A DNA stretch of 61,547 nt from Acidobacteriota bacterium (GTDB lineage Bacteria; Acidobacteriota; Blastocatellia; UBA7656), in assembly GCA_016201275.1 (NCBI GenBank), contig JACQDB010000029.1:1-61547 (forward strand). Direction: 5' to 3'. A program made the position numbers and the translations under genes. The notes below the pieces were generated by a model. That model searched no databases. It was not told the origin of the DNA and saw only the letters and a list, made by a program, of their open reading frames with translations. How positions within the stretch are numbered: position 1 is the first letter of the stretch; every line of letters begins with the position of its first letter. Of the stretch, positions 1 through 61,547 are shown one piece after another.

Positions 1-447
1 ACCACGGGCTAATTTCCGCTGCGCCTTTGGCGCAAAAACGAATTCCCGTGGCGTTACTACAAGCTATTCTCCTGTGCGCCGACGGCGCAAAAACTAAGCG
101 ACCGGCAATTTTCAAACCGGCTGGGTAGATACAAATAATCACAAAAACCCTCATTTTTCAGGCTTTTTAATGATTTTTTTTCAAAAGATATACGCAAACC
201 TACTTAGAGAATATCTTGTTCGCACTTCTATAGACAGGTCGCTTCTGCGGAGTGCATCAAAGGCGCGCTCTCTCATCCTTCAGTATTAATGCGAATCAAG
301 AGTTGAAAATTGTCCGTGTTGAAATCAAAGGATTTATAAACACAGCTTTTGGGGTTTTGCCCAGATGTCGCCTGTAAATCGTTGATTCTTTATTGCTGAT
401 TTCAACTCTTGATTCGCATTATTACTTTTTTAACGCTGCTCGGTTGG
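1..447. other. Left-edge non-coding stretch with small palindromes
   Basis: No gene is supported here. The first 120 bases hold two related small hairpins, each with stem TGCGCC/GGCGCA, a three-base loop and a following AAAAAC (around 39-58 and 76-96). The segment 287-421 is a separate inverted-repeat element, listed on its own. The rest, including an AT-rich run near 150-200, shows nothing recognisable; it may hold the end of a gene outside the window. Confidence 0.5.
287..421. mobile_element. MITE-like element with 22-bp perfect terminal inverted repeats
   Basis: The left end (287-308) reads TAATGCGAATCAAGAGTTGAAA and the right end (400-421) is its exact reverse complement. About 90 bp of non-coding sequence lies between. 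Both ends finish in TA, so this could be a roughly 131-bp element flanked by a TA target duplication, as in IS630/Tc1-type MITEs. The inverted repeats are seen directly. The mobility and the TA reading are inference, as no second copy is in the window. Confidence 0.5.
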
Positions 448-1626
448 TTAATGCTTTTCTGTTGGGTCAACGAAGCGCAGGCCGAGTCGTTCGATGCCGT
501 CTTTGCCGACGAAGCGGGTGACCAGGGTGGCCAGTTTTTCGACGCCGCCTTTGGTGACATAGACCTTGACTAGAGAAAATTTGCTGGGCGGATGCGAAAC
601 GCACACGCGCATCCCCAGTTCGCTGACATCTTCGGTGGTGCCGACTTCGCGGGCAATCAAATGTTTGTCGGCGTCCAAGTATTCCAGGTTAATCAATTGA
701 CTCTTGCGACGACGCGGCGCTTTGCGGCGCTCGCTGCTGGAAATGGATTCGCTTTGAAAAATGCCCCAGGGCTTTTCAAAATAGGCGGCGGGTGGTTGTT
801 CGCCTAAAAATTCCAGCCCCACCAGACTCACCTGATTATCGCGGTGCGTCACTCGGCGCACGATGGCATAAACATCATAGGTGCTTTCAAAAAAGCCGTG
901 ACTTCTGAGCGTTGCTGGCATCGGCATCGAAAGGCTTAAAATCATGCCGCCGCGCACCGGCATACTGAGCGGCAACTGCGTGCCGGACACGCTGACATCT
1001 ACCGATTGCGTCATCTCCTGCCATTTGCCGCCGCCTTGACTGTAGCCGCTGACGCGCACCGGCAAAGACAATTCAAAGCGCTGATGACGACGATGATTCA
1101 CAGCTTCGGGGGCTTCATCCTGTGTCGGCGTTTGCGGTTCTTCCGTAGTCGTTTCTTCGCGTTCAAACAGCGAATCGTCATACTCGGCGCGCCGCGAAAA
1201 ATTCACCAGCACCGAAAAAGCGGTGGAGACTTTTTCAAAGGCGCTGTCTATGGCGAACAACCATTCAGCGGGTTGCGGCAAATTCAAATCGTAATAGGCA
1301 GGATTGAGCAGCGCCGAGGCTCTGGTGTAAGCCAGCTTGATCTCTCCGGTGGTGGACAGCGGGTCAACGCCCAACACTTCATAATGCGTTTGCGCTGCGG
1401 CAATCTGGTCGAGCAGAGCGCGCAGTTCTCGTTGAAACGCCGCTACCTGTTCACTCGAATAGTTGCGCTTGATCGCTTCGCCGGAATTCGATTTGAAGTC
1501 TTCACCCAAGGCTGATTCCCCAATGTGTTCGTGATCCCGAATCGAAATAGGTTCGGATGATACGGCAACAAAATCGTTAGGAGGCTTTAGGATAGTCAAT
1601 GGCTGACGGTTTTGTAAAGTGGGCAA
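448..1626 (-). CDS. DnaJ-like / tandem PilZ domain protein
   Basis: This 392-residue protein has three parts. Residues about 80-150 resemble a J domain (HYEVLGVD, then a helix pair ending RRAEYDDSLF), but the HPD tripeptide needed to stimulate DnaK is missing. A PilZ domain follows from about residue 178, with an RRHQR start and the DVSVSG motif. A second PilZ-like domain from about 298 has RRKAPRRR and DVSELG. RxxxR plus DxSxxG is the known cyclic-di-GMP binding signature, so the protein is probably a cytoplasmic c-di-GMP effector. The start is a TTG codon; GGAAG about seven bases upstream supports it and no upstream ATG fits. Its partner is unknown. The gene stands alone, separated from serC by a palindrome. 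The PilZ call is firm; the J-domain call is moderate. Confidence 0.8.
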   Translation of the reverse strand: MPTLQNRQPLTILKPPNDFVAVSSEPISIRDHEHIGESALGEDFKSNSGEAIKRNYSSEQVAAFQRELRALLDQIAAAQTHYEVLGVDPLSTTGEIKLAYTRASALLNPAYYDLNLPQPAEWLFAIDSAFEKVSTAFSVLVNFSRRAEYDDSLFEREETTTEEPQTPTQDEAPEAVNHRRHQRFELSLPVRVSGYSQGGGKWQEMTQSVDVSVSGTQLPLSMPVRGGMILSLSMPMPATLRSHGFFESTYDVYAIVRRVTHRDNQVSLVGLEFLGEQPPAAYFEKPWGIFQSESISSSERRKAPRRRKSQLINLEYLDADKHLIAREVGTTEDVSELGMRVCVSHPPSKFSLVKVYVTKGGVEKLATLVTRFVGKDGIERLGLRFVDPTEKH

Positions 1627-1823
1627 AGCGAAACTTCCACCCTTAAAATTGAATCCTTATAGATAGATTCGCTTGCCATCATCAAAGTGATTGACCACAA
1701 AAATGAATGACCGCTTGCCGACGCAGAAAACTTTTTTCGCGCCAGAGGAGAAGCGCGGACATCCTTGTCCACACTCCTCCTCTGAACTTGGGGAAGGGGA
1801 AGAAAATATAATCCCAAATTCCC

Positions 1824-1876
1824 GTTGAGCAGCGGTCTCTGACCGCAAGTCCAGCGGCCAGAGACCGCTGCTCGAC
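1824..1876. repeat. Long palindrome of the GTTGAG..GCGGTC family, copy 1
   Basis: An imperfect 23-bp inverted repeat with a short loop runs from GTTGAGCAGCGGTC to GACCGCTGCTCGAC. It lies between the PilZ gene and the serC 3' end and could terminate transcription of serC. Related palindromes lie at 23748-23804, 42524-42556 and 58100-58130, so this is a dispersed repeat and not a single terminator. Confidence 0.7.
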
Positions 1877-1915
1877 GCTATGCTATTTTTTTCCGTTTCC
1901 CTTGCAAGAAACCGA

Positions 1916-3001
1916 TCAACCATTGGTACGCTCGAACTCCTGCATGAATGACACCAGTGCTTCGACGCCGGTTTGCGGGAAGGCGTTATAAATCGAAGCG
2001 CGTATGCCGCCCACCGAGCGATGCCCTTTCAAGCCGTCCAGTCCGGCTTTCGTAGCTTGGGCGACAAACTGTTTTTCCAATTCCTCGCTGGGCAAACGGA
2101 ACGTCACATTCATACGCGAACGGCTGTCGGCAACAGCGTGCGGACGATAAAATTCGGTCGCATCAATCGCGGCATACAACAACGCGGCTTTCGCTTCATT
2201 GCGTTGCGCCATCGTCGCAAGACCGCCTTCGGCCAGCAGCCATTTCAACACCAACCCCATCACGTAAATCGAAAAGACCGGCGGCGTGTTGTACAACGAA
2301 CGCTCTTTGACGTGGGTGTTGTAATCAAGCATGGTGTGCATACCCTGCGGCGAACGCGCCAGCAAATCCTCACGGATGATAACCAAGGTGACGCCTGCCG
2401 GAGCCAGATTTTTCTGCGCCCCTGCATAAATCAATCCATGTTTTTGCACCTCTAGCGGGCGGCTGAAAATATCTGAAGAGGCATCGGCCACCAACGCCAC
2501 GTTGCCGACTGTGGGCGTCTGTTGCCACTGCGTCCCGTACAAAGTGTTGTTCGTGGTGTAGTGAACATAAGCCGCTTCGGGGTCAAGTCGTAGTTCATCG
2601 GGCGTAGGAATGCGGGTGAATTTTTCGCTTTCGGTTGAGGCGGCGACGTTGACTTGACCGCATTTTTGCGCCTCTTTCATAGCCTTTTTCGACCACCCGC
2701 CAGTGATGATGTAATCGGCTTTGCCGTTGGCGGGCAGGAGGTTCATAGGAACCATAGAAAATTGCAGCGACGCGCCGCCCTGTAAAAACAGTACGCGATA
2801 ATTGTCCGGCACGTTGGCCAATTGACGAATGTTGCTTTCGGCATTGACGATGATTTCATCAAAAGTTTTCGAGCGATGGCTGATTTCCATAATGGACATT
2901 CCGACGCCCGGCAGCGCGAGCAAATCACGCTGCACTTCTTCGAGTACCGCTAAAGGTAAAACGGCGGGGCCTGCGGAAAAGTTAAAAATCCGTTCGGTCA
3001 T
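1916..3001 (-). CDS. serC: Phosphoserine aminotransferase
   Basis: A 361-residue class V aminotransferase that would convert 3-phosphohydroxypyruvate and glutamate to phosphoserine and 2-oxoglutarate, the second step of serine synthesis. The N-terminus has the family hallmark NFSAGPAVLP. The PLP lysine lies in YAGAQKNLAPAG, and the C-terminus has GHRSVGGIRASIYNA, typical of SerC. Length matches the family at about 360. The frame extends to an upstream TTG, but the ATG at 3001 is preceded by AAAGGAGAGGG at a good distance and is taken as the start. It lies 24 bp after serA on the same strand, so the two are probably one transcript. Confidence 0.97.
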   Translation of the reverse strand: MTERIFNFSAGPAVLPLAVLEEVQRDLLALPGVGMSIMEISHRSKTFDEIIVNAESNIRQLANVPDNYRVLFLQGGASLQFSMVPMNLLPANGKADYIITGGWSKKAMKEAQKCGQVNVAASTESEKFTRIPTPDELRLDPEAAYVHYTTNNTLYGTQWQQTPTVGNVALVADASSDIFSRPLEVQKHGLIYAGAQKNLAPAGVTLVIIREDLLARSPQGMHTMLDYNTHVKERSLYNTPPVFSIYVMGLVLKWLLAEGGLATMAQRNEAKAALLYAAIDATEFYRPHAVADSRSRMNVTFRLPSEELEKQFVAQATKAGLDGLKGHRSVGGIRASIYNAFPQTGVEALVSFMQEFERTNG

Positions 3002-3025
3002 GACTCCCTCTCCTTTCAAGATTGG

Positions 3026-4228
3026 TTAGAGCTTCAATAAACTGACTTCGATAATATCACGGGACTTCGTTTGAATCGCCGCCACGGTTGCCTCGCTTGC
3101 CGCTTGGTCAAGATGTATGCGGGCGACGGCTGCGACGGCTCCTTCAAAGACGATGTTTTCGGTCTCCTGAACATTGATGCCGGCTTCTTTCAATTGATCG
3201 AAGACGCTGGCCAGCACGCCTACGCGGTCGAAATGACGAACCACCAACATATGCGTAGCCGGAGTTTTCTTTGCCAGATTGACGACATTCGGAGCGCGCC
3301 CCTGGTCTTTGTATTCGGTGATGACGCGCACGGTTTCATGGGCGATGGCCTGTTGCGCCTGATCGGTTGAAGCGCCGATGTGATGCGTGCCGATAACTCC
3401 ATCGAGGTGAAAAATATCGGCCTCGACTATGCCGGTGCCGCCCGCCGGTTCGCCCACGAAAACATCCAATCCGGCGCGTATGCCTTTTTCTTTGATGGCG
3501 TGTTCGAGCGCTGCCTGGTCAACCACTTCGGCGCGTGCGGTGTTGATGAAAAAAGCACCGTCTTTCATCGCCTTGAAAAACGCTGCGTCAATCAGGCCGC
3601 GAGTTTCATCTTTGAGGGCGACGTGAACGCTGATGAGGTCGGCGGCGGCGGCAATTTCGAGTGGCGAATCTTTGCGCTCAACGCCTAATTCTTTCGCGCG
3701 CCCCGGCGTCAACGAACGACTCCACGCGATCACCTTCAGGCCGAAACCGTGAGCGCGTTTGATGACTTCCTGGCCGATTTGCCCAGTGCCAATCAGTCCC
3801 AGCGTCGCGCCGTATAAGCCTTTCGCCTTGCTGTATTCTTTCTTGTTCCAGCGGCCTTGTTTGAGGTCGTGGGTGTTGTGCGGGATTCTTCTATCCAGCG
3901 CCAGCATCAAAGCGAAGGCGAGTTCGGCCACGGCTATAGCATTTTTGCCGGGGCAATTGGCAACGTAGATGCCGCGTGCCGAAGCGGTCTTCACATCTAT
4001 GTTGTTGTAACCGGCTCCGGCGCGCACCACTAAACTCAAGCGCCCGGCTTCTAGCATCGCGCCACTGACCACCGTGCCGCGCACCACCAGCACATCAGCT
4101 TGTGAAGATTCGATGGCTTGTAACAAGGCGTCGTCTTTGGCATCGGGTTCATAAACGACTTCACAATTGGCCTGCTTCAAAGCGTCTATGCCGCTGCCTT
4201 CAAATTTATCGGCGATGAGAACTTTCAT
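3026..4228 (-). CDS. serA: D-3-phosphoglycerate dehydrogenase with ACT domain
   Basis: This 400-residue protein would oxidise 3-phosphoglycerate to 3-phosphohydroxypyruvate with NAD, the committed step of serine synthesis. It has the 2-hydroxyacid dehydrogenase fold: VRAGAGYNNID near residue 90, the Rossmann loop LGLIGTGQIGQEV near 145, and INTARAEVVD near 230. The catalytic histidine is in GTHHIGAST; most relatives have TPHIGAS. Residues about 325-400 form an ACT domain, which usually gives serine feedback control in this family. It is shorter than the 530-residue form with an intervening domain. It heads a likely serA-serC operon, and a DUF1015 gene lies upstream on the same strand beyond a repeat hairpin. 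Confidence 0.96.
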   Translation of the reverse strand: MKVLIADKFEGSGIDALKQANCEVVYEPDAKDDALLQAIESSQADVLVVRGTVVSGAMLEAGRLSLVVRAGAGYNNIDVKTASARGIYVANCPGKNAIAVAELAFALMLALDRRIPHNTHDLKQGRWNKKEYSKAKGLYGATLGLIGTGQIGQEVIKRAHGFGLKVIAWSRSLTPGRAKELGVERKDSPLEIAAAADLISVHVALKDETRGLIDAAFFKAMKDGAFFINTARAEVVDQAALEHAIKEKGIRAGLDVFVGEPAGGTGIVEADIFHLDGVIGTHHIGASTDQAQQAIAHETVRVITEYKDQGRAPNVVNLAKKTPATHMLVVRHFDRVGVLASVFDQLKEAGINVQETENIVFEGAVAAVARIHLDQAASEATVAAIQTKSRDIIEVSLLKL

Positions 4229-4244
4229 TTTTACCTCACGGGGA

Positions 4245-4352
4245 GTTACTGGTTACTGGTTACTGGTTACTGGTTACTGGTTACTGGTTACTTGCCATCC
4301 GCAAATCACAAATCACAAATCACCAGTAACCAGTAACCAGTAACCAGTAACC
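4245..4352. repeat. Inverted tandem-heptamer hairpin (GTTACTG type)
   Basis: Six copies of GTTACTG in direct tandem plus a partial seventh (4245-4291) face four copies of the complementary heptamer (4323-4352). The arms can pair into a long stem. The loop between them holds a second tandem heptamer, AAATCAC, about three times. It fills the gap between serA and the DUF1015 gene. Two other loci in the window have the same architecture with different heptamers (25054-25268 and 28231-28367). Confidence 0.8.
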
Positions 4353-4357
4353 AAGAA

Positions 4358-5584
4358 CTAAATCAAATGACTCAACAAGCCATCGCGCAGCTTTGGCTCG
4401 AACCAGGTAGATTTGGGCGGCATGATTTGATTGGCATCCGACACCGCAATCAATTCATCGAGCGACACCGGATAAAGCGAAAAGCCTGCGGCGGCGCGGC
4501 CTTCATTGACCGCTTTTTCCAACGCCTCGGTGCCGCGTATGCCGCCGACAAAATCTATGCGCTTGTCGGTGCGAACATCTTTGATGCCCAACACAGAGTC
4601 CAACACATATTCCTGCAAAACGCTGACATCGAGCGCCCGTATAGGGTCATCCTTATCCACCACTTCGGGTCGTATGGTTATCCACCTCGCGCCGATGTAC
4701 ATACAGATTTCGCCTTTATGCACAGGCCGATTATAGCCCGGTTCGATGACCACAAAATCTTTTACCAAAGCGTCGAGGAACTGGCCTTCGCTGAGGCCGT
4801 GCAAATCTTTCACCAGCCGGTTGTACGGCAGAATTTGCAACTGCTCGGCGGGGAACAACACGGTTAGAAAATAGTTGTACTCTTCGTCGCCGCTGTGATG
4901 AGGATTTTGTTCGCGCAAGGTGGCGCGGGCGCGGCTGGCGCTGGCGGCGCGATGATGACCGTCGGCAATGTAGAGCAGCGGCACGGCTCCGAAAGCTTGC
5001 ACAACCGCTTGAGTGGCGGCATCCGTCATACGCCAGATAGTGTGTTTGACGCCATCCGGAGCCGTGAAATCAAAAAGTGCGTTCGCCTCTTTGCTGTCGT
5101 CAACCAGGCGGTTGAGGTCGTCGCGTCCGCGATAGGTCAGAAACACCGGCCCAGTTTGCGCTCGCAATGAAATCATGTGGCGAGTGCGGTCGTCCTCTTT
5201 ATCTTTGCGCGTGCGTTCGTGTTTGCGAATGGTGTCGTTGTCATAGTCGTCAAGCGCACAACAGGCGGCGATGCCGGTTTGCGCGTGCTTGCCCATTTGC
5301 AAACGATAAACATAGAGGCTGGGAGTTTCTTCAACGACGAGCGGCGCGGCGGTTTTCAATTTCTCGAAATTGGTTACGGCTCTTTCATAGACCGCATCGG
5401 CATAGGGATTGATGTCATCCACAAGTTCGAGTTCGGGGCGCGAAACGCGCAGAAAACTCAACGGATTGTTAGCGGCCAGCGCACGGGCTTCCGCCGTATT
5501 GACGACATCGTAAGGCACAGCGGAAACTTGCGCGGCCTGGTCGGGACGTGGAAGCAGAGCGCGAAACGGGCGAATGGTTGCCAT
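4358..5584 (-). CDS. DUF1015 family protein
   Basis: A 408-residue soluble protein matching DUF1015 in length and in landmarks: the N-terminal IRPFRALLP, AVPYDVVNT near residue 25, NPLSFLRVSRPE near 40, the charged KHERTRKDKEDDR near 120, and IADGHHRAASASRA near 210, which looks like an active-site or ligand loop. The family function is not settled as far as I know; it is distantly annotated with ParB/sulfiredoxin-like folds. It sits next to serA-serC on the same strand, which suggests, without proving, a role in serine or phosphoserine metabolism. The ATG at 5584 is preferred over the one two codons upstream because GGAG lies eight bases before it. Confidence 0.85.
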   Translation of the reverse strand: MATIRPFRALLPRPDQAAQVSAVPYDVVNTAEARALAANNPLSFLRVSRPELELVDDINPYADAVYERAVTNFEKLKTAAPLVVEETPSLYVYRLQMGKHAQTGIAACCALDDYDNDTIRKHERTRKDKEDDRTRHMISLRAQTGPVFLTYRGRDDLNRLVDDSKEANALFDFTAPDGVKHTIWRMTDAATQAVVQAFGAVPLLYIADGHHRAASASRARATLREQNPHHSGDEEYNYFLTVLFPAEQLQILPYNRLVKDLHGLSEGQFLDALVKDFVVIEPGYNRPVHKGEICMYIGARWITIRPEVVDKDDPIRALDVSVLQEYVLDSVLGIKDVRTDKRIDFVGGIRGTEALEKAVNEGRAAAGFSLYPVSLDELIAVSDANQIMPPKSTWFEPKLRDGLLSHLI

Positions 5585-5881
5585 AATCATTTCTCCAAAA
5601 AAATATCATAACGAGTGCCGCTCACACGGCAAACAAGTCGCGTTGTGAATCAGCAGGTTTGAAGGTGAATGCTATGCCGCAAGCGCAGGGCTGTCAACTG
5701 TGTGACTTTCGCCTGATGATTGGCAATGGCGCGAGTCGGCGTGAAAAACAGCGGCGCATTCTATGGCGTTCCAGAAAATCTCTTGGTCAAAAATCAGGCA
5801 AGGAGTTTGGCGATTTCGCTTACTGGAAGCGCGTACCTACTTGTTCGCCTGAATTCGCAATGCGGATGAAATCAAGCGCAA

Positions 5882-5920
5882 CCCTGTACGGGCGACCCTG
5901 CGGTGGTCGCCCGTACAGGG
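5882..5920. repeat. GTACGGGCGACC palindrome, short form
   Basis: A perfect 16-bp inverted repeat (CCCTGTACGGGCGACC and its complement) surrounds CTGCGGT. The same sequence, including the trailing CATGGGAAAAT, recurs at 40822-40924, where an extra inverted segment is present in the middle. Confidence 0.75.
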
Positions 5921-5970
5921 CATGGGAAAATCACTCAAGTCTTGCACTTGATTTCATCCACCATCCTGAA

Positions 5971-6486
5971 CTCGACTTTGTACATTTTCAGAGGCGAACC
6001 AGTCTTGCCAATCCCCCCGATGGCAATCGGGGGATGCTTAAAGCCCAACCTACAAAACGCCGCGCAACATCTACTAATCCCCCCGATGGCAATCGGGGGA
6101 TAGTTAAAGTCCAACCTACGAAACACCGCCAACGAGAAACGAATCCCCCCGATGGAAATCGGGGGATGGTTAAAGTCCAACCTTGCACTTTGCTTGCTTG
6201 GTGTGTAGGCTGGACTTTAACCATCCCCCAACTGCCGTTGGGGGGATTCAGACGAATGGCCAAACCGCCTCGGCTCCCGTTGGGGGGATTCAGATGAATT
6301 GCCTCACTGCCTCGGCTCTCCATTGGTAGATTTTTTAGTGGCGAAGCAGCCTGATTTCATTGGCTTTTTCAACCCTTGGAATGATTGAACCTCAGCTTGT
6401 TGAGGTGAGGTTCAATCATTCCAAGCGCGCACCGCAACGTCAGCCCTTGATTAGTGTTGTTCAATCTGAAATTGTACAAAGTCGAG
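5971..6486. mobile_element. 516-bp non-autonomous element with 22-bp TIRs and a stem-loop array
   Basis: The left end CTCGACTTTGTACATTTTCA (5971 onward) recurs inverted at the right end (6465-6486) with one mismatch over 22 bp. Inside are four full stem-loops (about 6013, 6079, 6144 and 6224) and remnants. Each has a stem CCCCCGAT/ATCGGGGG or CCCCCAAC/GTTGGGGG and usually a GGCA/TGCC loop, followed by TTAAAGTCCAACCT. The array flips orientation at about 6190. Positions 6346-6486 contain a 140-bp segment with its own palindrome (CTTGGAATGATTGAAC). About 300 bp of this element recurs inverted at 61197-61500. No open frame looks real. Mobility is inference. Confidence 0.65.
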
Positions 6487-6525
6487 CTTAACGGCGGTCA
6501 CGCATACCTACGATCAGGCGATGCG

Positions 6526-9500
6526 TTATCGGGTCATCACTTTGACGGCGTTCAAATAGTCCGCGAGTTTGTTATTCCAGAGCAGAATTTCCGGCGCGTT
6601 CTGCTCTTTGGCGGCGGCTTCGATGTGTTTGCCAATCAGCGAAATCTCTTCAAAGCCGTAGCCCATGCCGCAGCCTTTCATATCGTGTCCCAGCGTGTAG
6701 AGGACCGAATAATTATGCTCCTCAATCATCGCCCTGATCTTCTGCACATCATCGCGGCGACCTTCCAAAAACTCTGGCACCAGATCGGCGATGTCTTCGT
6801 CCACATAGACGCAAACCTCGGCGGCGGCAACTGGCTCGACGGTCTCGGCCAAGGGTTCGCAGATTGGCATTTCAACTTGCACGGTTGCCGCGATGTCGGC
6901 CTTCTCTACGGCCTTGATGTCGGCCTGTGGCAACGGCGCTGGCACGCAGGCGGCGCGCAAATTGCGATCAATCACTTCCAGAATATTCTGTTTGCGTAGA
7001 GGCTTGGCCACATAATCGGAGCAGCCGCTGGCCAAACATTTCTGCTTTTCTTCGAGGCCATCGTGACCGGTCATGGCAATCACCGGCAACTGCTCGAAGC
7101 CGCCCAACTGACGTATGGCGGTGGCCGTCGCATAGCCATTCAGCACCGGCATTTCCATATCCAGCAACACCAGCGACACCCAATGACGTTTCAGAAACTC
7201 CAACCCCTGTTGGCCGTTGTGCGCGAAGAAGAGTTGATATTCGGCCTCTTTCAAATAGTTTTTAATCAGGATGTGACTGGGCGCTGAATCATCCACAATC
7301 AACACCACAGGGCGTTTGTCCAACCACTGGTTGACGATGTTGAGCAATAACTTGCGATTGACCGGTTTGGAGAGATATTCATTCATGCCATTTTCGATAC
7401 ATTTTTCGCGGTAGCCTTCGATGGCGTGCGCCGTCAAAGCGACGATGGGCGTCGGGCGCTGATGGCGCTGCTTCTCCATTTTGCGAATCTCGGCGGTGGC
7501 GGTGATGCCATCCATCAAGGGCATTTGAATATCCATGAGAATCAAATCATAAATCCGCTCGCGGCTGTATTCGACCGCCAGCTTGCCGTTTTCGGCAATC
7601 TCGACCGCGTAACCGGCGCTCTCCAAAATGCGGCGTGCAAGATGTTGATTGGCGGGATTGTCTTCGACTACCAGAATCGCGTAACGATGCGGTTCGGCGT
7701 GCAATTGATTTTTCGGCGCGGCTTCGACGATGGTCGCAGGCGGCGCAGGCGGCGCTTTCCGGGTCGGCAGCGCTTGTGTCAACGCCTGCTGCAAACGCGC
7801 TTTCAATACCGGCTTGCTCAACGGTTCGCCAATATGTAATTCCTGCATCAACGCGGCGTCTTCCATACCCAGAGGCGACATCAAGATCAGTCGCGTATGA
7901 GCATAGTTAGGCAGCCGACGAAGCGTTCGGGCAAGCTCGACGCCATCCATACCGGGCATTACTTTATCCAGCAGAATCACGTCATAGGCCGCCCCTTCAG
8001 CCTGCAACATTTCTAACGCCTGTGAGCCTCGGCGCGCACTGGCGACGGTCAATCCCAAAGCTTGCAGCAGGCGCGTCAGTTGCGTCAGGCTGCTGGAATT
8101 ATCATCCACGACCAGTGCGCGATAGTCGCAAAACGCTTCAACTTTGCCTGACGCTTCGCAGCCTTCGACGAGGGCAAAAGGCAGGCGACAATAAAATGTG
8201 CTGCCTTTGCCGCCTTCGCTGTCAAACCACAAACGCCCGTTCAGTTTTTCGGCCAGCAATTTGGAAATGCTCAAGCCCAACCCGGAGCCGCCGTATTTGC
8301 GCGTCGTCGAATTGTCGGCCTGATAAAATTTCTCGAAGACTTTATCCCTATGCTGTGCAGCGATGCCGATGCCGGTGTCGGCAACCGTAATGGCCAATTC
8401 AACGGTTTCAGCGTCCGCCGATTCCAACGCCTCTAGGGTAATGACGACTTCGCCGACCTCTGTAAATTTGAGCGCGTTGCCGACCAGATTCAAGAGTATC
8501 TGGCGGAAGCGATTGGGATCGCCCAGCACCCGCAAGGGCAAGGCGTCACCGATATTGCAGACCAATTCGAGGCGCTTGGAGACGGCGCGCACGCTCAACA
8601 TTTCCGCCACTCCTTCGACAATCTCTGCGGGATTAAAGGCGAGTTTATCTAGGTCCATTTGTCCGCCTTCGATCTTGGAAAAATCCAAAATGTCGTTAAT
8701 CAGATAGAGCAGCGCTTCGGAGTTGGTTTGCACGGTCTTCAAATATTCATACTGTTCTGGCGTCAGTTTGGTATGCAAGGCTAAATCGGTCATGCCGATG
8801 ATGGCATTCAAAGGAGTGCGAATTTCGTGGCTCATCACGGCGAGGAACTGGCTCTTGGCAACGCTGGCGGCCTCGGCGGCGACCATCGCTTGACATAAGG
8901 CTTCCTCTTTATTCATGCGCTCCGTAATTTCGGTCTGCACGGCGATAAACTGTAGCACCTCCCCGGCTTCGTTCAAGACCGGAGAGATATTCATAGAGAC
9001 CCAATGCGGCTCGCCATTTTTCCGATATTGCAGAATTTCTACAGTAAAATTAATCTTTGCCTGTAGCGCCTCATCCAAGTGCCTCAAGGTTTCGCTGTCG
9101 GCATCCGGGCCGATTAAAATCTCTCGCGGCATTCTGCCGCGCATCTCTTCCAAGCTATAGCCGGTCATCCGCGTAAAGGCATCGTTGACCCACTCGATTT
9201 GCTGCCGATGATTGGTAATCAACACTGCATTGTCCGTCTTGCTGGCGACCAGCGACAAGGTCGCCACTTCCTGCTCGGCCTGTTTGCGTTTCTGCTCGTT
9301 GCGATAAGCCTGCAACAGATTGCCGCAGGCCGCTGTGAAGGGCTGTAAAAATTCCAACAGCGCATCATCGAAACCGTCGGCGCGGTCGGCCAAGCCCAAC
9401 ATCCCTATCATCTCGTCGCCGCAATAAATCGGCAACGCCAGCACCGCTCTGAATTCCAAAGCGCCTCGGATAAATTCAGCCACCGGGCTTACCAAGGGGG

Positions 9501-12048
9501 AAAGTTTTTCACCCGGCAGCGGTCTAGGCTTCAGCAATTCCTGAAAGCGCGTCTGGAGAATTTGCATGGTCTTGTCGGTCAGCATATCGGCATCATAGAC
9601 TTCACAAGTCTGCGCGTCCCAATCCCGACTGACGGTAGCAAGCGTTTGCAAACCCGATTCGTGGTGGTCGCCGCGCACAATTTCGCTGAGGCAACCATAG
9701 CGGCTGCGCGTCAGCACCAGTAAATCTTCGAGCAGCTTGCTGAACAAAACCGGCGGTTGCACTTCGGTCAGAAATTCGCTCTGCGCTCGGCTCAACGCCT
9801 TCAACAAATCATTGCTCTGTTGCAACGCCTTCTGGCTGTGTTTCGAGTCGCTGATGTCGCGCAGAAAAGCGGTGAACATGGGCGCGCCATCCGTGGCAAT
9901 AGGCGCAATCGCCAAGTCGGCGGGAAACTCGCTGCCATCGGCGCGCAGGGCGATGACTTCTATGCGTCTGCCGGTCGCCTGTTGATCGCCCGCCGCGAAA
10001 TAGGGATCGAGCAACAAGCGCTGCTCGAATGTCATGGCGTGTTGCGCCATCAACTCGACAAAAAGTTTGCCGACGATCTGCTCGCAGCGATAGCCAAAAG
10101 TAGTTTCGGCGGCGGGATTGAATTCCACGACCTTGCCTTCGTGGTCAATGGTGATGATGCAATCGAGCGCCGATTGCAGAATCGCGCTCTTGCGGGCTTC
10201 GCTTTCGCGCATCGCATCTTCGGCGTGTTTGCGTTCGATAAACTGGCCGATTTGACTGCCGATGCTGGTCATCAAATTGAACAACTCAAAATCGGGAGGA
10301 CGCACCTGCGTGCAGAAAAACTCGACCACTCCCAAGGGCACCTCGCCCAGAAAAATCGGGAAGGCAAAAGCATTGTGCAGATTGGCCTTGGCCGCCTCTG
10401 ATGCTCGCGTAAAGAAATGCGTATCTTTGACATCATCTATCCACAGGGGTTTGCCGCCCGCCAGCACGCGCCCCGGCAAGCCTTCGCCCAAAGGCAATAC
10501 GGCGGCCCGCGTCACGGTGGCAAACTCTGCTATCGGCAACTCCACATCGCTCCAAAAAGCCCTGCACTCCAAGGCCGCAGTCTGACGATTCAATTTCCAG
10601 AACGCGCCGACTTTCCAATGCAAGGTTTTGCAGATGGTTTCCAGCACTTGGGGAATCGCTTCACTCAAGGAAACGGCTTTGGCCATAGTCTGGGTGATGG
10701 CCTCTTGCGCGTGCAGGCGATTCTGTATGGCCTTCTGTGCGCTGAGGTCACGCGCCACCCAAGAAATATAGCGTACATCGTCGCTGCGCGATTTATGGGC
10801 GATGACGACTTGCGAGATCGGCAACGCTTGGCCATTGGCGGTACGCAATCGGCTTTCGCCGCTCCATACGCCTTGCGTGATGGCTTGCGGGATGGCCTCT
10901 TTTTGCAGTACGGCGGCAGCCTCGCGTCCCAGAAAATCGCTGAACTGCCGATGCTTTAAATCTTCATCGTCGCCGATTCCCAAGGCTTTTTTCATGGCGG
11001 CGTTGGCGTATAACAACTGGCCTTCAGGAGTGGCCGTGATAACAAAGTCGGTGGTCGCTTCGACGATGGATTTCAAACGATGATTCAAGGCTTCGGAGTC
11101 ACGAAACTCGGTCAAATCCTGAGCGTGACCCACCACATAAGGTGGCTTCCCCGGCTCTTCATACAACGAGTTGCTGTACACCCATATGCGCTGCTGCCCT
11201 CTTCTGGTGACCACAATTAAATAACCGCTGACGCTCTTCTCTTTCTGTATGCGTTGCAGATAGTCAGCCCATAAATGCCGCACCGAAGGGTGCAGCAGGT
11301 CGGTCATTTTTTTGCCCGTCAGTTCTTCCCGATCATAGCCCAGGCTATTGGCCGCCGCCGGATTGAAGGAGAGCAATTTGCCTTGTAAATCGTGTATGCA
11401 GATTAATCCTTTGCTTTTGGTCACCAATTCGCGGTAGCGTTTTTCGCTTTCGACGAGGGCTTTTTCGGCAATCTTGCGCTGCGTCACATCGCGAAAGATG
11501 GCGCGGATGGCAATGGGTTTGCCGTTGCGGAAACTGCAATTCATCGTGCCTTCGACAATGATGGTCTTGCCGGATTTGGTTACCAAAGAGGCTTCTTCCA
11601 AGCCGCTCTTTTTGCCCGCCATCAGGGTTTTGAGAGTACGCAGACAATCATCTTTGCAGTCGGGATGAAGAATGTCGAACAACGACAGGGCGGCGAGTTC
11701 TGTGGCCTTGTAGCCCAGAGCTTTCAGCCACGCCTGATTGACATAAAGAAATTTGCCGCCCGGCGTCACGCTCTGAATCAAATCGCTGGCGTTCTCTAAC
11801 ATATCCCGATGGCGCTCTTCGCTCTCGCGCAAATCGGCTTCGACTTCCTGACGCTCGCGCAGATCGTTGATCGTCCAGCGATAGGCAACAAACAGGACGA
11901 ACAGCACGAAGGCGGCAGCGCCCAATAAGGCAATGCTGTCAAAGAAAGTGACCGACAAATTCACAAACAGCATCAGCGTCATGAAAAAGAACAAGACCAG
12001 ATAGAGGCCAAAGCCTATCCACATCTTTTTTTTGACAGAGGTTTCCAT
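6526..12048 (-). CDS. Hybrid sensor histidine kinase with PAS, GAF, three receivers and HPt
   Basis: An 1840-residue inner-membrane phosphorelay kinase. Two membrane helices lie at residues about 8-55 with almost no periplasmic part. PAS domains centre near residues 110, 220, 340, 640 and 945, and GAF domains near 480-600 and 760-910. The HisKA H-box SHEIRTPLN is near 1073 and the ATPase G-box GGSGLGLS near 1254. Receiver aspartates lie in LLDKVMPGMDG (about 1363), LMDIQMPLMDG (about 1504) and LLDMEMPVLNG (about 1628). A C-terminal HPt domain has HDMKGCG near 1789. All relay elements look intact. The frame extends upstream, but the ATG at 12048 follows GGAAGGG and starts just before the first helix. 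It is divergent from a sigma-54 regulator, its likely partner by position only. Confidence 0.93.
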   Translation of the reverse strand: METSVKKKMWIGFGLYLVLFFFMTLMLFVNLSVTFFDSIALLGAAAFVLFVLFVAYRWTINDLRERQEVEADLRESEERHRDMLENASDLIQSVTPGGKFLYVNQAWLKALGYKATELAALSLFDILHPDCKDDCLRTLKTLMAGKKSGLEEASLVTKSGKTIIVEGTMNCSFRNGKPIAIRAIFRDVTQRKIAEKALVESEKRYRELVTKSKGLICIHDLQGKLLSFNPAAANSLGYDREELTGKKMTDLLHPSVRHLWADYLQRIQKEKSVSGYLIVVTRRGQQRIWVYSNSLYEEPGKPPYVVGHAQDLTEFRDSEALNHRLKSIVEATTDFVITATPEGQLLYANAAMKKALGIGDDEDLKHRQFSDFLGREAAAVLQKEAIPQAITQGVWSGESRLRTANGQALPISQVVIAHKSRSDDVRYISWVARDLSAQKAIQNRLHAQEAITQTMAKAVSLSEAIPQVLETICKTLHWKVGAFWKLNRQTAALECRAFWSDVELPIAEFATVTRAAVLPLGEGLPGRVLAGGKPLWIDDVKDTHFFTRASEAAKANLHNAFAFPIFLGEVPLGVVEFFCTQVRPPDFELFNLMTSIGSQIGQFIERKHAEDAMRESEARKSAILQSALDCIITIDHEGKVVEFNPAAETTFGYRCEQIVGKLFVELMAQHAMTFEQRLLLDPYFAAGDQQATGRRIEVIALRADGSEFPADLAIAPIATDGAPMFTAFLRDISDSKHSQKALQQSNDLLKALSRAQSEFLTEVQPPVLFSKLLEDLLVLTRSRYGCLSEIVRGDHHESGLQTLATVSRDWDAQTCEVYDADMLTDKTMQILQTRFQELLKPRPLPGEKLSPLVSPVAEFIRGALEFRAVLALPIYCGDEMIGMLGLADRADGFDDALLEFLQPFTAACGNLLQAYRNEQKRKQAEQEVATLSLVASKTDNAVLITNHRQQIEWVNDAFTRMTGYSLEEMRGRMPREILIGPDADSETLRHLDEALQAKINFTVEILQYRKNGEPHWVSMNISPVLNEAGEVLQFIAVQTEITERMNKEEALCQAMVAAEAASVAKSQFLAVMSHEIRTPLNAIIGMTDLALHTKLTPEQYEYLKTVQTNSEALLYLINDILDFSKIEGGQMDLDKLAFNPAEIVEGVAEMLSVRAVSKRLELVCNIGDALPLRVLGDPNRFRQILLNLVGNALKFTEVGEVVITLEALESADAETVELAITVADTGIGIAAQHRDKVFEKFYQADNSTTRKYGGSGLGLSISKLLAEKLNGRLWFDSEGGKGSTFYCRLPFALVEGCEASGKVEAFCDYRALVVDDNSSSLTQLTRLLQALGLTVASARRGSQALEMLQAEGAAYDVILLDKVMPGMDGVELARTLRRLPNYAHTRLILMSPLGMEDAALMQELHIGEPLSKPVLKARLQQALTQALPTRKAPPAPPATIVEAAPKNQLHAEPHRYAILVVEDNPANQHLARRILESAGYAVEIAENGKLAVEYSRERIYDLILMDIQMPLMDGITATAEIRKMEKQRHQRPTPIVALTAHAIEGYREKCIENGMNEYLSKPVNRKLLLNIVNQWLDKRPVVLIVDDSAPSHILIKNYLKEAEYQLFFAHNGQQGLEFLKRHWVSLVLLDMEMPVLNGYATATAIRQLGGFEQLPVIAMTGHDGLEEKQKCLASGCSDYVAKPLRKQNILEVIDRNLRAACVPAPLPQADIKAVEKADIAATVQVEMPICEPLAETVEPVAAAEVCVYVDEDIADLVPEFLEGRRDDVQKIRAMIEEHNYSVLYTLGHDMKGCGMGYGFEEISLIGKHIEAAAKEQNAPEILLWNNKLADYLNAVKVMTR

Positions 12049-12673
12049 GTGCAACCCTTCCGTTGGGTATCCTGAAAATATGTGGTGGCCTAGTGCAGGG
12101 AAGAACGGTCGGACTGCCAATCAACACGGCAGCGGTTCTTCATCGCCTTATCATGTACACAGTTTCGCTTTTGGGGAAGACTTTTATTAAAGATTTTTTC
12201 AATCCCCCCAACGGCAGTTGGGGGATACTTAAAGTCCAGCCTACACCACAGGCAAGCAAAGTTTTTTGCAATCCCCCCAACTGCCGTTGGGGATACTTAA
12301 AGTCCAGCCTACACCACAGGCAAGCAAAGTTTTTTAACAATCCCCCAACGGCAGTTGGGGGATAGTTAAAGTCCAGCCTTGAGCCTCGGGCAAGGCTGGA
12401 CTTTAACTATCCCCCGATTGCCATCAGGGGGATTCATTTATCGTTGACAGCGTTGCGTAGGCTGGACTTTAAGCATCCACTGACTGCCATCGGGGGGATT
12501 GGCAAGGTTGGTGCGCCTCGTTTTGCCGCTTCGCAGAAAAAAAATTCGCTGAAGTGAGTTTTTTGTATTGACTGTTTTTCCGCTTGCCTCATAATGAACT
12601 CGCACTGCACAAGGCCACATAATTTTTCATCACACCTCATCCACACCTTAGTCCCGTAACGCTCTCACGAAGT
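12049..12673. repeat. Stem-loop repeat cluster B between kinase and regulator
   Basis: At least five stem-loops of the CCCCC..GGCA..GGGGG family lie at about 12203, 12273, 12341, 12411 and 12477. The first three are in direct orientation and spaced by a roughly 68-bp unit containing CCAGCCTACACCACAGGCAA and GCAAAGTTTTTT. The last two are inverted. The remaining sequence (12049-12190 and 12510-12673) should hold the divergent promoters of the kinase and the regulator; I could not identify clear boxes. Confidence 0.75.
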
Positions 12674-14185
12674 ATGCAAAATCAAGATGTAAAACAGGGA
12701 ACCGTTATTCTGGTTGATGATGACAGTACCTTCTGCCTGCTGGTCAAACGCTGGGTTGAGCTTGCCGGATATAAGGTTGAAGTATTCGGTGATGGCGAAT
12801 CCTGCTTGGCCGGTTTGGGCAGCGTATTGCCTTCGGTGGTCTGTCTGGATTTAACTTTGCCCAGTCTGGGCGGCCTCGAAGTCTTACAAAAAATTAAAGA
12901 GCTTCATCGTCATTTACCCGTCATTATTTTGACCGCCAATACCTCTATAGATACCGTGGTCACCGCCATGCAGCTTGGTTCTTATGATTATCTGGTCAAG
13001 CCGGTGGACCGCACCAAACTGGTTACCACCATCAAGAACGCCGTCGAGCATTACCAGATGTCGCTGCGTCTGGCGCAACTCGAACGCGAAGTGGGCGGCA
13101 TCGGCTATCCCGGCATTATCGGCAACTCTCCGGCTATGAAGCGCATTTATCGGCAGGTGGATCAAGTTGCCACCAGCGACATCACGGTTCTGGTGCATGG
13201 CGAAAGCGGCACCGGCAAAGAGTTGATCGCCCGCGCCATTCACAGCAACAGCGGACGCGCCAAAAATGCTTTTATCGCGTTGAACTGCGCCGCCATTCCT
13301 GAAGCCTTGCAGGAATCCGAACTCTTCGGTCACGAGCGCGGCTCGTTTACCGGAGCCCTCAATCGGCGCTTGGGCAAATTTGAACAGGCCGATGGCGGCA
13401 CTTTGTTTTTAGATGAAGTCGCCGAATTGAGTTTGGGATTGCAGGCCAAATTGCTGCGCGTCCTGCAAGAAAAAAGTTATCAACGGCTGGGCGGCTCTAC
13501 GGAATTGCGTTCCGATTTTCGCCTGGTCGCCGCCACCCACAGAAATCTCGCCGACGAAGTTAAGGCCGGACGCTTTCGCGATGACCTCTATTTTCGCATC
13601 GCGGTATTCGAGTTGGAATTGCCGCCGCTGCGCGAGCGCCGCGAAGACATCTTGCTGCTGGCGCAGAATTTTCTGCAAACCTTGAGCGCGCAGTACGGCG
13701 GCAAGCAATTTTTTCTTTCAACTGAAGCCATTGACTTGCTGATGAATTATGCGTGGCCTGGCAATGTGCGCGAGTTGCAGAATTCCATGCAGCGCGCCTT
13801 TGTTACGGCAACCGGCGAGAACATTTTACCAAGCGATCTGCCGAGCCGCCTCTTCCAGAACAACGTCGTGAACTTGTCCAGCCAGGAGCGCTCCATACGC
13901 CTCGAAGCCATCGGCAACCGGCTGCCCAACCACGAGGGCAGAGCGGCAGGCGAAACCCCGTTTCCGATTCCCTACGCCATGCCGATCACTGCAACTCCCG
14001 GCGCGCCGTTGAAATTTCCGACCTTCAATCTTGAAGAGTTGGAACGTCTGGCTATCGAAGAAGCTATCAAACAATGCGGCGACAATATGTCGGAAGTCAT
14101 TCGTCGCCTGGGCATCGGTAGAACCACCTTCTACAGGAAATTGAAAGAATACAACCTCTGCGATAGACGCCGCTTGAGCGCCTGA
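12674..14185 (+). CDS. Sigma-54-dependent response regulator, NtrC family
   Basis: This 503-residue activator has a receiver domain (residues 1-125; VDDD and the phospho-acceptor in CLDLTLP near 57; lysine in YLVKPVD). An AAA+ domain (about 140-370) has Walker A GESGTGKE and the sigma-54 contact loop as GSFTGA where GAFTGA is usual. A Fis-type helix-turn-helix closes the protein (about 455-500, ending GRTTFYRKLKEY). It would bind enhancer sites and drive open-complex formation by sigma-54 polymerase when phosphorylated. A single-domain receiver follows on the same strand 40 bp later, and a hybrid kinase is divergent. The A-to-S change in the GAFTGA loop is noted but may be tolerated. Confidence 0.95.
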   Translation: MQNQDVKQGTVILVDDDSTFCLLVKRWVELAGYKVEVFGDGESCLAGLGSVLPSVVCLDLTLPSLGGLEVLQKIKELHRHLPVIILTANTSIDTVVTAMQLGSYDYLVKPVDRTKLVTTIKNAVEHYQMSLRLAQLEREVGGIGYPGIIGNSPAMKRIYRQVDQVATSDITVLVHGESGTGKELIARAIHSNSGRAKNAFIALNCAAIPEALQESELFGHERGSFTGALNRRLGKFEQADGGTLFLDEVAELSLGLQAKLLRVLQEKSYQRLGGSTELRSDFRLVAATHRNLADEVKAGRFRDDLYFRIAVFELELPPLRERREDILLLAQNFLQTLSAQYGGKQFFLSTEAIDLLMNYAWPGNVRELQNSMQRAFVTATGENILPSDLPSRLFQNNVVNLSSQERSIRLEAIGNRLPNHEGRAAGETPFPIPYAMPITATPGAPLKFPTFNLEELERLAIEEAIKQCGDNMSEVIRRLGIGRTTFYRKLKEYNLCDRRRLSA

Positions 14186-14225
14186 GACAGAACAAATTTT
14201 ATTTAGGAAAAAGGCAGGTAACATT

Positions 14226-14660
14226 ATGGAAGTCAACATGGAAAGCAATCGGGATGTCAACTATGAAGCGATCTTAACCCCGGCTTGCAACATTCTTCTC
14301 ATCGAAGATAATCAATCACAATCCAAACTGTTGAAGCGCTGGATTGAAGTCACCGGCAACTTCAACGTCACGATTGTTGAAAACGGCCAGGCGGGATTGA
14401 AGTCCATACAGGATGGCAATTGGGATTTGGTAATCAGCGATATTCATGTGCCGGGCATCAACGGCCTCGAATTGACCCGGCACATCAAGACCGAACAACT
14501 GCCGGTGCCGATTCTGTTGATTTCGGCTCACGATGGACTGGACGCCAACAGTCAGGCGCTACGCAATCAAGCGGATGATTATCTGGTCAAGCCGTTCGCC
14601 AAAAATATCTTTGTGAGCAAAATCGAAAACCTGCTCAGTCGTACCCGTATGGAAGGCTGA
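14226..14660 (+). CDS. Single-domain response regulator
   Basis: A 144-residue protein that is almost entirely a receiver domain: acidic pocket LLIEDNQS near residue 23, phospho-acceptor in VISDIHVPGINGLE near 73, threonine/serine switch region LLISAHDG, and lysine in YLVKPFAK. It has no output domain. Such proteins act by protein contact or as phosphate shuttles. It follows the sigma-54 regulator by 40 bp and is probably co-transcribed, so it may compete for phosphate from the divergent kinase or pass it on. AAAGGCAGG lies upstream of the ATG. Confidence 0.92.
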   Translation: MEVNMESNRDVNYEAILTPACNILLIEDNQSQSKLLKRWIEVTGNFNVTIVENGQAGLKSIQDGNWDLVISDIHVPGINGLELTRHIKTEQLPVPILLISAHDGLDANSQALRNQADDYLVKPFAKNIFVSKIENLLSRTRMEG

Positions 14661-14908
14661 TTCGTTTAGCACACCATGCGCGGTTTGATTGAGTGCGATG
14701 ATGGGTGATTGCCAAGCCGCTAACGGCGCGACAGCGATCCGTTGTTGCACTCGCAAAACCGTTTTCCATGATGTGGTAACCGATTCGCCTGTGCCGGTCA
14801 GCGCGGTTGACCAACCGCCTGACCAGGCGTGCGGCGCGGCGGCAATTTTTTTCCGTCGCCGCGCCGCACCGCCATTTTGGTTGCAAGCCCGGTGGCCGTT
14901 GCCTTCTA

Positions 14909-17900
14909 TCAAGTCTTGACGGTGGCCTTGCGTTCCAGTTTGTTCCAGCCGACCGCGATGCCGCGCAGCGAAGCAAAGGTCGCTTTGATGGCGACGTAAT
15001 ACATCAACTGCCGGTAGAAAAAGCGCTGTAAAAACAACCACACCAGCAGGCGTTTATTTTCCGTCCGCTCCAACCCGAAGGCCAGTGCCGCAGCGATAAA
15101 ATCTATGGCCAGAAACAGAGCGTAAAAAAACATCACGCGCCAGAAAGTGTCGGCGGAAAAATCGGTCGGATGTTGAAAGCGATTCCACAACACATTGGCC
15201 AGCGACAACACCATCAATAAGTCCATCGCCGGAGAGATCAACGGGAACAGTACCTGAAAGATAAAAATATTGGGCAAGGCCACCAAGCCCAAAGTTCCAT
15301 AGCGCGGATTGAACAAGGCGTTCTTGTGATTCCAGGCCGCCTGCAAGGTTCCGTACATCCAGCGATAGCGCTGCTTGAGAAAACCGCGCACGGTGTCGGG
15401 GGCTTCCGTCAAGGCAATGGCTTCATCTTCATAGGCGACGCGATAGCCGCGTTTCAAAATCGCCATCGTCAAGTCGGCATCTTCGGCCAGCGTCAGATGC
15501 GTAAAGCTACCGGCTTCCAACACCAGTTGTCGCCGCCACGCGCCGACCGCACCCGGCACCACCGTGATGCAGTTCAACACATTGAAAGCGCGACGATCCA
15601 GATTTTGACTGGTGATGTATTCCAGCGCCTGCCAGCGCGTCAGCAGATTGATGCGATTGCCAACTTTGGCATTGCCCGCCACCGCGCCGATTTTGTCGTC
15701 GGCGAAATGGCGCACCAGCTTGCTGATGGTATCTTTAGCAAAGACCGTATCGGCATCCAGCGCGATGACGATTTCGGCATCGGTATGCAGAACGCCAAAG
15801 TTCAGCGCTTCGGGTTTGCCACCATTGGCTTTGGCAAACAGGCGCACTCGCGGCTCATGGGCGAAAGCTTGCCGTACCACTTCAACCGTGCGGTCGGTCG
15901 AGCCATCATCCACCACGACAATTTCAAAACCGGGCAAGTCCGACGCCAGCAGCGAGGCGATGGTTTGCGTGATGACTTTCTCTTCGTTGAAGGCCGGAAC
16001 GATGACCGCAACAGTCGGTTGATAATCGTCAGCATAAACGGCGTGGCGCTCGCGGCGATGTTCGATGATGGCCAGCGTGCCTATGAATAACAAGCGGATG
16101 ATGCCTAAAATGATTCCGGCTAAAAACATATAATGCAGCGCCTGGGCGGCAAAGTTGATGACCGCAAAAGCTATGCGGGTTGGCAGCATTCGCCACTTCT
16201 CGTCATCGGGAACCGGCGGCATCACTTCGTCGCGTGATTTGCCCATCAATTCCGAAACCGAAACCAACTCGAAGCCTTTGGCCCACAATCCTTCAATAAT
16301 TCGCGGCAAAGCTTCTAGGGTGCGGTGGCGGTCGCCGCCGGAATCGTGCAGCAAGATCACATTGCCATCGCCGGTGCTGGCTTTCTTCATCGCTTCGTCA
16401 ATCGCACTGTTGACGATCTCATCGGTGCTGACTTCGGGCTGTCGCCAGTCGTGCGGGTCTATCAACATTCCGACATCCACATAACCACGGTCGCTGATAA
16501 AGCGCAGCGGCGTGATTTCGGCAGGCGTCGTCGGTTCGGCGTCTTCGGCAAAGGGCGGGCGAAACAGCGTCGAGCGCCGCCCTATAATGCTTTCCAGCAT
16601 CACGTCCGTAGCGCCCAATTCCAGTTTGAATTGGGTTTCGGAAATTCTGGAGATATTCGGATGAGTAAAGGTATGATTGCCGATGTCGTGACCTTCAGCA
16701 TACTCGCGCCGTAATAAATCGGGCTGCAATTCGCCATTAAGACCGATGACAAAAAAGGTCGCGTGCACCTGATACTGCTTGAGGATGTCGAGAATCTTCG
16801 GGGTGTATTGCGAGTCGGGGCCATCATCAAAAGTGAGAGCAACTTTATACGGTTTTCCGCCCAAACGATCAATCACCCACGGCGAAGGAAATTCCTTGTA
16901 GCTCTGCTGCGTAATCAAGCCGCGCTTGTCATCGTAAGTGATGGCGCGGTCGCCAGGACTCGGCTCCCCGGCGATTTTCAAGATGTCGCCCTGGCCTTTG
17001 TACTCCAGATTGTAGCCATACGAAAAACTGGAGAGCGATTCGGCCAACGCTTTATTGGGTTGAATGCCTTTGCCGAAAAACGTCCACAACGACGGGTCTT
17101 CGCTGCCCAAGCGCCACAAGGCAAAGCCGCGTGTAGAATAATTGCGCGCCACTGCCATTTCATTAAAGGCGGTAATGGCATCCAGAAACCACACGCGATG
17201 CACGTTGTCATCATCATCGGCGTACTCGTAATAAGGGTTTAAACTCTCTTCGTCCATCTGCACTTCGACCACATCTTCGGGGTCGTCGGAAGCTTTGGGA
17301 TAAGAGGAGTCGGCAATGTTTACCACGGCGTCTTCAAAGGTCATGAGGTTGGCTTCTTCGCTGACCTTGTGGCCTTTGCTGTCGGCAATCTTCCAGTCGT
17401 AGGCATAGTTGCCGATGGCGACGATAGTTTTATCCGTAGGTATATCGGCCTGATGTTTCCGCAGCGCGTTTTCAAACCAATCCAGTCCGGCAATCGCGCC
17501 GTCGGCTTTCTCGGTGGAATCGTGTTCGTCGTAAGCCATGAGGATAACGTAATCGCTCACCTCGGCGAGTTTGCGATAATCGAAAGAGGCTTCGTCATCT
17601 ACCGGAACATTGATGGAAACCTCCAGCCCCGCCGGATGAAAGCGTGCCGCCAACTCGGTCATAAATTGCACGAGTTGCTCTTTGGCCAACGGTTCCAGAT
17701 TTTCAAAGTCTATGCTGACGCCATCGAATTGATGGCTCTGCACATAATCAAAAAGTTGCTCGATACAATTTTTGCGCGCCTCCGGATTGGCCAACATCGG
17801 CAGCAGTCTGTCTTTGTGCCAGATATTATCCTGGGCGTTGTTGACCAGCGCGTTGAGGCGGCAGCGCGGCGTGCGGGAGCGCATAAAATCAAAAGTATCC

Positions 17901-18418
17901 TGTAGGCGTTTTTGGGTCTCCGCAACATCCTCTTGCGCCTCGCGGTTTTTGATCGTCAGTTGTCCCGTGGCATCTTCCAGGTGTAGGCTCTCCATGATTA
18001 ACATATCGAGTTGGACGCCGCGCTTTTCCACATTCTCGCGCAGCGACGTAGCCGAGGATTCATCCCAGTTGACATAGAAAGCCACGGCGAGCGGGGCGTT
18101 GTCGTTGTGCGGTTGGTTGGCCAGTTCGCGCACAGCGGCTTTGCGCCGATTGGTCTCTTCTTTTATCTTTTGTTTGGCCTCGCGGATTTCCGCTTTGCGT
18201 TTATCGGGCAAGGCAAAGGTTGGCGGCGCGGGCTTATATTTTTTCGGCGGATTGCCCAACCCCAGTTTTGGTAAAATCGGGTTGAAGATGACGCTGAGAA
18301 TCAACGCGCCAAAAGCTACAGTAAAAAAGAGGCCGGTCAAATAAACGCCGCGCCGCAATCTAGGCCAGCGTTTTTTTTGGGGGTCGAAAAATACAGGATG
18401 AATTCTTTGTTTGCTCAT
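14909..18418 (-). CDS. Trifunctional GH18-like / NodB deacetylase / GT2 fusion
   Basis: This 1169-residue membrane protein joins three enzymes of polysaccharide metabolism. A membrane helix lies at about 27-48. A GH18-like hydrolase domain (about 105-400) has DGVSIDFEN, keeping the acid/base glutamate of DxxDxDxE-type motifs. A NodB polysaccharide deacetylase domain (from about 525) has TFDDGPDS, HTFTHP, RPPFAED and LLHDSGG, all metal or catalytic motifs. A membrane pass near 770 leads to a GT2 domain (from about 803) with VPAFNEE, ALDAD, AEDAD and the processive QRYRW motif near 1017, then membrane helices. It would polymerise a hexosamine polymer, deacetylate it and perhaps trim or clear it, in a PgaB/PgaC-like division of labour. 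The substrate is not known. Confidence 0.9.
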   Translation of the reverse strand: MSKQRIHPVFFDPQKKRWPRLRRGVYLTGLFFTVAFGALILSVIFNPILPKLGLGNPPKKYKPAPPTFALPDKRKAEIREAKQKIKEETNRRKAAVRELANQPHNDNAPLAVAFYVNWDESSATSLRENVEKRGVQLDMLIMESLHLEDATGQLTIKNREAQEDVAETQKRLQDTFDFMRSRTPRCRLNALVNNAQDNIWHKDRLLPMLANPEARKNCIEQLFDYVQSHQFDGVSIDFENLEPLAKEQLVQFMTELAARFHPAGLEVSINVPVDDEASFDYRKLAEVSDYVILMAYDEHDSTEKADGAIAGLDWFENALRKHQADIPTDKTIVAIGNYAYDWKIADSKGHKVSEEANLMTFEDAVVNIADSSYPKASDDPEDVVEVQMDEESLNPYYEYADDDDNVHRVWFLDAITAFNEMAVARNYSTRGFALWRLGSEDPSLWTFFGKGIQPNKALAESLSSFSYGYNLEYKGQGDILKIAGEPSPGDRAITYDDKRGLITQQSYKEFPSPWVIDRLGGKPYKVALTFDDGPDSQYTPKILDILKQYQVHATFFVIGLNGELQPDLLRREYAEGHDIGNHTFTHPNISRISETQFKLELGATDVMLESIIGRRSTLFRPPFAEDAEPTTPAEITPLRFISDRGYVDVGMLIDPHDWRQPEVSTDEIVNSAIDEAMKKASTGDGNVILLHDSGGDRHRTLEALPRIIEGLWAKGFELVSVSELMGKSRDEVMPPVPDDEKWRMLPTRIAFAVINFAAQALHYMFLAGIILGIIRLLFIGTLAIIEHRRERHAVYADDYQPTVAVIVPAFNEEKVITQTIASLLASDLPGFEIVVVDDGSTDRTVEVVRQAFAHEPRVRLFAKANGGKPEALNFGVLHTDAEIVIALDADTVFAKDTISKLVRHFADDKIGAVAGNAKVGNRINLLTRWQALEYITSQNLDRRAFNVLNCITVVPGAVGAWRRQLVLEAGSFTHLTLAEDADLTMAILKRGYRVAYEDEAIALTEAPDTVRGFLKQRYRWMYGTLQAAWNHKNALFNPRYGTLGLVALPNIFIFQVLFPLISPAMDLLMVLSLANVLWNRFQHPTDFSADTFWRVMFFYALFLAIDFIAAALAFGLERTENKRLLVWLFLQRFFYRQLMYYVAIKATFASLRGIAVGWNKLERKATVKT

Positions 18419-18498
18419 ACGGACACACCAACCCCATGCAAACGGGAGGCTAAAGGTTTATCATTTTTTTGTTTCACGATGCTATACATCACCAATGC

Positions 18499-20391
18499 AT
18501 GAAAAAAAAGATTAGCATAGCTCTACTTCTAACCATAGGCGCGTTGGGCTTTCGCTTCTGGTTAGCCCTGGGTTTCCCCAATGACACGCCTGGCGATACG
18601 GTCGGTTATGCGTGGCTGGCGAAAAATACTTTGAAGCATCAAGTGTATTCAAAGGATGAAGACGAACCATTACAGCCTACGTACTATCGCGTCCCCGGTT
18701 ATCCGCTGTTTCTGCTGCTGGTCTATGCCGCCTTCGGTGAAGACAATCAGCGCATGGCGCGTATCGTTCAAAGTGGTTTAGACACCCTGAGCTGCTGGTT
18801 GGTTGCCCTTCTGGTCTTGGCGTGGTCGCCGCCGGCGTGGGAGGAAAAAAGACGGCAGCGTGCCATGTTCATCGCCTTGGGATTGATGGCGTGCTGTCCC
18901 TTCACGGCAATCTATACGGCGGTGGTGCTAACCGAAGTGCTGGTCACTATGCTGATGTTGGGCTGCGCCCTTTCGGCCACGCGCGCCCATTTGTCGGCAA
19001 CACCCAAACCAAAATTTTTATGGTGGCTGGCAGCAGGAGTCGCCGCCGGTGCGGCAACTATGGTGCGTCCCGATGCCGGTTTGTTTGCCGCTGGCGTAGG
19101 CGTCTGGCTGGTGGTGTTGGGAGTGCAAGCAAGCTTCCGTCAATGGCGCACCGAAAAATCGCTTTCGTTAAAAGTTCAAACCACCGGCGAAAATCGCACG
19201 CAGCAATCCGCCGCCCTTGAGCAATCCGGCAGCGCTGCAGCAACGCCTCAATTGCCTGCCGCCTCCCTGTCCTGCAACCAAGCGCCGCACGACCTGACCA
19301 AACGCACAGCGCTGCAACGCTTCGCGCAAATGATATACAGCGGCGCGATATTTTCTGTTGGCTTCGCGCTGATGCTGACGCCGTGGACGATCAGAAACGC
19401 CCGTGTTTTCGGGGTTTTTCAACCTCTCGCTCCGGCTTCGGCGAATATGCCGGACGAGTTTGTACCGCAGGGTTATAACGACTGGCTTCGCACCTGGGTT
19501 GACCGCGAAGCTTATACAGAGAAGGTGGATTGGCCGCTTGGACAAAAACGCATCACCGTCAAAATGATGCCCGCTTATGCCTTCGATTCGCAGGAGGAAA
19601 AAGCTCGAGTCGCCGCTTTATTAGAGCGCTACAACCATCCGCCGCAAGCCTCACAAGCGACGACGATGGGTGAATCCTCTACTGCGAATCAGCAGCACAG
19701 CAGCGCTCAAACTACAACACCGGCAAGTCCTAACCAACCTGCTTCACCGTCTTCGCGGAAAGAAAAAAAAGTTTCCGCAGCCCCGCATAAAGCGAAGCAA
19801 TCGGAAGACCCTCGCGCCGCTGCCTCAAGCGCTGCGGCCATCAACGATGCCAACGATAACGACCACGATAACGATGACGACGACAGCGACGCCCCGGATG
19901 AAGAGGAAGAAGAGGAAGAAGCGCCGCAATCACAACCGGCAACCGTGATGATGACGCCGGAAATTGACGCCGGGTTCGCGCAAATCGCCAGCGAGCGCAA
20001 AGCCCGTCATCCGTTTCGTTATTATGTCATCACGCCGCTCAAACGCGCCCGCTATCTGTGGTTCTCGACGCATTCCGAGTATTACCCGTTCGCCGGTGAA
20101 CTCGATGAAGAGTTCGACACCGAAATTCATCAGCAATTCTGGCTGCCGCTCTTTTTGGGCATCCTGTGGTTATACACGCTGCTGGCAATGGCTGGCGCAG
20201 TGGTCTTGTGCGGCACCCCAAAGACGCGCCGCTGGTTGTTGCTGGTCGCGCTGTTGGTGGTGCCGCGTTTCGCTTTTCTAACGACGATGCCAAATCCTGA
20301 GCCGCGTTATGTCGTAGAATTTTTTCCGCTGACCTTGGCGTTGTGCGCTATCGCTCTGGCGGCGGTGCGCTGGCGTCGTCGCACACCGTAG
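18499..20391 (+). CDS. GT39-like membrane glycosyltransferase with acidic insert
   Basis: A 630-residue multi-pass protein of the PMT_2/GT39 type. The first helix is followed by FPNDTPGDTVGYAWLAKN with the acidic catalytic loop, and TYYRVPGYPLFLLLVYAAFG is typical. Such enzymes move a sugar from a polyprenyl phosphate to a target outside the membrane. Two loops are unusual: residues about 220-275 are Ser/Ala/Gln rich, and residues about 390-490 form a low-complexity stretch ending in runs of Asp and then eight Glu. Both look like insertions into an otherwise normal fold. The frame opens at a TTG at 18469, but the ATG at 18499 begins a proper positively charged N-terminus. It is divergent from the fusion enzyme. 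Confidence 0.8.
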   Translation: MKKKISIALLLTIGALGFRFWLALGFPNDTPGDTVGYAWLAKNTLKHQVYSKDEDEPLQPTYYRVPGYPLFLLLVYAAFGEDNQRMARIVQSGLDTLSCWLVALLVLAWSPPAWEEKRRQRAMFIALGLMACCPFTAIYTAVVLTEVLVTMLMLGCALSATRAHLSATPKPKFLWWLAAGVAAGAATMVRPDAGLFAAGVGVWLVVLGVQASFRQWRTEKSLSLKVQTTGENRTQQSAALEQSGSAAATPQLPAASLSCNQAPHDLTKRTALQRFAQMIYSGAIFSVGFALMLTPWTIRNARVFGVFQPLAPASANMPDEFVPQGYNDWLRTWVDREAYTEKVDWPLGQKRITVKMMPAYAFDSQEEKARVAALLERYNHPPQASQATTMGESSTANQQHSSAQTTTPASPNQPASPSSRKEKKVSAAPHKAKQSEDPRAAASSAAAINDANDNDHDNDDDDSDAPDEEEEEEEAPQSQPATVMMTPEIDAGFAQIASERKARHPFRYYVITPLKRARYLWFSTHSEYYPFAGELDEEFDTEIHQQFWLPLFLGILWLYTLLAMAGAVVLCGTPKTRRWLLLVALLVVPRFAFLTTMPNPEPRYVVEFFPLTLALCAIALAAVRWRRRTP

Positions 20392-20499
20392 GGCTTTCGG
20401 TTTCTTGAATGCTCAAGGGTTTGTGTTAGGATATGGATGATTGAATTTGCAAACGGCGCAGCAGACGAAGCGGCTCACTCCGAGTGAGCGGAGACAGGG

Positions 20500-21465
20500 A
20501 TGACGGTCGAAGAATTCCACAAGCTATTTCAACAAGAGATAGTGGCAACGCTTGAGCGCATCAAGACGCGCTACAGCGTCAGCGATGCAGCGATGGCGGC
20601 GGCGCTGTTGGCATCGGCAAAAAAATATCTGTCCCCGATCTTCGCCGCCGACCACGGCGAACCGAGCGCCGAAGAACGCCAGGCCGTTGCCGATTATTTC
20701 GCTTCGTTAAATTGCGATGAACTGTGTCTGGCAACCGCTTGCGCCAAAGGCGATGACCAAGCCTGGGAAGATTTTTTCAAGGATTATCGCGGCTATTTGA
20801 TTAATATTTCGCGCACCATGACGCAGGACGGCGGCGCTGCCGAACAGTTGGCCGATTCGACCTTCGCAGAATTATACGGAGTGCGTGAAGTGGAAGGCAC
20901 CAGGGTCTCGAAGTTCACCTTTTATTCGGGGCGCGGCTCATTGCGCGGCTGGTTGCGCGCCGTCGTCTTTCAATTGTCCGCCGATTCGCATCGTCAGACC
21001 AGTCGCTATGTGCAGACCGAAGAGCCGGAAGATATGGAGCGCCTGGCGCACGCCGCAGAGTTGCAACAGGCGACGCCGACAACCGAAATCACGTTTATAC
21101 GCGAGCGCTATCGCACCGCTGTGACCGAAGCGTTGCGAAACACGATTGCCGCTTTAGACGAACGTGAGCGCTTGTTGCTGGCTTATTATTATTACGACGA
21201 TTTGACCTTGAAAGAGATCGGTCAGATGTTTGCGGTTCACGAAGCCACGGTCAGTCGCTGGATCACCAAAGTGCAGAAGCGCATCCGCAAACTGGTCGAA
21301 AAGAGTCTGGCGCGTGACCACAATTTCAATCGCCAGGAAGTCAACGAAGCGATTGCGCTGGCGGCGGAAGAGATGGACATCAGCGTGCAGGAATATCTGT
21401 ATGAATCTGCCGACCGCAAGACCGATAAAGCCGCTAGCCCCGGCGATGCAGTGGCGCAAAATTGA
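20500..21465 (+). CDS. ECF-type RNA polymerase sigma factor
   Basis: A 321-residue sigma-70 family protein. Residues about 85-150 correspond to region 2 (DDQAWEDFFKDYRGYLINIS, then FYSGRGSLRGWLRAVV, the pattern of non-classical ECF factors). Residues about 205-275 are region 4 with ERERLLLAYYYYDDLTLKEI and the recognition helix HEATVSRWITKVQKRIRK. There is an extra N-terminal segment of about 80 residues and a C-terminal tail of about 45 residues. The next gene on the strand encodes a zinc-finger-like membrane protein that is probably its anti-sigma factor. GGAGACAGGG precedes the ATG. The target promoters are unknown. Confidence 0.9.
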   Translation: MTVEEFHKLFQQEIVATLERIKTRYSVSDAAMAAALLASAKKYLSPIFAADHGEPSAEERQAVADYFASLNCDELCLATACAKGDDQAWEDFFKDYRGYLINISRTMTQDGGAAEQLADSTFAELYGVREVEGTRVSKFTFYSGRGSLRGWLRAVVFQLSADSHRQTSRYVQTEEPEDMERLAHAAELQQATPTTEITFIRERYRTAVTEALRNTIAALDERERLLLAYYYYDDLTLKEIGQMFAVHEATVSRWITKVQKRIRKLVEKSLARDHNFNRQEVNEAIALAAEEMDISVQEYLYESADRKTDKAASPGDAVAQN

Positions 21466-21527
21466 GCGAAAAAATTTCGCAAGCGAAAAACTCGAAGGCG
21501 TTCTCTTTTAGGAGAAGCAGTAAGAAA

Positions 21528-22910
21528 ATGGAGAAGTCAAATCACATCGAAGACACGGCAATCAATCAACTGCTGCAAAGTTATTTCAAGCAGCAGCCCC
21601 CAACAGAATTTCATTGCGAAGGGTTTGATGCCGATATAGCCAGCCTCTATTTGGAGCGCGTATTAACCGCGCCCGAAACCTCGCGCTACGAGATTCATTT
21701 GTTTCAATGCTCGCCCTGTCGCTTCAACGTCATCGCGCTTGCGCGTTTGATGGAACAGGAAGTTCCCGCCATCATCAGTGCAGCCGCTGAAGAACCAGCC
21801 GCTATTCATACGACCATCGCAACCGAGCAAGCCTCTTCGTCTGCAACGCGGAACGGTTTTGCCGAACGCTTGAAGGGCTGGCTCGGTTTGTTGACGACGC
21901 CTGGATTTGCGCTCGCGGCAGTCGCAACCTTGGTAGTGGCCATCAGCATACCGTTACTCATTTCACAGAAGCGTAATTCCTCGCCTAACGCTACGGCGCA
22001 ATCTCCTGCGACCACTTCATCAGCCGACCACGACAGACAAAGCGCGCAGAGTCGTGCGGCTAACAGCGAGGAGTCCGTCGGCAACACAGCAACAAAAGAA
22101 ACAAATCCGGCAGCACCCAAGCCGGAAGCCTATGTCGGCGACAATACGAACAATCAGCCTGCCCGAAATAGCGATGAGGGCGCGGCTGCGGCTGGCGCGG
22201 TCGCCGGATTTACACCACCGGCCACCGAACCCGCTCTGGCAAAAGATGCCAAAGAAGAAACTAAAAGCGATACTTCAACGGTTGCCGAAAACCGCGCTCA
22301 CGCCGATGACCGGCAGGCACGCGCCAGCGAACCTACGGCCATCGTAGCGACTGCGCCTCCTGCTCAACCGGCAAAACCAGCGACACCCGAAAAAAAAGAG
22401 TTGGGGCACATAGACGCTTCCAAAGCGTTGCGCGTTCCTGAAACCGACAAAGAGGTGGCGGCCAAAACCATCAAACCCGGAGTGACGAGCGGCGACGTGA
22501 CTGCCAGAAATAATCACTCGAAAGGCGCGACCATACGTCCCAGCGATAACGACGCGCAACCGCCTGCGACCGCAACAGGCGACGCGAATCGCCCTGCCGG
22601 GTTAGCTGAAAAATCCACTTCGCTGCGCGATGAACGCGATGTTCGCAAAGAGAAATTGCGGGCTTCGGCATCGCGCAAAGTCCACGATAAAACCTTCTTT
22701 CTGCTTGATGATATTTGGACCGATCAAAAATACAGCAAAGATAAAGAACTGCCTTTCGTCACTGTCATCAAAGACAGCGAGGTGTACAAAGGGCTGCTGG
22801 AAAAATATTCCAGCCTGCAAAAATTCTTCAACGGTTTTGCGGCCAATGAAAAAGTCATCGTCGTTTATAAAGGCACCGCTTATAAACGGATTCCGCCAGA
22901 CGGCAACTAA
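21528..22910 (+). CDS. Probable membrane anti-sigma factor
   Basis: A 460-residue single-pass protein. The cytosolic N-terminus carries CEGFDAD followed by HLFQCSPCRFN, a zf-HC2-like HxxxCxxC pattern found in zinc-binding anti-sigma factors. One membrane helix lies near residues 122-145. A long Ala/Thr/Pro/Lys-rich, probably disordered extracytoplasmic region follows (about 150-380). It ends in a conserved-looking domain of about 75 residues (TFFLLDDIWTD to KRIPPDGN). The frame overlaps the sigma gene through an upstream TTG, but AGGAG before the ATG at 21528 is a better start. It would hold the sigma factor inactive until a surface signal reaches the outer domain. A strong terminator follows. 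Confidence 0.75.
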   Translation: MEKSNHIEDTAINQLLQSYFKQQPPTEFHCEGFDADIASLYLERVLTAPETSRYEIHLFQCSPCRFNVIALARLMEQEVPAIISAAAEEPAAIHTTIATEQASSSATRNGFAERLKGWLGLLTTPGFALAAVATLVVAISIPLLISQKRNSSPNATAQSPATTSSADHDRQSAQSRAANSEESVGNTATKETNPAAPKPEAYVGDNTNNQPARNSDEGAAAAGAVAGFTPPATEPALAKDAKEETKSDTSTVAENRAHADDRQARASEPTAIVATAPPAQPAKPATPEKKELGHIDASKALRVPETDKEVAAKTIKPGVTSGDVTARNNHSKGATIRPSDNDAQPPATATGDANRPAGLAEKSTSLRDERDVRKEKLRASASRKVHDKTFFLLDDIWTDQKYSKDKELPFVTVIKDSEVYKGLLEKYSSLQKFFNGFAANEKVIVVYKGTAYKRIPPDGN

Positions 22911-22941
22911 TCATTTACGACACGCCTGGCTTGATACTAGA

Positions 22942-22979
22942 AAAACGCGACGCCTTGACGATTCAAGGCGTCGCGTTTT
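22942..22979 (+). terminator. Rho-independent terminator after the sigma/anti-sigma pair
   Basis: A perfect 17-bp inverted repeat (AAAACGCGACGCCTTGA and its complement) surrounds the loop CGAT, and the 3' side ends in TTTTCTTT. It lies 32 bp past the anti-sigma stop codon and marks the operon end. Confidence 0.9.
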
Positions 22980-23017
22980 CTTTATCTGTAGTCATCCGGT
23001 ATGAGATAGTTGCAGCA

Positions 23018-23476
23018 ATGAAGACGAGGAAATTTATCAAGCAGACCGAATTGGAAGCCGCGCCGGAAGTGGTCTTTGCTTTTCACGAACAGCCGCAAGC
23101 CATTAGCGCTTTGCTGCCGCCGTGGGAACGCACAGCGGTGATACAGTATCCGAACGATATTAAAGTCGGCGCACAGACGATTATCAAAACCTATCTTGGC
23201 CCCTTCGCGCAGACCTGGGAGGCCGAACACACCGAATATATTGCCAATCGTCTGTTTGTTGATGTGCAACGCAAAGGCCCGTTCGCCTACTGGCAACACC
23301 GGCATCGTTTCGAGCCGACCGCCAACGGCACGACCATGATGATTGATGAAATCGAGTATGCGCTGCCGTTGGGCTGGTTGGGCAATTTAATTGGCGGCGC
23401 GTTGGTGAAAGCCAAACTGCAAAAGGTCTTCGATTATCGCCACCAAGTGCTGGTGGAAAAATTCAATGGAGTCTGA
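23018..23476 (+). CDS. SRPBCC family protein
   Basis: A 152-residue protein with the START/Bet v1-like pattern seen in the SRPBCC superfamily: KQTELEAAPEVVFAFHEQPQA at the start, a central WEAEHTEY..FVDVQRKGPFAYWQHRHRFEP sheet, and a final amphipathic helix (GALVKAKLQKVFDYRHQVLVEKF). It is close to the YfcH-associated 'ligand-binding SRPBCC' proteins. The ligand is unknown; members bind hydrophobic molecules. The frame runs through the terminator hairpin upstream, so the ATG at 23018, past that hairpin, is chosen. Confidence 0.8.
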   Translation: MKTRKFIKQTELEAAPEVVFAFHEQPQAISALLPPWERTAVIQYPNDIKVGAQTIIKTYLGPFAQTWEAEHTEYIANRLFVDVQRKGPFAYWQHRHRFEPTANGTTMMIDEIEYALPLGWLGNLIGGALVKAKLQKVFDYRHQVLVEKFNGV

Positions 23477-23836
23477 AAATTGATAAGGACTCGACCAAAC
23501 CCGCGAAGCGAGTGACAGCACAAAGCCCCGTTCGTCAGAGCGAAGAAAAGCAAGCGCAAAACCTTTGCAGTCCGCGACACCAGCGATAGACGACGCGAAA
23601 CTGGCTCCTGTCGCCCGTTTCACGGGTTGAAGAATTTATAAACGCCCTCTCCTACCATGCTCGCGCACAGGATTTTATGCTGTCACCCAACTTCGCAGAC
23701 TTGATAAGGCTGCCGAACTTCTCAGGGAGGCGGAAAGCAATAGCATACGGTTGAGAAGCGGTCTGTGGCCGCTGGGCTGGCGGTCACAGACCGCTTCTCA
23801 ACCGGCATTAGGAGAGGATACTGTCTTCCTCTTCCC
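23477..23836. repeat. Intergenic repeats including GTTGAG palindrome copy 2
   Basis: Two repeats are seen. Positions about 23498-23600 (ACCCGCGAAGCGAGTGACAG, then CGTCAGAGCG and AGTCCGC) match an inverted copy at about 33265-33370 and belong to the CCCGC/GCGGG superfamily also found at 49.8 and 55.7 kb. Positions 23748-23804 are a 25-bp near-perfect inverted repeat, CGGTTGAGAAGCGGTC and its complement. It could terminate the PPOX gene ending at 23837. No gene is supported. Confidence 0.7.
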
Positions 23837-24235
23837 TTAACCCATGAAGGTGAAATGGGTCGGCTCAATTTTGTACAGCACGCGAACTTCGCCGTCTCGC
23901 GCATACGGATATTTATCCACGCCCATATACTTTTTCGCCATTTTATCAATGTGCTGTGCTGCGCCTTCTTCGGTGATTTCGGCCACTGTGCCGCGCACCT
24001 CCAGATAGCGATAAGGATTTTCGGGATCGAGTATGGAAAGTGCCACCGTCGCATGAGTTTTCATGTTCTTATCTTTCTGTCGCCCCCGCGCCGAGTTCAC
24101 CAACACATACGCGCCATCATAATCCACCCACACCGGAGTCACTTGCGGAGAGCCATCCGGCATCACCGTCGCCAGATTGGCGAAGGCTTTTTTATCAAAC
24201 AGGTCTTTATACTTTTCGGGAATCACAGTTGCCAT
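23837..24235 (-). CDS. PPOX class F420-dependent or flavin-binding oxidoreductase
   Basis: A 132-residue split-barrel protein of the pyridoxamine-phosphate-oxidase-like superfamily. The pattern FANLATVMPDGSPQVTPVW near residue 18, then NSARGRQKDKNM and VALSILDPENPYRYLEVRG, fits the small PPOX subgroup often annotated as F420-dependent. Cofactor choice (F420, FMN or haem) cannot be read from sequence alone. Length is normal for the subgroup. AAAGGAG lies just upstream of the ATG. It is not clearly in an operon; the LON-domain gene is divergent. Confidence 0.85.
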   Translation of the reverse strand: MATVIPEKYKDLFDKKAFANLATVMPDGSPQVTPVWVDYDGAYVLVNSARGRQKDKNMKTHATVALSILDPENPYRYLEVRGTVAEITEEGAAQHIDKMAKKYMGVDKYPYARDGEVRVLYKIEPTHFTFMG

Positions 24236-24362
24236 CGTTGTCTCCTTTCGCGGTCAAAATTTTCTCTTCTAAACTTTAGAATGAAGCGTCGGGTTTGTTA
24301 AGCGCAAAACTCTTTATCAAGGCTCTCTAGCCGCCTCTGTTTTTGGTGTTATACTTGCAGGC

Positions 24363-25100
24363 ATGGAATCCGAGAAATTTGCAATGCCGGATGAAATCCC
24401 GATTTTTCCTTTGGCAACGGTTCTCTGTCCCGGCGTGATTTTGCCGCTGCACGTTTTTGAACAGCGCTACAAAGAGATGATGCGTTATGCCATAGAGAAC
24501 GGCGGATTATTTGGACTTTCCTTCCACGACAACGCCAACGTCGGCAAAGAGAGTGTGCCGGAACCGGGCAGCATCGGCTGTCTGGCAAAGATCAATGCGG
24601 TGATGCCGTTGGAAGAAGGCCGCTTGAATTTAATCACCTCCGGCATCGTGCGCTACAAAGTGATCAGCTATACCCAGACCTTGCCGTTTTTGATTGCCCG
24701 CATTGAAGCCTTTGCCGACGAACCGGAACACGATGAAGAGTTGACGCGCTTGTTTGAGAGTCTGAAAAAACCCGGACAAGAGTTAGTGACAGCAGCGCAA
24801 AGCCTCAATGAAACCGGGGCGCTCTTTGATCCCGATCTGCCGGACGACCCGGAAGCCTTCTCGCTTTACATGACTTCGCTGTTGCCGGTTAACAACGAGG
24901 TGAAGCAAACTTTTCTAGCGATGTCTTCGACCCGCAGCCGCCTGATCCGCTTAAAAAGCTTAATCCACGATACGCTGGCAAAATTCACCACGCGCTTACA
25001 GATGCAGGAACGCGCCAAGACCAACGGGCATGGGAAACTGCGTCAGACAGAAGAGGGTGGGAGAAACGGGGAGACGGGGAGAAAGGGAGTAAGGGAGTAA
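24363..25100 (+). CDS. LON substrate-binding-domain protein (no protease domain)
   Basis: A 245-residue protein corresponding to the N-terminal substrate-binding domain of Lon: EIPIFPLATVLCPGVILPLHVFEQRYKEMM at the start, IGCLAKINAV, and the closing helix TLAKFTTRLQMQERAK. There is no AAA+ or Ser-Lys protease part, so it is one of the stand-alone LON-domain proteins of unknown role. The last 25 or so residues (GGRNGETGRKGVRE) are encoded by a tandem heptamer repeat, so the native C-terminus seems to have been replaced or extended by it. Confidence 0.88.
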   Translation: MESEKFAMPDEIPIFPLATVLCPGVILPLHVFEQRYKEMMRYAIENGGLFGLSFHDNANVGKESVPEPGSIGCLAKINAVMPLEEGRLNLITSGIVRYKVISYTQTLPFLIARIEAFADEPEHDEELTRLFESLKKPGQELVTAAQSLNETGALFDPDLPDDPEAFSLYMTSLLPVNNEVKQTFLAMSSTRSRLIRLKSLIHDTLAKFTTRLQMQERAKTNGHGKLRQTEEGGRNGETGRKGVRE

Positions 25101-25268
25101 GGGAGACCGGGAGACGGGGAGACGGGGAGATATACGGTGACTCTTTGATTTTATCGTCATAAATTGTATCAAAGCTGATTCCAGAATTAAGAAAGAGGTT
25201 AGTGAGAATCGCATCTAATTTTCCCGGTCTCCCCTTCTTCTCTTCTCCCGGTCTCCCCGTCTTTTTCC
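25054..25268. repeat. Inverted tandem-heptamer hairpin (GGGGAGAC type)
   Basis: The left arm (about 25054-25130) is a degenerate tandem of GGGAGAC/GGGAGTAA units. The right arm (about 25221-25268) is the complementary CCCGGTCTCC series. About 90 bp of AT-rich sequence lies between. The left arm enters the 3' end of the LON-domain gene and the right arm abuts the stop codon of the dehydrogenase gene, so the hairpin fills a convergent intergenic gap and could terminate both genes. Confidence 0.75.
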
Positions 25269-26324
25269 TCAAGCCTTTTGCAAATATTTCCGGATCGCGT
25301 CACCGGCTTCCGTGGTCAACAGATTGCCGCCGATGTCTTGCGTAGTTTCGTCATGCTGTACGGCTAGTTCTACGGCATTTTCGATGGCGACCGCTGCTTC
25401 TTTGAAGCCCAAATAATCGAGCATCATGGCAGACGTTAAGATAGCGGCGATGGGATTGGCGACATTTTTGCCAGCGAATTGCGGGGCGCTGCCATGCACA
25501 GGTTCAAACAGCGAGACTTTGCCGGGATGAATATTGCCCGAAGCCGCCATCCCCAAACCGCCCTGCAAGGCTGCGCCTAAATCGGTCACGATGTCGCCGA
25601 ATAAATTATTGGTAACGATGACATCAAAGCGCTCTGGGTCTAAGACCATCCACATTGCCAACACATCAACGTACAGATGATTGGCTGCAATATCGGGATA
25701 ACGCGGCGCTACTTCTTTGAATGTGCGTTGCCATAAATCGTGTCCGTAAGTCAACACATTCGATTTGTCGCTCATGGTCACGCGCTTGCGCTGGTTGGCT
25801 CTGGCGTATTCAAACGCCGCTGTGATGATGCGTTCGACGCCTTTGCGGGTGTTGATTTCTTCCTGCACGGCGACTTCATCCGCCGAGCCTTTTTTGAAAT
25901 TGCCGCCCATGAAAACGTACATTCCTTCGGTGTTCTCACGAAAGACGACGAAGTTGACTTTGTCGCGGCGGTCGTCTTTGAGTGGGCAAAGTTTAGCGGC
26001 TATTAATTTAATCGGGCGCAGGTTGATGTAGAGGTCTAGGCCGAATCTCATGCCTAACAAAATATCGGCAGCGTGTTTGTTGTCCGGCACGCGAGGGTCG
26101 CCGAAAGCGCCTGTGATGATGGCGTCGAATTCTGTGGCCAGCATCTCCAAGCCATCTTCCGGCATAGAGATTCCGGTTGCCAGATATTTACTCGCGCCCC
26201 AATCGAATGGCTCCAAAGACAATTCAAAAGCGAAAACTTCTTTTGCCAGGGCGATGGTTTTGACGGCTTCGTTGATGACTTCGGGGCCTATGCCATCGCC
26301 CGCTATGACTGCAACTCGTTTCAT
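25269..26324 (-). CDS. Isocitrate/isopropylmalate dehydrogenase family protein
   Basis: A 351-residue NAD-dependent beta-decarboxylating dehydrogenase. It has the N-terminal AGDGIGPEV, the metal and substrate segment NLRPIKL, FRENTEGMY, TMSDKSNVL, and the family signature NNLFGDIVTDLGAALQGGLG near residue 230, then EPVHGSAPQFAGK. Members act on isopropylmalate (leucine), isocitrate, homoisocitrate or tartrate. The shape is nearest to 3-isopropylmalate dehydrogenase, but no other leucine gene is nearby, so leuB is not assigned. The ATG at 26324 is chosen because the longer frame would overlap the upstream gene and MKRVAVIAGDGIG is the normal N-terminus. Confidence 0.88.
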   Translation of the reverse strand: MKRVAVIAGDGIGPEVINEAVKTIALAKEVFAFELSLEPFDWGASKYLATGISMPEDGLEMLATEFDAIITGAFGDPRVPDNKHAADILLGMRFGLDLYINLRPIKLIAAKLCPLKDDRRDKVNFVVFRENTEGMYVFMGGNFKKGSADEVAVQEEINTRKGVERIITAAFEYARANQRKRVTMSDKSNVLTYGHDLWQRTFKEVAPRYPDIAANHLYVDVLAMWMVLDPERFDVIVTNNLFGDIVTDLGAALQGGLGMAASGNIHPGKVSLFEPVHGSAPQFAGKNVANPIAAILTSAMMLDYLGFKEAAVAIENAVELAVQHDETTQDIGGNLLTTEAGDAIRKYLQKA

Positions 26325-26355
26325 CGGATGGTTGATGTTCCTTTTGCTTGTCGGC

Positions 26356-27360
26356 TTAATTCCCTGCCGCGTGGCCACGGTTGTCTAACTGTTTGTAAAT
26401 TTCCGGCAACGCTTGAATCACCACATCGCAGACGATTTTGACGCTGTCGCCGCTCACTTTATCGAGCGTGTCCTGATTGCTGTGCCAGTACGCATTGTCC
26501 GGCCCGTAATTGAAATCAATCAAATCCACCGCCGCAATTCCGGCCTCGCGAAAAGCGATATGGTCATCGGCAATCGCCGTATCGTTGCCGAGAAAATATT
26601 TCTGTTGTCCCATCTGCGCGGCGGTTCGCCAGATTACATCCACCAACCACGGCGATGACGAATCATCGCGTTTCAAGTCCAAGCCTTTGTCGCCCATCAT
26701 ATCGTACAGAATCATGGCCTTGACGCGATTCAACGAGCCGTCGCCTTTCATCTTCGCAACCAAGTGGCGGCTGCCATAGGTGTTGTCATTGCCCTGCCAT
26801 TCGATGACCGCTTCTTCGCCGTCAAAGAAAACGAACCACAGAGTGTATTCCGGCTTGGTCTTGGCCAACACCCGCGCCGTTTCCAAAACCGCAGCGGTCG
26901 AAGAACCGCCATCGTTTGCGCCGACAAACCCCGGCATCAATTTGGTGTCGTAGTGGCCGCTGATGATGACGATCTCCGGCTTCTCGCCAGGCAGTTCAGC
27001 GATGATGTTGTTCATCGCAATTTTTCCTTTGGGCGTCACGCCGTCGAACTTGTCTTCCATGACTTTCAGTCCGTAACTGCTCAACTCGCTTTTAATGTAC
27101 TCCTGCGTCTTCTTGATCGCTTCCGATCCCGAAGGTCGCGGACCGAATTCGACGAGCTTTTTCATATACGCCTGAGCGCGACCGGCATCAATGCCTTCAC
27201 TTTTATTGGCGTTGAGATTGGCGCTGGCAGCATTGGCATTTTTCGTATTGGCGTTGGCCACCGAAGCCTTCTGCTCCTGACAACCGTTGGTCAAGACCAA
27301 CAGCAAGGTCAGCGCCAAGGTCTGCAACGTCGCTTTGCATAAACGATAGGGATTGGACAT
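26356..27360 (-). CDS. M28 family metallopeptidase lipoprotein (glutaminyl cyclase-like)
   Basis: This 334-residue exported protein starts with a lipoprotein signal (hydrophobic LALTLLLVL, then the lipobox LTNGC near residue 27) and an Asn/Ala linker (NANTKNANAASANLNAN), a style I associate with Blastocatellia surface lipoproteins. The M28 domain has GHYDTK, GANDGGSSTA, FDGEEA and ADDHIAF, giving the histidine, aspartate and glutamate zinc ligands. It resembles either an aminopeptidase or a glutaminyl-peptide cyclotransferase; the sequence alone does not decide. It sits 31 bp upstream of the dehydrogenase gene, on the same strand. The link between them is probably only positional. Confidence 0.88.
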   Translation of the reverse strand: MSNPYRLCKATLQTLALTLLLVLTNGCQEQKASVANANTKNANAASANLNANKSEGIDAGRAQAYMKKLVEFGPRPSGSEAIKKTQEYIKSELSSYGLKVMEDKFDGVTPKGKIAMNNIIAELPGEKPEIVIISGHYDTKLMPGFVGANDGGSSTAAVLETARVLAKTKPEYTLWFVFFDGEEAVIEWQGNDNTYGSRHLVAKMKGDGSLNRVKAMILYDMMGDKGLDLKRDDSSSPWLVDVIWRTAAQMGQQKYFLGNDTAIADDHIAFREAGIAAVDLIDFNYGPDNAYWHSNQDTLDKVSGDSVKIVCDVVIQALPEIYKQLDNRGHAAGN

Positions 27361-27393
27361 GAATTAAGACTCCGTTGGTAAATTGCAACAACT

Positions 27394-27732
27394 TCAAATA
27401 AATTTCACCTGCGACAAAGTCTTGGGCAAATTCTCTTCATTCATCGCCGAGGCGAACGAATGCAGACCGGCGGTGCGTTTTTCCGCCGCCAATTCATCGA
27501 GAGTGATTTTTTCGGTTTTGATGAAAGCCACGTCATTCAAATTGATGAGCGTGACCGCCGTGCATTCATTGGGATTTTGCAAAGCAAACGACGACACCAA
27601 CGCATAGCGCGTATCGGCAGCGATGTGGTGCGCGGCGATCAGTTCGTCGGTGATGAAGTAAAATTTTTCGCCGTTGTTGAAGCGGATGATGAGCTTAAAC
27701 AGGGGGTCGGGAAGTTTCAAACTTTCGGACAT
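27394..27732 (-). CDS. Small conserved-looking protein of unknown function
   Basis: A 112-residue acidic cytosolic protein. I recognise no family. The first 80 residues alternate hydrophobic and polar residues (LFKLIIRFNNGEKFYFI, then VTLINLNDVAFIKTEK), suggesting a small beta-rich fold; the C-terminal third is helical. GGAGAGGC before the ATG gives good coding support. It lies 33 bp upstream of the M28 gene on the same strand, so the two may be co-transcribed. No signal peptide or membrane helix. Confidence 0.65.
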   Translation of the reverse strand: MSESLKLPDPLFKLIIRFNNGEKFYFITDELIAAHHIAADTRYALVSSFALQNPNECTAVTLINLNDVAFIKTEKITLDELAAEKRTAGLHSFASAMNEENLPKTLSQVKFI

Positions 27733-27868
27733 AGCCTCTCCGTTGGGTATTGAATGTGCCGTCTCGCTTTGTCAATTCAATGAAAGTGCAGCGCGCCTAT
27801 CGTTGGCTACCGCTGCGATGTTGAACTACAAAATATCGAAAACCATGCAGCGCCAGGAGTTGCCGATT

Positions 27869-28126
27869 CTAAACGGTAGGGTCTGCGGAATCGGGCGCAG
27901 GATGGTCAGACGAGACTACGCAATTGATATAGTCGGCGACCTCGTCCACGGTATTTGACACCGCCGCCGCGACGTTTTCCACGACATCGGCAACTAAATC
28001 CAATTCAACCTTAAACAAGGTGGCGAGGCGTTGCTCGAACGGCAGCGCCGCAAACACTCTTCGGACTTCATCGGCTTCGCTTGAGGAAGCCGTCGTAGAG
28101 TTTGTGGTTTCGTTAAAAGAACTCAT
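27869..28126 (-). CDS. Small protein of unknown function
   Basis: An 85-residue acidic protein. The middle, FAALPFEQRLATLFKVELDLVADVVENV, forms one or two amphipathic helices. Both ends are Ser/Thr/Asp rich and probably disordered. No family is recognised. GGGAGGGA at a good distance before the ATG supports translation. It lies 136 bp upstream of the 112-residue gene on the same strand. Confidence 0.55.
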   Translation of the reverse strand: MSSFNETTNSTTASSSEADEVRRVFAALPFEQRLATLFKVELDLVADVVENVAAAVSNTVDEVADYINCVVSSDHPAPDSADPTV

Positions 28127-28230
28127 AAATCATCCCTCCCAATCAGACAAAGGCCGCCGCTTTTCACCATAATTTACGCATCAAATCGCGGCACTTTTGA
28201 GGCTACCTGAAAGGCAAAACAGGGTCAAGG

Positions 28231-28367
28231 GAATTGCGGATGGCGGATTGCAGATTGCGGATTGGAGGAAATCCTACCATAATCATCACCTTACGAAAGA
28301 GCGCGTTAAACAGCAGTTTTTTATCTCCCTTACAATCCGCAATCTGCAATCTGCCATCCGCAATCGG
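28231..28367. repeat. Inverted tandem-heptamer hairpin (GGATTGC type)
   Basis: The left arm (28231-28265) consists of GATTGCG/GATTGCA-type heptamers. The right arm (28332-28367) is its reverse complement with few mismatches over about 34 bp. The loop is about 66 bp. It lies in the 309-bp gap between two divergent genes (the small gene at 27869-28126 and the subtilase), so here it cannot serve as a terminator for either. Confidence 0.8.
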
Positions 28368-28435
28368 ATGGCTTTGCGATAGTCCGTTGATAAGCTAAAG
28401 TTACTGTCTATTTTTTCATAGAGGTTGTGTTTTTC

Positions 28436-31400
28436 ATGAAGAGTGGCGCTGTAAAAATTCTCACCATCACGGTTTTACTGCTCGCGGTCGCCCTGTCCGG
28501 CAATTGGCGCGCTTCATCTTTCAGCGATAAAAAATCGTTGTCGCAAGTGGCCGATGAACCCTTGGCCAAACGCCTTTCGGCGAAGGCCAATGTCGAGCCG
28601 CTTACATATCGCAGCCCCGGCACGGCGCATAAGCTGTTAGTGCCGCACCAAGAGGCGGCGCTTGCAGAGCGTTTGCTCGCTTCCAAAAGCGTAAAAAAAG
28701 CCCGTAAATACGGGGCTTTTACCCTGCTTGAAGTTTCCGACGAAAGCTTTACCAGGCTCGACCCGCAGGTGCTTGAGCGCCTGCAACTGCGCGACGATTT
28801 CAATCTCATTCTGCTGCGCCGTGGGCAGCTTGATACGACTGCGCCGGAGCCATCAATCACGCCCGCGCTGCGTCAGGAAAAGACGCCTGCGCCAGCCCTT
28901 CATTTGGTGCAGTTGTTTGGTCCGCCGACCAATGCTGCCATCAACACGCTGAAAGCGACCGGCGCGCACATCGTTTCATACATTCCCAATAATGCTTATT
29001 TGATTTGGGCTACAGCAACGCAACGGGCGCGTGTCGAAGCCTTGCGCCAGCAATCGGGTATTATTCAATGGGACGCGCCCTTTCATCCGGCTTATAAACT
29101 TGACCCGCGCCTCAAACTTGATTCGGTCGAACAACTGCCGATCTCCATCGAAGTGCTTGATAGGCCACAGGCGGCACAGACCATTGCCAAGATCAAAGCG
29201 CAAGCCGTGAAGGTATTGATGCCGGAGTTCAAAGCTGCCGGTACGGTGCAAATCAAAATCCTCATCGAATGTTTGCGGCTCACCGAACTGGCGCAATTGC
29301 CCGACGTGGTGTCCATCGAAAGCTGGTCGAAATTCAAACTGCACGACGAACGCGCCAATCAAATCATCGCCGGATCGCTGGTCAATGAATCCATCAACAA
29401 CATCTTGGTTACACGCCCCGCCAGCCCCGGTTATATGACCTTTCTGAACGCTCTAGGATTCAATGCCACGCTCGATTTCGTCATTGATATAGGCGATACC
29501 GGATTGGATAACGGCACGACTTCTGCCGCCACTTTGCACCCGGATTTTCTCGACAACCAGGGGCGCTCGCGCATCGCTTATCAACACGACTTCACGCACA
29601 ATTCATCCGCCACGCCGACCCATGACCCGTTCGGCCACGGCACCATTAACGCTTCGATTATTGCCGGTAACAACAATGGCGCGACCAGTGCCTTCCGCGA
29701 TGCGTTGGGTTATCAATACGGGCTTGGCGTCGTGCCGTTTGCGCGCCTGGGCGTCTCGCGTCTGTTTGACGACAACAACGATTTCGTAGAGAACCTGTCG
29801 TTGTCGCAATTCTTCGTTTCCGCTTACAGCGAAGGCGCTAGAATCACCAATGATAGCTGGGGATTATGCACCTTGGATTTGGGGTTCTGTAATGTCTATA
29901 ACAGCGACAGTCGCGCTTTCGATACCTTTGTCCGCGACATAGACCCCAACACGCCGGGCTATCAACAGATGGTGGTGATTTTTTCGGCTGGCAATGATGG
30001 CGCAGATGCGCCGCAATCCATAGCCATGCCCGGCACTGCCAAAAACGTCATCACGGTTGGCGCAAGCGAAGGCTTTCGCCCCAGCGATGCCAACGGCGTG
30101 CCGCTCAAAGATGGTTGCAACGTCGGCAGTACGCTTGCCGATAACGTACAAGACATCGTGGATTTTTCATCCGGCGGCCCGGTGCAGGATGGTCGCGCCA
30201 AACCTGATCTGGTCGCGCCCGGCACGCACATCACGGGCGCGGCAACGCAAGACCCTGCCTATGCGCCCAAAAAGAATGAAGACATAGGCGTGTGCGATCA
30301 TTATTTTCCCAGCGACCAAACGCTCTATACCTGGTCATCGGGAACCAGCCATTCCACGCCATTGGTCACCGGCGGCGCGGCGCTCGCTTTTCAATGGTTG
30401 AAGACGCGCTTTGCGACTGAACCCAGCGCCGCTCTGGTTAAAGCGATGCTGCTCAATTCAACCAGCTATCTGAGTGGCAAAGGCGCAAACGATAATTTGC
30501 CGGGAGCCAAACAGGGCTGGGGATTGTTGAACATTGCGCGAATGTTTGAGGCGACCGACCGCATCATTTATGACGAATCGCCGACTCGCACTTTCACGCA
30601 AAGCGGCGGCCAGCCTTTTGAAATCACCGGCGTCATCACCGACCCTGCGAAAGAGTTTCGCGCTATGCTGGTTTGGTCCGACGCCCCCGGCACGCCGTTG
30701 TCGAATGCGCCTTATGTGAATCAATTGAATCTTGAACTCACCATCAACGGCGTGACCTATAAAGGCAACGTCTTTCAAGGTCAATATTCAAAAGCCGGTG
30801 GCCAGGCCGATTTCTTAAATAACGCGCAAGGCATACGGCTTCCGGCGGGAACTACAGGGCCCTTTGTGCTGCGCGTCAAACCGACGATCATTGCCGGTGA
30901 TGGCGAGCCATTCAATGGCGTCGAGTTGGATCAAGACTTCGCGCTGGTGGTCACCAACGGACGCGAGATGCCGACGCCGATTCTCCACGTAGCGACAACG
31001 CGAGTCGGCAACATTGAGGTTGACGACATCAGCGTAACGCACAGCAACGGCACGACCGACCGATCTTTTATTCCCGGCGAAACGGCATCGGTAAAAATCG
31101 CGGTTCGCAATGCTTCGGCGACCACTGCGGCAAATGTCTCTGCGGCCACTTTGTCTTTTGTCGGCTTGCAGAATCCCACGCCGCTCAGTTTCCCGAATAT
31201 TCTTGCCAACGCGACGATGAGCAATGAAAACGGGGTTGCCGTGCAGGTGCCAGCCACGCAGCGTTGCGGTGCGCTTGCCGAAATGGTTCTGACCTTGACC
31301 ACGCCACAAGGCAATATCCTTGTGCCGTTCAAAGTACAGATCGGACGCCTCACTTCGTCGCTCACGTTTTTCAACGATGACGTAGATTCGGGCAACGTGC

Positions 31401-31927
31401 GCTGGAAACCCAAGAAAGGATTTTTCACCGCCAGCGGCGTCGCCTTGAGCGGCACACAGTCTTATCACGTAGTTGATCCGGGCTTAACCAAAGACGATTT
31501 TCTGTTATCTACTTTATCCTTGAAAAAGCCCGTACACATTCCCGCTACTGCCGCGAATGTGCGCCTGTCGTTTTATCACATCTACAATTTCGAGCCGGGC
31601 TTTGATGGCGGCGTGATGGAAGTATCGCTCGACGATGGCGCAACCTGGGAAGACTTGGGCGCAAGAATCATGAGCGGCGGCTACGATGGCAAAGTAACCG
31701 GCGTCGTGACTTCCAAAAACCCTTTAGGCACGCGCTCGGCGTGGACTTCGAGAGGCCGCGCCGGAGTCTTTTCGCAAGTGGTAATTAATATGGACGAGTT
31801 TGTCGGCAAAGCGATTCGCCTGCGCTTCGTGGCTGGATTTGACGGCGCAACCGGAATCCTGAACGGCTACACTGGCTGGTACATAGACGACATCAAGATA
31901 ACCGCCGACAGCGCCTCTTGCCCTTGA
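28436..31927 (+). CDS. Secreted subtilisin-like serine protease (S8) with C-terminal beta domains
   Basis: A 1163-residue exported protease. A signal peptide (ILTITVLLLAVALSG) starts it. Residues about 60-330 look like a propeptide region. The S8 catalytic domain holds aspartate in DIGDTGLDNG (near 351), histidine in FGHGTINAS (near 399) and serine in SSGTSHSTP (near 637), a complete triad. A beta-sandwich region (about 700-990) follows, and the last 170 residues resemble the lectin-like C-terminal domain of M6/immune-inhibitor-A proteins (YDGKVTG, then GYTGWYIDDIKI). It would degrade extracellular protein. The ATG at 28436 is preferred over an in-frame GTG three codons earlier. It stands alone. 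Confidence 0.92.
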   Translation: MKSGAVKILTITVLLLAVALSGNWRASSFSDKKSLSQVADEPLAKRLSAKANVEPLTYRSPGTAHKLLVPHQEAALAERLLASKSVKKARKYGAFTLLEVSDESFTRLDPQVLERLQLRDDFNLILLRRGQLDTTAPEPSITPALRQEKTPAPALHLVQLFGPPTNAAINTLKATGAHIVSYIPNNAYLIWATATQRARVEALRQQSGIIQWDAPFHPAYKLDPRLKLDSVEQLPISIEVLDRPQAAQTIAKIKAQAVKVLMPEFKAAGTVQIKILIECLRLTELAQLPDVVSIESWSKFKLHDERANQIIAGSLVNESINNILVTRPASPGYMTFLNALGFNATLDFVIDIGDTGLDNGTTSAATLHPDFLDNQGRSRIAYQHDFTHNSSATPTHDPFGHGTINASIIAGNNNGATSAFRDALGYQYGLGVVPFARLGVSRLFDDNNDFVENLSLSQFFVSAYSEGARITNDSWGLCTLDLGFCNVYNSDSRAFDTFVRDIDPNTPGYQQMVVIFSAGNDGADAPQSIAMPGTAKNVITVGASEGFRPSDANGVPLKDGCNVGSTLADNVQDIVDFSSGGPVQDGRAKPDLVAPGTHITGAATQDPAYAPKKNEDIGVCDHYFPSDQTLYTWSSGTSHSTPLVTGGAALAFQWLKTRFATEPSAALVKAMLLNSTSYLSGKGANDNLPGAKQGWGLLNIARMFEATDRIIYDESPTRTFTQSGGQPFEITGVITDPAKEFRAMLVWSDAPGTPLSNAPYVNQLNLELTINGVTYKGNVFQGQYSKAGGQADFLNNAQGIRLPAGTTGPFVLRVKPTIIAGDGEPFNGVELDQDFALVVTNGREMPTPILHVATTRVGNIEVDDISVTHSNGTTDRSFIPGETASVKIAVRNASATTAANVSAATLSFVGLQNPTPLSFPNILANATMSNENGVAVQVPATQRCGALAEMVLTLTTPQGNILVPFKVQIGRLTSSLTFFNDDVDSGNVRWKPKKGFFTASGVALSGTQSYHVVDPGLTKDDFLLSTLSLKKPVHIPATAANVRLSFYHIYNFEPGFDGGVMEVSLDDGATWEDLGARIMSGGYDGKVTGVVTSKNPLGTRSAWTSRGRAGVFSQVVINMDEFVGKAIRLRFVAGFDGATGILNGYTGWYIDDIKITADSASCP

Positions 31928-32005
31928 GGAAGGCACAAATTATTAGGTCTTTTAAGTAGGCTAAGAAGTAGCCTTCTTTAGCTAACTTTGATAATCTAGC
32001 GCGCC

Positions 32006-33109
32006 ATGGAACTTAAAGATCATATCGAACAAATTCGAGATAACCTTAGGCTTGGCCAATTTATTAATGAAGCCTCTGTCTCACAAGGGATAGTGCTACG
32101 TATTCTACAGATATTAGGATGGCCCATCTTTGATTCACAAATAGTTTCACCAGAATATGCCTTAGAAGGGCGACGGGTCGATTATGCTCTCTGTCATCCT
32201 GCCAAGAAACCCCTGGTATTTATTGAAGTTAAACAGGTGGGTCAAAGTGAGGGAGCCGATAGACAGTTATTTGAATATGCCTTTCACATAGGAGTTCCAA
32301 TGGCTGTATTAACGGATGGACAAGAATGGCATTTTTATCTGCCTGGAGAGCAAGGGCAGTACCAAGAACGACGGGTATATAAACTCGATCTACTTGAGCG
32401 GAGCATTGATGAATGCCTTCTGCGGCTAACTCGATACCTTGCGTATGATTCTTCTTGCTCTGGCAAAGCTCTTGAAGCAGCAAGAAGAGATTATCAAAAT
32501 GTAGCTAGAGATCGTTTAATAAGCGCAACTTTGCCACAGGCTTGGAGTACTCTCATACAGGAACCGGAAGAACTTCTCATTGAGCTATTAGCGGATAAGG
32601 TAGAAAGTCTCTGCGGCTATAAACCTGAGCCTGATACGGTTGCGTCATTTCTCACCAACGGCTCACCTATCAGGCATCTTACTGAAGTAAAATCTTCCGG
32701 CTCAATACCAGAAAAACCAAAGCACTTGAAGCAGTATTTACCACAGGAGACTAGCCCAAGGCATATTGCGTCCGCACCGTTTCGATTGCAAGGTCGCGAT
32801 TATGAGGCGAGGAGCGCACGCGATGCGATGAGTAAAATCTTTGAGGAGCTTTCAAAAAGAGACTCTAGTTTTCTTGAGCGTTTCGCAGCGCGCCCAAAGC
32901 ATGGGAAGAAACGGCGCTTTGTGGCTCGTTCCAAGGACGAGCTTTATCCTGACCGTCCAGATTTAGCTGAGTCAAACTCGTATCAACTCTCTGGGGGCTG
33001 GTGGATTGGTACGAATTACAGCAGGAAGAATATCGAAGATATTATCAAAATGGGTTGCGAGGTGGCTGGCCTAAATTACGGAACGGATTTGGTGGTGAAA
33101 TTTGATTGA
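32006..33109 (+). CDS. HsdR_N-type PD-(D/E)xK nuclease-like protein, solitary
   Basis: A 367-residue cytosolic protein. Residues 1-150 match the type I restriction R-subunit N-terminal nuclease-like domain. IVSPEYALEGRRVDYAL gives the catalytic aspartate, FIEVKQ gives the ExK, and TDGQEWHFYLPG follows as usual. There is no helicase domain and no adjacent methylase or specificity gene. The C-terminal 110 residues (AMSKIFEELSKRDSSFLERF to GLNYGTDLVVKFD) form a separate domain of a kind often attached to stand-alone nucleases. Codon use and base composition look more AT-rich than the neighbours, hinting at transfer. A defence role is plausible but unproven. Confidence 0.75.
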   Translation: MELKDHIEQIRDNLRLGQFINEASVSQGIVLRILQILGWPIFDSQIVSPEYALEGRRVDYALCHPAKKPLVFIEVKQVGQSEGADRQLFEYAFHIGVPMAVLTDGQEWHFYLPGEQGQYQERRVYKLDLLERSIDECLLRLTRYLAYDSSCSGKALEAARRDYQNVARDRLISATLPQAWSTLIQEPEELLIELLADKVESLCGYKPEPDTVASFLTNGSPIRHLTEVKSSGSIPEKPKHLKQYLPQETSPRHIASAPFRLQGRDYEARSARDAMSKIFEELSKRDSSFLERFAARPKHGKKRRFVARSKDELYPDRPDLAESNSYQLSGGWWIGTNYSRKNIEDIIKMGCEVAGLNYGTDLVVKFD

Positions 33110-33454
33110 TAGGCCGTCAAGCCTCGCCCCCAAAAAGCGTATGCAGTGGAGCGTAGTAAACGGATTCCTTCTGATGTAAGGCACTGGGCAGGTTGATATA
33201 GCAAAACACGAAACCGGCTACCAGAGCCAGTTTCAGGGCATCGCCTTAAATAATTGAGGACCAATTATCTATCGCCCACTTTGCGGACTAAAAAGATTTG
33301 CTGGCTTTTTCTTCCCCGCTCTGACGCACGAAGATTTATGCTGGCACTCGCTTCGCATTTTTTTTCACGCGGCATCAATGCGGAAAAGCCTTGTACCCGC
33401 ACGACCATCGCTGGCCTTTCACTTCTCCAGCAAGCCTGAAATTTCATCACTTCA
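33110..33454. repeat. Intergenic repeats
   Basis: No gene is supported. A small hairpin GAAACCGGCT/AGCCAGTTTC lies at about 33211-33235 and recurs at about 39760-39785, followed in both places by similar AATTGAGGAC text. Positions about 33265-33370 match, inverted, the repeat at 23498-23600. Confidence 0.6.
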
Positions 33455-34543
33455 TTAATTCGATTTCGCCGAGGTGCGAAGTTGCTTGATTAAATCGCCT
33501 ATGCTTTTGGCGTCTTTGGCATTGGGCGACAAGGCCAGATATTTTTCTAACTCCTGAGCGGCGCGTGCGACATTCTTTTTTTCGATATAAACCGCGCCCA
33601 AATAGCGATGCGCTTCGATGGCTTCGTCTTTATCATTGCCGTAGCGTACTGCCAGCAATAAAAATTTTTCGGCGTCATCAAAGCTGTTTAACATCACCAG
33701 AGCGCGACCGATATAGAGATGTCCGGTTGCCGATGCCGGATTGAGTTTCAACGCCTTGTACAATTCATCTACCGCTTTCGGATACTGTTTCGTCTGCACC
33801 AGCAGCATTCCATAATTCAGGCGCGGCGTGAACGCTTCAGGTGCGAGTTTGATGGCCGCGTTCAAGGCCTCTGCCGCTTTATTCAGGTCTTTCTGGCGCA
33901 TCAACTGCACGCCTTTTTCATTGAGCGCCGCGACATATTGCGGAAAGACCTTCAAAGCGCTGTCCAATAATTCCAGCGCTTTCTTCTGGTCTCCGCTTTT
34001 CACTGCCTCCAACGCCTGAGTGTAAAAATTCATCGCCGCTTCGGGAATTTTCGAGGGCAGTGCCGACACCGTGCCGACTGGTTGCAGCACCGTCTTTTTC
34101 AGTTGCAGAGTGATCTCCAGATTGATCACCATACCGGGACTGTCTCGGCGGCGAGCCGGTTCGATGATGTCCACATTTTCGGTAGCCAACTCATACTCTC
34201 TTCCGGCATCAACGATAAGCGTATAAGTTCCGCTTTGCTGACGACGAAAGGAAAAGGCTCCGTTGTCGTCCGTCAGCGTGAATTGTTCCCCACCAAAAAG
34301 GCTTCGCAATTTCACTTTAGCGCGAATATCCAAGCGCCTGCCGCCGGGATAATAGACATTGCCTTTGATGGTGTTTTTGCCGCCGCTGCCGGGGTCGCCG
34401 GGGTCTGAATCAATGCCGCCGATCTGTGCTTGAGCCACGCCAGCGACCAGCGTAGCGAACACCATCAGGCAGGCGCAACGCAGCGCCCAACGAGCAGAAA
34501 AATAATCGTTTCGCGGAAGGGTTTTCCAGGACGAAAAATTCAT
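33455..34543 (-). CDS. Secreted TPR protein with carboxypeptidase-regulatory-like domain
   Basis: This 362-residue exported protein has a signal peptide (CLMVFATLVAGVAQAQ, cleavage after AQA) and a Gly/Asp-rich linker. A carboxypeptidase-regulatory-like beta domain (about 50-140; IKGNVYYPGGRRL to FSFRRQQSGTYTLIVDAG) follows. Then come tandem TPR repeats (about 175-340; AALNEKGVQLMRQKDLNKAA and ATGHLYIGRALVMLNSFDDA). Such proteins act as scaffolds in the periplasm or on the outer surface. An AGGAGG box seven bases before the ATG at 34543 fixes the start; the frame's upstream extension is not used. It follows a secreted methyltransferase-fold gene on the same strand, 245 bp away. Confidence 0.85.
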   Translation of the reverse strand: MNFSSWKTLPRNDYFSARWALRCACLMVFATLVAGVAQAQIGGIDSDPGDPGSGGKNTIKGNVYYPGGRRLDIRAKVKLRSLFGGEQFTLTDDNGAFSFRRQQSGTYTLIVDAGREYELATENVDIIEPARRRDSPGMVINLEITLQLKKTVLQPVGTVSALPSKIPEAAMNFYTQALEAVKSGDQKKALELLDSALKVFPQYVAALNEKGVQLMRQKDLNKAAEALNAAIKLAPEAFTPRLNYGMLLVQTKQYPKAVDELYKALKLNPASATGHLYIGRALVMLNSFDDAEKFLLLAVRYGNDKDEAIEAHRYLGAVYIEKKNVARAAQELEKYLALSPNAKDAKSIGDLIKQLRTSAKSN

Positions 34544-34788
34544 GATGTGCGCCTCCTCAAAAAAAACATTCGCACGTTCCTGCCAATTCAATTTGCGTGA
34601 AGAGTGCAACAGGTTGCCAGCGCACGCATCATAGCACAACGCTTGACGCGATTGAAGCGTCCGCCAAAAATAGCAGCAAAAGGGAACGACTAGGCCAGTG
34701 CTTGCGGCTGTGCCGCACAGAGAAAATCAAGCTCTTGGTCAACATCAAGTCTCACTTTAAATTGCACGTTGCGACGCCAGCGCCAAGA
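34544..34788. other. Gap with a solo terminal repeat (34749-34767)
   Basis: Positions 34749-34767 carry GTCTCACTTTAAATTGCAC, the same sequence as the ends of the inverted-repeat element at 37258-37523. It may be a remnant or a solo end. Nothing else stands out. Confidence 0.5.
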
Positions 34789-36309
34789 TTATTTGCCATC
34801 GCGTTGATACCACACGATGTGATCGCCATCGTTCGGCTTGTCAGAATAGACCACTGTGGTGTAATTGAGCGAATGCACATTCGTAGTGGGCAATTCCAAT
34901 AGCGCGTTATTCGACAATAAAAAACCGCCCGGTCGCAACATCGCCTCGACATTCTTCAACGCCAGACTCTGCTCGAAGACTTCGTAATACACCAGTATGT
35001 TGGTGGCGATGATGAGATCAAAGCCTTCGCCTGCCGGACGATTCAGGCGCTGCAAAACGATATTCAAATCCTGCGGCGTGATGATTCGGACAATCTCCGG
35101 GCGTATGGCGACGGCACGCACTTTCAAGCCGATGGCTCCGGGCGGCACGGCGACGGGCGTGGCAGACGTACCGATGCGGTCGCCGAAGCGATTCCAATAG
35201 GCGATGGCGTCCTCTTTCCACAGCCCTTTTTCATCACGCGGCAATTGCACGATGTAAGGTTGACCGGCAAGGGCGCGCTGGCGCGAGCGCGTCAAATGGT
35301 CGTTGATGCGCGGGCTTAAATCAAGCGTAGTGAGTTGCAGGTCGTTGGCTTTGGCCAGCCCTAAACGCAATAACGTATCAATGACCGCAAACGGTTGAAT
35401 AGTCTGTTGAGGATAAAAATCGTAGCCATCTTGTTTGTCGGTGAAATCAAGACCGGGGCCGACGATGGCGACGCGGCGCACGCTGCCTGCGGTCAGCAAG
35501 CCTTGTGCGGTGATCGCTTCGAGAGTTTTTTCAAGAGCGAAATTCGGCAACAGCGAAGTGTCCGACGACAGACCGCGAGCGCTGTAAAGTTTCGAGCGTT
35601 CGACAAACTCCTGGCTGGGATCGCCCAACAGGCGCGCCGCTTCCAGAATTCTGGCGTAGCTCGATTGCTCATTCAAGACGCGGGACAGCGTGCCGAGCAA
35701 ATACTCTTGCAACTGCGTCCGCGCCGTTGCGGCTTGCAAATCGAAGCCTTTGCTGACGGCCAGACGCCGGGCAAACAACAAGCGTTCATTCGTGCCGGGC
35801 GACAGTATGCCTTGAATCAAATCGTCGGCGCGCAATTTAATGGCGTCGAGCAAGGCGTTGTTGGCGCTGTTGTTGACCTCTTTACCGGCCTGCGCCAGCG
35901 CGTCGAGCGTGATGCGTGGGCGGCGCGTGAAGGTCATGCCAAACAGTAAAAAATTAATCACCGAATCTTCATCGCCCTGTAGCAAACGCGAGCGAATCTC
36001 GGCGTCACGGGCGGCCACCCATTGCGGCCAGAGGCTCGGCAACTCGGCAGCGCTTGCCCTTTGCAAGGCCGCAGGCAAAGCGTCGCGCAGGGCTTCGAGG
36101 ATCGGCTTCGCTTCGTCATAGCCGAGGTAAGCGGCCTTTGTCGTTGCCGCATTTTTTGGCGCGGCTGGTGCAGGGGCTTTGACCGATGGTGCCGATTTTT
36201 TCCCGGCCTGCGAAAACGATGCGGCAGGCCAACCGCCGCCGGTCAGCAGAACACCGAGTGCCAGCAGCAAGAGCGTTGAGGCGTGGAAGTGTCGTTTCAT
36301 TCGATTCAT
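34789..36309 (-). CDS. Exported protein with a SAM-methyltransferase-like C-terminal domain
   Basis: A 506-residue protein that begins with a signal peptide (STLLLLALGVLLTGGGWPAAS) and a Pro/Ala/Lys linker. The middle (about 75-270) is helical and unrecognised. The C-terminal 230 residues look like a class I methyltransferase: VRRVAIVGPGLDFTDK as motif I, then LQLTTLDLSPRIN with an acidic residue after strand 2, ATNILVYYEVFEQSLAL and VEAMLRPGGFLLSNNALLE, close to CheR-type enzymes. Export of a SAM-dependent enzyme would be odd, as SAM is cytosolic. It may be a degenerate fold used for binding, or the helix may be an anchor with the domain inside. ATG 36309 or 36300 could be the start. Confidence 0.7.
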   Translation of the reverse strand: MNRMKRHFHASTLLLLALGVLLTGGGWPAASFSQAGKKSAPSVKAPAPAAPKNAATTKAAYLGYDEAKPILEALRDALPAALQRASAAELPSLWPQWVAARDAEIRSRLLQGDEDSVINFLLFGMTFTRRPRITLDALAQAGKEVNNSANNALLDAIKLRADDLIQGILSPGTNERLLFARRLAVSKGFDLQAATARTQLQEYLLGTLSRVLNEQSSYARILEAARLLGDPSQEFVERSKLYSARGLSSDTSLLPNFALEKTLEAITAQGLLTAGSVRRVAIVGPGLDFTDKQDGYDFYPQQTIQPFAVIDTLLRLGLAKANDLQLTTLDLSPRINDHLTRSRQRALAGQPYIVQLPRDEKGLWKEDAIAYWNRFGDRIGTSATPVAVPPGAIGLKVRAVAIRPEIVRIITPQDLNIVLQRLNRPAGEGFDLIIATNILVYYEVFEQSLALKNVEAMLRPGGFLLSNNALLELPTTNVHSLNYTTVVYSDKPNDGDHIVWYQRDGK

Positions 36310-36400
36310 CAGGCGCGCTGTTTTATTGAAATATCTTGCGGTCAATCATCGCGTTATGTTGATAAAGAATTTCTTGCAAGTAGGAAAAGTCAGGCAACGC

Positions 36401-37168
36401 TCAACGCTTGGTCAGGCGTTTGGCAATCACGCTATAGACCGCAGGATTGAAAGCTAGACCGACGTGGGTGGCTTTGACTTCAAAATTTCTTGACGGGTCT
36501 TCATCTATGCAAACGCGCCAGTCCACGATGCCGTCGGTCTTGGTGTAAATCGCGGTTTGCTGGATGGCGTCAAAATCTTTTTGCAGCGAAGTCACCGCGT
36601 GGCATTGGCAGAAGCCGGTGTAGCAGTCCGGGTAAGTGTCTGGATAATCCGCTTGGCCTTGGCGATTGATGAGAATTTTATTCCGCACCAGTTTTGCGGT
36701 TTGCAGAACTAGCGGGTGCGAGCGCACGCCGCGAAACGGTGCCCCCAGAGTAATCACCGAAGCGACCTGTTCGGCGTTGCGTTCGGCGGCGGAACGCGCC
36801 AGTATGCCGCCCAAGCTGTGACCGATCAGATGCACTTTGCTGCCGGTCTCTTGAAACGCTTTCTGCACGGTCTGTGAGAGTTTGCCCACCAGTAGGTCCA
36901 GACAATCGGCGTTCCAGCCGATGCCGGAATAATAAGCGTGATAGCCTATGCGTCGCAGCCAATAATACATAGGCATCAGGTAATGATCGGTTCCCATAAA
37001 ACCGGGAACGACGATGACCGCCGAGCGGTCGCCACGCGGCACGCCCAAGCCGTAATAGACCGGCGAAGCGTGCAGCGCCATCCAATCCAGCCCCGCGAAC
37101 GCTTCCAGCCAAATCGGGCGCTCTGCCGCTTGCATCTCTTGGTGAAAAGCCTTTGGTGATGTTGCCAT
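36401..37168 (-). CDS. Alpha/beta hydrolase, lipase-like
   Basis: A 255-residue alpha/beta-hydrolase without a signal peptide. The oxyanion-region VVPGFMGTDHYLMPM is near residue 54. The nucleophile elbow GHSLGG is near 117, the acid is probably in TKTDGIVDW, and the catalytic histidine is in KATHVGLAF. The shape fits triacylglycerol-lipase or esterase-like proteins that include a GFMG motif, with an acyl ester as likely substrate. GAGAGGGC precedes the ATG. It is followed on the same strand by the exported methyltransferase-fold gene 91 bp away. It is encoded near a wax-ester-synthase-like gene, so a lipid-turnover role is conceivable. Confidence 0.85.
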   Translation of the reverse strand: MATSPKAFHQEMQAAERPIWLEAFAGLDWMALHASPVYYGLGVPRGDRSAVIVVPGFMGTDHYLMPMYYWLRRIGYHAYYSGIGWNADCLDLLVGKLSQTVQKAFQETGSKVHLIGHSLGGILARSAAERNAEQVASVITLGAPFRGVRSHPLVLQTAKLVRNKILINRQGQADYPDTYPDCYTGFCQCHAVTSLQKDFDAIQQTAIYTKTDGIVDWRVCIDEDPSRNFEVKATHVGLAFNPAVYSVIAKRLTKR

Positions 37169-37663
37169 GAAATCGTTTGCCCTCTCTTCTCAATCATGAT
37201 TAACGCCTATTTCAGGCTGGTCTGGCAACCCGAATCGGCTGAAGAATGCGCCATCGAGTGCAAGTAAAAGTGAGACGCCAGCACAAAGAAACTTCCTGTT
37301 CGCAGCCCTGCAAGGGCGCAATTCTATAGCCTAGCGCAGCGCGCTAGGAAAGAGCTTCACGCGGTCAACGAGCGCCCTTTCAGGGCTAGGAATGGATGGC
37401 TCGCGCCTACCCAGTCCGTTGGACTGGGCTATAGAATTGTGCCCTTTCAGGGCTGCGAACCCGCACGGGCGAAAATAGCTTGTCAAACCAATAGCCGCAA
37501 CCGAGTCTCACTTTTCATTGCACCCCTCATTAAGTGAGGCGATCCTTTACATAGAGTTGTCCATCACTCAGCCAGACTTCTAGCCAAGGTTCTGCATCAC
37601 GAAATGTCCACAGTATCAATCTACCTTTGTTACAGAGTGCGTTGCGCTCCTTGCCAAGCTGGC
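37169..37663. other. Non-coding region holding an inverted-repeat element
   Basis: The main content is the 266-bp element 37258-37523, listed separately. The remaining 37524-37663 shows nothing recognisable. Confidence 0.6.
37258..37523. mobile_element. MITE-like element with GTGCAA..GTGAGAC ends
   Basis: The left end (37258-37276) reads GTGCAAGTAAAAGTGAGAC. The right end (37505-37523) is its reverse complement with two mismatches over 19 bp. Inside are several smaller palindromes: GCCCTTTCAGGGCT-type sequences, CTAGCGC/GCGCTAG, and CCCAGTCC/GGACTGGG. A single matching end lies at 34749-34767. No open frame is convincing. Mobility is inference. Confidence 0.55.
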
Positions 37664-37927
37664 TCAACGATTATGCCGCTCCCAACGATCAATGGCGCTT
37701 TTCATCCAGACGAGGCGATTGCCATTCGGATTCTCTACGCTTGCCAATTCGATTAGTCGCTCTACCTGCTCGGCATCACCGAAGGCCTTGCGTAAAAGTT
37801 TCTCATACAACTCGCGCTCGCGTTTAGTGGAGCGCGCTTGATTACCGCGCCGTCGCGGCTTGGCAAAAATTCTTATCCCGATAACTACGGCAACCACCAC
37901 CAAGGCCAAAACCAGAATACGGTTCAA
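37664..37927 (-). CDS. Small membrane-anchored protein of unknown function
   Basis: An 87-residue protein with one N-terminal membrane helix (LVLALVVVAVVIGIRIF) followed by a basic patch (KPRRRGNQARSTKRERE) and a short helical cytosolic domain (YEKLLRKAFGDAEQVERLIELA, then LVWMKSAIDRWERHN). The start is TTG, well supported by AGGAGGAGAGCGGA immediately upstream. No family is recognised. It stands alone between a repeat element and a short non-coding gap. Confidence 0.65.
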   Translation of the reverse strand: MNRILVLALVVVAVVIGIRIFAKPRRRGNQARSTKRERELYEKLLRKAFGDAEQVERLIELASVENPNGNRLVWMKSAIDRWERHNR

Positions 37928-38206
37928 TCCGCTCTCCTCCTACCGATAGCTCTCGCCTATGGCGAAACGACTTTCTCTACCTTGCATCACTTTCGCTGTC
38001 ATTATGAAGTCGGTCTTTTGCATTCGCAAATTTTCGCTGATGAAAACTATCTGGCGACCGCCTTGAACCCCTGACGACGAGTAGCCGTCAAAGCGATTCG
38101 GTGAAGGCTTTTGTGAATCGGGCAAAACCATCGCAACGCCAAACCTCTATCGCTGCACGATGCAATGCGCCCGCTTACTTTTGCCTTTTGCCTTTTTACT
38201 TTTTAC

Positions 38207-39661
38207 TTATTTGCGCTTGCCTCTGGCGACTTTCATCACTTGCGGTTTGATCTCGGTGACGCCTGCCGCGTTTCGCAATTCGACGAAGGCTTCTTCTAAA
38301 AAAGCTTTGAGCCTTTCGACATCGGGCATCGCCACTGTGTCCGAGGTCAACCCGAAGGTCAACTTCTGGTCGTAGCTCATAATCGCGCAGCCGCACCCTA
38401 TGCCGTAGCCCACAGGCACATACGGGTAATACGCCACCATGCGTTTGCCCATAGCGTAAAGCGGAACCTGCGGCCCAGGCACATTGGTTGATACCATATT
38501 GAAGGCCGGAATCGGCGCACTCGCCAACGCTCCTGCCAACGCATGAACCGGCGGCGGCAATATGCCCATCAAGGCTGAAAAGAGATTCAAGCCCTCCGCC
38601 ACTCGTCCGCTTTTCATCTTCGCAGTCTTTTCGTTGACATAGCGAAAGCGCTGCAAAGGATCGCTGAGGTCCAGCGGAATTTCTACCGGCAACAACGACA
38701 CCAGATTGCCCAGAGCGCCGCGCTGCTCTTCTTGACGCAGGCTCACCGGAACCATCACGCGCAGCTTTTTGCCGACGATGGGTTGACCATGAAATTGGAC
38801 ATAACGTGACACCGCGCTCGACAACACCGTTAAAACAACATCGTTGACCGTGCCGCCACAAGCAGCGCGTATGGCTCTGGCTTCGGCGAAGGAAAATTCA
38901 CTCCACACCAGTTTGCGCGCCCCGGCACAGGGCTGATTGAAAGGCATCAACGCAACCGGCGAGGCCAGCGCCGGAAGCAAGCCGCCAGCCTGTTGCATGG
39001 CCGCACGCGACTCGTCTTTCGTGAAGGCTTGCGCCAGATTCAACAAACCGTTTTGAAATTCCATCCAGCGCTCCATGCCTTCCTGCATATTGCCAAGCAA
39101 GGCGTCGAACAAGCGCCGCGTAGGGTCGGGCTTGGGTGGCGGCGGCGCAAATTTCGGCAGCGGCGCAGGCGCAGGCTCTGGCGTCAAATCCAGCACGATC
39201 TTGAGCAAGTCCACCCCCGACACGCCATCCACCATGCAATGATGCACTCGCGCAATCATCGCCGTGCGTTTGCCCTGCAAGCCATAAACCAGAAAGATGT
39301 CCCACAACGGTTTGCTGCGCTCCATCATCGGCGTAAAGATTTGCGTCCCCAGTTGAATCAACGCCGCGTCATCGCCGGGTTTATCAAGCTGAATTTTGAA
39401 GATGTGTTTTTTGATGTCGAAGTTGGCATCATGCTCCCAAGTCGGATGCCCCAAATTAAACGGGTCGGGTGCGACCACCTGTTGATAGCGCGGCAGCAGA
39501 TGCAACTTCGCGTTGACGTTTGCCACGAAACGGGCGAAGGGGATTTCACCTTCAAAGACACTGATGCTGCCTATGTGCATAGGACATTCTTTCTTCTCGA
39601 AATAGAGAAAGCTGGCGTCCATCGAAGTCAATCGGTGATTCAAAGTCTTTGCCATCTTCAC
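38207..39661 (-). CDS. Wax ester synthase / diacylglycerol acyltransferase family protein
   Basis: A 484-residue WS/DGAT enzyme that would transfer an acyl group from acyl-CoA to a fatty alcohol or diacylglycerol, making storage lipid at the membrane. It has the family opening [25 protein letters not shown], the active-site motif HHCMVDG near residue 142, and the C-terminal [21 protein letters not shown] region seen in such proteins. Length matches the family (450-500). Start is GTG 39661 (GGAG five bases upstream) or ATG 39655. It lies in a stretch with phasin and PhaR-type genes, so carbon storage is a theme here. Confidence 0.93.
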
Positions 39662-39915
39662 TTTTACTCCGTCACAGAGTCCTTTTTCTCCAGTCCTTCG
39701 CCCTGCGCTTTTCGCCTCCCGAAGACGACGGTTATTTCCCTTGCCTGATTTTTATCAAAGACGTGAAACCGGCTACCAGAGCCAGTTTCAAGGTTTTGTT
39801 AAGAATTGAGGACTAGGAGCTAAGGAGTACGCACGCGGCTCCAGCCTCAAGGGAAAGTACGCGATAAAATCGCAGCGCGTGAAACGGCGCGTTCACCAAT
39901 CTGGTGGCGCTTGGT
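39662..39915. other. Intergenic gap with a small hairpin
   Basis: A hairpin GAAACCGGCT/AGCCAGTTTC lies at about 39763-39787, a repeat shared with about 33211-33235. Nothing else is recognised. Confidence 0.5.
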
Positions 39916-40482
39916 TCACTCCGTCAAGCCGGTGACATCGTAAGACATCACAATCAAATCATGGGTCTTGCCGGCTCTGTCCATCACATAATCGGCGAGC
40001 AGCGCTTCGACGCGAAAGCCCATAGTCTCGAACACCTGCACGGCGCTGCGCTGGTCTGCGGCCATGCGGGCGATGATTTTTTGCAAGCCGCTGTCCTGCG
40101 CCAGTGCGTGAACTTCGTTCGCCAGTATATGCCCCAAGCCGCGTCCGCGATATTCAGGAACAATCATGATTTGAATTTCGCCCAGATGACGAGTCCAGAA
40201 CGGTTCGTTGCGCGTCAGGCTGCCGTAAGCGACCACCTGCCCGTTGACTTCCGCCACCACAACTTTCATGCGCTCGCTCTGCAAACTGTTCGCCCAACGC
40301 TCGACGATGCCGGGCTGCGTAATGTCCACGGTCAGAAACACCAAGTCTTCTTCCGGCAAAGACTGCGTGAAGGCAAGCATGGTTTTGCCGTCCTGCGGAG
40401 ACATCAAGCGCAAGGTGACCTGGCCATTTTTGATCGTCGTTGTCCACGGGTATGCGCGTTTCGAGGTTGACTCTTTCGCCAT
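39916..40482 (-). CDS. GNAT family N-acetyltransferase
   Basis: A 188-residue GNAT enzyme that moves an acetyl group from acetyl-CoA to an amine. The acetyl-CoA loop is YRGRGLGHILANEVHALA near residue 120, after the strand LGEIQIMIVPE; the C-terminal strand is VFETMGFRVEALLADYV. The N-terminal half is longer than a minimal GNAT. The target is unknown. GGAG seven bases before the ATG at 40482 supports that start over the longer frame. It is on the same strand as the WS/DGAT gene, 254 bp away, so they need not be co-transcribed. Confidence 0.88.
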   Translation of the reverse strand: MAKESTSKRAYPWTTTIKNGQVTLRLMSPQDGKTMLAFTQSLPEEDLVFLTVDITQPGIVERWANSLQSERMKVVVAEVNGQVVAYGSLTRNEPFWTRHLGEIQIMIVPEYRGRGLGHILANEVHALAQDSGLQKIIARMAADQRSAVQVFETMGFRVEALLADYVMDRAGKTHDLIVMSYDVTGLTE

Positions 40483-41086
40483 AAATTTCTCCAGCAATGC
40501 TATACGATGTAAGCGTCCGCAGAGGCTTGCGGAACGATGAAGAAGGAGGCCGAAACCATCGCCCGACAGCGCCCTTCCCAGCAATGCGCCAACAGTAAAT
40601 CACCAAACCTAAACGAACGCAAGCGCCTACTTAAAACTATGCGAAACCACTTCGCCTTCTTGATTCATTGGCGTTGCGGCTTGCAGAAATCGCTTTGACC
40701 CGGCAATAGCGCAAGAGGTTTGGTTGGCGGCCAAGAGACTCACATCCTTGCCAGTCACGGGCTTGCAGTTGGCTCTCGATAGATGATTCGACGGCCTAGG
40801 AATGTGGATAAAATAATCTGCAACCCTGTACGGGCGACCCTGCGGTGGTCGCCCCGCCTTGAAATTCATTAGCTTTCAAGGCGGGGCGACCACCGCAGGG
40901 TCGCCCGTACAAGGCATGGGAAAATTACTCACGTTTTGCAGGCTATATCTTCCATATTCCTAAGAAGCAAAACCCCAAGCCTGTCACCGCGAAGCACATC
41001 AGGGACACCAAGCGTAAATAGAGACGCCAGGTCTTGGGGGTTCAGGGTGTGCTTTGCGGTCAAAAACCTGATGTGATTTTCAAGCC
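40483..41086. repeat. Non-coding region with a 37-bp perfect inverted repeat and a second long hairpin
   Basis: Positions 40828-40864 and 40874-40910 are exact reverse complements over 37 bp around a 9-base loop. The outer part is the GTACGGGCGACC palindrome also at 5882-5920. Positions about 40990-41070 form a second, imperfect long stem (ACCGCGAAGCACA with TGTGCTTTGCGGT, and GACACCAA with TTGGGGGT inside) just past the phasin stop codon, a possible terminator. The apparent frame 40627-40869 starts inside the inverted repeat and is not called. Confidence 0.75.
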
Positions 41087-41725
41087 TTACTTTTTCGCGG
41101 TGACGTTGACAAAGGGCATCTGCAAGGCCAGATCGAGCCAGCGTTTCTGCACCTCTACATAATTGCTCATGGCCTGCTGCGCGAAATCAGCGAGCGCGGC
41201 GGCAGGCGAAGACTCATCCAGGCCGAGTCCGGCTTTCACCGCGTTGATGGCCTGAGCGTTTTGTTTAGCGGCGAAATCCAGCCATTGAGTTCTGGCGCTC
41301 ACCAGAGTTTCCAATCCCTGCCCGGCGAAATCAGCAACCGAGCGCATCACATCCGTCGCCTCAAAACCGGCGTTATCGCGCATGGAATCGAACACCTGTT
41401 GGCTTTGCTGCCAGGCGACTTCCGCCCAACGCTTTTGCGCTTCCACAAAGCCTTCTATGCCCTGCCGCGCCCAATCGCCGAGCGCCGGCGTTGGCGCAGT
41501 GCGATAAAACGCCAGCGCCTCCTGTAAGGCTTTCACCACCAGAGCGTTCTGCTGCTGGGTGATGTCAATCCATTGCTTCTGCGCTTCGACCAAGTGTTCG
41601 ACCACTTGTTTCGCCCACTCGGTCGCCTGTGTCGCATCGGCGGCGGCGTGGTTGGCGCTCTGAGATTGCCCCTTCTTTGCGCTCGTTGCCTTACGGCTCT
41701 TCGAGGTTTTCGCTTTGCTTGCCAT
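41087..41725 (-). CDS. Phasin-like protein with four internal repeats
   Basis: A 212-residue alpha-helical protein with a basic Ser/Lys N-terminus. It has four helical repeats with a shared core: LVEAQKQWIDI, FVEAQKRWAEV, LVSARTQWLDF and YVEVQKRWLDL, each followed by a Gln/Ala-rich helix. This fits phasins, which coat polyhydroxyalkanoate granules. AAGGAAGG lies before the ATG. It is divergent from a PhaR-type regulator gene with 315 bp between them, the usual arrangement for a phasin under PhaR control. The repeat structure is seen; the granule role is family knowledge. Confidence 0.82.
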   Translation of the reverse strand: MASKAKTSKSRKATSAKKGQSQSANHAAADATQATEWAKQVVEHLVEAQKQWIDITQQQNALVVKALQEALAFYRTAPTPALGDWARQGIEGFVEAQKRWAEVAWQQSQQVFDSMRDNAGFEATDVMRSVADFAGQGLETLVSARTQWLDFAAKQNAQAINAVKAGLGLDESSPAAALADFAQQAMSNYVEVQKRWLDLALQMPFVNVTAKK

Positions 41726-41833
41726 ATTCTTTACCTTCCTTTCTACTGCTTGAATGATTCGTTTTGCTTATTCGCTGCTCTTGCTACGCCCCCTTAGAAT
41801 AGCAGAATATCTTTTGCTGTCAAGAAATTTATT

Positions 41834-41845
41834 TCGCAATTGCGA
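41834..41845. promoter_or_regulatory. Candidate PhaR operator 1
   Basis: A perfect 12-bp palindrome, TCGCAATTGCGA, in the phasin/PhaR divergent gap. It is repeated 119 bp away at 41953-41964. Both are flanked by GAAGTATT or AATACTTC in opposite orientations. PhaR proteins are reported to bind TGC/GCA-containing sites, so these are plausible operators; binding is inference. Confidence 0.5.
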
Positions 41846-41952
41846 GAAGTATTATTCAAACGCGCTTGAAGCCAATATCAAGAGATAGCCCAATAGAACT
41901 TGAAGTGATCCTCTGCTGATAGGTTTACAGGGCAATCTTTTCTTGCATTTGT

Positions 41953-41964
41953 TCGCAATTGCGA
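41953..41964. promoter_or_regulatory. Candidate PhaR operator 2
   Basis: Second exact copy of TCGCAATTGCGA, 77 bp upstream of the PhaR-type gene. Its position would allow autoregulation, while copy 1 lies nearer the phasin gene. Confidence 0.5.
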
Positions 41965-42040
41965 CATAGAATACTTCTGCTATCAAACAGATAGAGGCAG
42001 GGTCGAGCGAAGGCTTCACGAACGCACGCAAAGGAGTTTT

Positions 42041-42523
42041 ATGGGAAGAAAAAAACAGCCGAAAGCAGCCGATGACAATACACTGGTGATCAAGCGCTAT
42101 GGCAATCGTCGCCTCTATAACACCGAAACTCAGAGTTATGTCAATTATCAAGACCTCGTGAAATTGATTCGCGACGGTCACGAAATTCTGGTCATGGATT
42201 CGACAACCAAAGAAGACGTAACCAAACTGGTGTTGATGCAGATTATTCTTGAAGAAGAGAAAAGCACCACCAACCTGTTGCCGATTCCGTTTCTGTACCA
42301 ACTGCTACGCGCCCGCGAAGACGTAGTGCAGGATTTTTTCAAGAATTATCTGGCGACCAGTTTTGCGGCTTACTTGAAGACCAAAGAGGAGTTCGATAAA
42401 CGCTTCAAAGGTTTTCTGGAACTGAGCGCTTCCGCGCCGCAAATCTGGGAAGCCTTTCTGCCCAACGCAGAAGCCGTAAAAGATTTATTTCGCACTAGCA
42501 AAAAGAAACCCGCAAAGAAGTAA
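42041..42523 (+). CDS. phaR: PhaR-type polyhydroxyalkanoate synthesis regulator
   Basis: A 160-residue protein with the PHB/PHA accumulation regulator DNA-binding domain at residues about 14-75: LVIKRYGNRRLYNTETQSYV, then LVKLIRDGHEILVMDS. The downstream part (LVLMQIILEEEKS) matches the adjoining PhaR region. PhaR represses phasin and its own gene and is titrated by nascent polyester granules, which links phasin supply to polymer. AAAGGAG lies just before the ATG. It is divergent from the phasin gene, with two identical palindromes between. A GTTGAG-type palindrome starts immediately after the stop codon. No PHA synthase is in the window. Confidence 0.92.
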   Translation: MGRKKQPKAADDNTLVIKRYGNRRLYNTETQSYVNYQDLVKLIRDGHEILVMDSTTKEDVTKLVLMQIILEEEKSTTNLLPIPFLYQLLRAREDVVQDFFKNYLATSFAAYLKTKEEFDKRFKGFLELSASAPQIWEAFLPNAEAVKDLFRTSKKKPAKK

Positions 42524-42857
42524 GGTTGAGAGGCGGTCACAGATCGCCTCTCAACCAATCGCATACCTCTGCAACTCGCTATAAAAAGGCAAAAAGGACT
42601 GTTGGCAGCGCCATGATGGGTTTCTTCAAACCGGCATTTTTTTCTCATCCATGAATTTTTCTGCTCGCTATCTCGCCGCATTTCCAAAACGGCGCTCCGC
42701 AGTTTAGAATTTGGCTAGAGGCTTTGGCTTTGTGATAAACTTGGCGACCTTAGCAGACAAAGGCCATTTTGCATCGGGCCTGAATCACTTGGCCATCAGT
42801 TCAACAACTTAATCAGCGCCTGTGAGCGCACATCTTTTTACGCATCTGGGAGGTGAT
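42524..42857. repeat. Gap with GTTGAG palindrome copy 3
   Basis: Positions 42524-42556 form a 15-bp near-perfect stem (GGTTGAGAGGCGGTC and GATCGCCTCTCAACC) starting at the phaR stop codon, and may end that transcript. The rest of the gap shows nothing recognisable apart from the ribosome-binding site of the next gene. Confidence 0.65.
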
Positions 42858-43955
42858 ATGGCATCTGCGGCAGTTGCGATTCAAGAGAAACGAAAGCTGA
42901 TTTCCAGCGGCTGGATGATCAGCCGCAAAGACGATTTGGTTTGGTTCATCGGCAGCGTCATCGCCAGTTATATTTTATTGTTCGCCAATCTCAAGCTCGG
43001 CGTATCGCTGGCCATAGTGGTGTGGATTTGGGCTTTGGGGTTCGACGGCCCGCACATATACGGCACTATATCGCGCACCTATGCCGATAGCGACGAACGC
43101 CGCAAACGCGGCAAATTATTTTACGGCAGCCTTCTATGGTTCGCCTTTGGGCCGCTGATGGTGTGGTTGGCGCGCTTGAATTTTTTAGGCACGGCGATGT
43201 GGGCGGCAGGCTTTTTTCTGTTCGCTTCGTTGTGGGCTTATTATCATCTGGTCAAACAACACTACGGCTTCATGATTTTGTACAAGAAGAAAAATCGTGA
43301 CCTTGCCGAGATGGATAATTTGATAGACCGTGCCTTTATCTTTTTAGGCATGACTTATCCGCTGCTGCATTTTATGCAATACGGGGTGGCGGCAAAAGAG
43401 CGCGTTCCCTTCACTACGCAGAGCGGCCCGTTTGCCTGGTTTACCAATCTGGTGCTGTTCGGGTTTATCATTTCGCTACTGCTTTTTCTGGGGCGACAAG
43501 CGCAGCGCCTTTATTTGAAACAGCCGATAAACGCGCCGAAATTGCTGTTGCTGGCTGCCGCTTTGCCTGTGCATTGGATTGTCCCGCGACTGCTTGAACC
43601 GTTGGCGCAGGGCGATCTGGCCTTGGTAGCGACGCTGACGATTTATCACAACATTCAATATCACCGCATCATCTGGTTTCACAATCGCAATAAGTACAAA
43701 CCCGGCACCAGTTTTGGGCTGGCCTCCATCATCAACAAAAATGTCTGGCGGTATATGGGGCTGGCGGTGTTGTTCGGCGCGGCCTATCACATACCGCATT
43801 ACACCATAGTGCCGCCGGGCGGCTATGTAGCGGCGTTCGTGTGGGGCGGCGCGTTCACGCATTATTATCTGGACAGCAAAATCTGGCGCGTCCGCAGCGA
43901 TAAACAACTCAACGACAATTTGCAGATGGCCGAGGCGAAATCATCGAGCGCGTAA
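42858..43955 (+). CDS. Multi-pass membrane protein with histidine motifs
   Basis: A 365-residue integral membrane protein with about eight helices. I do not recognise the family with confidence. Histidine groups lie on or near helix ends: YYHLVKQHYG near residue 134, YHNIQYHRIIWFHN near 276, YHIPHYT near 315 and FTHYYLDSKIWR near 333. Spaced histidines of this kind are typical of di-iron membrane desaturases, hydroxylases and monooxygenases, so an oxidative role on a lipid is possible but not shown. GGGAGGTGAT directly before the ATG at 42858 sets the start; the longer frame from a GTG is not used. A small zinc-ribbon gene follows. Confidence 0.75.
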   Translation: MASAAVAIQEKRKLISSGWMISRKDDLVWFIGSVIASYILLFANLKLGVSLAIVVWIWALGFDGPHIYGTISRTYADSDERRKRGKLFYGSLLWFAFGPLMVWLARLNFLGTAMWAAGFFLFASLWAYYHLVKQHYGFMILYKKKNRDLAEMDNLIDRAFIFLGMTYPLLHFMQYGVAAKERVPFTTQSGPFAWFTNLVLFGFIISLLLFLGRQAQRLYLKQPINAPKLLLLAAALPVHWIVPRLLEPLAQGDLALVATLTIYHNIQYHRIIWFHNRNKYKPGTSFGLASIINKNVWRYMGLAVLFGAAYHIPHYTIVPPGGYVAAFVWGGAFTHYYLDSKIWRVRSDKQLNDNLQMAEAKSSSA

Positions 43956-44016
43956 ACGCAGAAAAATGCTTGCCGGAAGCGGTGCGGAATTTGTAGAGTG
44001 GTCTGGAGGAATGGTT

Positions 44017-44178
44017 GTGAGAATTTTGCTCACCATCTTAATCGGCGCGCTGGTGTTGACGTTGTATGTGCAGTTCGAGAAGCGCCGCTATCAGCAATCG
44101 TGTCGGGAATGCGGCGCAAAAATTTCCGCCGACGAGGATGAAGGCAAGTGCGCGAATTGTCGGTTGCTGGTGGATTAG
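44017..44178 (+). CDS. Small membrane protein with a zinc-ribbon-like tail
   Basis: A 53-residue protein with one N-terminal helix (ILLTILIGALVLTLYVQF) and a C-terminal CRECGAKISADEDEGKCANC, a two-CxxC knuckle that could bind zinc. GGAGGA lies six bases before the GTG at 44017, or abuts an ATG two codons earlier; the GTG has the better spacing. The function is unknown. It follows the histidine-motif membrane gene by about 60 bp and may be its partner. Confidence 0.6.
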   Translation: MRILLTILIGALVLTLYVQFEKRRYQQSCRECGAKISADEDEGKCANCRLLVD

Positions 44179-44209
44179 ACCGGCGCGAGTTTTTTTGTAC
44201 AATAGAAGC

Positions 44210-44605
44210 ATGAGAAGAGCATTGCGTAACTGGCCAAAGCTGGTTCTGGTGATGGTGCCGCTGGCGATTGTTGCCGTAGATGCCGTCGTGTTGTTTGCCG
44301 AGTGGCGACAACCGGCTCCGCAAAAAGCCATACGCCTGATCCGCGAGAGCAAGTCCCGCAAAGAGAATTTCACCGTTCAACAATATCTATACGCGACGGT
44401 GTATCACCGCCAGAAGAACGGCGAAGCGATAACGATAGACGGCTGGCAGGCCGCGCCCGATGCCGATTCAGCCGCCAATCAATTCACCATCACGTTTACC
44501 TACACGGACGCCAACGGCCAGCATCAAGCGTTGTGGACGGCGAACCTGAAAGAGAAAAAAGTCACGCCGCAAAATCAGGAAGCCAGCAATCTATCGTGGC
44601 AGTAA
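44210..44605 (+). CDS. Membrane-anchored protein of unknown function
   Basis: A 131-residue protein with an N-terminal helix (LVLVMVPLAIVAVDAVVLF) and an extracytoplasmic domain of about 95 residues (FTVQQYLYATVYHRQKNGEA, then NQFTITFTYTDANGQHQALW), probably a beta fold. No family is recognised. The longer upstream frame overlaps the preceding gene and is not used. It is the last gene before the cassette-like cluster and its base composition matches the rest of the genome. Confidence 0.65.
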   Translation: MRRALRNWPKLVLVMVPLAIVAVDAVVLFAEWRQPAPQKAIRLIRESKSRKENFTVQQYLYATVYHRQKNGEAITIDGWQAAPDADSAANQFTITFTYTDANGQHQALWTANLKEKKVTPQNQEASNLSWQ

Positions 44606-44652
44606 TCAGGCTACTTGGTTTAGGTGACTGTGAAGCCACTTTGAGGAAAACA

Positions 44653-45089
44653 ATGTCGTGGAAATGGTTTGGGGTGAAAACAGTGTACAGAACAGAGGCT
44701 GATGGAAAACCTACTTCACTGGATGCTTCCTACGATCAGAAGCGACACTAATAGAGGAGCGCGTTGTGTTAATCCGCGCTCGTTCATTCGATGAGGCAAT
44801 ATCAAAAGCAGAATCAGAGGCAAAAAGGTATGCGTCGGAAAAGTATCACAATCACTATGGTCAGATCGTCAAGCAAAGATACCTCAAAGCCTGCGATGCA
44901 TTTGAATTGTATGATGATCCTGATTCTGGGGTGGAAGTCTTTTCGACTACAGAGCTAGTTCCCAATAGTATTTCGGATGACGATGTAATCAATCAGCATC
45001 TTGGAGGCAAAGAAAGTAAAGATGAAATTCAAAGAAGGCGAAAATTCTTCAACGCGGAACTCGGACTGGACCCTAAAGGCGGCACCTAA
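44653..45089 (+). pseudogene. DUF4288-like gene split by a frameshift
   Basis: Two adjacent frames make one protein. The first starts at ATG 44653 (after GAGGAAAACA) and reads MSWKWFGVKTVYRTEADGKP, then YDQKR before a stop. The second frame, open upstream of its apparent GTG, reads TLIEERVVLIRARSFDEAI, continuing the same family text (RYLKACDAFELYDD, VEVFSTTELV). A one-base loss, or a two-base gain, near 44740 joins them into about 145 residues. The joined product resembles DUF4288 proteins. It may be a real pseudogene, a programmed shift or a sequencing error. It is followed at once by an attC-like site whose R'' box overlaps its stop codon. Confidence 0.7.
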
Positions 45090-45176
45090 CCACGGTATGC
45101 ACGGAAGTGTGAGCAGCGCAATTCTCATGCGTACTTGCAATACCGTTCCCGCACCCCCTGAACGGGAGCGTTAAAT
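45084..45176 (+). other. attC-like site 1 (93 bp)
   Basis: It begins with ACCTAAC, which fits the RYYYAAC inverse core and includes the TAA stop codon of the preceding gene. It ends with CTGAACGGGAGCGTTAAAT, whose GTTAAAT fits the GTTRRRY core site. The two boxes can pair over all seven positions if G-T pairs are allowed. The inner arms are less clearly paired. Confidence 0.5.
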
Positions 45177-45204
45177 GCCTATTAAATTATCGAGGTACAA
45201 AACC

Positions 45205-45834
45205 ATGAAACCTATATTGTCTGGGCTACTTTTGATTATCCTGGTTGCTTCATGCTCAAGCCCTAGTGCAGCACAAACTCAAAACTCTAAGCCGACATCT
45301 TCTGAAATAGAGCATGGCGAAATTGGGTATCAGGTACAGTTACAACTGCTCATTGCTTCAAATATCGCTACTGCAAAAACAGACTATCCCCCATCTTTAG
45401 AGGCTGTTGTAAAGCAACTCAATTCTTCCTTGCCTTTCAAGCACCACAGTCTGGTCGCCACTTACCTTTACAATGTCGCTGAGGCGAGTAGTTTGGAGGT
45501 AAGCGATGTGACCTATGCGGCGTTTGAACCGGGCGGCGGTCTTGCCCCGACTTTTCTTAATCTTTCGATCTCGGGAATCAAGCTGAATGCGAATAGCGAC
45601 ACGATTCATTTGACGAGATTTAGATTCGACATCCGTAAACGGATTTTCATACAGAAAGGACAAAGTGAGGGGGACAATAGCGCAAGACCTACCTATGATT
45701 CTGTAGTAACCGGCATAACGACAGAAATAAATGTGAGACCAGGTATTCCAACCATTGTAGGAACAATAACGAACGCGTTGTCTGATGGGGTGTTAGTGGT
45801 TGTGTTAACTATAAAGCGTTCAGGAGCGAGATGA
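45205..45834 (+). CDS. Lipoprotein of unknown function (cassette-like gene)
   Basis: A 209-residue exported lipoprotein with lipobox VASC near residue 17 after LLLIILVA. The mature part has YPPSLEAVVKQLNSSLPFKHH and ends in a beta-rich segment (GIPTIVGTITNALSDGVLVVVL) that recalls secretin-associated proteins, but I cannot place it in a family. The ATG at 45205 is chosen because GAGG lies nine bases upstream and the signal peptide starts there. It lies between two attC-like sites on the same strand as its neighbours. Codon use is more AT-rich than in the flanking genes. Confidence 0.65.
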   Translation: MKPILSGLLLIILVASCSSPSAAQTQNSKPTSSEIEHGEIGYQVQLQLLIASNIATAKTDYPPSLEAVVKQLNSSLPFKHHSLVATYLYNVAEASSLEVSDVTYAAFEPGGGLAPTFLNLSISGIKLNANSDTIHLTRFRFDIRKRIFIQKGQSEGDNSARPTYDSVVTGITTEINVRPGIPTIVGTITNALSDGVLVVVLTIKRSGAR

Positions 45835-45852
45835 TTCATTGCAAAGCGCAGC

Positions 45853-45946
45853 TTCTAACAAGACGTGGCAGCCGAGGCCGCGAAGTGCACGTTATGTAAT
45901 CATCCACAAGGCTGTTTGTAGCACCGCTGAACGGGCGCAGTAAATT
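45853..45946 (+). other. attC-like site 2 (94 bp)
   Basis: It starts with TTCTAAC, then GGCAGCCGAGG, and ends with ACCGCTGAACGGGCGCAGTAAATT. The end is nearly the same as in site 1 (CTGAACGGGAGCGTTAAAT), but the core GTT has decayed to GTA. The inner CAGC and GCTG pair as expected of L boxes. Length agrees with site 1. Confidence 0.45.
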
Positions 45947-45969
45947 GCTTTCGACAGTGAAAAGTAAAT

Positions 45970-46374
45970 ATGCGAACTCCAGCACATGATATAGTCCATA
46001 CAATTACCGATTGGTATGATGGCGCACGAGGCGGCATTGCTGACCTTGATGGTGTGCCGCATTATTACGAATGCCGATGGGATGACGCTACAAATGACTG
46101 GTCGGATGTTTATCTGCTGAACAGAATTGACGAGGAGACTTTTCGATTAGCAATGGAGGACTGGCAGATTTGGCTGCGGTGGAGAAAGGCTTTTGATGAA
46201 GGCAGAACCAATCTGGAAACCCATCCAGCATTACCCGAAGACAGACAGAGGCATAATGAACTGGAAGAAGTTTTAGCAAAGAGATTGGTAATCAACGACG
46301 AATCGCTTATACAGGCGAAAGGCGAATTTCTATACGGTCAACCAACTTTGGTTAAGTGGTCTGTCCTTCGCTAA
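45970..46374 (+). CDS. Conserved-looking hypothetical protein (cassette-like gene)
   Basis: A 134-residue cytosolic protein rich in Trp, Asp and Arg: ITDWYDGARGGIADLDGVPH, YYECRWDDATNDWSD and MEDWQIWLRWRKAFDEG. I recall similar proteins of unknown function in several unrelated bacteria, which fits a mobile gene. No domain name is assigned. It lies 24 bp past attC-like site 2 and is followed seven bases after its stop codon by site 3. Confidence 0.65.
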   Translation: MRTPAHDIVHTITDWYDGARGGIADLDGVPHYYECRWDDATNDWSDVYLLNRIDEETFRLAMEDWQIWLRWRKAFDEGRTNLETHPALPEDRQRHNELEEVLAKRLVINDESLIQAKGEFLYGQPTLVKWSVLR

Positions 46375-46380
46375 AGCGCA

Positions 46381-46412
46381 ATCTAACAATCGCATCAACC
46401 GGAGCGTTAGGC
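46381..46412 (+). other. attC-like site 3 (short, 32 bp)
   Basis: ATCTAAC (RYYYAAC) and GTTAGGC (GTTRRRY) both fit the consensus exactly, and CCGGAGCGTTAGGC resembles the ends of sites 1 and 2. The centre is missing, so this is shorter than a functional attC (usually about 57 bp or more) and may be a deleted site. Confidence 0.45.
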
Positions 46413-46449
46413 GTCTGGTCGAGTCGTAGGAATCTTGGGAGGTATTAAA

Positions 46450-46857
46450 ATGTCAAAACTTGGCTGTGATTGCGGCGGCATTATTTCCGATACCACTGAC
46501 AATATCCCCTACAAAGGAGCAATTATCCGAGATCAAGACGAGGAAATCCTTTATCAAAATATATCCAAGGACATCAATGCTTTTATAGACGCATTACTGC
46601 AAGATAAACGTGCAGAGTGGATACGCAGTTACTTCTCCCTTGGGTATCCGGTTGAGAGTATTAAAAACGAAGAGGTTGTTTCTGACATTCTCTCAGGTCA
46701 TACGATCCGGGCTGAACTCGACCTTTATCAATGTATGGAATGTGGAAGCATTAAAATACAGGAATCACCAGAATCACATAGGTTCAAGTCGTTTACTGCT
46801 AGCGCGTGGAAGAAAGGTAGCACAAGTATCTTGCAGTCTAAAGAAGAAGCTACATAA
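46450..46857 (+). CDS. Hypothetical protein with a possible zinc-binding pair (cassette-like gene)
   Basis: A 135-residue protein with an N-terminal CDCGG and a later YQCMECGSIKI, two cysteine pairs that could bind zinc together. The middle is helical (AFIDALLQDKRAEWIRSYFS). GGGAGG seven bases before the ATG at 46450 supports the start. No family is assigned. It lies between attC-like sites 3 and 4. Base composition is AT-rich, like the other genes of the cluster. Confidence 0.65.
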   Translation: MSKLGCDCGGIISDTTDNIPYKGAIIRDQDEEILYQNISKDINAFIDALLQDKRAEWIRSYFSLGYPVESIKNEEVVSDILSGHTIRAELDLYQCMECGSIKIQESPESHRFKSFTASAWKKGSTSILQSKEEAT

Positions 46858-46870
46858 GCCTGAATACGAC

Positions 46871-46931
46871 GCCCAACAATTGCGTCCAGAAGATAGTTTC
46901 ATAGTCCCGCCTTCAGGCGGCAGCGTTAGAA
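46871..46931 (+). other. attC-like site 4 (61 bp)
   Basis: GCCCAAC fits RYYYAAC and GTTAGAA fits GTTRRRY except for the last base; the size is right for an attC. The right half overlaps a separate palindrome of about 23 bp per arm (TAGTCCCGCCTTCAGGCGG, 46911-46968), so the site may have been altered by a later insertion, or be a chance match. Confidence 0.4.
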
Positions 46932-47040
46932 GGCGAAGGCTGCCACCTGAAGGCAGGACTACGAAACTCTTTGCCTTCTCACCCCGTTGAGTCACGAACC
47001 GAAAATGCTACGGTTTGGGCTGGGTGGAGGGAGTAAACCA

Positions 47041-47670
47041 ATGAGTGAGGATGACTACAAACAACTGGTCGAGCGTATGCTGCACAACGATGCCGCCAGC
47101 CCCATGATTTCAAGCGATACAGGGGTGGAGGCGGCGCAGCAAGCCGGTCAACTGGCAGCTCAGGAAGAGATTGAATGGGCGGTAGCGGGCGGACTGGCGA
47201 TGCACTTTTACGGCAGTCCGCGCATGACGAAAGACGTTGATATTATTGCCTCAAATCACTTATCTCTGCCGCCACAACATCCGTTGAGTTTTGGCGGCAG
47301 CAGCTACACCTTGCAAGTTGGCAAATACAAGGTTCAGGTTGATTGGATTGTCCGCAAGGATGGCTATCGAGAGTTGTACCGTAAGGCTTTGCAAGAGGCG
47401 ATTGGCTTGCCCAATGGTTTACGCGTGGTGACGCCTGAGTGGTTGGTGATTCTAAAATTCAACGCCGGACGGCAAAAAGACCTGGATGACATTGTGTTTC
47501 TGCTCAAGCAGGAGAAACTGGTTGATCGCCCTACGGTGAAGCAAAAGGTAGTGGAAACAGCAGGAGAATGGGGATGGCTGACCATGCTGCCGGGGTTTCG
47601 CCGTTTGTGTGCTTTGGCTGACGGCACGACGAAAGAGCCGAGCAAGTATTACGAGCAGGAAGAATTGTAG
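47041..47670 (+). CDS. Nucleotidyltransferase-fold protein, AbiEii/antitoxin-like
   Basis: A 209-residue protein with the nucleotidyltransferase motif AVAGGLAMHFYGSPRMTKDVDI near residue 48: GG, then a helix, then DxD for the metal. VTPEWLVILKFNAGRQKDLDD near 145 fits the helical part of the AbiEii and DUF6036-type families. Such proteins occur as the toxin half of AbiE systems or as MNT antitoxins, but no partner gene is adjacent. GGAGGGAG before the ATG at 47041 sets the start. It is the last gene of the cassette-like run; a terminator follows. Confidence 0.75.
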   Translation: MSEDDYKQLVERMLHNDAASPMISSDTGVEAAQQAGQLAAQEEIEWAVAGGLAMHFYGSPRMTKDVDIIASNHLSLPPQHPLSFGGSSYTLQVGKYKVQVDWIVRKDGYRELYRKALQEAIGLPNGLRVVTPEWLVILKFNAGRQKDLDDIVFLLKQEKLVDRPTVKQKVVETAGEWGWLTMLPGFRRLCALADGTTKEPSKYYEQEEL

Positions 47671-47763
47671 AGGAAGGAAACCGCGCCGGACATCCGTTCC
47701 CCCGTGCAGTCGTTTCTATAGCTAGATAGTTGGAGGATGCAGCGGTCGAGCAAACGCCTGAAA

Positions 47764-47808
47764 AAAGCGCGCCAACTACCAACTCGCTCTTGGTCACTGG
47801 CGCGCTTT
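47764..47808. terminator. Bidirectional terminator hairpin
   Basis: An 11-bp perfect stem, AAAGCGCGCCA (47764-47774) and TGGCGCGCTTT (47798-47808), has A-runs on the left and T on the right. It lies between two convergent genes, the nucleotidyltransferase-like gene and the S55 peptidase gene. Confidence 0.8.
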
Positions 47809-47841
47809 CACCTTCAAATTATTGGTCTATCACTTCAACCA

Positions 47842-49647
47842 CTATCGCACTACATTAATCGTAATCGCCTGCTGACCGGCGATTAAAAATTGCGAAGGGG
47901 CAAGCTCTTTTTCTGATAAGGTCGAAACCGACAGCGGCGCGTAACCGCTTGAGGTGCGTTGCGAGCCGAGCGTCGCCAGCATAGACGGCGGCAAGGTCGG
48001 CATCTCTTCGGAATTGATAATCGCCCCTGCGCCAGGTCGCAAAATCTTTACATAGAGTTTGCTGTTCTTCTTCAGTTTATTAATCGCCTGCACCAGTTGG
48101 CCTAAATTCTTCGGCACGAAATCCGCTCCGGCCTGCATTCTGGCGTCCGCTTGATTCAAAGACGAACCGTCGCCGATTAAAATCACGATGGGGCCGATGG
48201 GCGCATCCTGGGGAATCTCTACCGGTATGCGCTCGACAAACTCTGTACCATTTTCCTTGCGGGCAAAGGCTTGAATCTCGACCTTCTCGCCGCGTCCGAC
48301 TTCGGTTTTGTCTATCCACAAACGATTGATGATGCCTAGCGAACGAGTGTCGCTGGAGGTCACTTCAACATCTATGCCGCGTACTTCCAAACCGTCAAAG
48401 CCGCTGTTGAGCAAGACCGCAAACGGTCTTTCGATGCTGGTCGCGGCCAGCACCGTCGCGCCGCTGGCCAGCGAAAAGGCGTTGTCAATCACCACGTCGG
48501 GTTGATCTTTCAAGGCAATGCGCCCGTTGACCTTGACGGTTTGCGGTCCCAATTGACGCTCGGTTCCGAGGATCGCTGAAGTCAAAGCGATACGCATCAA
48601 GATGGGCGCAAGCATAGGGTCGGAGATCAATTCAAAGTTGTAGGTTTCGGTTTTGTTGCGGCTGGTGCGAACCGTCAATTTCACCGGAATCATGCGCGGC
48701 TTATCGCCGAGGTTGCCATAGATGCAGGTGGCGCGGTCTTGATTGATCGCGCCTACCAGATTGCCGGTCGTGGTGATCTTGAATGAGTTGTTGAGATTGG
48801 CGATGACGGTGACGACCTGCGATTCAGCCATCGGCCAAGAGGTCGCTCCCGAAGCCAGAAACGGATGTCCGAAAGCGAAGATGCGTTCGCCATCTCTGTA
48901 GGTGACAGTGCCGGAAGCGTCGTAACTGAAATCGCCGCGTGCCAGTTGCGCGGTGATGGAAGAACCTGCAGTCAAGGTGTTGTCATCATAGACCGCCATC
49001 GGCGCGTTACTGGATGACGAGCCGAGTCCGGCTATCGGTTGAATGCCGACTTTGCGTAAATCGTCGGCGAATAAATCCAGCACCTTTTGCGGCACGCCCG
49101 AAAACGTGACCGGCGTGGCGATAGGAATCAACTGCCCGGAGCCGCTGTTGACGGCGCGCAAACTGGCGAGCGTCGCCAGGGTGCTGTCGGTAGATTCGGC
49201 TTTGCCCAACAGCGTGTTGAAACTGAGCGGCGCGCTTTGACGCGGCTCCTGGTCGCTGCCTTTTTCCACTTGGTCGAGCATATTTTGAATCGGTTGAATA
49301 CCGGCAATCGGCTCTTTCGAGAACGGAAACGCATAAGCCACCGCGCCCACCAGTTTATCGTCTATGTAAACCGGGCTGCCGCTCATACCGGCAAAGACGC
49401 CGGTCTTATCAACCTGTCCGCCGCTCAAGCGTGCGATGATGATGCTTTGTTTGGGATTGGCAAAACCTTTGACCACGCCCAACACTTCGACCTCGAAGCG
49501 TTCCGGTTTCGTGCCTTGAAAGACCGTCATACCGTAACCCTTCATTCCTTGCCGAACATTTTCAACCGCGAAGAGTTTCGGATCATTGGCAACAGCCGTA
49601 AGGCTGACGAGGAGCAGCAAGCAAAAGGCAATGGTGATTTTTTTCAT
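47842..49647 (-). CDS. SpoIVB-type S55 peptidase family protein
   Basis: A 601-residue exported protein. After a signal peptide (ITIAFCLLLLVSLTAVAN), residues about 25-135 form an S55-like domain: VRQGMKGYGMTVFQG, RLSGGQVDKTGVFAGMSGSPV with the nucleophile serine in GMSGSP, and GAVAYAFPFSKEPIAG. The rest is large and beta-rich (YRDGERIFAFGHPFLASG near 265) and ends in a Leu/Ser tail. SpoIVB is the sporulation protease that triggers sigma-K, but long S55 proteins occur in non-spore-formers with unknown targets. AGGAAA before the ATG at 49647 sets the start. Confidence 0.85.
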   Translation of the reverse strand: MKKITIAFCLLLLVSLTAVANDPKLFAVENVRQGMKGYGMTVFQGTKPERFEVEVLGVVKGFANPKQSIIIARLSGGQVDKTGVFAGMSGSPVYIDDKLVGAVAYAFPFSKEPIAGIQPIQNMLDQVEKGSDQEPRQSAPLSFNTLLGKAESTDSTLATLASLRAVNSGSGQLIPIATPVTFSGVPQKVLDLFADDLRKVGIQPIAGLGSSSSNAPMAVYDDNTLTAGSSITAQLARGDFSYDASGTVTYRDGERIFAFGHPFLASGATSWPMAESQVVTVIANLNNSFKITTTGNLVGAINQDRATCIYGNLGDKPRMIPVKLTVRTSRNKTETYNFELISDPMLAPILMRIALTSAILGTERQLGPQTVKVNGRIALKDQPDVVIDNAFSLASGATVLAATSIERPFAVLLNSGFDGLEVRGIDVEVTSSDTRSLGIINRLWIDKTEVGRGEKVEIQAFARKENGTEFVERIPVEIPQDAPIGPIVILIGDGSSLNQADARMQAGADFVPKNLGQLVQAINKLKKNSKLYVKILRPGAGAIINSEEMPTLPPSMLATLGSQRTSSGYAPLSVSTLSEKELAPSQFLIAGQQAITINVVR

Positions 49648-49789
49648 AGTGGAATTTCCTAATCGGGGCGCTCTAAAATTTGTCACGAGATACTTCCTTG
49701 ACCGGGATAGACGAAACCAACACGGGTCGGAAACTTCAAGCTCAGTTAGATGATAGATGGCGGCGAAGAAGGGCGTCAAGATTTTTAAT

Positions 49790-50265
49790 TAGTGTCCTAA
49801 TCTTATGGCGCTGTTTGGATAGTCCGCGAAGTGGGCGCAAGCATACAGCCACGGGGGTTAGCCGGTGGACGAACGCCTAGCCGTATGGTTAGCCCCCTTC
49901 GCGGACGATAGCCAATTAGCTGAAGAGTGTGCATAAATCGGAAAGCGAAAAACACGAAAGGTAGGACTTTTTTCAACTTTTTCAAGCGAGGAGAAAAATT
50001 GAGCCTCACGAAATGCGTGTCAGGCTCACCACCCCCGCATGAATAAAGCATTATGCACACTCTTCTATTATCTATCACCCGCTTCGCGGGTTAGGAGGTA
50101 ATCACGACTCGCCTCCCCAGCGCTGACGCACTGGGCTTTATGCGGTCACCCGCTACGCGGGTTAAGAGGCAATGACGATTAGCCTACCCAGCGCTCACGC
50201 ACTGGGCTTTATGCGGTCACCCGCTGCGCGGGTTCTCACCGACTACCACAACTGTAGGACACTAC
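49790..50265. mobile_element. Repeat element with AGTGTCCTAA / TTAGGACACT-type ends, copy 1
   Basis: The left end TAGTGTCCTA (49790) and the right end TAGGACACTA (50255-50264) are inverted repeats. Inside are tandem palindromes: ACCCGC..GCGGGT and CCCAGCGCTGACGCACTGGG-type units in direct repeats about 70-75 bp long. A second copy of about 305 bp lies at 55681-55985 with matching ends and shared inner text (TATGG..CGAAGTGG.CGCAAGCAT). No open frame is convincing. Confidence 0.6.
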
Positions 50266-50280
50266 CGATCTATATGCCAA

Positions 50281-50366
50281 ATACACCAAGATGTGGATTG
50301 TGAATCTTGAATCCCTGCCATTTTTGAAAGCTCAATCGGGATTTTGGCATCCATATCTTGGTGTAT
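50281..50366. repeat. 86-bp inverted-repeat element
   Basis: ATACACCAAGATGTGGAT (50281-50298) faces ATCCATATCTTGGTGTAT (50349-50366), 17 of 18 bases complementary, around a 50-bp middle. It is flanked on both sides by copies of AGGACACTACCGA. Confidence 0.65.
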
Positions 50367-50562
50367 CGCCCATATAGGACTCTACCGAATTTAGGACACT
50401 ACCGATTTTTAATCTTCATTTTCGCCTGCGCCCGATCTGCAAGCGCAGCCCAGGCCGGCAAGCGCTACCAATTCACCGAGGAAACTGTGGGTTGGCGCTA
50501 CGGAGTGTGCTATGCTTTCAGCGCTGGTTGGATTCACGAATCGAGTTGGGGCGGGAAATTTC

Positions 50563-51330
50563 ATGGTTGATATTCACAGTCATATATTGCCCGAAGTAGA
50601 TGATGGGGCGCGCTCTATGGATGAAGCGCTGGAGATGTGTCGGCAATCCGCTGCCGATGGGATCACCACCATCGTAGCGACGCCGCACGCTCACGACCAT
50701 GTGCATGAAACCCATACTCCGAAATTTCTACAAGCGAAAGTGGACGAGTTGAATGCGCGTTTACAGGGACAGCCGAAAGTTGAACTGGGCTGTGAATTGC
50801 GCTTCACCCATGAAGTGGTGCGCCATATCTGCGTCAACCATTCCGCGCCGACGCTGGCCGGAGGGTCGTATGCGCTGGTGGAGTTTCCTCACGCTGTAGT
50901 GCCATCGGGCAGCGAACGCGCTTTGTTTGAATTGATGAGCCAGCAAATCAGGCCGATCATCGCTCACCCTGAACGCAACATGATGCTGATGAATCAGCCG
51001 GAACGCTTTTATGAACTCGTAGAAGCCGGTGTGCTGGGTCAGGCCGACACCGGCTCGTTCACCGGACAATTCGGAGCCAAAGTGCAGAAGGCAGCACACC
51101 TCATGCTGGAAAACGGCTTGCTGCATTTTGTCGCCAGCGATTGTCACAACACGCGCAATCGTTTGCCGGGAATGTCGGCGGCAGTTGCCGTGATTGCGGA
51201 GATGGTCGGCGCAGAATACGCCGAAGCCATGTCCACAACCAATCCCCAGGCGGTGGTGTCAGGTCTGCCAATCCCCACCTACCCAGTCGCCACGCTGCCA
51301 CAGAAGCGCAAAAAGTGGCTATTCTTTTAA
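50563..51330 (+). CDS. CpsB/CapC-type PHP tyrosine-protein phosphatase
   Basis: A 255-residue PHP-domain phosphatase. The N-terminus MVDIHSHILPEVDDGARSM holds the first metal histidines; ATPHAHD near 43, PIIAHPERN near 146, the TGSFTG stretch near 180, and VASDCHNTRNR near 205 supply the rest. CpsB-type enzymes use manganese to dephosphorylate the bacterial tyrosine kinases that control capsule and exopolysaccharide export. No tyrosine kinase or export gene is in the window. The ATG at 50563 starts the conserved N-terminus; the longer frame is not used. A diguanylate cyclase gene follows by 58 bp, so the two may be co-expressed in polysaccharide control. Confidence 0.9.
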   Translation: MVDIHSHILPEVDDGARSMDEALEMCRQSAADGITTIVATPHAHDHVHETHTPKFLQAKVDELNARLQGQPKVELGCELRFTHEVVRHICVNHSAPTLAGGSYALVEFPHAVVPSGSERALFELMSQQIRPIIAHPERNMMLMNQPERFYELVEAGVLGQADTGSFTGQFGAKVQKAAHLMLENGLLHFVASDCHNTRNRLPGMSAAVAVIAEMVGAEYAEAMSTTNPQAVVSGLPIPTYPVATLPQKRKKWLFF

Positions 51331-51388
51331 CCCTTGCCGCCGGTGTTGGCGCGGCCTTTCCTGTCCGTTTTTGGCTGCTTGATGGGCT

Positions 51389-52591
51389 ATGGTTTTCACG
51401 CAACGCAAGTTTGAAATCGGCACGGTGGTGGCATTCCTGCTGCTAATCTTAATTGGTCTGGTCACCTATAAAAGCACCAATGAATTTACTGAAGCGGCTG
51501 AACAGGTAAACCAGTCGCAGGAAATCTTAACCGAAATCGAACGCGTGGAATCAGCCTTGAAAGATGGCGAAGCCGACGAACGCGATTTCCTGCTCACTGG
51601 TCAAACGGAAGAGCTTGAACCTTATGAAGCGTCGGTGAAATTGTTTGACCAGCGTTTTCACAGGCTCAAAGACTTGACCGCCGATAACCCGGCGCAGCAA
51701 GAGCGCCTGGTCGCGCTGGCCGCGTTGGTGGAAAAACGCTGGGCGATGAGGGCCGAAACCATACGGCAGCGACCAGACTTTGCCGCCGCGCAAAATGCGG
51801 CTCGCATCGCGTCAGGCAAACCGTTGCGGGACAGCATTCGCCAACTCTTTGCGGAGATGAAAAGCGATGAACGCCGCCGCTTACAACAACGCACCGAATT
51901 TTCCAAAATCACCATCGCCAGAACCAGCGGTCTGTTTGTCTATCTGCTGGTGGTGATGTTGGGATTGTTCATCACGGTCTATTATTTGATTAAGCGCGAC
52001 AGCACCGCTCATGCGCGCCTGGAACATAAGCTGCGACTGCTGGCCACCCGTGATGGGTTGACCCGCTTGCTCAATCGTCGGGAGTTGAATCATCGCCTGC
52101 GCCTTGAAGCGGAACGCTTTCAACGCTATCAGCGCCCGGTGTCGTTTCTGCTTTTCGACGTTGACCACTTCAAGGTCATCAACGATCAATATGGCCATCA
52201 AACCGGCGATGAAGTGTTGCGCTGGATTGCCCGACAGGTGCGAAATAATATTCGCTCGGTTGATATAGCGGCGCGTTACGGCGGCGAAGAGATCGCCGTC
52301 ATCCTCCCCGAAGTCACCAGTCAAGAGGCGTTGCAACTGGCCGAGCGTTTGCGAATCAACATCAGCGCTCGCGCCTTCACCGCAGCCCACGCGGAGGGTA
52401 AGCCCGTAAAAATTTCGGTCACCATCAGCATAGGGCTGACAGAATTTTCATTACAAAAAAATTCCGCCGACGCGGTGATACAAGCCGCCGACCGAGCGCT
52501 GTATCAGGCCAAACACGAAGGCCGCAATCGCGTGGTGATGGACGCTGAACCCGTCATCGAAGATGAGCGACAACGCAGCGCAAATTCTTAG
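51389..52591 (+). CDS. Diguanylate cyclase with CHASE3-like sensor
   Basis: A 400-residue inner-membrane protein that makes cyclic-di-GMP from two GTP. A first helix (IGTVVAFLLLILIGLVTY) and a second near residues 175-197 bracket a helical CHASE3-like periplasmic domain (DGEADERDFLLTGQ is typical). The GGDEF domain follows: DGLTRLLNRRE near 222, DVDHFKVINDQYGHQTGD near 255, and the active-site loop RYGGEEIAVILPE near 295. RSVD lies five residues before GGEE, the RxxD inhibitory site. All catalytic residues look intact. It is 58 bp downstream of the CpsB-like phosphatase gene. Confidence 0.95.
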   Translation: MVFTQRKFEIGTVVAFLLLILIGLVTYKSTNEFTEAAEQVNQSQEILTEIERVESALKDGEADERDFLLTGQTEELEPYEASVKLFDQRFHRLKDLTADNPAQQERLVALAALVEKRWAMRAETIRQRPDFAAAQNAARIASGKPLRDSIRQLFAEMKSDERRRLQQRTEFSKITIARTSGLFVYLLVVMLGLFITVYYLIKRDSTAHARLEHKLRLLATRDGLTRLLNRRELNHRLRLEAERFQRYQRPVSFLLFDVDHFKVINDQYGHQTGDEVLRWIARQVRNNIRSVDIAARYGGEEIAVILPEVTSQEALQLAERLRINISARAFTAAHAEGKPVKISVTISIGLTEFSLQKNSADAVIQAADRALYQAKHEGRNRVVMDAEPVIEDERQRSANS

Positions 52592-52932
52592 GATCAACCA
52601 CCAAATCACTTCGCCACGAAGACCTCAAAGCCAAAGCTCAACTTGGTACATTTTTCAGAGGCGAACCGAGCTTGCCAATTCCACCGATGGCAAGCGGTGG
52701 ATGGTTAAAATCCAATCTACAAAACACAGCGCAACATCAACCAATCCCTCCAACGGTAGTTGGGGATGGGTAAAGCCCAACCTACAAAACGCTGCCAACG
52801 ATAAACGAATCCCACCGCTTGCCATCGGCGGGATTCAGGCGTATGCCCAAACTGTATCGGTGAAGCACTCAAGCATCTTTGTGTTCTTGATGGTCTTCGT
52901 AGTTGGGAAACGGATAGGCTTTTCAAGCCTGT
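52592..52932. repeat. Stem-loop repeat cluster C
   Basis: The cluster starts with CTCAACTTGGTACATTTTTC (52637), a degenerate copy of the element end at 5971, then CAGAGGCGAACC. Stem-loops follow at about 52681 (CCACCG/CGGTGG around a GGCA-containing loop), about 52745 (CAACGGTAGTTG, short arms) and about 52811 (CCCACCG/CGGCGGG). The stem CCACC/GGTGG has changed on both sides relative to CCCCC/GGGGG. No second terminal repeat is seen. No gene is supported. Confidence 0.7.
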
Positions 52933-53976
52933 CTAATAACGCTGGCTGAAGGCAATCAGGCTTTGCAGTTTTGCCATTGCTGCGCCGCTGTCCAGGCTGG
53001 CGACGGCCAATTCAATGCCCGCGTGAAAATCTTTGGCTCGATTGCCCACCACCAGCGCCGCCGCCGCGTTCAACAAGACGATATCGCGGCGGGCGCTCGC
53101 TTCCCCGTCCAGTAGGCGAATAATCATCTCGGCATTGTGGCGGGCATCGCCGCCTTGAAGCGCCGCCAGCGTGCCTCTCGTCAAACCGAAATCTTCCGGT
53201 TGCAGAGTGTAGGTTTGCACTTGTCCGTGCCGCAATTCGGTGACGCGGGTCGTGCCGGTGATGGTGATTTCGTCGAGGCCGTCGCTGCCATGCACCACCA
53301 AAGCGCGGCGGCTTCCCAGCCGATTCAAGGTGTGCGCGAACATCTCTGTCAAGTGCGGCGCATAGACGCCTATGACCTGCGCGTTGGCTCCGGCGGGATT
53401 GGTCAAGGGGCCAAGCAAATTGAAAATCGTCCGCACGCCGAGTTGCCTTCTGACCGAGGCGACGTGCTTCATGGCTTCGTGCAACAATGGCGCGTGCAGA
53501 AAGCCTATGCCGATCTCTTCTATGCAGGAAGCGATGTGCGCGGGCGCAAGTTCAAGTTTGACGCCGAGGGCTTCCATCACATCCGCGCTGCCGCAATGGC
53601 TGGAGACCGAGCGATTGCCATGTTTGGCGACCCGCAAGCCGCAACCGGCGACCACAAACGCAGCGGCGGTCGAGATATTAAAACTGCCGCTCACATCGCC
53701 GCCCGTGCCGCAGGTGTCTATCAAAGGTGCGCTTTCAAGATCATTGCCCGTAGATAAATTGACCCGCACCGCCGCCGCCTTGCGTCGCATCACTCTGGCA
53801 AAGCCGGTCAGTTCATCAACCGTTTCGCCTTTCATACGAAGCGCTGTCAGCAAAGCGGCAACCTGCGCTTCGCTGCACAGCCCGGTCATGATTTGTTCGA
53901 GAACCGCTTCGGCTTCATCGGCGGTCAACGATTGGTGGTCAAGATTTTTTTTAAGCGCTGCGCTGATGGTCATCAT
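52933..53976 (-). CDS. trpD: Anthranilate phosphoribosyltransferase
   Basis: A 347-residue enzyme that joins anthranilate to phosphoribosyl pyrophosphate in tryptophan synthesis. It has the PRPP-binding GTGGD near residue 92, FNISTAAAFVVAG, KHGNRSVSSHCGSADVMEALG near 120, the anthranilate region IGIGFLHAPLLHEAMKHV near 155, and NLLGPLTNPA near 190. Length and motif order are normal. It has no trp neighbours, so the pathway is scattered here. CAGGGAAATC precedes a double ATG start. Confidence 0.97.
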   Translation of the reverse strand: MMTISAALKKNLDHQSLTADEAEAVLEQIMTGLCSEAQVAALLTALRMKGETVDELTGFARVMRRKAAAVRVNLSTGNDLESAPLIDTCGTGGDVSGSFNISTAAAFVVAGCGLRVAKHGNRSVSSHCGSADVMEALGVKLELAPAHIASCIEEIGIGFLHAPLLHEAMKHVASVRRQLGVRTIFNLLGPLTNPAGANAQVIGVYAPHLTEMFAHTLNRLGSRRALVVHGSDGLDEITITGTTRVTELRHGQVQTYTLQPEDFGLTRGTLAALQGGDARHNAEMIIRLLDGEASARRDIVLLNAAAALVVGNRAKDFHAGIELAVASLDSGAAMAKLQSLIAFSQRY

Positions 53977-54155
53977 GATTTCCCTGTCAGAAGGTCTTCA
54001 AACCTAGCACGACCACAGCAGAAAAGTTAAGGGCGCAAGGGTCGGAACCGCTTGGCAATGCGCCCAGCAGAAAGTCACTCACCGTAGCGCACAAAGATTT
54101 TTTCGCTTCTCAAGGGCTACTTTTTTCGCCTTATTTTTTCAGCGTCACCGCGTTT

Positions 54156-55598
54156 TTATTTTTGTTTTTTGGTCGAGCGCAATAAATCTCGCGGAATCAC
54201 TTTGGTCAGGCGGCGAATGTAAGTTGGCGTGACGCCTAAAATCGTTGCGGCTTTGCGGGCGCTGCCTTTCGCCTGGTACAAAGAGCGCGCCCACATCCAT
54301 TTCAACATGGCTTCGCGGGCGTCGGCCAACAACGGCATACGGGCGTCCGACAACACGAAACAGTGTTCCTGCCCCAGAGCGTTGAGCCGTTTGCGCGCCT
54401 CCTGCGCGACCCGCTTCACTTCCCTGAGCGCACGCCCTTCCAGCAGCCTTTCAACTTCGGCAACCAGTTGGAAAGCCTCTGCTGGTTGGTCTTCGCAAAG
54501 GGCTTGCGCCAGCAACGCTTTCACTTCCAGTTCCAGCACCACGGCACTGTCCGCTTGCGCCATCTCCAAGGCCAGACGCAAATAGCGGACGGCTTCCTCT
54601 GGGCGTTTTTCCAGTAAGCGCAAGCGCCCAAAGCTTCTACAAATCTCCGCCAGCGGCGCGCTGTCATTGGCTTTTTTTGCCTGTTCATCGGCCAACTGCA
54701 AAGCGGTTTCCGCCAGCTCGAATTGCCGTTGCGCCAGATGCAAACGCGCTTTGATTTCATAACTGGCGGCGTGGTGCATAGCGGCCTGGGGGGGGTGGTC
54801 GGCCAGAGCGCGCTGGAGATAAGTTGCAGCCTGCTCGAAATCCTTGAGCGCAATCAAAGTGGCGGCCAGGTCGTTCCAGGTTTGGCGTAAATATTTGCTG
54901 CGAGTTTTCTCGAAGGTTTCCAGCGCGAACAACAGATACTGATAAGCGGTTTCCGGTTCGCCCAGCGTGTTGAGTGATTCGGCGACGATGAGGCGTGCAA
55001 TCGCCAGCGCGTAGGCGTCGTGCGATTTCGATAACAGCTTGATGCTGCGTTCCAACGTCGTATGCGCCGCTTCAGTTTTGCCTAAGCGATTAAAGGTCGC
55101 GCCCAAATCCAGATAGGCAAGCCCCAGGCGATAAGGCCGCGCCTGCTCGCCATACAGCGAAATTGCCTGATGAAAGTGTGCCGTCGCCTGCTCCCATTCG
55201 CCCAACGCGAAACAGATTTCGCCTTGCAGTTGAATGGCTTCGGCCTGCGTGCTTTCATCTTCGGCGGCCAGCGCTGCGGTCTGCGCCAGCGTCGCGGTCT
55301 GCAACGCTTGCGGCAGCCCTTGATGGTGATAATGATATTGCGAACACCACAACAACACACGCGGGGCAAGAGCAAAAGGGACTTTGCCAACATTGTCCAA
55401 ATACGGCGCAAGCGCCACATACATTTCGTTGTCGCATTCAGCGCGAGCGGCGAGTTCGGCGGCAAGCAAACGCCAGCCAATGGCAGCGAAATCGAATTCC
55501 GCAAGGTGATGCCAGGACTTTGGCAACAGGGCTGCGAGTTTTTCGTATTCGCCCAACTCTCTGAGGGTTTCCGGAACAAACGCTTCAACCTGCTTCAT
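54156..55598 (-). CDS. TPR-repeat protein with C-terminal Fis-type helix-turn-helix
   Basis: This 480-residue protein is almost wholly alpha-helical. TPR-like helical pairs run from about residue 60 to 380 (LQTATLAQTAALAAEDEST, LAYLDLGATFNRLGKTEAAH, AAMHHAASYEIKARLHLAQRQF). The last 45 residues (REAMLKWMWARSLYQAKGSA, then AATILGVTPTYIRRLTKVIPRD) form a Fis/NtrC-C-type helix-turn-helix. This suggests a transcription regulator whose TPR part binds a partner or peptide, but no ATPase or receiver domain is present. GGAGG lies about nine bases before the ATG. The neighbours, trpD and a repeat element, do not suggest its targets. Confidence 0.75.
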   Translation of the reverse strand: MKQVEAFVPETLRELGEYEKLAALLPKSWHHLAEFDFAAIGWRLLAAELAARAECDNEMYVALAPYLDNVGKVPFALAPRVLLWCSQYHYHHQGLPQALQTATLAQTAALAAEDESTQAEAIQLQGEICFALGEWEQATAHFHQAISLYGEQARPYRLGLAYLDLGATFNRLGKTEAAHTTLERSIKLLSKSHDAYALAIARLIVAESLNTLGEPETAYQYLLFALETFEKTRSKYLRQTWNDLAATLIALKDFEQAATYLQRALADHPPQAAMHHAASYEIKARLHLAQRQFELAETALQLADEQAKKANDSAPLAEICRSFGRLRLLEKRPEEAVRYLRLALEMAQADSAVVLELEVKALLAQALCEDQPAEAFQLVAEVERLLEGRALREVKRVAQEARKRLNALGQEHCFVLSDARMPLLADAREAMLKWMWARSLYQAKGSARKAATILGVTPTYIRRLTKVIPRDLLRSTKKQK

Positions 55599-56110
55599 CG
55601 GTATAGTACCTCCGTAAGGTCAGTGAAAGCTGTAGAGTACAGGCATTGTCGGACAGCACCGGGATTGTGTCAAGCAAGTCGTGTCCTAATCGTATGGTGC
55701 GGTTGGCTAGCCCACGAAGTGGACGCAAGCATAAAGCCACGGGCTAACGCCCGTGGACGAACGCCCATTCACACTGTTAGCCCGCCAAGCGGGTGATAGA
55801 TAATTGGCTATCACCCGCTTGGCGGGTCAAGGCAATTACGATTCGCACACCCAGCGCTGACGCACTGGGCTTTAGGCGGTCACCCGCTGCACGAGTTAGG
55901 AAGCAATCACGACTCGCCTACCTAGCGCTTTATGCGGTCACCGGCTGCGCGGGTTCTCACCTACTACCACAATTTTAGGATCCTACCGTCAAGCAAGGCA
56001 CAGGCCACCCGAAGTTAAGAAGAGCTTTTCATCAGGAGCGCGAACCCCTTTGTCCGCGCTCCGCGTTTCAACTGGGTTGGGTAACGATTGCAACCGGCAG
56101 CAAGAAAAAT
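55599..56110. other. Non-coding region with repeat element copy 2
   Basis: Positions 55681-55985 are a shorter copy of the 49790-50265 element: GTGTCCTAAT at the left, TAGGATCCTA at the right, and inside a perfect palindrome (ACCCGCTTGGCGGGT) and CCCAGCGCTGACGCACTGGG. The remaining ends show nothing recognisable. Confidence 0.6.
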
Positions 56111-57961
56111 TTAACGCTGCGCTTGTGCAGGTTGGGGTTTGGTCGCCTCTATTTTTTTCGACCGAATATGCTGAACCACGCCTGCGCCAAGCAACAGGAG
56201 CAACAGCAAAGCGCCGATCTGCGTGGCGCGCTCGCCGTGCTGACGACTCGGCGTGTTCAAATAATCCAGCTTGATGTCATACTGACCGGCAGGCAAATCC
56301 AGATTAATCTCTTTCAACACTGCGCCGGTTTTAAGCGTGGCAGGTTGCCCGTTGACGCTTGCCGTCCAGCCGGGAAAATTAAAGGTGCGAATGAACAGGG
56401 TGTCCGGCTCGCTCAAGACGACGCGCAGTTCTCTGGATTGCGGCAACCATTTCACAATTTCGACCTCGCCCTTTCCCTGCGTCAGCAAGGCGCGGTCGAG
56501 GTGCGGAAAATCCAAAGGGCTTTCGGGCGCGGCATAGGGAATCATGGCGAGATTGACGTGTTCCGGGGAAGGAACAAAACTGGGCGCATAAATCATCGGG
56601 CGCGCTACGGCGACGATGCTGAAAATGCTGCCGCCGATGACGATGACCCACGCGGTCACGCTAAAGGCCAGACGCTGTGAATTTTTCAAGTTGATTTTGT
56701 CGGCACCAAGATGAGCGCACAAGCCAACAAACGCGGCAACAACAAAGGTGCTGATGGCCAACATACGCCAAGTGAATACGCCTATGTCAATCTTCGGTAT
56801 GTGTCTGCCGAGGGGAGCCGAATATTTGATCATCATAAAACTGACAAAGCCGCCGACCAAACTCCACAACAGCGCCTTTTCTTTCAATTCCGAAGCGGCG
56901 AAGCGCCGCGCAAAAAAGAAGAAGAACGCGCCGCACACCAGCACCACTAGAACTCCGAAAATCCATGTCGCATCCAGCAGTCTGAAAAAACCTCCCGCTT
57001 CACTATAAGGCAGATGATGGACGAAGATATAAGTGGAATGATAGGGCCAGGTCTCGCTCACATATTCATGATGAATCAAATCCTGTTCGGCGGCTGCCGG
57101 ATACAGATAGGCCGCCGCCAGCAACACTCCCAGAGCAATGGCGCAGCCCACTTGAAGCAGCCCTTTGAAGTCTTTACGCATAGCCGCCATTATTGTGATG
57201 TACAAGCCGAAGGCCAGCGAAAATTGATAAGCCGTCGGCGGGTGCGACCACAAAAAAGCGCTGTAGGTGGTCGCCAATCCGGCCAGCAAAAGCAGCGTAT
57301 TGATAGTCGGAAGCGGCGCTTGGCCGTTCTCGTCAACCTTGCGGCGGCGCAACAAACGCTCGCCGAAATACAGCATCAAGGGCATCCATATAAAGCCCAG
57401 CAATTCGGCCATTGCGCCGCGTTGATACTGGTCGGTCAGGTGATAGGGCAAAAAGATATAGGCGGTCATCGCCAGCAACGCCGCTTTAGGCGAAACGTAT
57501 TGGCGTATGTACAGCAGAAAGGCCACCGCCGAAGCGATCATCATCAACAGATGAGTGCAGAGCAACGCGAATAGCCAGTGGTGAGAAAGGGCATAAAACG
57601 CGGAAGTCAGATAATAAATTCCCGGCGGATAATAACTGGTGGTCGGCGCACCAAAGCCGCGATTGGTATCTTCTTCCCAGCGCGGATAAATGACCCCTGC
57701 GGCCAGGCCGTTATAAAACGATTTCATCTGCTCCAGATGCAAGTGCATATCGTGAGTGATCGGCATCTGGAGGTGCCATTCTTTGTTGCCGTGTTGCGGA
57801 CGACCGAAGAAATAGAAAGGAATCACCGCCACTGCCGAAAGCAACAGACAAAGCACAAGGCGCGTGAAACGGCTGGGGGTTGCGGTTGGACTGGTAGCGG
57901 ATTCGACAACTTCATTGACATAGACTTGTTGCTGCACGGTTTTGCCTTTACTGCTGAACAT
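56111..57961 (-). CDS. Large multi-pass membrane protein, GT-C / YfhO-like
   Basis: A 616-residue protein with a cytosolic N-terminus, about ten to twelve helices and a C-terminal beta domain. The first loop has THDMHLHLEQMKSFYNGLAAG and YPRWEEDTNRGFGAPTTSYYPP, with the acidic pair and aromatic residues typical of polyprenyl-linked GT-C transferases and of the '6-pyruvoyl-tetrahydropterin-synthase-related' membrane family. The C-terminal segment (TFNFPGWTASVNGQPATLKT, then LDLPAGQYDIKLDYL) matches the YfhO-type end domain. A last helix and a basic tail follow. A role in adding sugar to an exported polymer is likely but unproven. Confidence 0.75.
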   Translation of the reverse strand: MFSSKGKTVQQQVYVNEVVESATSPTATPSRFTRLVLCLLLSAVAVIPFYFFGRPQHGNKEWHLQMPITHDMHLHLEQMKSFYNGLAAGVIYPRWEEDTNRGFGAPTTSYYPPGIYYLTSAFYALSHHWLFALLCTHLLMMIASAVAFLLYIRQYVSPKAALLAMTAYIFLPYHLTDQYQRGAMAELLGFIWMPLMLYFGERLLRRRKVDENGQAPLPTINTLLLLAGLATTYSAFLWSHPPTAYQFSLAFGLYITIMAAMRKDFKGLLQVGCAIALGVLLAAAYLYPAAAEQDLIHHEYVSETWPYHSTYIFVHHLPYSEAGGFFRLLDATWIFGVLVVLVCGAFFFFFARRFAASELKEKALLWSLVGGFVSFMMIKYSAPLGRHIPKIDIGVFTWRMLAISTFVVAAFVGLCAHLGADKINLKNSQRLAFSVTAWVIVIGGSIFSIVAVARPMIYAPSFVPSPEHVNLAMIPYAAPESPLDFPHLDRALLTQGKGEVEIVKWLPQSRELRVVLSEPDTLFIRTFNFPGWTASVNGQPATLKTGAVLKEINLDLPAGQYDIKLDYLNTPSRQHGERATQIGALLLLLLLGAGVVQHIRSKKIEATKPQPAQAQR

Positions 57962-58290
57962 TTTTTTCGGTTAAAAATAAACCACGATGCTACCACAGCG
58001 CCACACGCGCAGGGAATTTCTTTGAGCCGAATTGCCGAGAGAAAATTTTCTGGCATCGAGGTCTTCTACCGCCTGGCCAAACAAGCGGAGAAACCCTTTG
58101 TTGAGAAGCGGTCAGAGACCACCTCTCAACGCTCCTCAATTTATGCTGCGCTTCGATAAAAGCAGCGGCTTCCCCATACCACGTCAAAGCGGCGTGCAGG
58201 GGGCGCTGCCGTTTGCCTATAAAACCACAGAGGATGAAAATAGCCCGATTTTATTGGCTATTTTCATCCTCTGTGGTTTTATAGGCCGCC
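57962..58290. other. Gap with GTTGAG palindrome copy 4 and a 31-bp perfect hairpin
   Basis: Positions 58100-58130 form GTTGAGAAGCGGTC / GACCACCTCTCAAC. Positions 58215-58245 and 58256-58286 are exact complements over 31 bp around a 10-base AT-rich loop, ending four bases before the stop codon of the HD-GYP gene, so this should be a terminator for it. Confidence 0.75.
58215..58286 (-). terminator. Perfect 31-bp hairpin at the end of the HD-GYP gene
   Basis: GCCTATAAAACCACAGAGG begins the left arm and its exact complement ends the right arm; the loop is CGATTTTATT. Its place directly after the stop codon supports a terminator or RNA-stability role. The length is more than termination needs, so it may also be a mobile palindrome. 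Confidence 0.65.
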
Positions 58291-60777
58291 TTATGAAGAA
58301 TAGGTGCGCGCATTGGAGTGGGGCTGCGAGATCGCTTCAAACTCGTTGAGCGAGTGGCGCGCCGCTTTATCAACCAACAAACGCTTTTCGGCCACAGCGA
58401 TTAATTCATCCAGCGTATAACCATCCTGCCCTTGATGCGCCTGACCGATGCTGATTCGCAACTTGACCTCGGTGGCTTGCAGCGCGGCGGGACGGAAATC
58501 AAACAGCGTGGCTTGCATTCGCACCGCCACTTCGCCTATCGCTTCCCGCTGGATGCCACGCCGCAAGGCAACAAATTTATCACTGGTATAACGCACCAGC
58601 ACATCGTGGCGTCGCAGTTGGGCGCGCATCAATTCGGCAATTTGTCGCAAGGCGCGGTCACCGTCCAAACGGCCTACGGCTTTGTTGACCTGCTTAAAAT
58701 TATCCAAGTCCATCATGACGAGGGCTAACGGCTGTCGTTCATCAATCGGCAAGGCTTCCTCTTCGTCAAAGACCTCGCGCAGATAGCGCATATTGGGCAG
58801 GCCGGTCAACAAATCGGTCATCGCCTGCGCCTTCAGTTCCTTGAACAACGCGGCATTGCGAAGCGCATCGCTGAACAGTTTGGCCACCTGTTCCAGGCCG
58901 CGCAATTGCTGTTCGGAGTACGCGCCGACGGTTTGCGAATAGAGCGAGATCGCCCCGTATTTCTGCTTATGACTGGTTAAGGGTTGCACCGCCAGGGTGC
59001 GATAGTCTTCACCCTTGGCACCCAGGAAACTCAAATCCAGTTTCGGATCGGTGTTGGCAAAGGTGGCATTGTTGGCCAACACCCAGCCGGTTACGCCGCC
59101 GCCAACCTGGACGACATGATCGAAAAAGTTTTCTGAATTTTTGCCGACCACATAATGCGCTCCGGCGGTGTCGCCGTATTCGTCCAGCAAATAGACGACG
59201 CAGGTATCAAACGAGATCAGCGACTCCAACAGCTTGATGGCCTGGGGAATGGTCTCGTGAATATCGAGTGAGGCATTGAACAATTGCGCGATTTCAAACA
59301 GCGAGAGAATCTCTTGACTGGATTGATGCGCGGCGCGAATCATTTGCAGATATTCGATGGGCTTTTCGCTTGCCGCACTATCCATCAACCCTGCCGCCGG
59401 AAGGGCTTTGCGAATCGCTTCGGTTGCTTCAATCCGCACCGGGCTGAAGGCCAGCGCGCCTTTCTTGATCTTGGCGACCTGCGCTTCAAATCGCGGCAGA
59501 TTTTCGATAAACAGATCAACGATCTGCGGGTCGTAATGTTTGCCTTTGTCGCGGATCAAAAATTCTATCGCCTGATCGCGGGTTAAGCCTTTGCGATACT
59601 GGCGGTCTTCGCGCACCGCATCGAAGCAATCCACCACCGTCAAAATACGGGCGGTGAGGGGAATGCCTTCGCCTTGCAAGCCGTCGGGGTAGCCGTTGCC
59701 GTCCCAGCGTTCATGATGATGGCGCACTACCGGAACCAGTGGATAGGGAAAACCTATGCGCTCCAAAATCTGGGCACCGACAATCGTGTGAATCTTCATG
59801 CGGTCAAATTCAGCGGCGGTCAGTTTGCCGGGTTTGTTGAGGATGTAATCGGGAACCGCTATCTTGCCGATGTCATGCAATAAGGCTCCGGCGTGCAACG
59901 CCTTGATGTCGCTTTCCGACAGGCGCAATAACTGCGCCAGCCCTTCGGCATAAATCTGTACCCGCTTGACGTGTTCATGAGTGATCTGATCTTTGGCGTC
60001 AACGGCAGTGGCAAACGCTTCCAGCGTTCGCAAATGCAGGGCGTTCAATTCTTCAACGTGCTGCTTGTTGGCTTCGATATTTTGCAGGTAGGGACGGGCA
60101 ACCAGGTAGCTGATAAACAACAGCGGCAAGACCGCGCTGACCATCCAGAAGCCGAAATAATGGATCAGCGCGTTGACCGTGGCAGCGGTCAGCAAGCCAA
60201 ACAGACAGGTGAGCAGCACCGGATTATGATAGGCGTGCCAAATCTTCCAGAGCGCCGGAGAGTCTTTGATTACTTCCAGAGCAATCACCAGTAGCGAGTT
60301 GAGGGTTGACTGCAATAATCCCAGCGTAATCAACGCCCCTGCATAGCGGAAAAAACTCTCTTGATGATGCGCCAGCAACTTGAGGTCGCCAAATATCGCC
60401 TGCGTAAGGCTCAGGGAAAGATAATAGGAACAGCTAATGATCGAGATATTCACCGCTAAGGTGAAAGCCTTTTTGACATAGCGAACCGATTCACTAATCG
60501 TACATAACACCGCCAACAGTACGGCATATTCCAGACCGATAAAGATCGCCGCAAGAAAGACGAAAGTATCGGAGACCGTAATCACATTTTTAGCATCAGG
60601 AATTTTAGCGGTCGCCAACCAACTGCTGCCGATTGCCAACATACACAAGACCACCCAACGATGATCAAAAGGATGTTGCAGAACCGCCAGACTGCTTAAC
60701 CCCAGCATAACTAGCCCTGCGGCTATCAATAGCAATTTATAGACAAGCAAAAACGTGTCGCGCTTATTCTTGTTCAT
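58291..60777 (-). CDS. HD-GYP phosphodiesterase with GAF and degenerate GGDEF domains
   Basis: An 828-residue membrane protein. About seven to eight helices at residues 10-230 resemble a MASE-type sensor. The HD-GYP domain (about 245-440) has TVDAKD-type start TAVDAKDQITHEHVKRV, HDIGKIAVPD near 305, HHHERWDGNGYPDGLQGEG near 355 with the GYP motif, and VVDCFDAVREDRQYR. These metal and substrate residues look intact, so it should cleave cyclic-di-GMP. A GAF domain (about 490-645) follows. The C-terminal GGDEF domain keeps DLLTGLPNMR and MMDLDNFKQVN, but its active-site loop reads RYTSDKFVAL, so cyclase activity is unlikely. Confidence 0.92.
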   Translation of the reverse strand: MNKNKRDTFLLVYKLLLIAAGLVMLGLSSLAVLQHPFDHRWVVLCMLAIGSSWLATAKIPDAKNVITVSDTFVFLAAIFIGLEYAVLLAVLCTISESVRYVKKAFTLAVNISIISCSYYLSLSLTQAIFGDLKLLAHHQESFFRYAGALITLGLLQSTLNSLLVIALEVIKDSPALWKIWHAYHNPVLLTCLFGLLTAATVNALIHYFGFWMVSAVLPLLFISYLVARPYLQNIEANKQHVEELNALHLRTLEAFATAVDAKDQITHEHVKRVQIYAEGLAQLLRLSESDIKALHAGALLHDIGKIAVPDYILNKPGKLTAAEFDRMKIHTIVGAQILERIGFPYPLVPVVRHHHERWDGNGYPDGLQGEGIPLTARILTVVDCFDAVREDRQYRKGLTRDQAIEFLIRDKGKHYDPQIVDLFIENLPRFEAQVAKIKKGALAFSPVRIEATEAIRKALPAAGLMDSAASEKPIEYLQMIRAAHQSSQEILSLFEIAQLFNASLDIHETIPQAIKLLESLISFDTCVVYLLDEYGDTAGAHYVVGKNSENFFDHVVQVGGGVTGWVLANNATFANTDPKLDLSFLGAKGEDYRTLAVQPLTSHKQKYGAISLYSQTVGAYSEQQLRGLEQVAKLFSDALRNAALFKELKAQAMTDLLTGLPNMRYLREVFDEEEALPIDERQPLALVMMDLDNFKQVNKAVGRLDGDRALRQIAELMRAQLRRHDVLVRYTSDKFVALRRGIQREAIGEVAVRMQATLFDFRPAALQATEVKLRISIGQAHQGQDGYTLDELIAVAEKRLLVDKAARHSLNEFEAISQPHSNARTYSS

Positions 60778-61196
60778 GAGATACCGAATAAAAATGAGCT
60801 TTGCTTAGAGATGCTACGAGGTAGGGGCGGTGCTTGTCTGAATCACAAAACTTATTTTCCCTGGCGAGGGCAATAAAAATAAGTTCGTTTCTTCTTGGCG
60901 AAGCACACATTGCCAGTCATCAATTTTTACAAACACGAAAATGAGCGAATCTTGTGCCAACCGTTTTCCATCTGCTTACTGCCGTGTTCAAATTGACTAA
61001 CCTATATGTACTCCATCACTAAACTCGACTCAACAGTTTTTTCCTGCTATCAAGCAGCAGGTCAAGATGACCATATGGGCATGACCGCAACAAATCAATC
61101 TGATGGTTTGTCTTGCGGAATTCTTTAACCTTGCCCTCTACAAGATTGTTCGGTACGGCGTGGATCACGGCGGCTGAAAAAAATCAGCAGCCTGAA
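60778..61196. other. Upstream region of the HD-GYP gene
   Basis: About 420 bp without a supported gene or clear repeat. It should contain the HD-GYP promoter. No riboswitch or known motif could be recognised by eye. Confidence 0.5.
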
Positions 61197-61547
61197 CTCG
61201 ACTTTGTACAATTTCAAATTGAACAACACTAATCAAGGGCTGACGTTGCGGTTCGCGCTTGGAATGATTGCACCTCACCTCAACAAGCTGACGTTCAATC
61301 ATTCCAAGGGTTGAAATAGCCAATGAAATCAGGCTGCTGCGCTGCTGGAAAATCCAGCAACGCAGAGCCGAGGCAGTTAGGCCATTCATCTGAATCCCCC
61401 AACGGAAAGCCAAGGCGGTTTGGCAATTCGTCTGAATCCCCCCAACGGCAGTTGGGGATGCTTAAAGTCCAGCCTACATACCGCAGGCAAACAAAGTTTT
61501 TTTGCAATCCCCCCAACGGCAGTTGGGGGATAGTTAAAGTCCAGCCT
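61197..61547. mobile_element. Second copy of the 516-bp repeat element, cut by the window edge
   Basis: CTCGACTTTGTACAATTTCA (61197) is the same terminal repeat as at 6465-6486. Positions 61197-61337 are near-identical, in inverted orientation, to 6346-6486, including the CTTGGAATGATTG palindrome. The CCCCCAACGGCAGTTGGGGG stem-loops follow at about 61440 and 61508, with the same GAGCCGAGGCAG and GTCTGAATCC spacers. The element continues past the window, so its far end is unknown. Confidence 0.7.

Follow-up and report, generated by a model that had tools for sequence, protein, structure and literature searches.

The terminal repeats and internal parts of the element

The window under study (the whole stretch of DNA that was analysed, 61,547 nt, which equals the complete contig C71 of an Acidobacteriota genome) harbors at positions 5971-6486 a 516-bp unit that is delimited by two inverted arms of 22 nt (5971-5992 and 6465-6486; 95% complementary, 1 mismatch) separated by a 472-nt spacer, as had been described in a first-pass annotation. 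A 19-nt end consensus was matched four times in the window at ≤3 mismatches (shuffled sequences: mean 0.05, maximum 1), and the inverted ends of the element are not due to chance. The left terminal inverted repeat (CTCGACTTTGTACATTTTCAGA; 5971-5992, + strand) begins with the same 14 bases as the ends of IS701-family elements, and the right one (CTCGACTTTGTACAATTTCAGA; 6465-6486, - strand) is identical in 21 of 22 positions to an IS701-type end from another genome of the class (L023 vs L196 in G067). The pentanucleotides that border them, CTGAA on the left (5966-5970, +) and CTTAA on the right (6487-6491, +), constitute an imperfect target-site duplication (1 mismatch), the consensus over 27 exact duplications of the genome being CTNAG.

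Between the two ends, the element (architecture string LFFFrddLc<>) carries the array of stem-loops that had been noticed from the letters alone: three direct hairpin units (F; 6010-6207, +; repeat family D1) of approximately 66 bp each, starting at 6010, 6076 and 6142 and having TTAAAG(C/T)CCAACCT as their 3' end; an inverted unit (r; 6205-6249, -; inverted repeats I2 and I3), which is composed of GTAGGCTGGACTTTAACC and a stem and falls in a region matched class-wide; and two 42-bp half-units (d; 6232-6315, +; repeat family D2), the first of which overlaps the r unit. These are followed by a constant 157-bp core (6330-6486, +), recognised through the comparison of 47 elements, in which an internal left-end-like copy and a long hairpin (6375-6425, +; 23-bp arms, 5-nt loop; inverted repeat I4) precede the right end. 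When folded as single-stranded DNA, the element reaches -126.4 kcal/mol (shuffles -69.6 kcal/mol; z -12.1).

Two further copies, both already suspected in the first-pass annotation, were confirmed in the window. The one at 61197-61547 (-) comprises the right end and part of the array, matches the element at 91% over 301 bp (61197-61497), and is truncated by the contig end, since the window spans the whole contig. The other (52637-52841, +) is a degenerate left part, in which an end with 3 mismatches is succeeded by approximately 205 bp of known element sequence and the right end is not recognisable. Additionally, a second palindromic repeat (CGGGCGACC..GGTCGCCCG) is present at 5889-5913 (just to the left of the element), 40831-40855 and 40883-40907 (3 matches, 0.06 expected), and an Acido-Lenti-1 RNA was detected at 37304-37348 (-; 44.9 bits, gathering score 37).

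Genome-wide copies and IS701-type relatives

Within the genome to which the window belongs (G000; 6.84 Mb, 162 contigs), the end pattern was found at 85 + 85 places (170) at ≤2 mismatches, as compared to 1 + 1 for the reversed-pattern control. The 179 ends classed in the fetched loci of this genome (101 left, 73 right, 5 unclear) yielded 47 elements with both ends (6 of which were kept in the count without a left-right label from the classifier) and a further 67 unpaired ends, 51 of them situated ≤900 bp from a contig end. By arithmetic, these numbers suggest roughly 90-115 copies, given as a range because two halves at contig ends may represent one and the same copy. The expectation that copies would be of constant length was not borne out: the paired elements measure 268-759 bp because their arrays differ in the number of units, with which element length correlates (r 0.75).

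The expected target duplications were recovered: among the 45 elements with both flanks (the 2 with a missing flank being excluded), 27 show an exact 5-bp duplication and 35 one with ≤1 mismatch, as compared to 5.2% and 30.9%, respectively, when the flanks of different elements were cross-paired; none of the 45 has a duplication of 6 bp. The copies without an exact duplication thus number 20 of 47 (including the 2 with a missing flank). Position counts gave CTNAG as the consensus, and as all five positions are variable and both sides carry the same variant (e.g. GTTAG, CTTAT, CTTTG), we take 5 bp to be the true length. A search for empty sites, in which 27 joined flanks were compared with the fetched loci of G000, produced one spanning match (68.6%, gapped) and no clean one. 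Transposase genes are absent from the 47 paired copies and from the sequence beyond every unpaired end examined in G000; the search for an autonomous copy, covering the 16 unpaired ends with ≥900 bp of inner sequence and the 51 near contig ends, likewise revealed no transposase of the element. Short (268-759 bp), bounded by terminal inverted repeats, devoid of a transposase and flanked by target-site duplications, the copies have the attributes of miniature inverted-repeat transposable elements (MITEs). The initial impression of a mobile unit that is non-autonomous, bears hairpins and differs from a simple MITE is therefore upheld by 47 paired, transposase-free copies, whose hairpin array is a separate module.

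Insertions of the element cluster beside two other repeats: a CCACCATCC-like one adjoins 8 of the 47 elements of G000 and a GCGACACCCT-like one adjoins 6 (control rates of 0.1% and 0.7% per 15-mer, respectively). The sequence after the end in one copy (L129) was interpreted by eye as an IS1-like insertion.

Autonomous relatives with these ends were encountered outside the genome of the window. The end was found at ≤1 mismatch in 4 of 161 class genomes: in G067 it follows CTAAG and is adjoined by a DDE_5 (PF13546) transposase gene that contains a frameshift and runs off the contig (150.7 on NF049999, below the cut-off of 170 because truncated), and in G064 it is bordered by CTTAG. A single end match in G011, beside IS630- and IS4-like genes, was dropped since a second end was not found, and another in G101 (L158), with no similar end nearby, was attributed to chance. 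With a G067 piece as query, matches were obtained in 13 of 162 class genomes, corresponding to approximately 15 distinct loci; both ends were identified in 7 (no end pair in the remaining 8), of which 4 have an exact 5-bp repeat (CTAAG, CTCAG, CTTAG and CTTAG, one being the copy of the window's own genome), one a repeat with one mismatch, and two lie at contig starts and are not judgeable. That own-genome copy, on contig C135, is an intact IS701 sister element of 1330 bp with ends CTCGACTTTATCCA (CTCGACTTTATCCAT), CTTAG on both sides and a 389-aa transposase (NF049999 IS701, 289.6 bits, cut-off 170) that is 44-50% identical to the G067 pieces. Its end is of the ATCCA type, as compared to the GTACA type of the MITE, and differs from the latter by 2 mismatches in 14 while sharing the first 9 bases. 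IS701-type elements with the same ends as the MITE exist in other genomes, whereas the genome of the window offers only this sister end, and no transposase with a GTACA-type end was found in its assembly.

More widely, the IS-type end CTCGACTTTGTACAATTTT was found as an exact 19-mer in at least 105 stretches of genome contigs (approximately 2 expected by arithmetic). The 80 matches listed belong mostly to Chlamydiae MAGs and to Dictyobacter/Ktedonobacter (two to Pyrinomonadaceae); they include 42 end pairs, 23 of which have a repeat of ≥5 bp (MITEs of 158 bp and 95 bp among them), and transposase matches adjoin the ends in 4 of these 80 loci. A protein search of nine further genomes gave matches in 5 (approximately 14 distinct loci, both ends in 4), and three of the four two-ended loci have an exact repeat, namely CTGAG and CTGTG in Ktedonobacteria copies with CTCGACTTTGTACA ends and CTTAG in one with CTTGACTTTGTACA. 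Outside the ends, the MITE showed no resemblance to the IS elements (four MITE copies compared; the matches at L163 represent the MITE copy located there). Sharing its ends, target and 5-bp duplication with these elements, the window element is, on sequence grounds, an IS701-type MITE and a real transposon.

Two other loci deserve mention. At L163 (contig C22 of G000), a second, distant IS701 gene preceded by CTCGACAATGTCACA lies 300 bp beyond a MITE copy (NF033540, 168.5 bits, cut-off 150). This second DDE_5 gene of the genome was rejected as a partner, since the NF033540 model places it in another branch of IS701 and blastp detected no significant similarity. A class genome (G130, L175:921-1099) contains a MITE-sized pair of CTCGACTTTATCCATTT ends, with CTTAG beside each.

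The hairpin array and the Y1 transposase locus

The usual order of modules in the MITE copies (left end, 1-4 F units, r units, 0-3 d units, internal left-end-like copy, long hairpin, right end) is incomplete in some of them. Of the 47 elements, 39 contain the second left-end-like copy, which in 29 of these lies 157 bp from the right end; in L067 and L129 the left end runs almost straight into the hairpin, as in an array-free form. These observations point to an older MITE of approximately 170 bp, to which the array would have been added behind a duplicated left end. The tip of the long hairpin (6375-6425 in the window) occurs in two orientations (GCTTGTTGAGG / CCTCAACAAGC; e.g. L027 and L044) among the 17 of 47 copies covered by the count, and looks as if inverted within the palindrome.

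The interior of the element was searched in 162 class genomes and matched in 14 others, mostly through the hairpin unit alone. Of 20 loci fetched from these genomes, 19 contain the unit at ≤6 mismatches, often as F..r clusters; in 18 of the 19 no MITE end was present at ≤3 mismatches within 400 bp, and the remaining one has a 3-mismatch end (elsewhere, only a 4-mismatch background was seen). Judging by this distribution, the hairpin units are not the MITE's own and represent a module common to another mobile system. In G135 (L333) they flank a 275-aa ORF, whose homologue in the genome of the window (L309; 58.5% identical) lies between a single F unit and a pair of r units. Both proteins (L309 and L333, respectively) match the Y1 transposase domain (PF01797 Y1_Tnp; 133 and 124 bits, two stretches each) and the NCBIfam IS200/IS605 model (146 and 138 bits, cut-off 55), and both rank under the NCBIfam RAYT cut-off of 80 (56.9 for the L309 protein). 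The flank of the L309 gene is approximately 91% identical to the MITE arrays over 112-121 bp (linker included), whereas the arrays of three loci from other genomes match at approximately 70-74%; consequently, the MITE array and the resident Y1 locus go back to the same recent source. As units without a MITE are widespread, the capture probably went from the Y1 locus to the MITE. At its place by the unit, GTAG outnumbers every other tetranucleotide (254 in the own genome, 39 in other genomes); it lies approximately 14 nt from the stem, as compared to at the stem or within 2 nt in GTAG-type REPs, and given this distance and the RAYT scores we do not regard the units as textbook REPs.

Both Y1 genes (L309:1018-1851 on contig C80 of the own genome, and L333:42-869) encode two Y1 domains per chain. 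Alignment by eye indicates that the first domain has kept the tyrosine (QY) and lost the HUH motif (DHLR / DQFR), and that the second has kept HUH (DHTH / DHVH) and lost the tyrosine (F / W). This pattern might reflect a pseudo-dimer that arose by fusion and has a single, composite active site; the structure prediction (mean pLDDT 48.9, two sequences) is too poor to judge this reading.

Proposed origin of the element, alternatives and known systems

Taken together, the element is a DDE-type MITE bearing REP-like repeats of an HUH system; the movement and function of the element we infer. Transposition, as proposed here, would depend on an IS701-type DDE transposase supplied in trans, for which CTCGACTTTGTACA at either end would serve as the recognition site; integration into CTNAG targets would duplicate 5 bp. 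The hairpin units most likely entered the older MITE of approximately 170 bp from such a Y1 locus; the array would then have grown and shrunk via slippage or recombination, and the units would have been dispersed by the MITE's own transposition. We assign a probability of roughly 0.8 to this hybrid origin (i.e. a DDE-type MITE that is moved in trans and bears hairpin units of a Y1 locus, later expanded and spread). Most of the recognised hairpin copies of the own genome sit between IS701-type ends, and the hairpins of its relatives occur without such ends. An extension, in which the element is a composite of two unrelated transposition chemistries, with the DDE-type MITE as the main vehicle and the resident two-domain Y1 protein possibly moving or rearranging the MITE copies by an additional, single-strand pathway through the captured hairpins, is proposed here tentatively.

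The opposite history, in which the MITE itself gave rise to the units and the sequences around the Y1 gene are no more than MITE remnants, could account for the fact that 66 of the 80 listed exact unit places of the own genome (227 at ≤1 mismatch) lie within 700 bp of a recognised end, and that several of the other 14 are degenerate MITE copies with ends. We consider it very improbable, as the units are present in 14 other genomes, 18 of 19 inspected clusters have no MITE end nearby, and the F..r order with a Y1 gene in between recurs in G135. It is improbable, too, that the array is no passive cargo and owes its persistence to selection for a structural role in DNA or in a transcript (e.g. 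as an mRNA stabiliser). Such selection would agree with the strong fold of the window element and with the stems, whose pairing is kept by coordinated changes: among the distinct unit 28-mers (149 of 161 used), 88.7% of cells pair (n=149; 83.0% in shuffles) and in 102 cells both sides have changed (mean of 45 and maximum of 58 in shuffles). This shuffle ignores relatedness, however, and palindromes copied from their own arm can yield paired changes without selection. Furthermore, unit number varies freely between copies, and at the window element no Rfam family was found, terminator-like sites were not above chance (1 vs 1.3 in shuffles), and the promoter/terminator reading gave nothing.

Another question concerns the enzyme. 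The resident IS701 element of C135 might drive the MITE today, in place of a lost or unassembled cognate transposase; it is intact, with a transposase of 389 aa and CTTAG perfectly duplicated, and its target and first 9 end bases are those of the MITE. We hold this to be rather unlikely, since its end departs from that of the MITE at two of 14 positions and occurs at 9 places of the genome at ≤1 mismatch, as compared to 170 for the MITE end.

Bacterial MITEs are usually regarded as reduced copies of a single parent element; here, a MITE appears to have captured, and spread approximately 100-fold, repeats of the recognition type that belong to a transposase with an unrelated mechanism. The case would allow direct tests of hitchhiking between selfish elements, and cautions that the dispersal of hairpin clusters taken for REPs may be due to another enzyme. 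Moreover, the end CTCGACTTTGTACA, abundant in contigs of environmental Chlamydiae and Ktedonobacteria, can now be connected with an enzyme of IS701 type whose 5-bp target is CTNAG. In the literature searched (a limited collection, partly available as excerpts), no published account was found of this element or of an IS701 MITE with such cargo, and its novelty is the hairpin-array cargo.

With the IS701 family (NCBIfam NF049999; Pfam DDE_5 PF13546) the window element has in common the end CTCGACTTTRTMCA, the CTNAG target and the 5-bp duplication of the IS701-type elements described here; it differs by lacking a transposase, and only the ends are shared. As the published member ISTth8 is listed, in the portion of the source at hand, with 4-bp repeats (PMC6352166), as compared to 5 bp here and in the related elements, we refer to an IS701-type subgroup defined by the transposase model and not to canonical IS701. 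MITECca01 (~240 bp, IS982 family, reaching 169 copies; PMC9769881) and MITEAba12 (111-114 bp, ISAba12; PMC6382973) are likewise IS-derived MITEs that share ends with an IS, and target duplications are stated for the latter; the available parts of both accounts mention no hairpin array. BrickBuilt, a minisatellite-carrying MITE of Porphyromonas gingivalis, also has an internal tandem array, which, according to the available text, consists of 23-nt repeats without spacers (PMC4596501), whereas the units described here are hairpins of approximately 66 bp that occur in two orientations and also at a Y1 transposase locus. The GTAG-tagged REPs, REPtrons and REPINs, as far as the accessible sections describe them (PMC3733652), resemble our units in being tagged palindromes with alternative complementary stem residues that form inverted clusters and flank a Y1 transposase gene; they differ in that here some 14 nt separate GTAG from the stem, the transposase is a two-domain Y1 protein scoring below the RAYT cut-off, and most copies reside inside a DDE-type MITE.

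Follow-up and report, generated by a model that had tools for sequence, protein, structure and literature searches.

Clustered REP-type DNA hairpins in an Acidobacteriota genome and their probable partner, a split and fused Y1 transposase

The window analyzed here is the whole 61,547-nucleotide stretch of contig JACQDB010000029.1 of an Acidobacteriota bacterium, in which a repeat cluster at 12200-12501 lies between two divergent genes, one for a large sensor kinase that combines PAS/GAF and receiver domains, the other for a sigma-54 response regulator. The original prediction, made from the letters alone, had placed stem-loops at 12203-12500, with direct units repeating about every 68 bp before a flip. 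These stem-loops proved to be genuine, and five units were identified at 12200-12501, of which three are direct (68 and 69 bp apart) and, after a reversal of orientation, two are inverted (66 bp apart). At the flip the cores occupy 12366-12379 and 12393-12406, with 13 bp between them and their outer ends 40 bp apart. All four clusters that had been claimed for the window were recovered, at approximately 6009-6315, 12200-12501, 52676-52860, and 61433-61547, together with the three stem types named for them, of which CCACCG/CGGTGG sits at 52676-52720. The features of the clusters are as follows.

6009-6053, + strand: REP-type unit, stem GAT/ATC
6075-6119, + strand: REP-type unit, stem GAT/ATC
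6141-6185, + strand: inner REP-type unit, stem GAT/ATC
6205-6249, - strand: REP-type unit, stem AAC/GTT
6274-6315, - strand: partial unit copy and spacer (family D6), 86% to 6232-6273
12200-12244, + strand: REP-type unit, stem CCCCCAAC/GTTGGGGG followed by TTAAAGTCCAGCCTAC, GTAG on the - strand; fold -9.1 kcal/mol, z -2.5
12268-12312, + strand: REP-type unit with inverted loop (TGCC, not GGCA); fold z -2.3
12337-12381, + strand: inner REP-type unit ending CCTTG, not CCTAC, and without GTAG; fold z -4.5
12380-12392, no strand: centre of the head-to-head junction, core outer ends 40 bp apart
12391-12435, - strand: inverted inner REP-type unit, one mismatch in its GAT/ATC stem; fold z -2.4
12457-12501, - strand: outer REP-type unit, inverted, stem decayed; fold z +0.5
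52676-52720, + strand: REP-type unit, stem CCACCG..CGGTGG
52741-52785, + strand: REP-type unit, core diverged (3 mismatches)
61433-61477, + strand: REP-type unit
61505-61547, + strand: REP-type unit, truncated by the window end

Folded as single-stranded DNA, the 311-nt cluster gave -100.2 kcal/mol in comparison to a mean of -41.0 for shuffled sequences (sd 3.4, n=100), which corresponds to a z of -17.4. The unit at 12457-12501 is not intact; its pairs are broken, and equal or better folding was obtained in 139 of 200 shuffles. Adjoining two of the clusters, at 6375-6425 and 61258-61308, is a 51-nt palindrome (CTTGGAATGATTG...CAATCATTCCAAG), whose half motif was seen near clusters at 7 other loci and which is possibly another repeat family.

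Read on the other strand, a typical unit has GTAG, then roughly 16 nt that include a T(G/T)AA motif, and then an 8-bp GC-rich hairpin. Among 82 gene-side hairpins scored, a few of them spurious, the tag was GTAG in 59, TTAG in 16, and different in 7, and it stood 13 to 17 nt from the hairpin, most often 15-17 nt, the distance being 16 nt in 54 cases. This arrangement is unlike that of canonical REPs, which carry GT(A/G)G directly at the hairpin foot (passages of PMC2817692 and PMC6006769) or 1-2 nt off it in some members of subclass 2.5. The bases preceding the stem vary, as was checked against the hairpin foot CnGA of class 3, and at least 14 units have the loop in inverted orientation. A second hairpin in the linker (GGTT..AACC) was considered and rejected on alignment A2 by inspection, because G precedes TTAAAG in some of the units and not in others, whereas the base that it would pair with hardly varies.

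The genome (G000; 6,840,417 bases, or 6.84 Mb, in 162 contigs) contains the pattern TTAAAGTCCARCCT 132+139 times (at least 271 copies), in comparison to 1+0 for the reversed control pattern, and the exact core TTAAAGTCCAGCCT 54+59 times. As in a REP family, there are more than 100 copies per genome and they are mostly intergenic. For the intergenic test, 18 of 65 clusters were excluded for lying at stretch ends, and overlaps of up to 30 bp and ORFs mainly within the repeat were ignored; 41 of the 47 interior clusters were free of ORFs of at least 120 aa, in comparison to 1116 of 3479 random intervals assessed by identical criteria. Two of the six overlapping clusters flank the transposase gene on contig C80, described below, on either side. 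The genes beside clusters (n=45) were arranged in tandem in 26 cases, convergently in 14, and divergently in 5.

We also scored 72 unit groups, a few of which are single chance matches, in the window and in 60 stretches of G000, which for the most part surround core sites. Both orientations were present in 49 of the 72 groups; a head-to-head junction was likewise found in 49 of 72, with the core outer ends 40 bp apart, as at the junction in the window, in 38 of the 49. The spacing of direct units was usually 65-67 on one side, as compared with 67-72 on the opposite one, and the inner units mostly end CCTTG (mostly without GTAG) and the outer units mostly CCTAC. Several contigs start or stop inside clusters (e.g., C2, C9, C38, C68, and C70), and the repeat probably breaks the assembly at contig ends.

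The claim that changes on one stem arm are matched on the other, so that the fold is maintained, was examined by the covariation test that had been proposed for it. The within-genome set comprised 241 units, of which 182 were distinct; 150 were drawn at random, and 138 of these together with three window units gave an alignment of 141 distinct units. The 12 units omitted were three chance matches (5 core mismatches) and nine units, a few of these decayed, that were removed manually under no fixed criterion; the omission biases the set slightly toward pairing. The results showed that 96.4% of cells pair and that 113 cells are double-changed in comparison to a shuffle mean of 35.9, with none of 500 shuffles as high, while sliding the partner by 1-3 columns left at most 13 double-changed cells. 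The double-changed pairs were three (alignment columns 9-25, 12-21, and 14-19), a number not above that in shuffles (224/500). Taken alone, the within-genome covariation is weak, because the cells are copies of one another and, by our estimate, about four double changes followed by copying could explain them.

Among 231 stems scored, 172 were perfect, 56 had one mismatch, and 3 had two, as expected of the palindromic, maintained hairpin of a REP. The perfect stems fell into the types CCCCCAAC (105), CCCCCGAT (48), CCCCCGAC (11), CCACCGAC (7), and CCGCCAAC (1). Stem types are shared across spacer classes, suggesting that copying or conversion moved whole hairpins, and the within-genome signal may thus rest on few events.

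A cross-genome alignment was built from 54 of 73 distinct perfect-stem hairpins and four window units, leaving out 16 more diverged hairpins of the G022, G132, G133b, and G005c types and three spurious ones. Double changes were found at six of ten pairs (4 of 500 shuffles as high), and the number of double-changed cells was 69 in comparison to 22.1 in shuffles (0 of 500 as high). Because the units of this alignment, except for the four from the window, had been picked for perfect stems, the comparison was repeated free of that selection, with sites picked only by [GT]TAG-N7-9-T[GT]AA near 14 loci of the tandem gene introduced below; 70 of 84 such sites had at least 7 of 8 stem matches, in comparison to 1.45% in shuffles. 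Overall, the reading of matched arm changes as a sign of a maintained fold is supported.

The original prediction had allowed for a fold kept in DNA or RNA, and these two parts fared differently. If the hairpins were RNA elements (small RNAs, transcript ends, or mRNA stabilisers) whose fold is selected in RNA, a stable, intergenic hairpin would be expected, as is observed, and known REPs can affect transcripts (PMC6006769, in part). Selection on one RNA strand should, however, be visible in the mismatches, and G-T and A-C mismatches were about equally frequent, 13 and 15 (p 0.85) without the loop-closing pair and 22 and 15 (p 0.32) with it, so that no strand is favoured and selection for a one-strand RNA is not seen. 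Both orientations are present in most unit groups, Rfam at gathering scores returned no match inside the window clusters, and a promoter and terminator scan of 12000-12800 gave no terminator-like site and one promoter-like site, near chance. We consider this RNA explanation highly improbable, and folded DNA is the better reading of the maintained stem.

A search with PF01797 (Y1 transposase) gave 8 matches in G000, two of which are the halves of one open frame on contig C80.

L062:2521-3351 (stop codon excluded), - strand: tandem Y1 transposase gene, contig C80, two PF01797 matches

This gene is bordered on both sides by copies of the window repeat in inverted orientation with GTAG toward the gene, and the TAG of the REP downstream serves as the stop codon of the gene, while no repeat copy was found in 2.5-3 kb around two other Y1 genes of G000 (L043, L068). 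The presence of the other Y1 genes would make it conceivable that the hairpins are MITE-like derivatives of a single-domain IS200/IS605 element moved by one of those enzymes, and the tag-linker-hairpin layout is similar to the left end of IS200; against this, the flanking tie is to the tandem gene, in G000 and, with other hairpins, in relatives, which renders the explanation unlikely.

Both halves of the tandem protein match IS200/Y1 models and solved TnpA chains. Four proteins of this kind passed the IS200 model NF033573 (cut-off 55 bits) with 146.6, 138.0, 127.8, and 117.5 bits, in two stretches each, and failed the NCBIfam model REP_Tyr_transpos NF047646 (cut-off 80 bits) with 57.5, 56.8, 64.0, and 36.4 bits; the values for the protein of the C80 gene are 146.6 and 57.5 bits, respectively. 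The proteins of alignment A1 are 272-277 aa long and consist of two domains between which the motifs are split, unlike the single core of about 150 aa with both HUH and Y in IS200/IS605 enzymes. Tyr122 and Gln126 of domain 1 align to VKQYIENQ of IS608 TnpA, and Arg65 occupies the position of the second histidine in the HUH of that enzyme; His207 and His209 of domain 2 align to the HUH of ISDra2 TnpA, and Phe272 is at its catalytic tyrosine position. We take the aligned residues of the IS608 and ISDra2 enzymes to be the catalytic ones.

The same split was seen when motifs were tallied over 15 sequences, fragments included. The second His of HUH1 was lost in all 12 sequences covered (Arg in 10, Gln in L091, and a broken frame in L098), with the first His remaining in 6 of 12, while the Y1 tyrosine was kept in 14 of 14 and HUH2 in 15 of 15. 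In place of Y2, 13 of 14 sequences have F or W; the exception is G022, which has Tyr but no Gln four residues on. All 14 sequences covered at the Y1 motif read Y-x3-Q-x2-HH, and not the Y motif followed by NP of class 2 RAYTs. In a tree of nine full-length members with only three outgroups, domains 1 and domains 2 formed two groups with 99/95 support, as expected from one fusion. An AlphaFold2 model of L077 from four alignment rows (mean pLDDT 53.8, pTM 0.49) showed the helix/strand order recurring in both halves and is too poor for distances. The active site of IS608 is formed in trans, one monomer contributing the tyrosine and its partner the HUH (PMC5934647, in part), and IS608 TnpA works as a dimer, whereas E. 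coli TnpA-REP appears monomeric (PMC6006769, in part). Since the IS608 site is built across the dimer and the motifs here are split between the halves, the fused chain looks, from this comparison, like a one-chain pseudo-dimer with a single composite active site.

The same data bear on whether the units could be ordinary REPs of a canonical RAYT (class 2 TnpA-REP), with nothing new in the enzyme. A GTAG tag, inverted flanking copies, and clusters are also found with RAYTs (PMC2817692, in part), and G000 has one Y1 gene, L016, with the class-2-like motif YIHNNP. The 3 kb around that gene (L068) hold no repeat copy, however, and the gene that is flanked lies below the RAYT cut-off and above the IS200 cut-off, has Y-x3-Q as its Y motif, and goes with a tag about 16 nt from the hairpin and not at its foot. 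We judge this explanation improbable.

To place the tandem gene among its relatives, 84,980 species genomes were scanned, and four relatives with 51-59% identity were confirmed, all in Acidobacteriota (one in Pyrinomonadaceae, one in Blastocatellia, and two genes in one Terriglobia assembly). The gene was found in 8 of 162 genomes of the class Blastocatellia (E 1e-25) and in at least 3 of 396 genomes of an even phylum sample in which the best 6 candidates per genome were considered, the three being in the same class. Two loci are contained in others, L090 (G005, a genome of the same family as G000) in L078 and L088 (G142) in L077. As G005 thereby corresponds to the relative in Blastocatellia, G000 is presumed to belong to that class. 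No relative was confirmed in viral contigs, and all 391 matching plasmid records had less than 60% identity, the best ten being annotated IS200/IS605 transposases with about 30%.

We tallied 14 distinct loci that carry the tandem gene or a fragment of it, and 10 of them, including all five loci of alignment A1, had inverted perfect-stem hairpins within 700 nt on both sides; in this tally the fragments L095 and L103 were excluded, and L101 and L102 duplicate L097 and L092. The arrangement of a RAYT gene flanked by two inverted cognate REPs is thus present at the G000 gene and at 10 of 14 loci overall. At the other four (L093, L094, L098, and L100) the inverted hairpin was missing on one side, and L094 starts near a contig end. 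Additional hairpins in opposite orientation occur at L079, L080, L091, and L093. Of the 9 full-length loci, 7 have a stop codon that falls within or abuts the closest scored REP, the exceptions being L093 (87 nt away) and L094 (62 nt away, though by eye the stop is in an imperfect unit). The hairpin sequence differs among the loci, the stems beside genes including CCCCCAAC, CCACCAAC, CCACCGAC, CCCCCGAC, and CCCCCAGC as well as CCACCCAC, CCCCAACC, CCCCGGAG, CCACCTGC, and CCACCGC. Further tandem Y1 genes or fragments with other hairpin types, e.g., CCATCGG with a 7-nt loop, were observed at L094, L098, L099, and L100 (G132, G133, and G005), three of which share the motif split where readable.

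At the level of genomes, a REP model of the main type, for which copy counts are lower bounds as the best 150 or best 39 candidates per genome were scored, had matches in 18 of the 162 class genomes. These included 6 of 8 genomes with the tandem gene in comparison to 12 of 154 without it (p 2e-5), and five of those six had fed the model; with the model-feeding genomes set aside, the proportions were 1 of 3 and 11 of 153 (p 0.21), so that this tie is not independently shown. Five genomes (G006, G141, G143, G144, and G157) had from 22 to at least 39 REP matches and no tandem gene found, and a looser search of the 12 REP genomes without the gene gave one-domain matches only, together with one fragment spanning the domain junction (G016). 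Gene loss or assembly gaps are possible in these genomes. Such REP-rich genomes would also fit clusters kept for a chromosome function, e.g., the binding of gyrase or IHF that is known for BIMEs (PMC2817692, in part), and dispersed through recombination instead of transposase action, and the stem types common to several spacer classes suggest conversion between copies; the hairpins fused to the ends of transposase genes would be unexplained, and we regard this account as unlikely.

Considered together, the results indicate that the units are probably REP-type DNA hairpins, short non-coding repeats of a kind that functions in single-stranded form, and part of a variant system of the REP/RAYT kind, whose probable enzyme is a split, fused Y1 transposase with an activity that we infer from its anatomy. 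Under this interpretation, the enzyme would bind the hairpin while its strand is single, e.g., during replication, and would cut close to the hairpin, the domain 1 tyrosine being positioned at the metal site formed by the HUH of domain 2; strand joining by the enzyme could then spread, multiply, and invert the units. The stem would be kept because the enzyme reads folded DNA, and the head-to-head clusters may be amplification products, BIME or REPIN-like, retained between genes where they are least harmful. For the history of the system, we give about even chances to the proposal that one fusion made a transposase of the IS200 branch into a single-chain pseudo-dimer, that the two halves underwent complementary half-site losses, and that REP life arose in parallel to class 2 RAYTs, using hairpins like those of the IS200 left end. 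If true, the REP/transposase arrangement would have originated twice.

The system shares with REP/RAYT systems (REPtrons, BIMEs, and REPINs) a GTAG-tagged hairpin of high copy number, intergenic placement, clusters of inverted units, and a transposase gene between inverted REPs whose hairpin sequence varies with the gene. It differs in the T(G/T)AA motif between tag and hairpin and in its enzyme, a two-domain fusion of the IS200 branch that scores below the RAYT model cut-off, and it looks like a REPtron that does not have all the defining features of a RAYT. The IS200/IS605 TnpA proteins of subclass 1.1 (IS608 and ISDra2) are similar in that both domains match their Y1/IS200 models, and the tag-linker-hairpin layout recalls the left end of IS608, in which the hairpin comes after a tetranucleotide, a stretch, and a guide (PMC5934647, in part), but the present chain has two domains with half a site each and its hairpins are dispersed as REPs. 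Domain 1 carries the Y-x3-Q-x2-HH signature of TnpA-Y1 subclass 1.2, whose members, as described in part of PMC6006769, have a median of 148 aa, come mostly from Cyanobacteria and Bacteroidetes, and have no REPs, unlike the two-domain, REP-associated proteins studied here. Class 3, according to that source, is likewise partly from Acidobacteria and has many associated hairpins, but has a median of 178 aa and a Y-x4-Q signature that is not found here; its hairpins have the foot CnGA.

Among the search results in the accessible literature, none dealt, by its title or abstract, with a Y1 REP transposase in tandem or fused form, and earlier notice elsewhere is possible. The parts consulted of PMC6006769, PMC3733652, PMC2817692, PMC12306157, PMC8266576, and PMC5934647 do not mention a fusion of such kind; in those of the first four the word 'fused' is absent, and 'tandem' has no such use in three of the four. 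Quentin et al. 2018 set aside a small number of proteins of unexpectedly great length, which came from fusions or annotation errors (PMC6006769, in part). The present system bears on how REPs spread and how the transposase of a mobile element turns into a REP enzyme. If the natural fused chain indeed has exactly one composite site, it would provide an independent and easily mutated test system for whether loss of the second active site converts a transposon into a REP system, and the stem variants, each beside its own gene, form a ready co-evolution data set.

Several other repeats and elements were observed in the window. An Acido-Lenti-1 RNA (RF01687) was matched at 37304-37348 on the - strand with 44.9 bits, within a long imperfect inverted repeat at 37298-37460. 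Repeats with 71 bp spacing and a palindrome like CACCCGCTNCGCGGGT, perhaps a second REP-like family, are located at 50067-50267 and 55803-55988. Arms of 41 nt that are 98% complementary and 9 nt apart, with CCCTGTACGGGCGACC, occur at two places (40824-40914 and 5859-5967). A tandem GTTACTG array followed by its inverted copy occupies 4244-4359, and a purine-rich array with an 8-bp period, plus an inverted counterpart, lies at 25051-25262.

Follow-up and report, generated by a model that had tools for sequence, protein, structure and literature searches.

Clusters of attC sites with no integron-integrase nearby are known as CALINs (Cury et al., as summarised in PMC8618304). Such clusters may arise in several ways: through off-target insertion by an IntI encoded elsewhere in the genome, through loss of intI, or through rearrangement (PMC8618304). 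Loot et al. (2024, cited in PMC12901181) have described cassettes inserted at non-classical attG sites, and Acidobacteriota are listed among the phyla carrying integrons (PMC8618304). Here, we describe a related case in a window of 61.5 kb, which is the entire contig C71 of a 6.84-Mb genome in 162 contigs. A match to the Acido-Lenti-1 RNA within the window (Rfam) suggests that the DNA comes from Acidobacteriota. Positions 44620 to 46412 very probably hold three cassettes, followed by a probable fourth that carries gene 4; they are decayed and lie remote from intI, and their likeliest origin is capture by the integron now on contig C64 with subsequent off-target insertion.

The small ORFs of the region 44653-47040 all lie on the + strand. 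A sequence-only reading had counted four to five small same-strand genes; there are four rather than five, since the ORF at 44653 reads as the N-terminal part of the DUF4288 gene, set off by a frameshift (Table 1). The same reading had called the region AT-rich beside its neighbours, and composition bears this out: G+C is 45.0% for the cluster (44620-46870), below all 238 windows of 2.25 kb sampled on the contig. Ordinary chromosomal genes flank the cluster on both sides. Gene order is conserved in other genera up to 44605, and beyond that point every relative departs from the window; thus, no empty insertion site can be demonstrated. The corresponding loci of six relatives contained no attC in 74 kb, and searches of family genomes recovered none of genes 1, 3, and 4. 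The TTAGGT at the left end, which is preceded by one extra T and has about a 1% chance of occurring within its 45-bp gap, is only suggestive as a putative edge of cassette 1. Directly after the cluster lies a nucleotidyltransferase-like gene (47041-47670) whose match to AbiEii is weak (E 4.9e-5). A comparison with phage DNA gave no match.

Table 1. Features of the cassette cluster and its surroundings, with copies of an ORF found beside intI
Feature	Coordinates	Strand	Remarks
Conserved chromosomal gene before the cluster	44210-44605		
TTAGGT, putative left boundary of cassette 1	44620-44625	+	exact complement of ACCTAA in the R'' box of site 1
DUF4288 gene of cassette 1, reads as frameshifted	44653-45089	+	Pfam PF14119, E 1e-12; three-frame translation
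Full-length attC site 1, well preserved in sequence but impaired in folding	45084-45176	+	R1 35.7 bits
Cassette 2 gene, 209 aa, lipoprotein-like N-terminus	45205-45834	+	ATG at 45205
attC site 2, with a preserved left half and R' changed to AGTAAAT	45853-45945	+	left half 14.3; full model 5.2 bits, background
Cassette 3 gene, 134 aa, family without assigned function that travels in cassettes	45970-46374	+	
attC site 3, collapsed, left half joined straight to R' GTTAGGC	46381-46412	+	17.1 bits, E 0.022 in window
Gene 4, 135 aa, presumably a fourth cassette, with no recognisable attC	46450-46857	+	
Dispersed 74-bp palindromic repeat, source of the apparent site 4 R' box	46895-46968	.	inverted repeat; 61 genome matches
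Copy of the 113-116 aa ORF	G000:C64:418-767 (= L009:418-767)	-	
Copy of the 113-116 aa ORF	L034:5908-6258	+	
Copy of the 113-116 aa ORF	L035:8426-8767	+	

To score the sites, we used a covariance model (R1) made from 30 aligned attC sites that lie beside intI genes in relatives of the same class. In a structure check of this model, 91.8% of cells pair, compared with 30-38% in slid controls, and both sides have changed at 14 of the 19 pairs of the alignment. The left half (R'' plus L'') was scored separately with a half-site profile. Four attC-like sites had been proposed between the genes. Under the full model, sites 1 and 3 rise above background, whereas sites 2 and 4 do not; the left halves uphold sites 1, 2, and 3, with scores of 14.2, 14.3, and 10.5 (third, second, and fourth best on the window's + strand), but not site 4. 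The coordinates and boxes stand as proposed for the first three, except that site 2 reads AGTAAAT where a GTTRRRY box had been assigned. The three left halves sit at three successive gene ends, and the best of 107 control ORF ends in the window scores 3.5. Among 203,094 background positions, sites 1 to 3 themselves included, no more than 9 score as high. Sites 1 and 3 have E < 0.05 in the window, on a contig without intI, under the class-specific R1. The Rfam search of the window returned no attC-type match.

Site 1, with E-values of 2.5e-7 in the window and 2.7e-5 over the 6.84-Mb genome, is the only statistically safe full-length attC in the cluster, and it retains R'', L'', and R' in sequence. 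The 3' end of site 2 is 82% identical to that of site 1. The left half of site 3 closely resembles an attC on contig C145 of the same genome (TCAACCGGAGCG). Judged from its sequence, site 3 looks like an attC whose hairpin was deleted; relatives read GAGCG on both sides, which suggests that the deletion may have run between short repeats. By sequence, then, an attC lies directly after the gene in cassette 1 and in part in cassettes 2 and 3, and none follows gene 4.

The genes differ in how far they can be traced. The DUF4288 gene has its N-terminal part at 44653-44751 and the remainder in another frame up to 45089, and the profile match reaches upstream of the GTG at 44766; the gene reads as frameshifted, unless this reflects an assembly error. 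A DUF4288 search of the genome_contigs collection found no relative, and homologues in the phylum have no convincing attC after the gene. Gene 2 has distant chromosomal homologues in the phylum (matches in 21 of 297 genomes, its own included), and none of nine checked has a convincing attC nearby. Gene 4 has one remote homologue in the 297 genomes, with no convincing attC placed after it.

The family of gene 3 has no Pfam or NCBIfam match. Homologues of gene 3 stand before attC sites or attC remnants in four other lineages. In Ideonella oryzae and in a Proteobacteria MAG, an attC lies directly after the gene (42.5 and 17.9 bits, respectively). In genome G008, an attC left half (23.1 bits) follows directly, its GCCTAAC overlapping the stop codon, and the gene sits between two riboflavin genes, as judged from the flanking translations. 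In a Pedosphaera MAG, the homologue is followed by an R''-like left half, with several more attC matches at the locus. Other homologues, for example those in Hymenobacter, Bradyrhizobium, and Andreprevotia, have no attC after the gene, and no homologue was found in the viral contigs searched. The AlphaFold2 model has a mean pLDDT of 92. Foldseek returned no PDB match with E < 1, and the best VIA-align comparison (Z 5.7 over 51 residues) is uninformative on function. With gene 3, one new protein family carried by cassettes is added; its structure is predicted with confidence, and solved structures offer no clear counterpart. The proposal of a cassette cluster away from an integrase holds for the first three cassettes and gains strength from these homologues before attC elsewhere, but it does not extend to site 4.

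The cluster had also been described as lacking an integrase. This is true of the window, and hence of contig C71, but not of the genome: contig C64 carries a full intI (925-1863) in a frame without internal stops, which scores 486.7 bits against TIGR02249 (cut-off, 265). Upstream of this intI, and reading away from it, are an attI-like GTTAGGC and then a first cassette, which runs to the contig end and closes with GCCTAAC, so that the array is broken off inside its first attC. With R1, the whole genome yields eight further attC sites with E < 1e-4 on five other contigs (C138, C145, C15, C46, and C36). On contig C15 (L104:6454-7553), three attC lie within 1.1 kb, one of them after a DUF6398 gene, which makes another small group of cassettes remote from intI.

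Two side observations concern the integron itself. Between intI and the attI-like site, and divergent from intI, lies a conserved ORF of 113-116 aa that three genera of the family share; neither of two copies tested matched Pfam. In addition, the first integron cassettes in this genome (G000) and in G003 (L001:1-316 and L034:7300-9560) look non-coding and contain degenerate repeats like TTCACGGCGTGACTCGAAATGAG.

The cluster has no intI or attI beside it and is linked to the C64 integron by presence in the same genome only. Given a stop-free intI and eight other attC sites on five other contigs, off-target insertion is the simplest route. Alternatively, the cluster could be a fragment of the genome's own array that was displaced by rearrangement, rather than the product of one-by-one off-target insertion. 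A run of three or four cassettes, all facing the same way, would fit such a displacement, as would the end of contig C64 inside the first attC. Yet the cluster lies within a 61.5-kb contig, between ordinary chromosomal genes, and the spread of attC over five other contigs is what off-target insertion predicts; we therefore regard displacement as rather unlikely.

Do these sites still function? The attC hairpin had been expected to form on the bottom strand, and it is predicted for none of the four sites. Summed over the nine canonical pairs, the pairing probability is 5e-5 for site 1 and 0.008 for site 2. In contrast, four other attC of this genome (C138, C145a, C46, and C36) have sums between 8.5 and 8.8 out of 9, with every core pair above 0.85. 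The C145b and C15b attC of this genome also fold weakly. Because the sequence match has been retained while the fold has been lost, we read the sites as decayed, and on this basis the cassettes are probably no longer mobile. The opposite view, that they are still exchanged in trans by the genome's IntI, could draw on an intI without internal stops and on the R'', L'', and R' kept in the sequence of site 1. It is nevertheless improbable: the predicted L''/L' pairing of site 1 is close to zero, against more than 0.85 for all core pairs in the four well-folded attC, while site 2 is without an R' box and site 3 without a hairpin.

Some repeats of other kinds do imitate attC sites here. Site 4 scores at background under R1 (5.7 bits; left half, -5.5), and its GCGTTAGAA is the loop of the 74-bp palindromic repeat, other copies of which have a similar loop. 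The GTTAGAA taken for an R' box falls within this loop and thus is not an R' box; with no left half either, site 4 was rejected as an attC. That the remaining sites are likewise chance mimics among short dispersed repeats, as site 4 and the CCCCAAC...GTTGGGG palindromes that resemble R boxes in the window might suggest, is highly improbable in view of the genome-wide E-value of site 1, the left halves that stand at the ends of three genes, and the occurrence of gene 3 in cassettes elsewhere. In a simple scan, inverted repeats of the CCCCAACGGCAGTTGGGG type at 6226-6285, 12206-12371, and 61440-61528 imitate the R boxes of attC. A plain R''...R' pattern search of the genome was set aside, its 86 and 78 matches being drowned by chance (284 and 260 in the reversed control).

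The explanation we favor is thus capture followed by off-target insertion and decay. We infer a route in which the cassettes would have been captured by the integron now on C64 and inserted into the chromosome after the conserved gene that ends at 44605, with the C64 IntI acting in trans. Site 1 would have lost the pairing needed for folding, site 2 its R' box, and site 3 its hairpin by a deletion, possibly between the short GAGCG repeats; the DUF4288 gene would have gained its frameshift, and mobility would have been lost. A broader and more tentative possibility, which we would not put beyond a plausible suggestion, is that one predicted-active IntI scatters cassettes singly or in small groups over the chromosome and that the window captures stages of their settling in. 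Under such scattering, hairpin folding would go first, followed by box loss and hairpin deletion, with the genes either kept or frameshifted. If true, the locus would preserve a legible history of how cassettes become domesticated outside arrays.

In methodological terms, a class-specific model combined with half-site scoring recovers attC remnants that the full-length model misses. Because such remnants can be recovered in this way, this class, in which 47 of 145 genomes surveyed have a strong intI match, probably holds more cassette-derived genes outside arrays than have been counted.

Set against the known systems, the cluster is a real remnant of gene capture, though an ordinary one of a known type: short, decaying, remote from intI, CALIN-like, and probably seeded by the genome's own IntI. 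As in a CALIN, small genes, mostly of unassigned function, stand in tandem on the same strand and are followed by attC-type sites with no adjacent intI. Unlike a CALIN, the cluster has only one full-length site, the others being eroded or collapsed, and an intI is present elsewhere in the genome. Its cassettes resemble those inserted at attG in lying in the chromosome, away from the array of an integron that has its integrase in the same genome; they differ in looking old and in being known without a demonstrable insertion point. Finally, although the cluster in the window is separate from the genome's integron, the genome matches the Acidobacteriota chromosomal integrons in having its own intI, an attI-like site, and attC of the same type.
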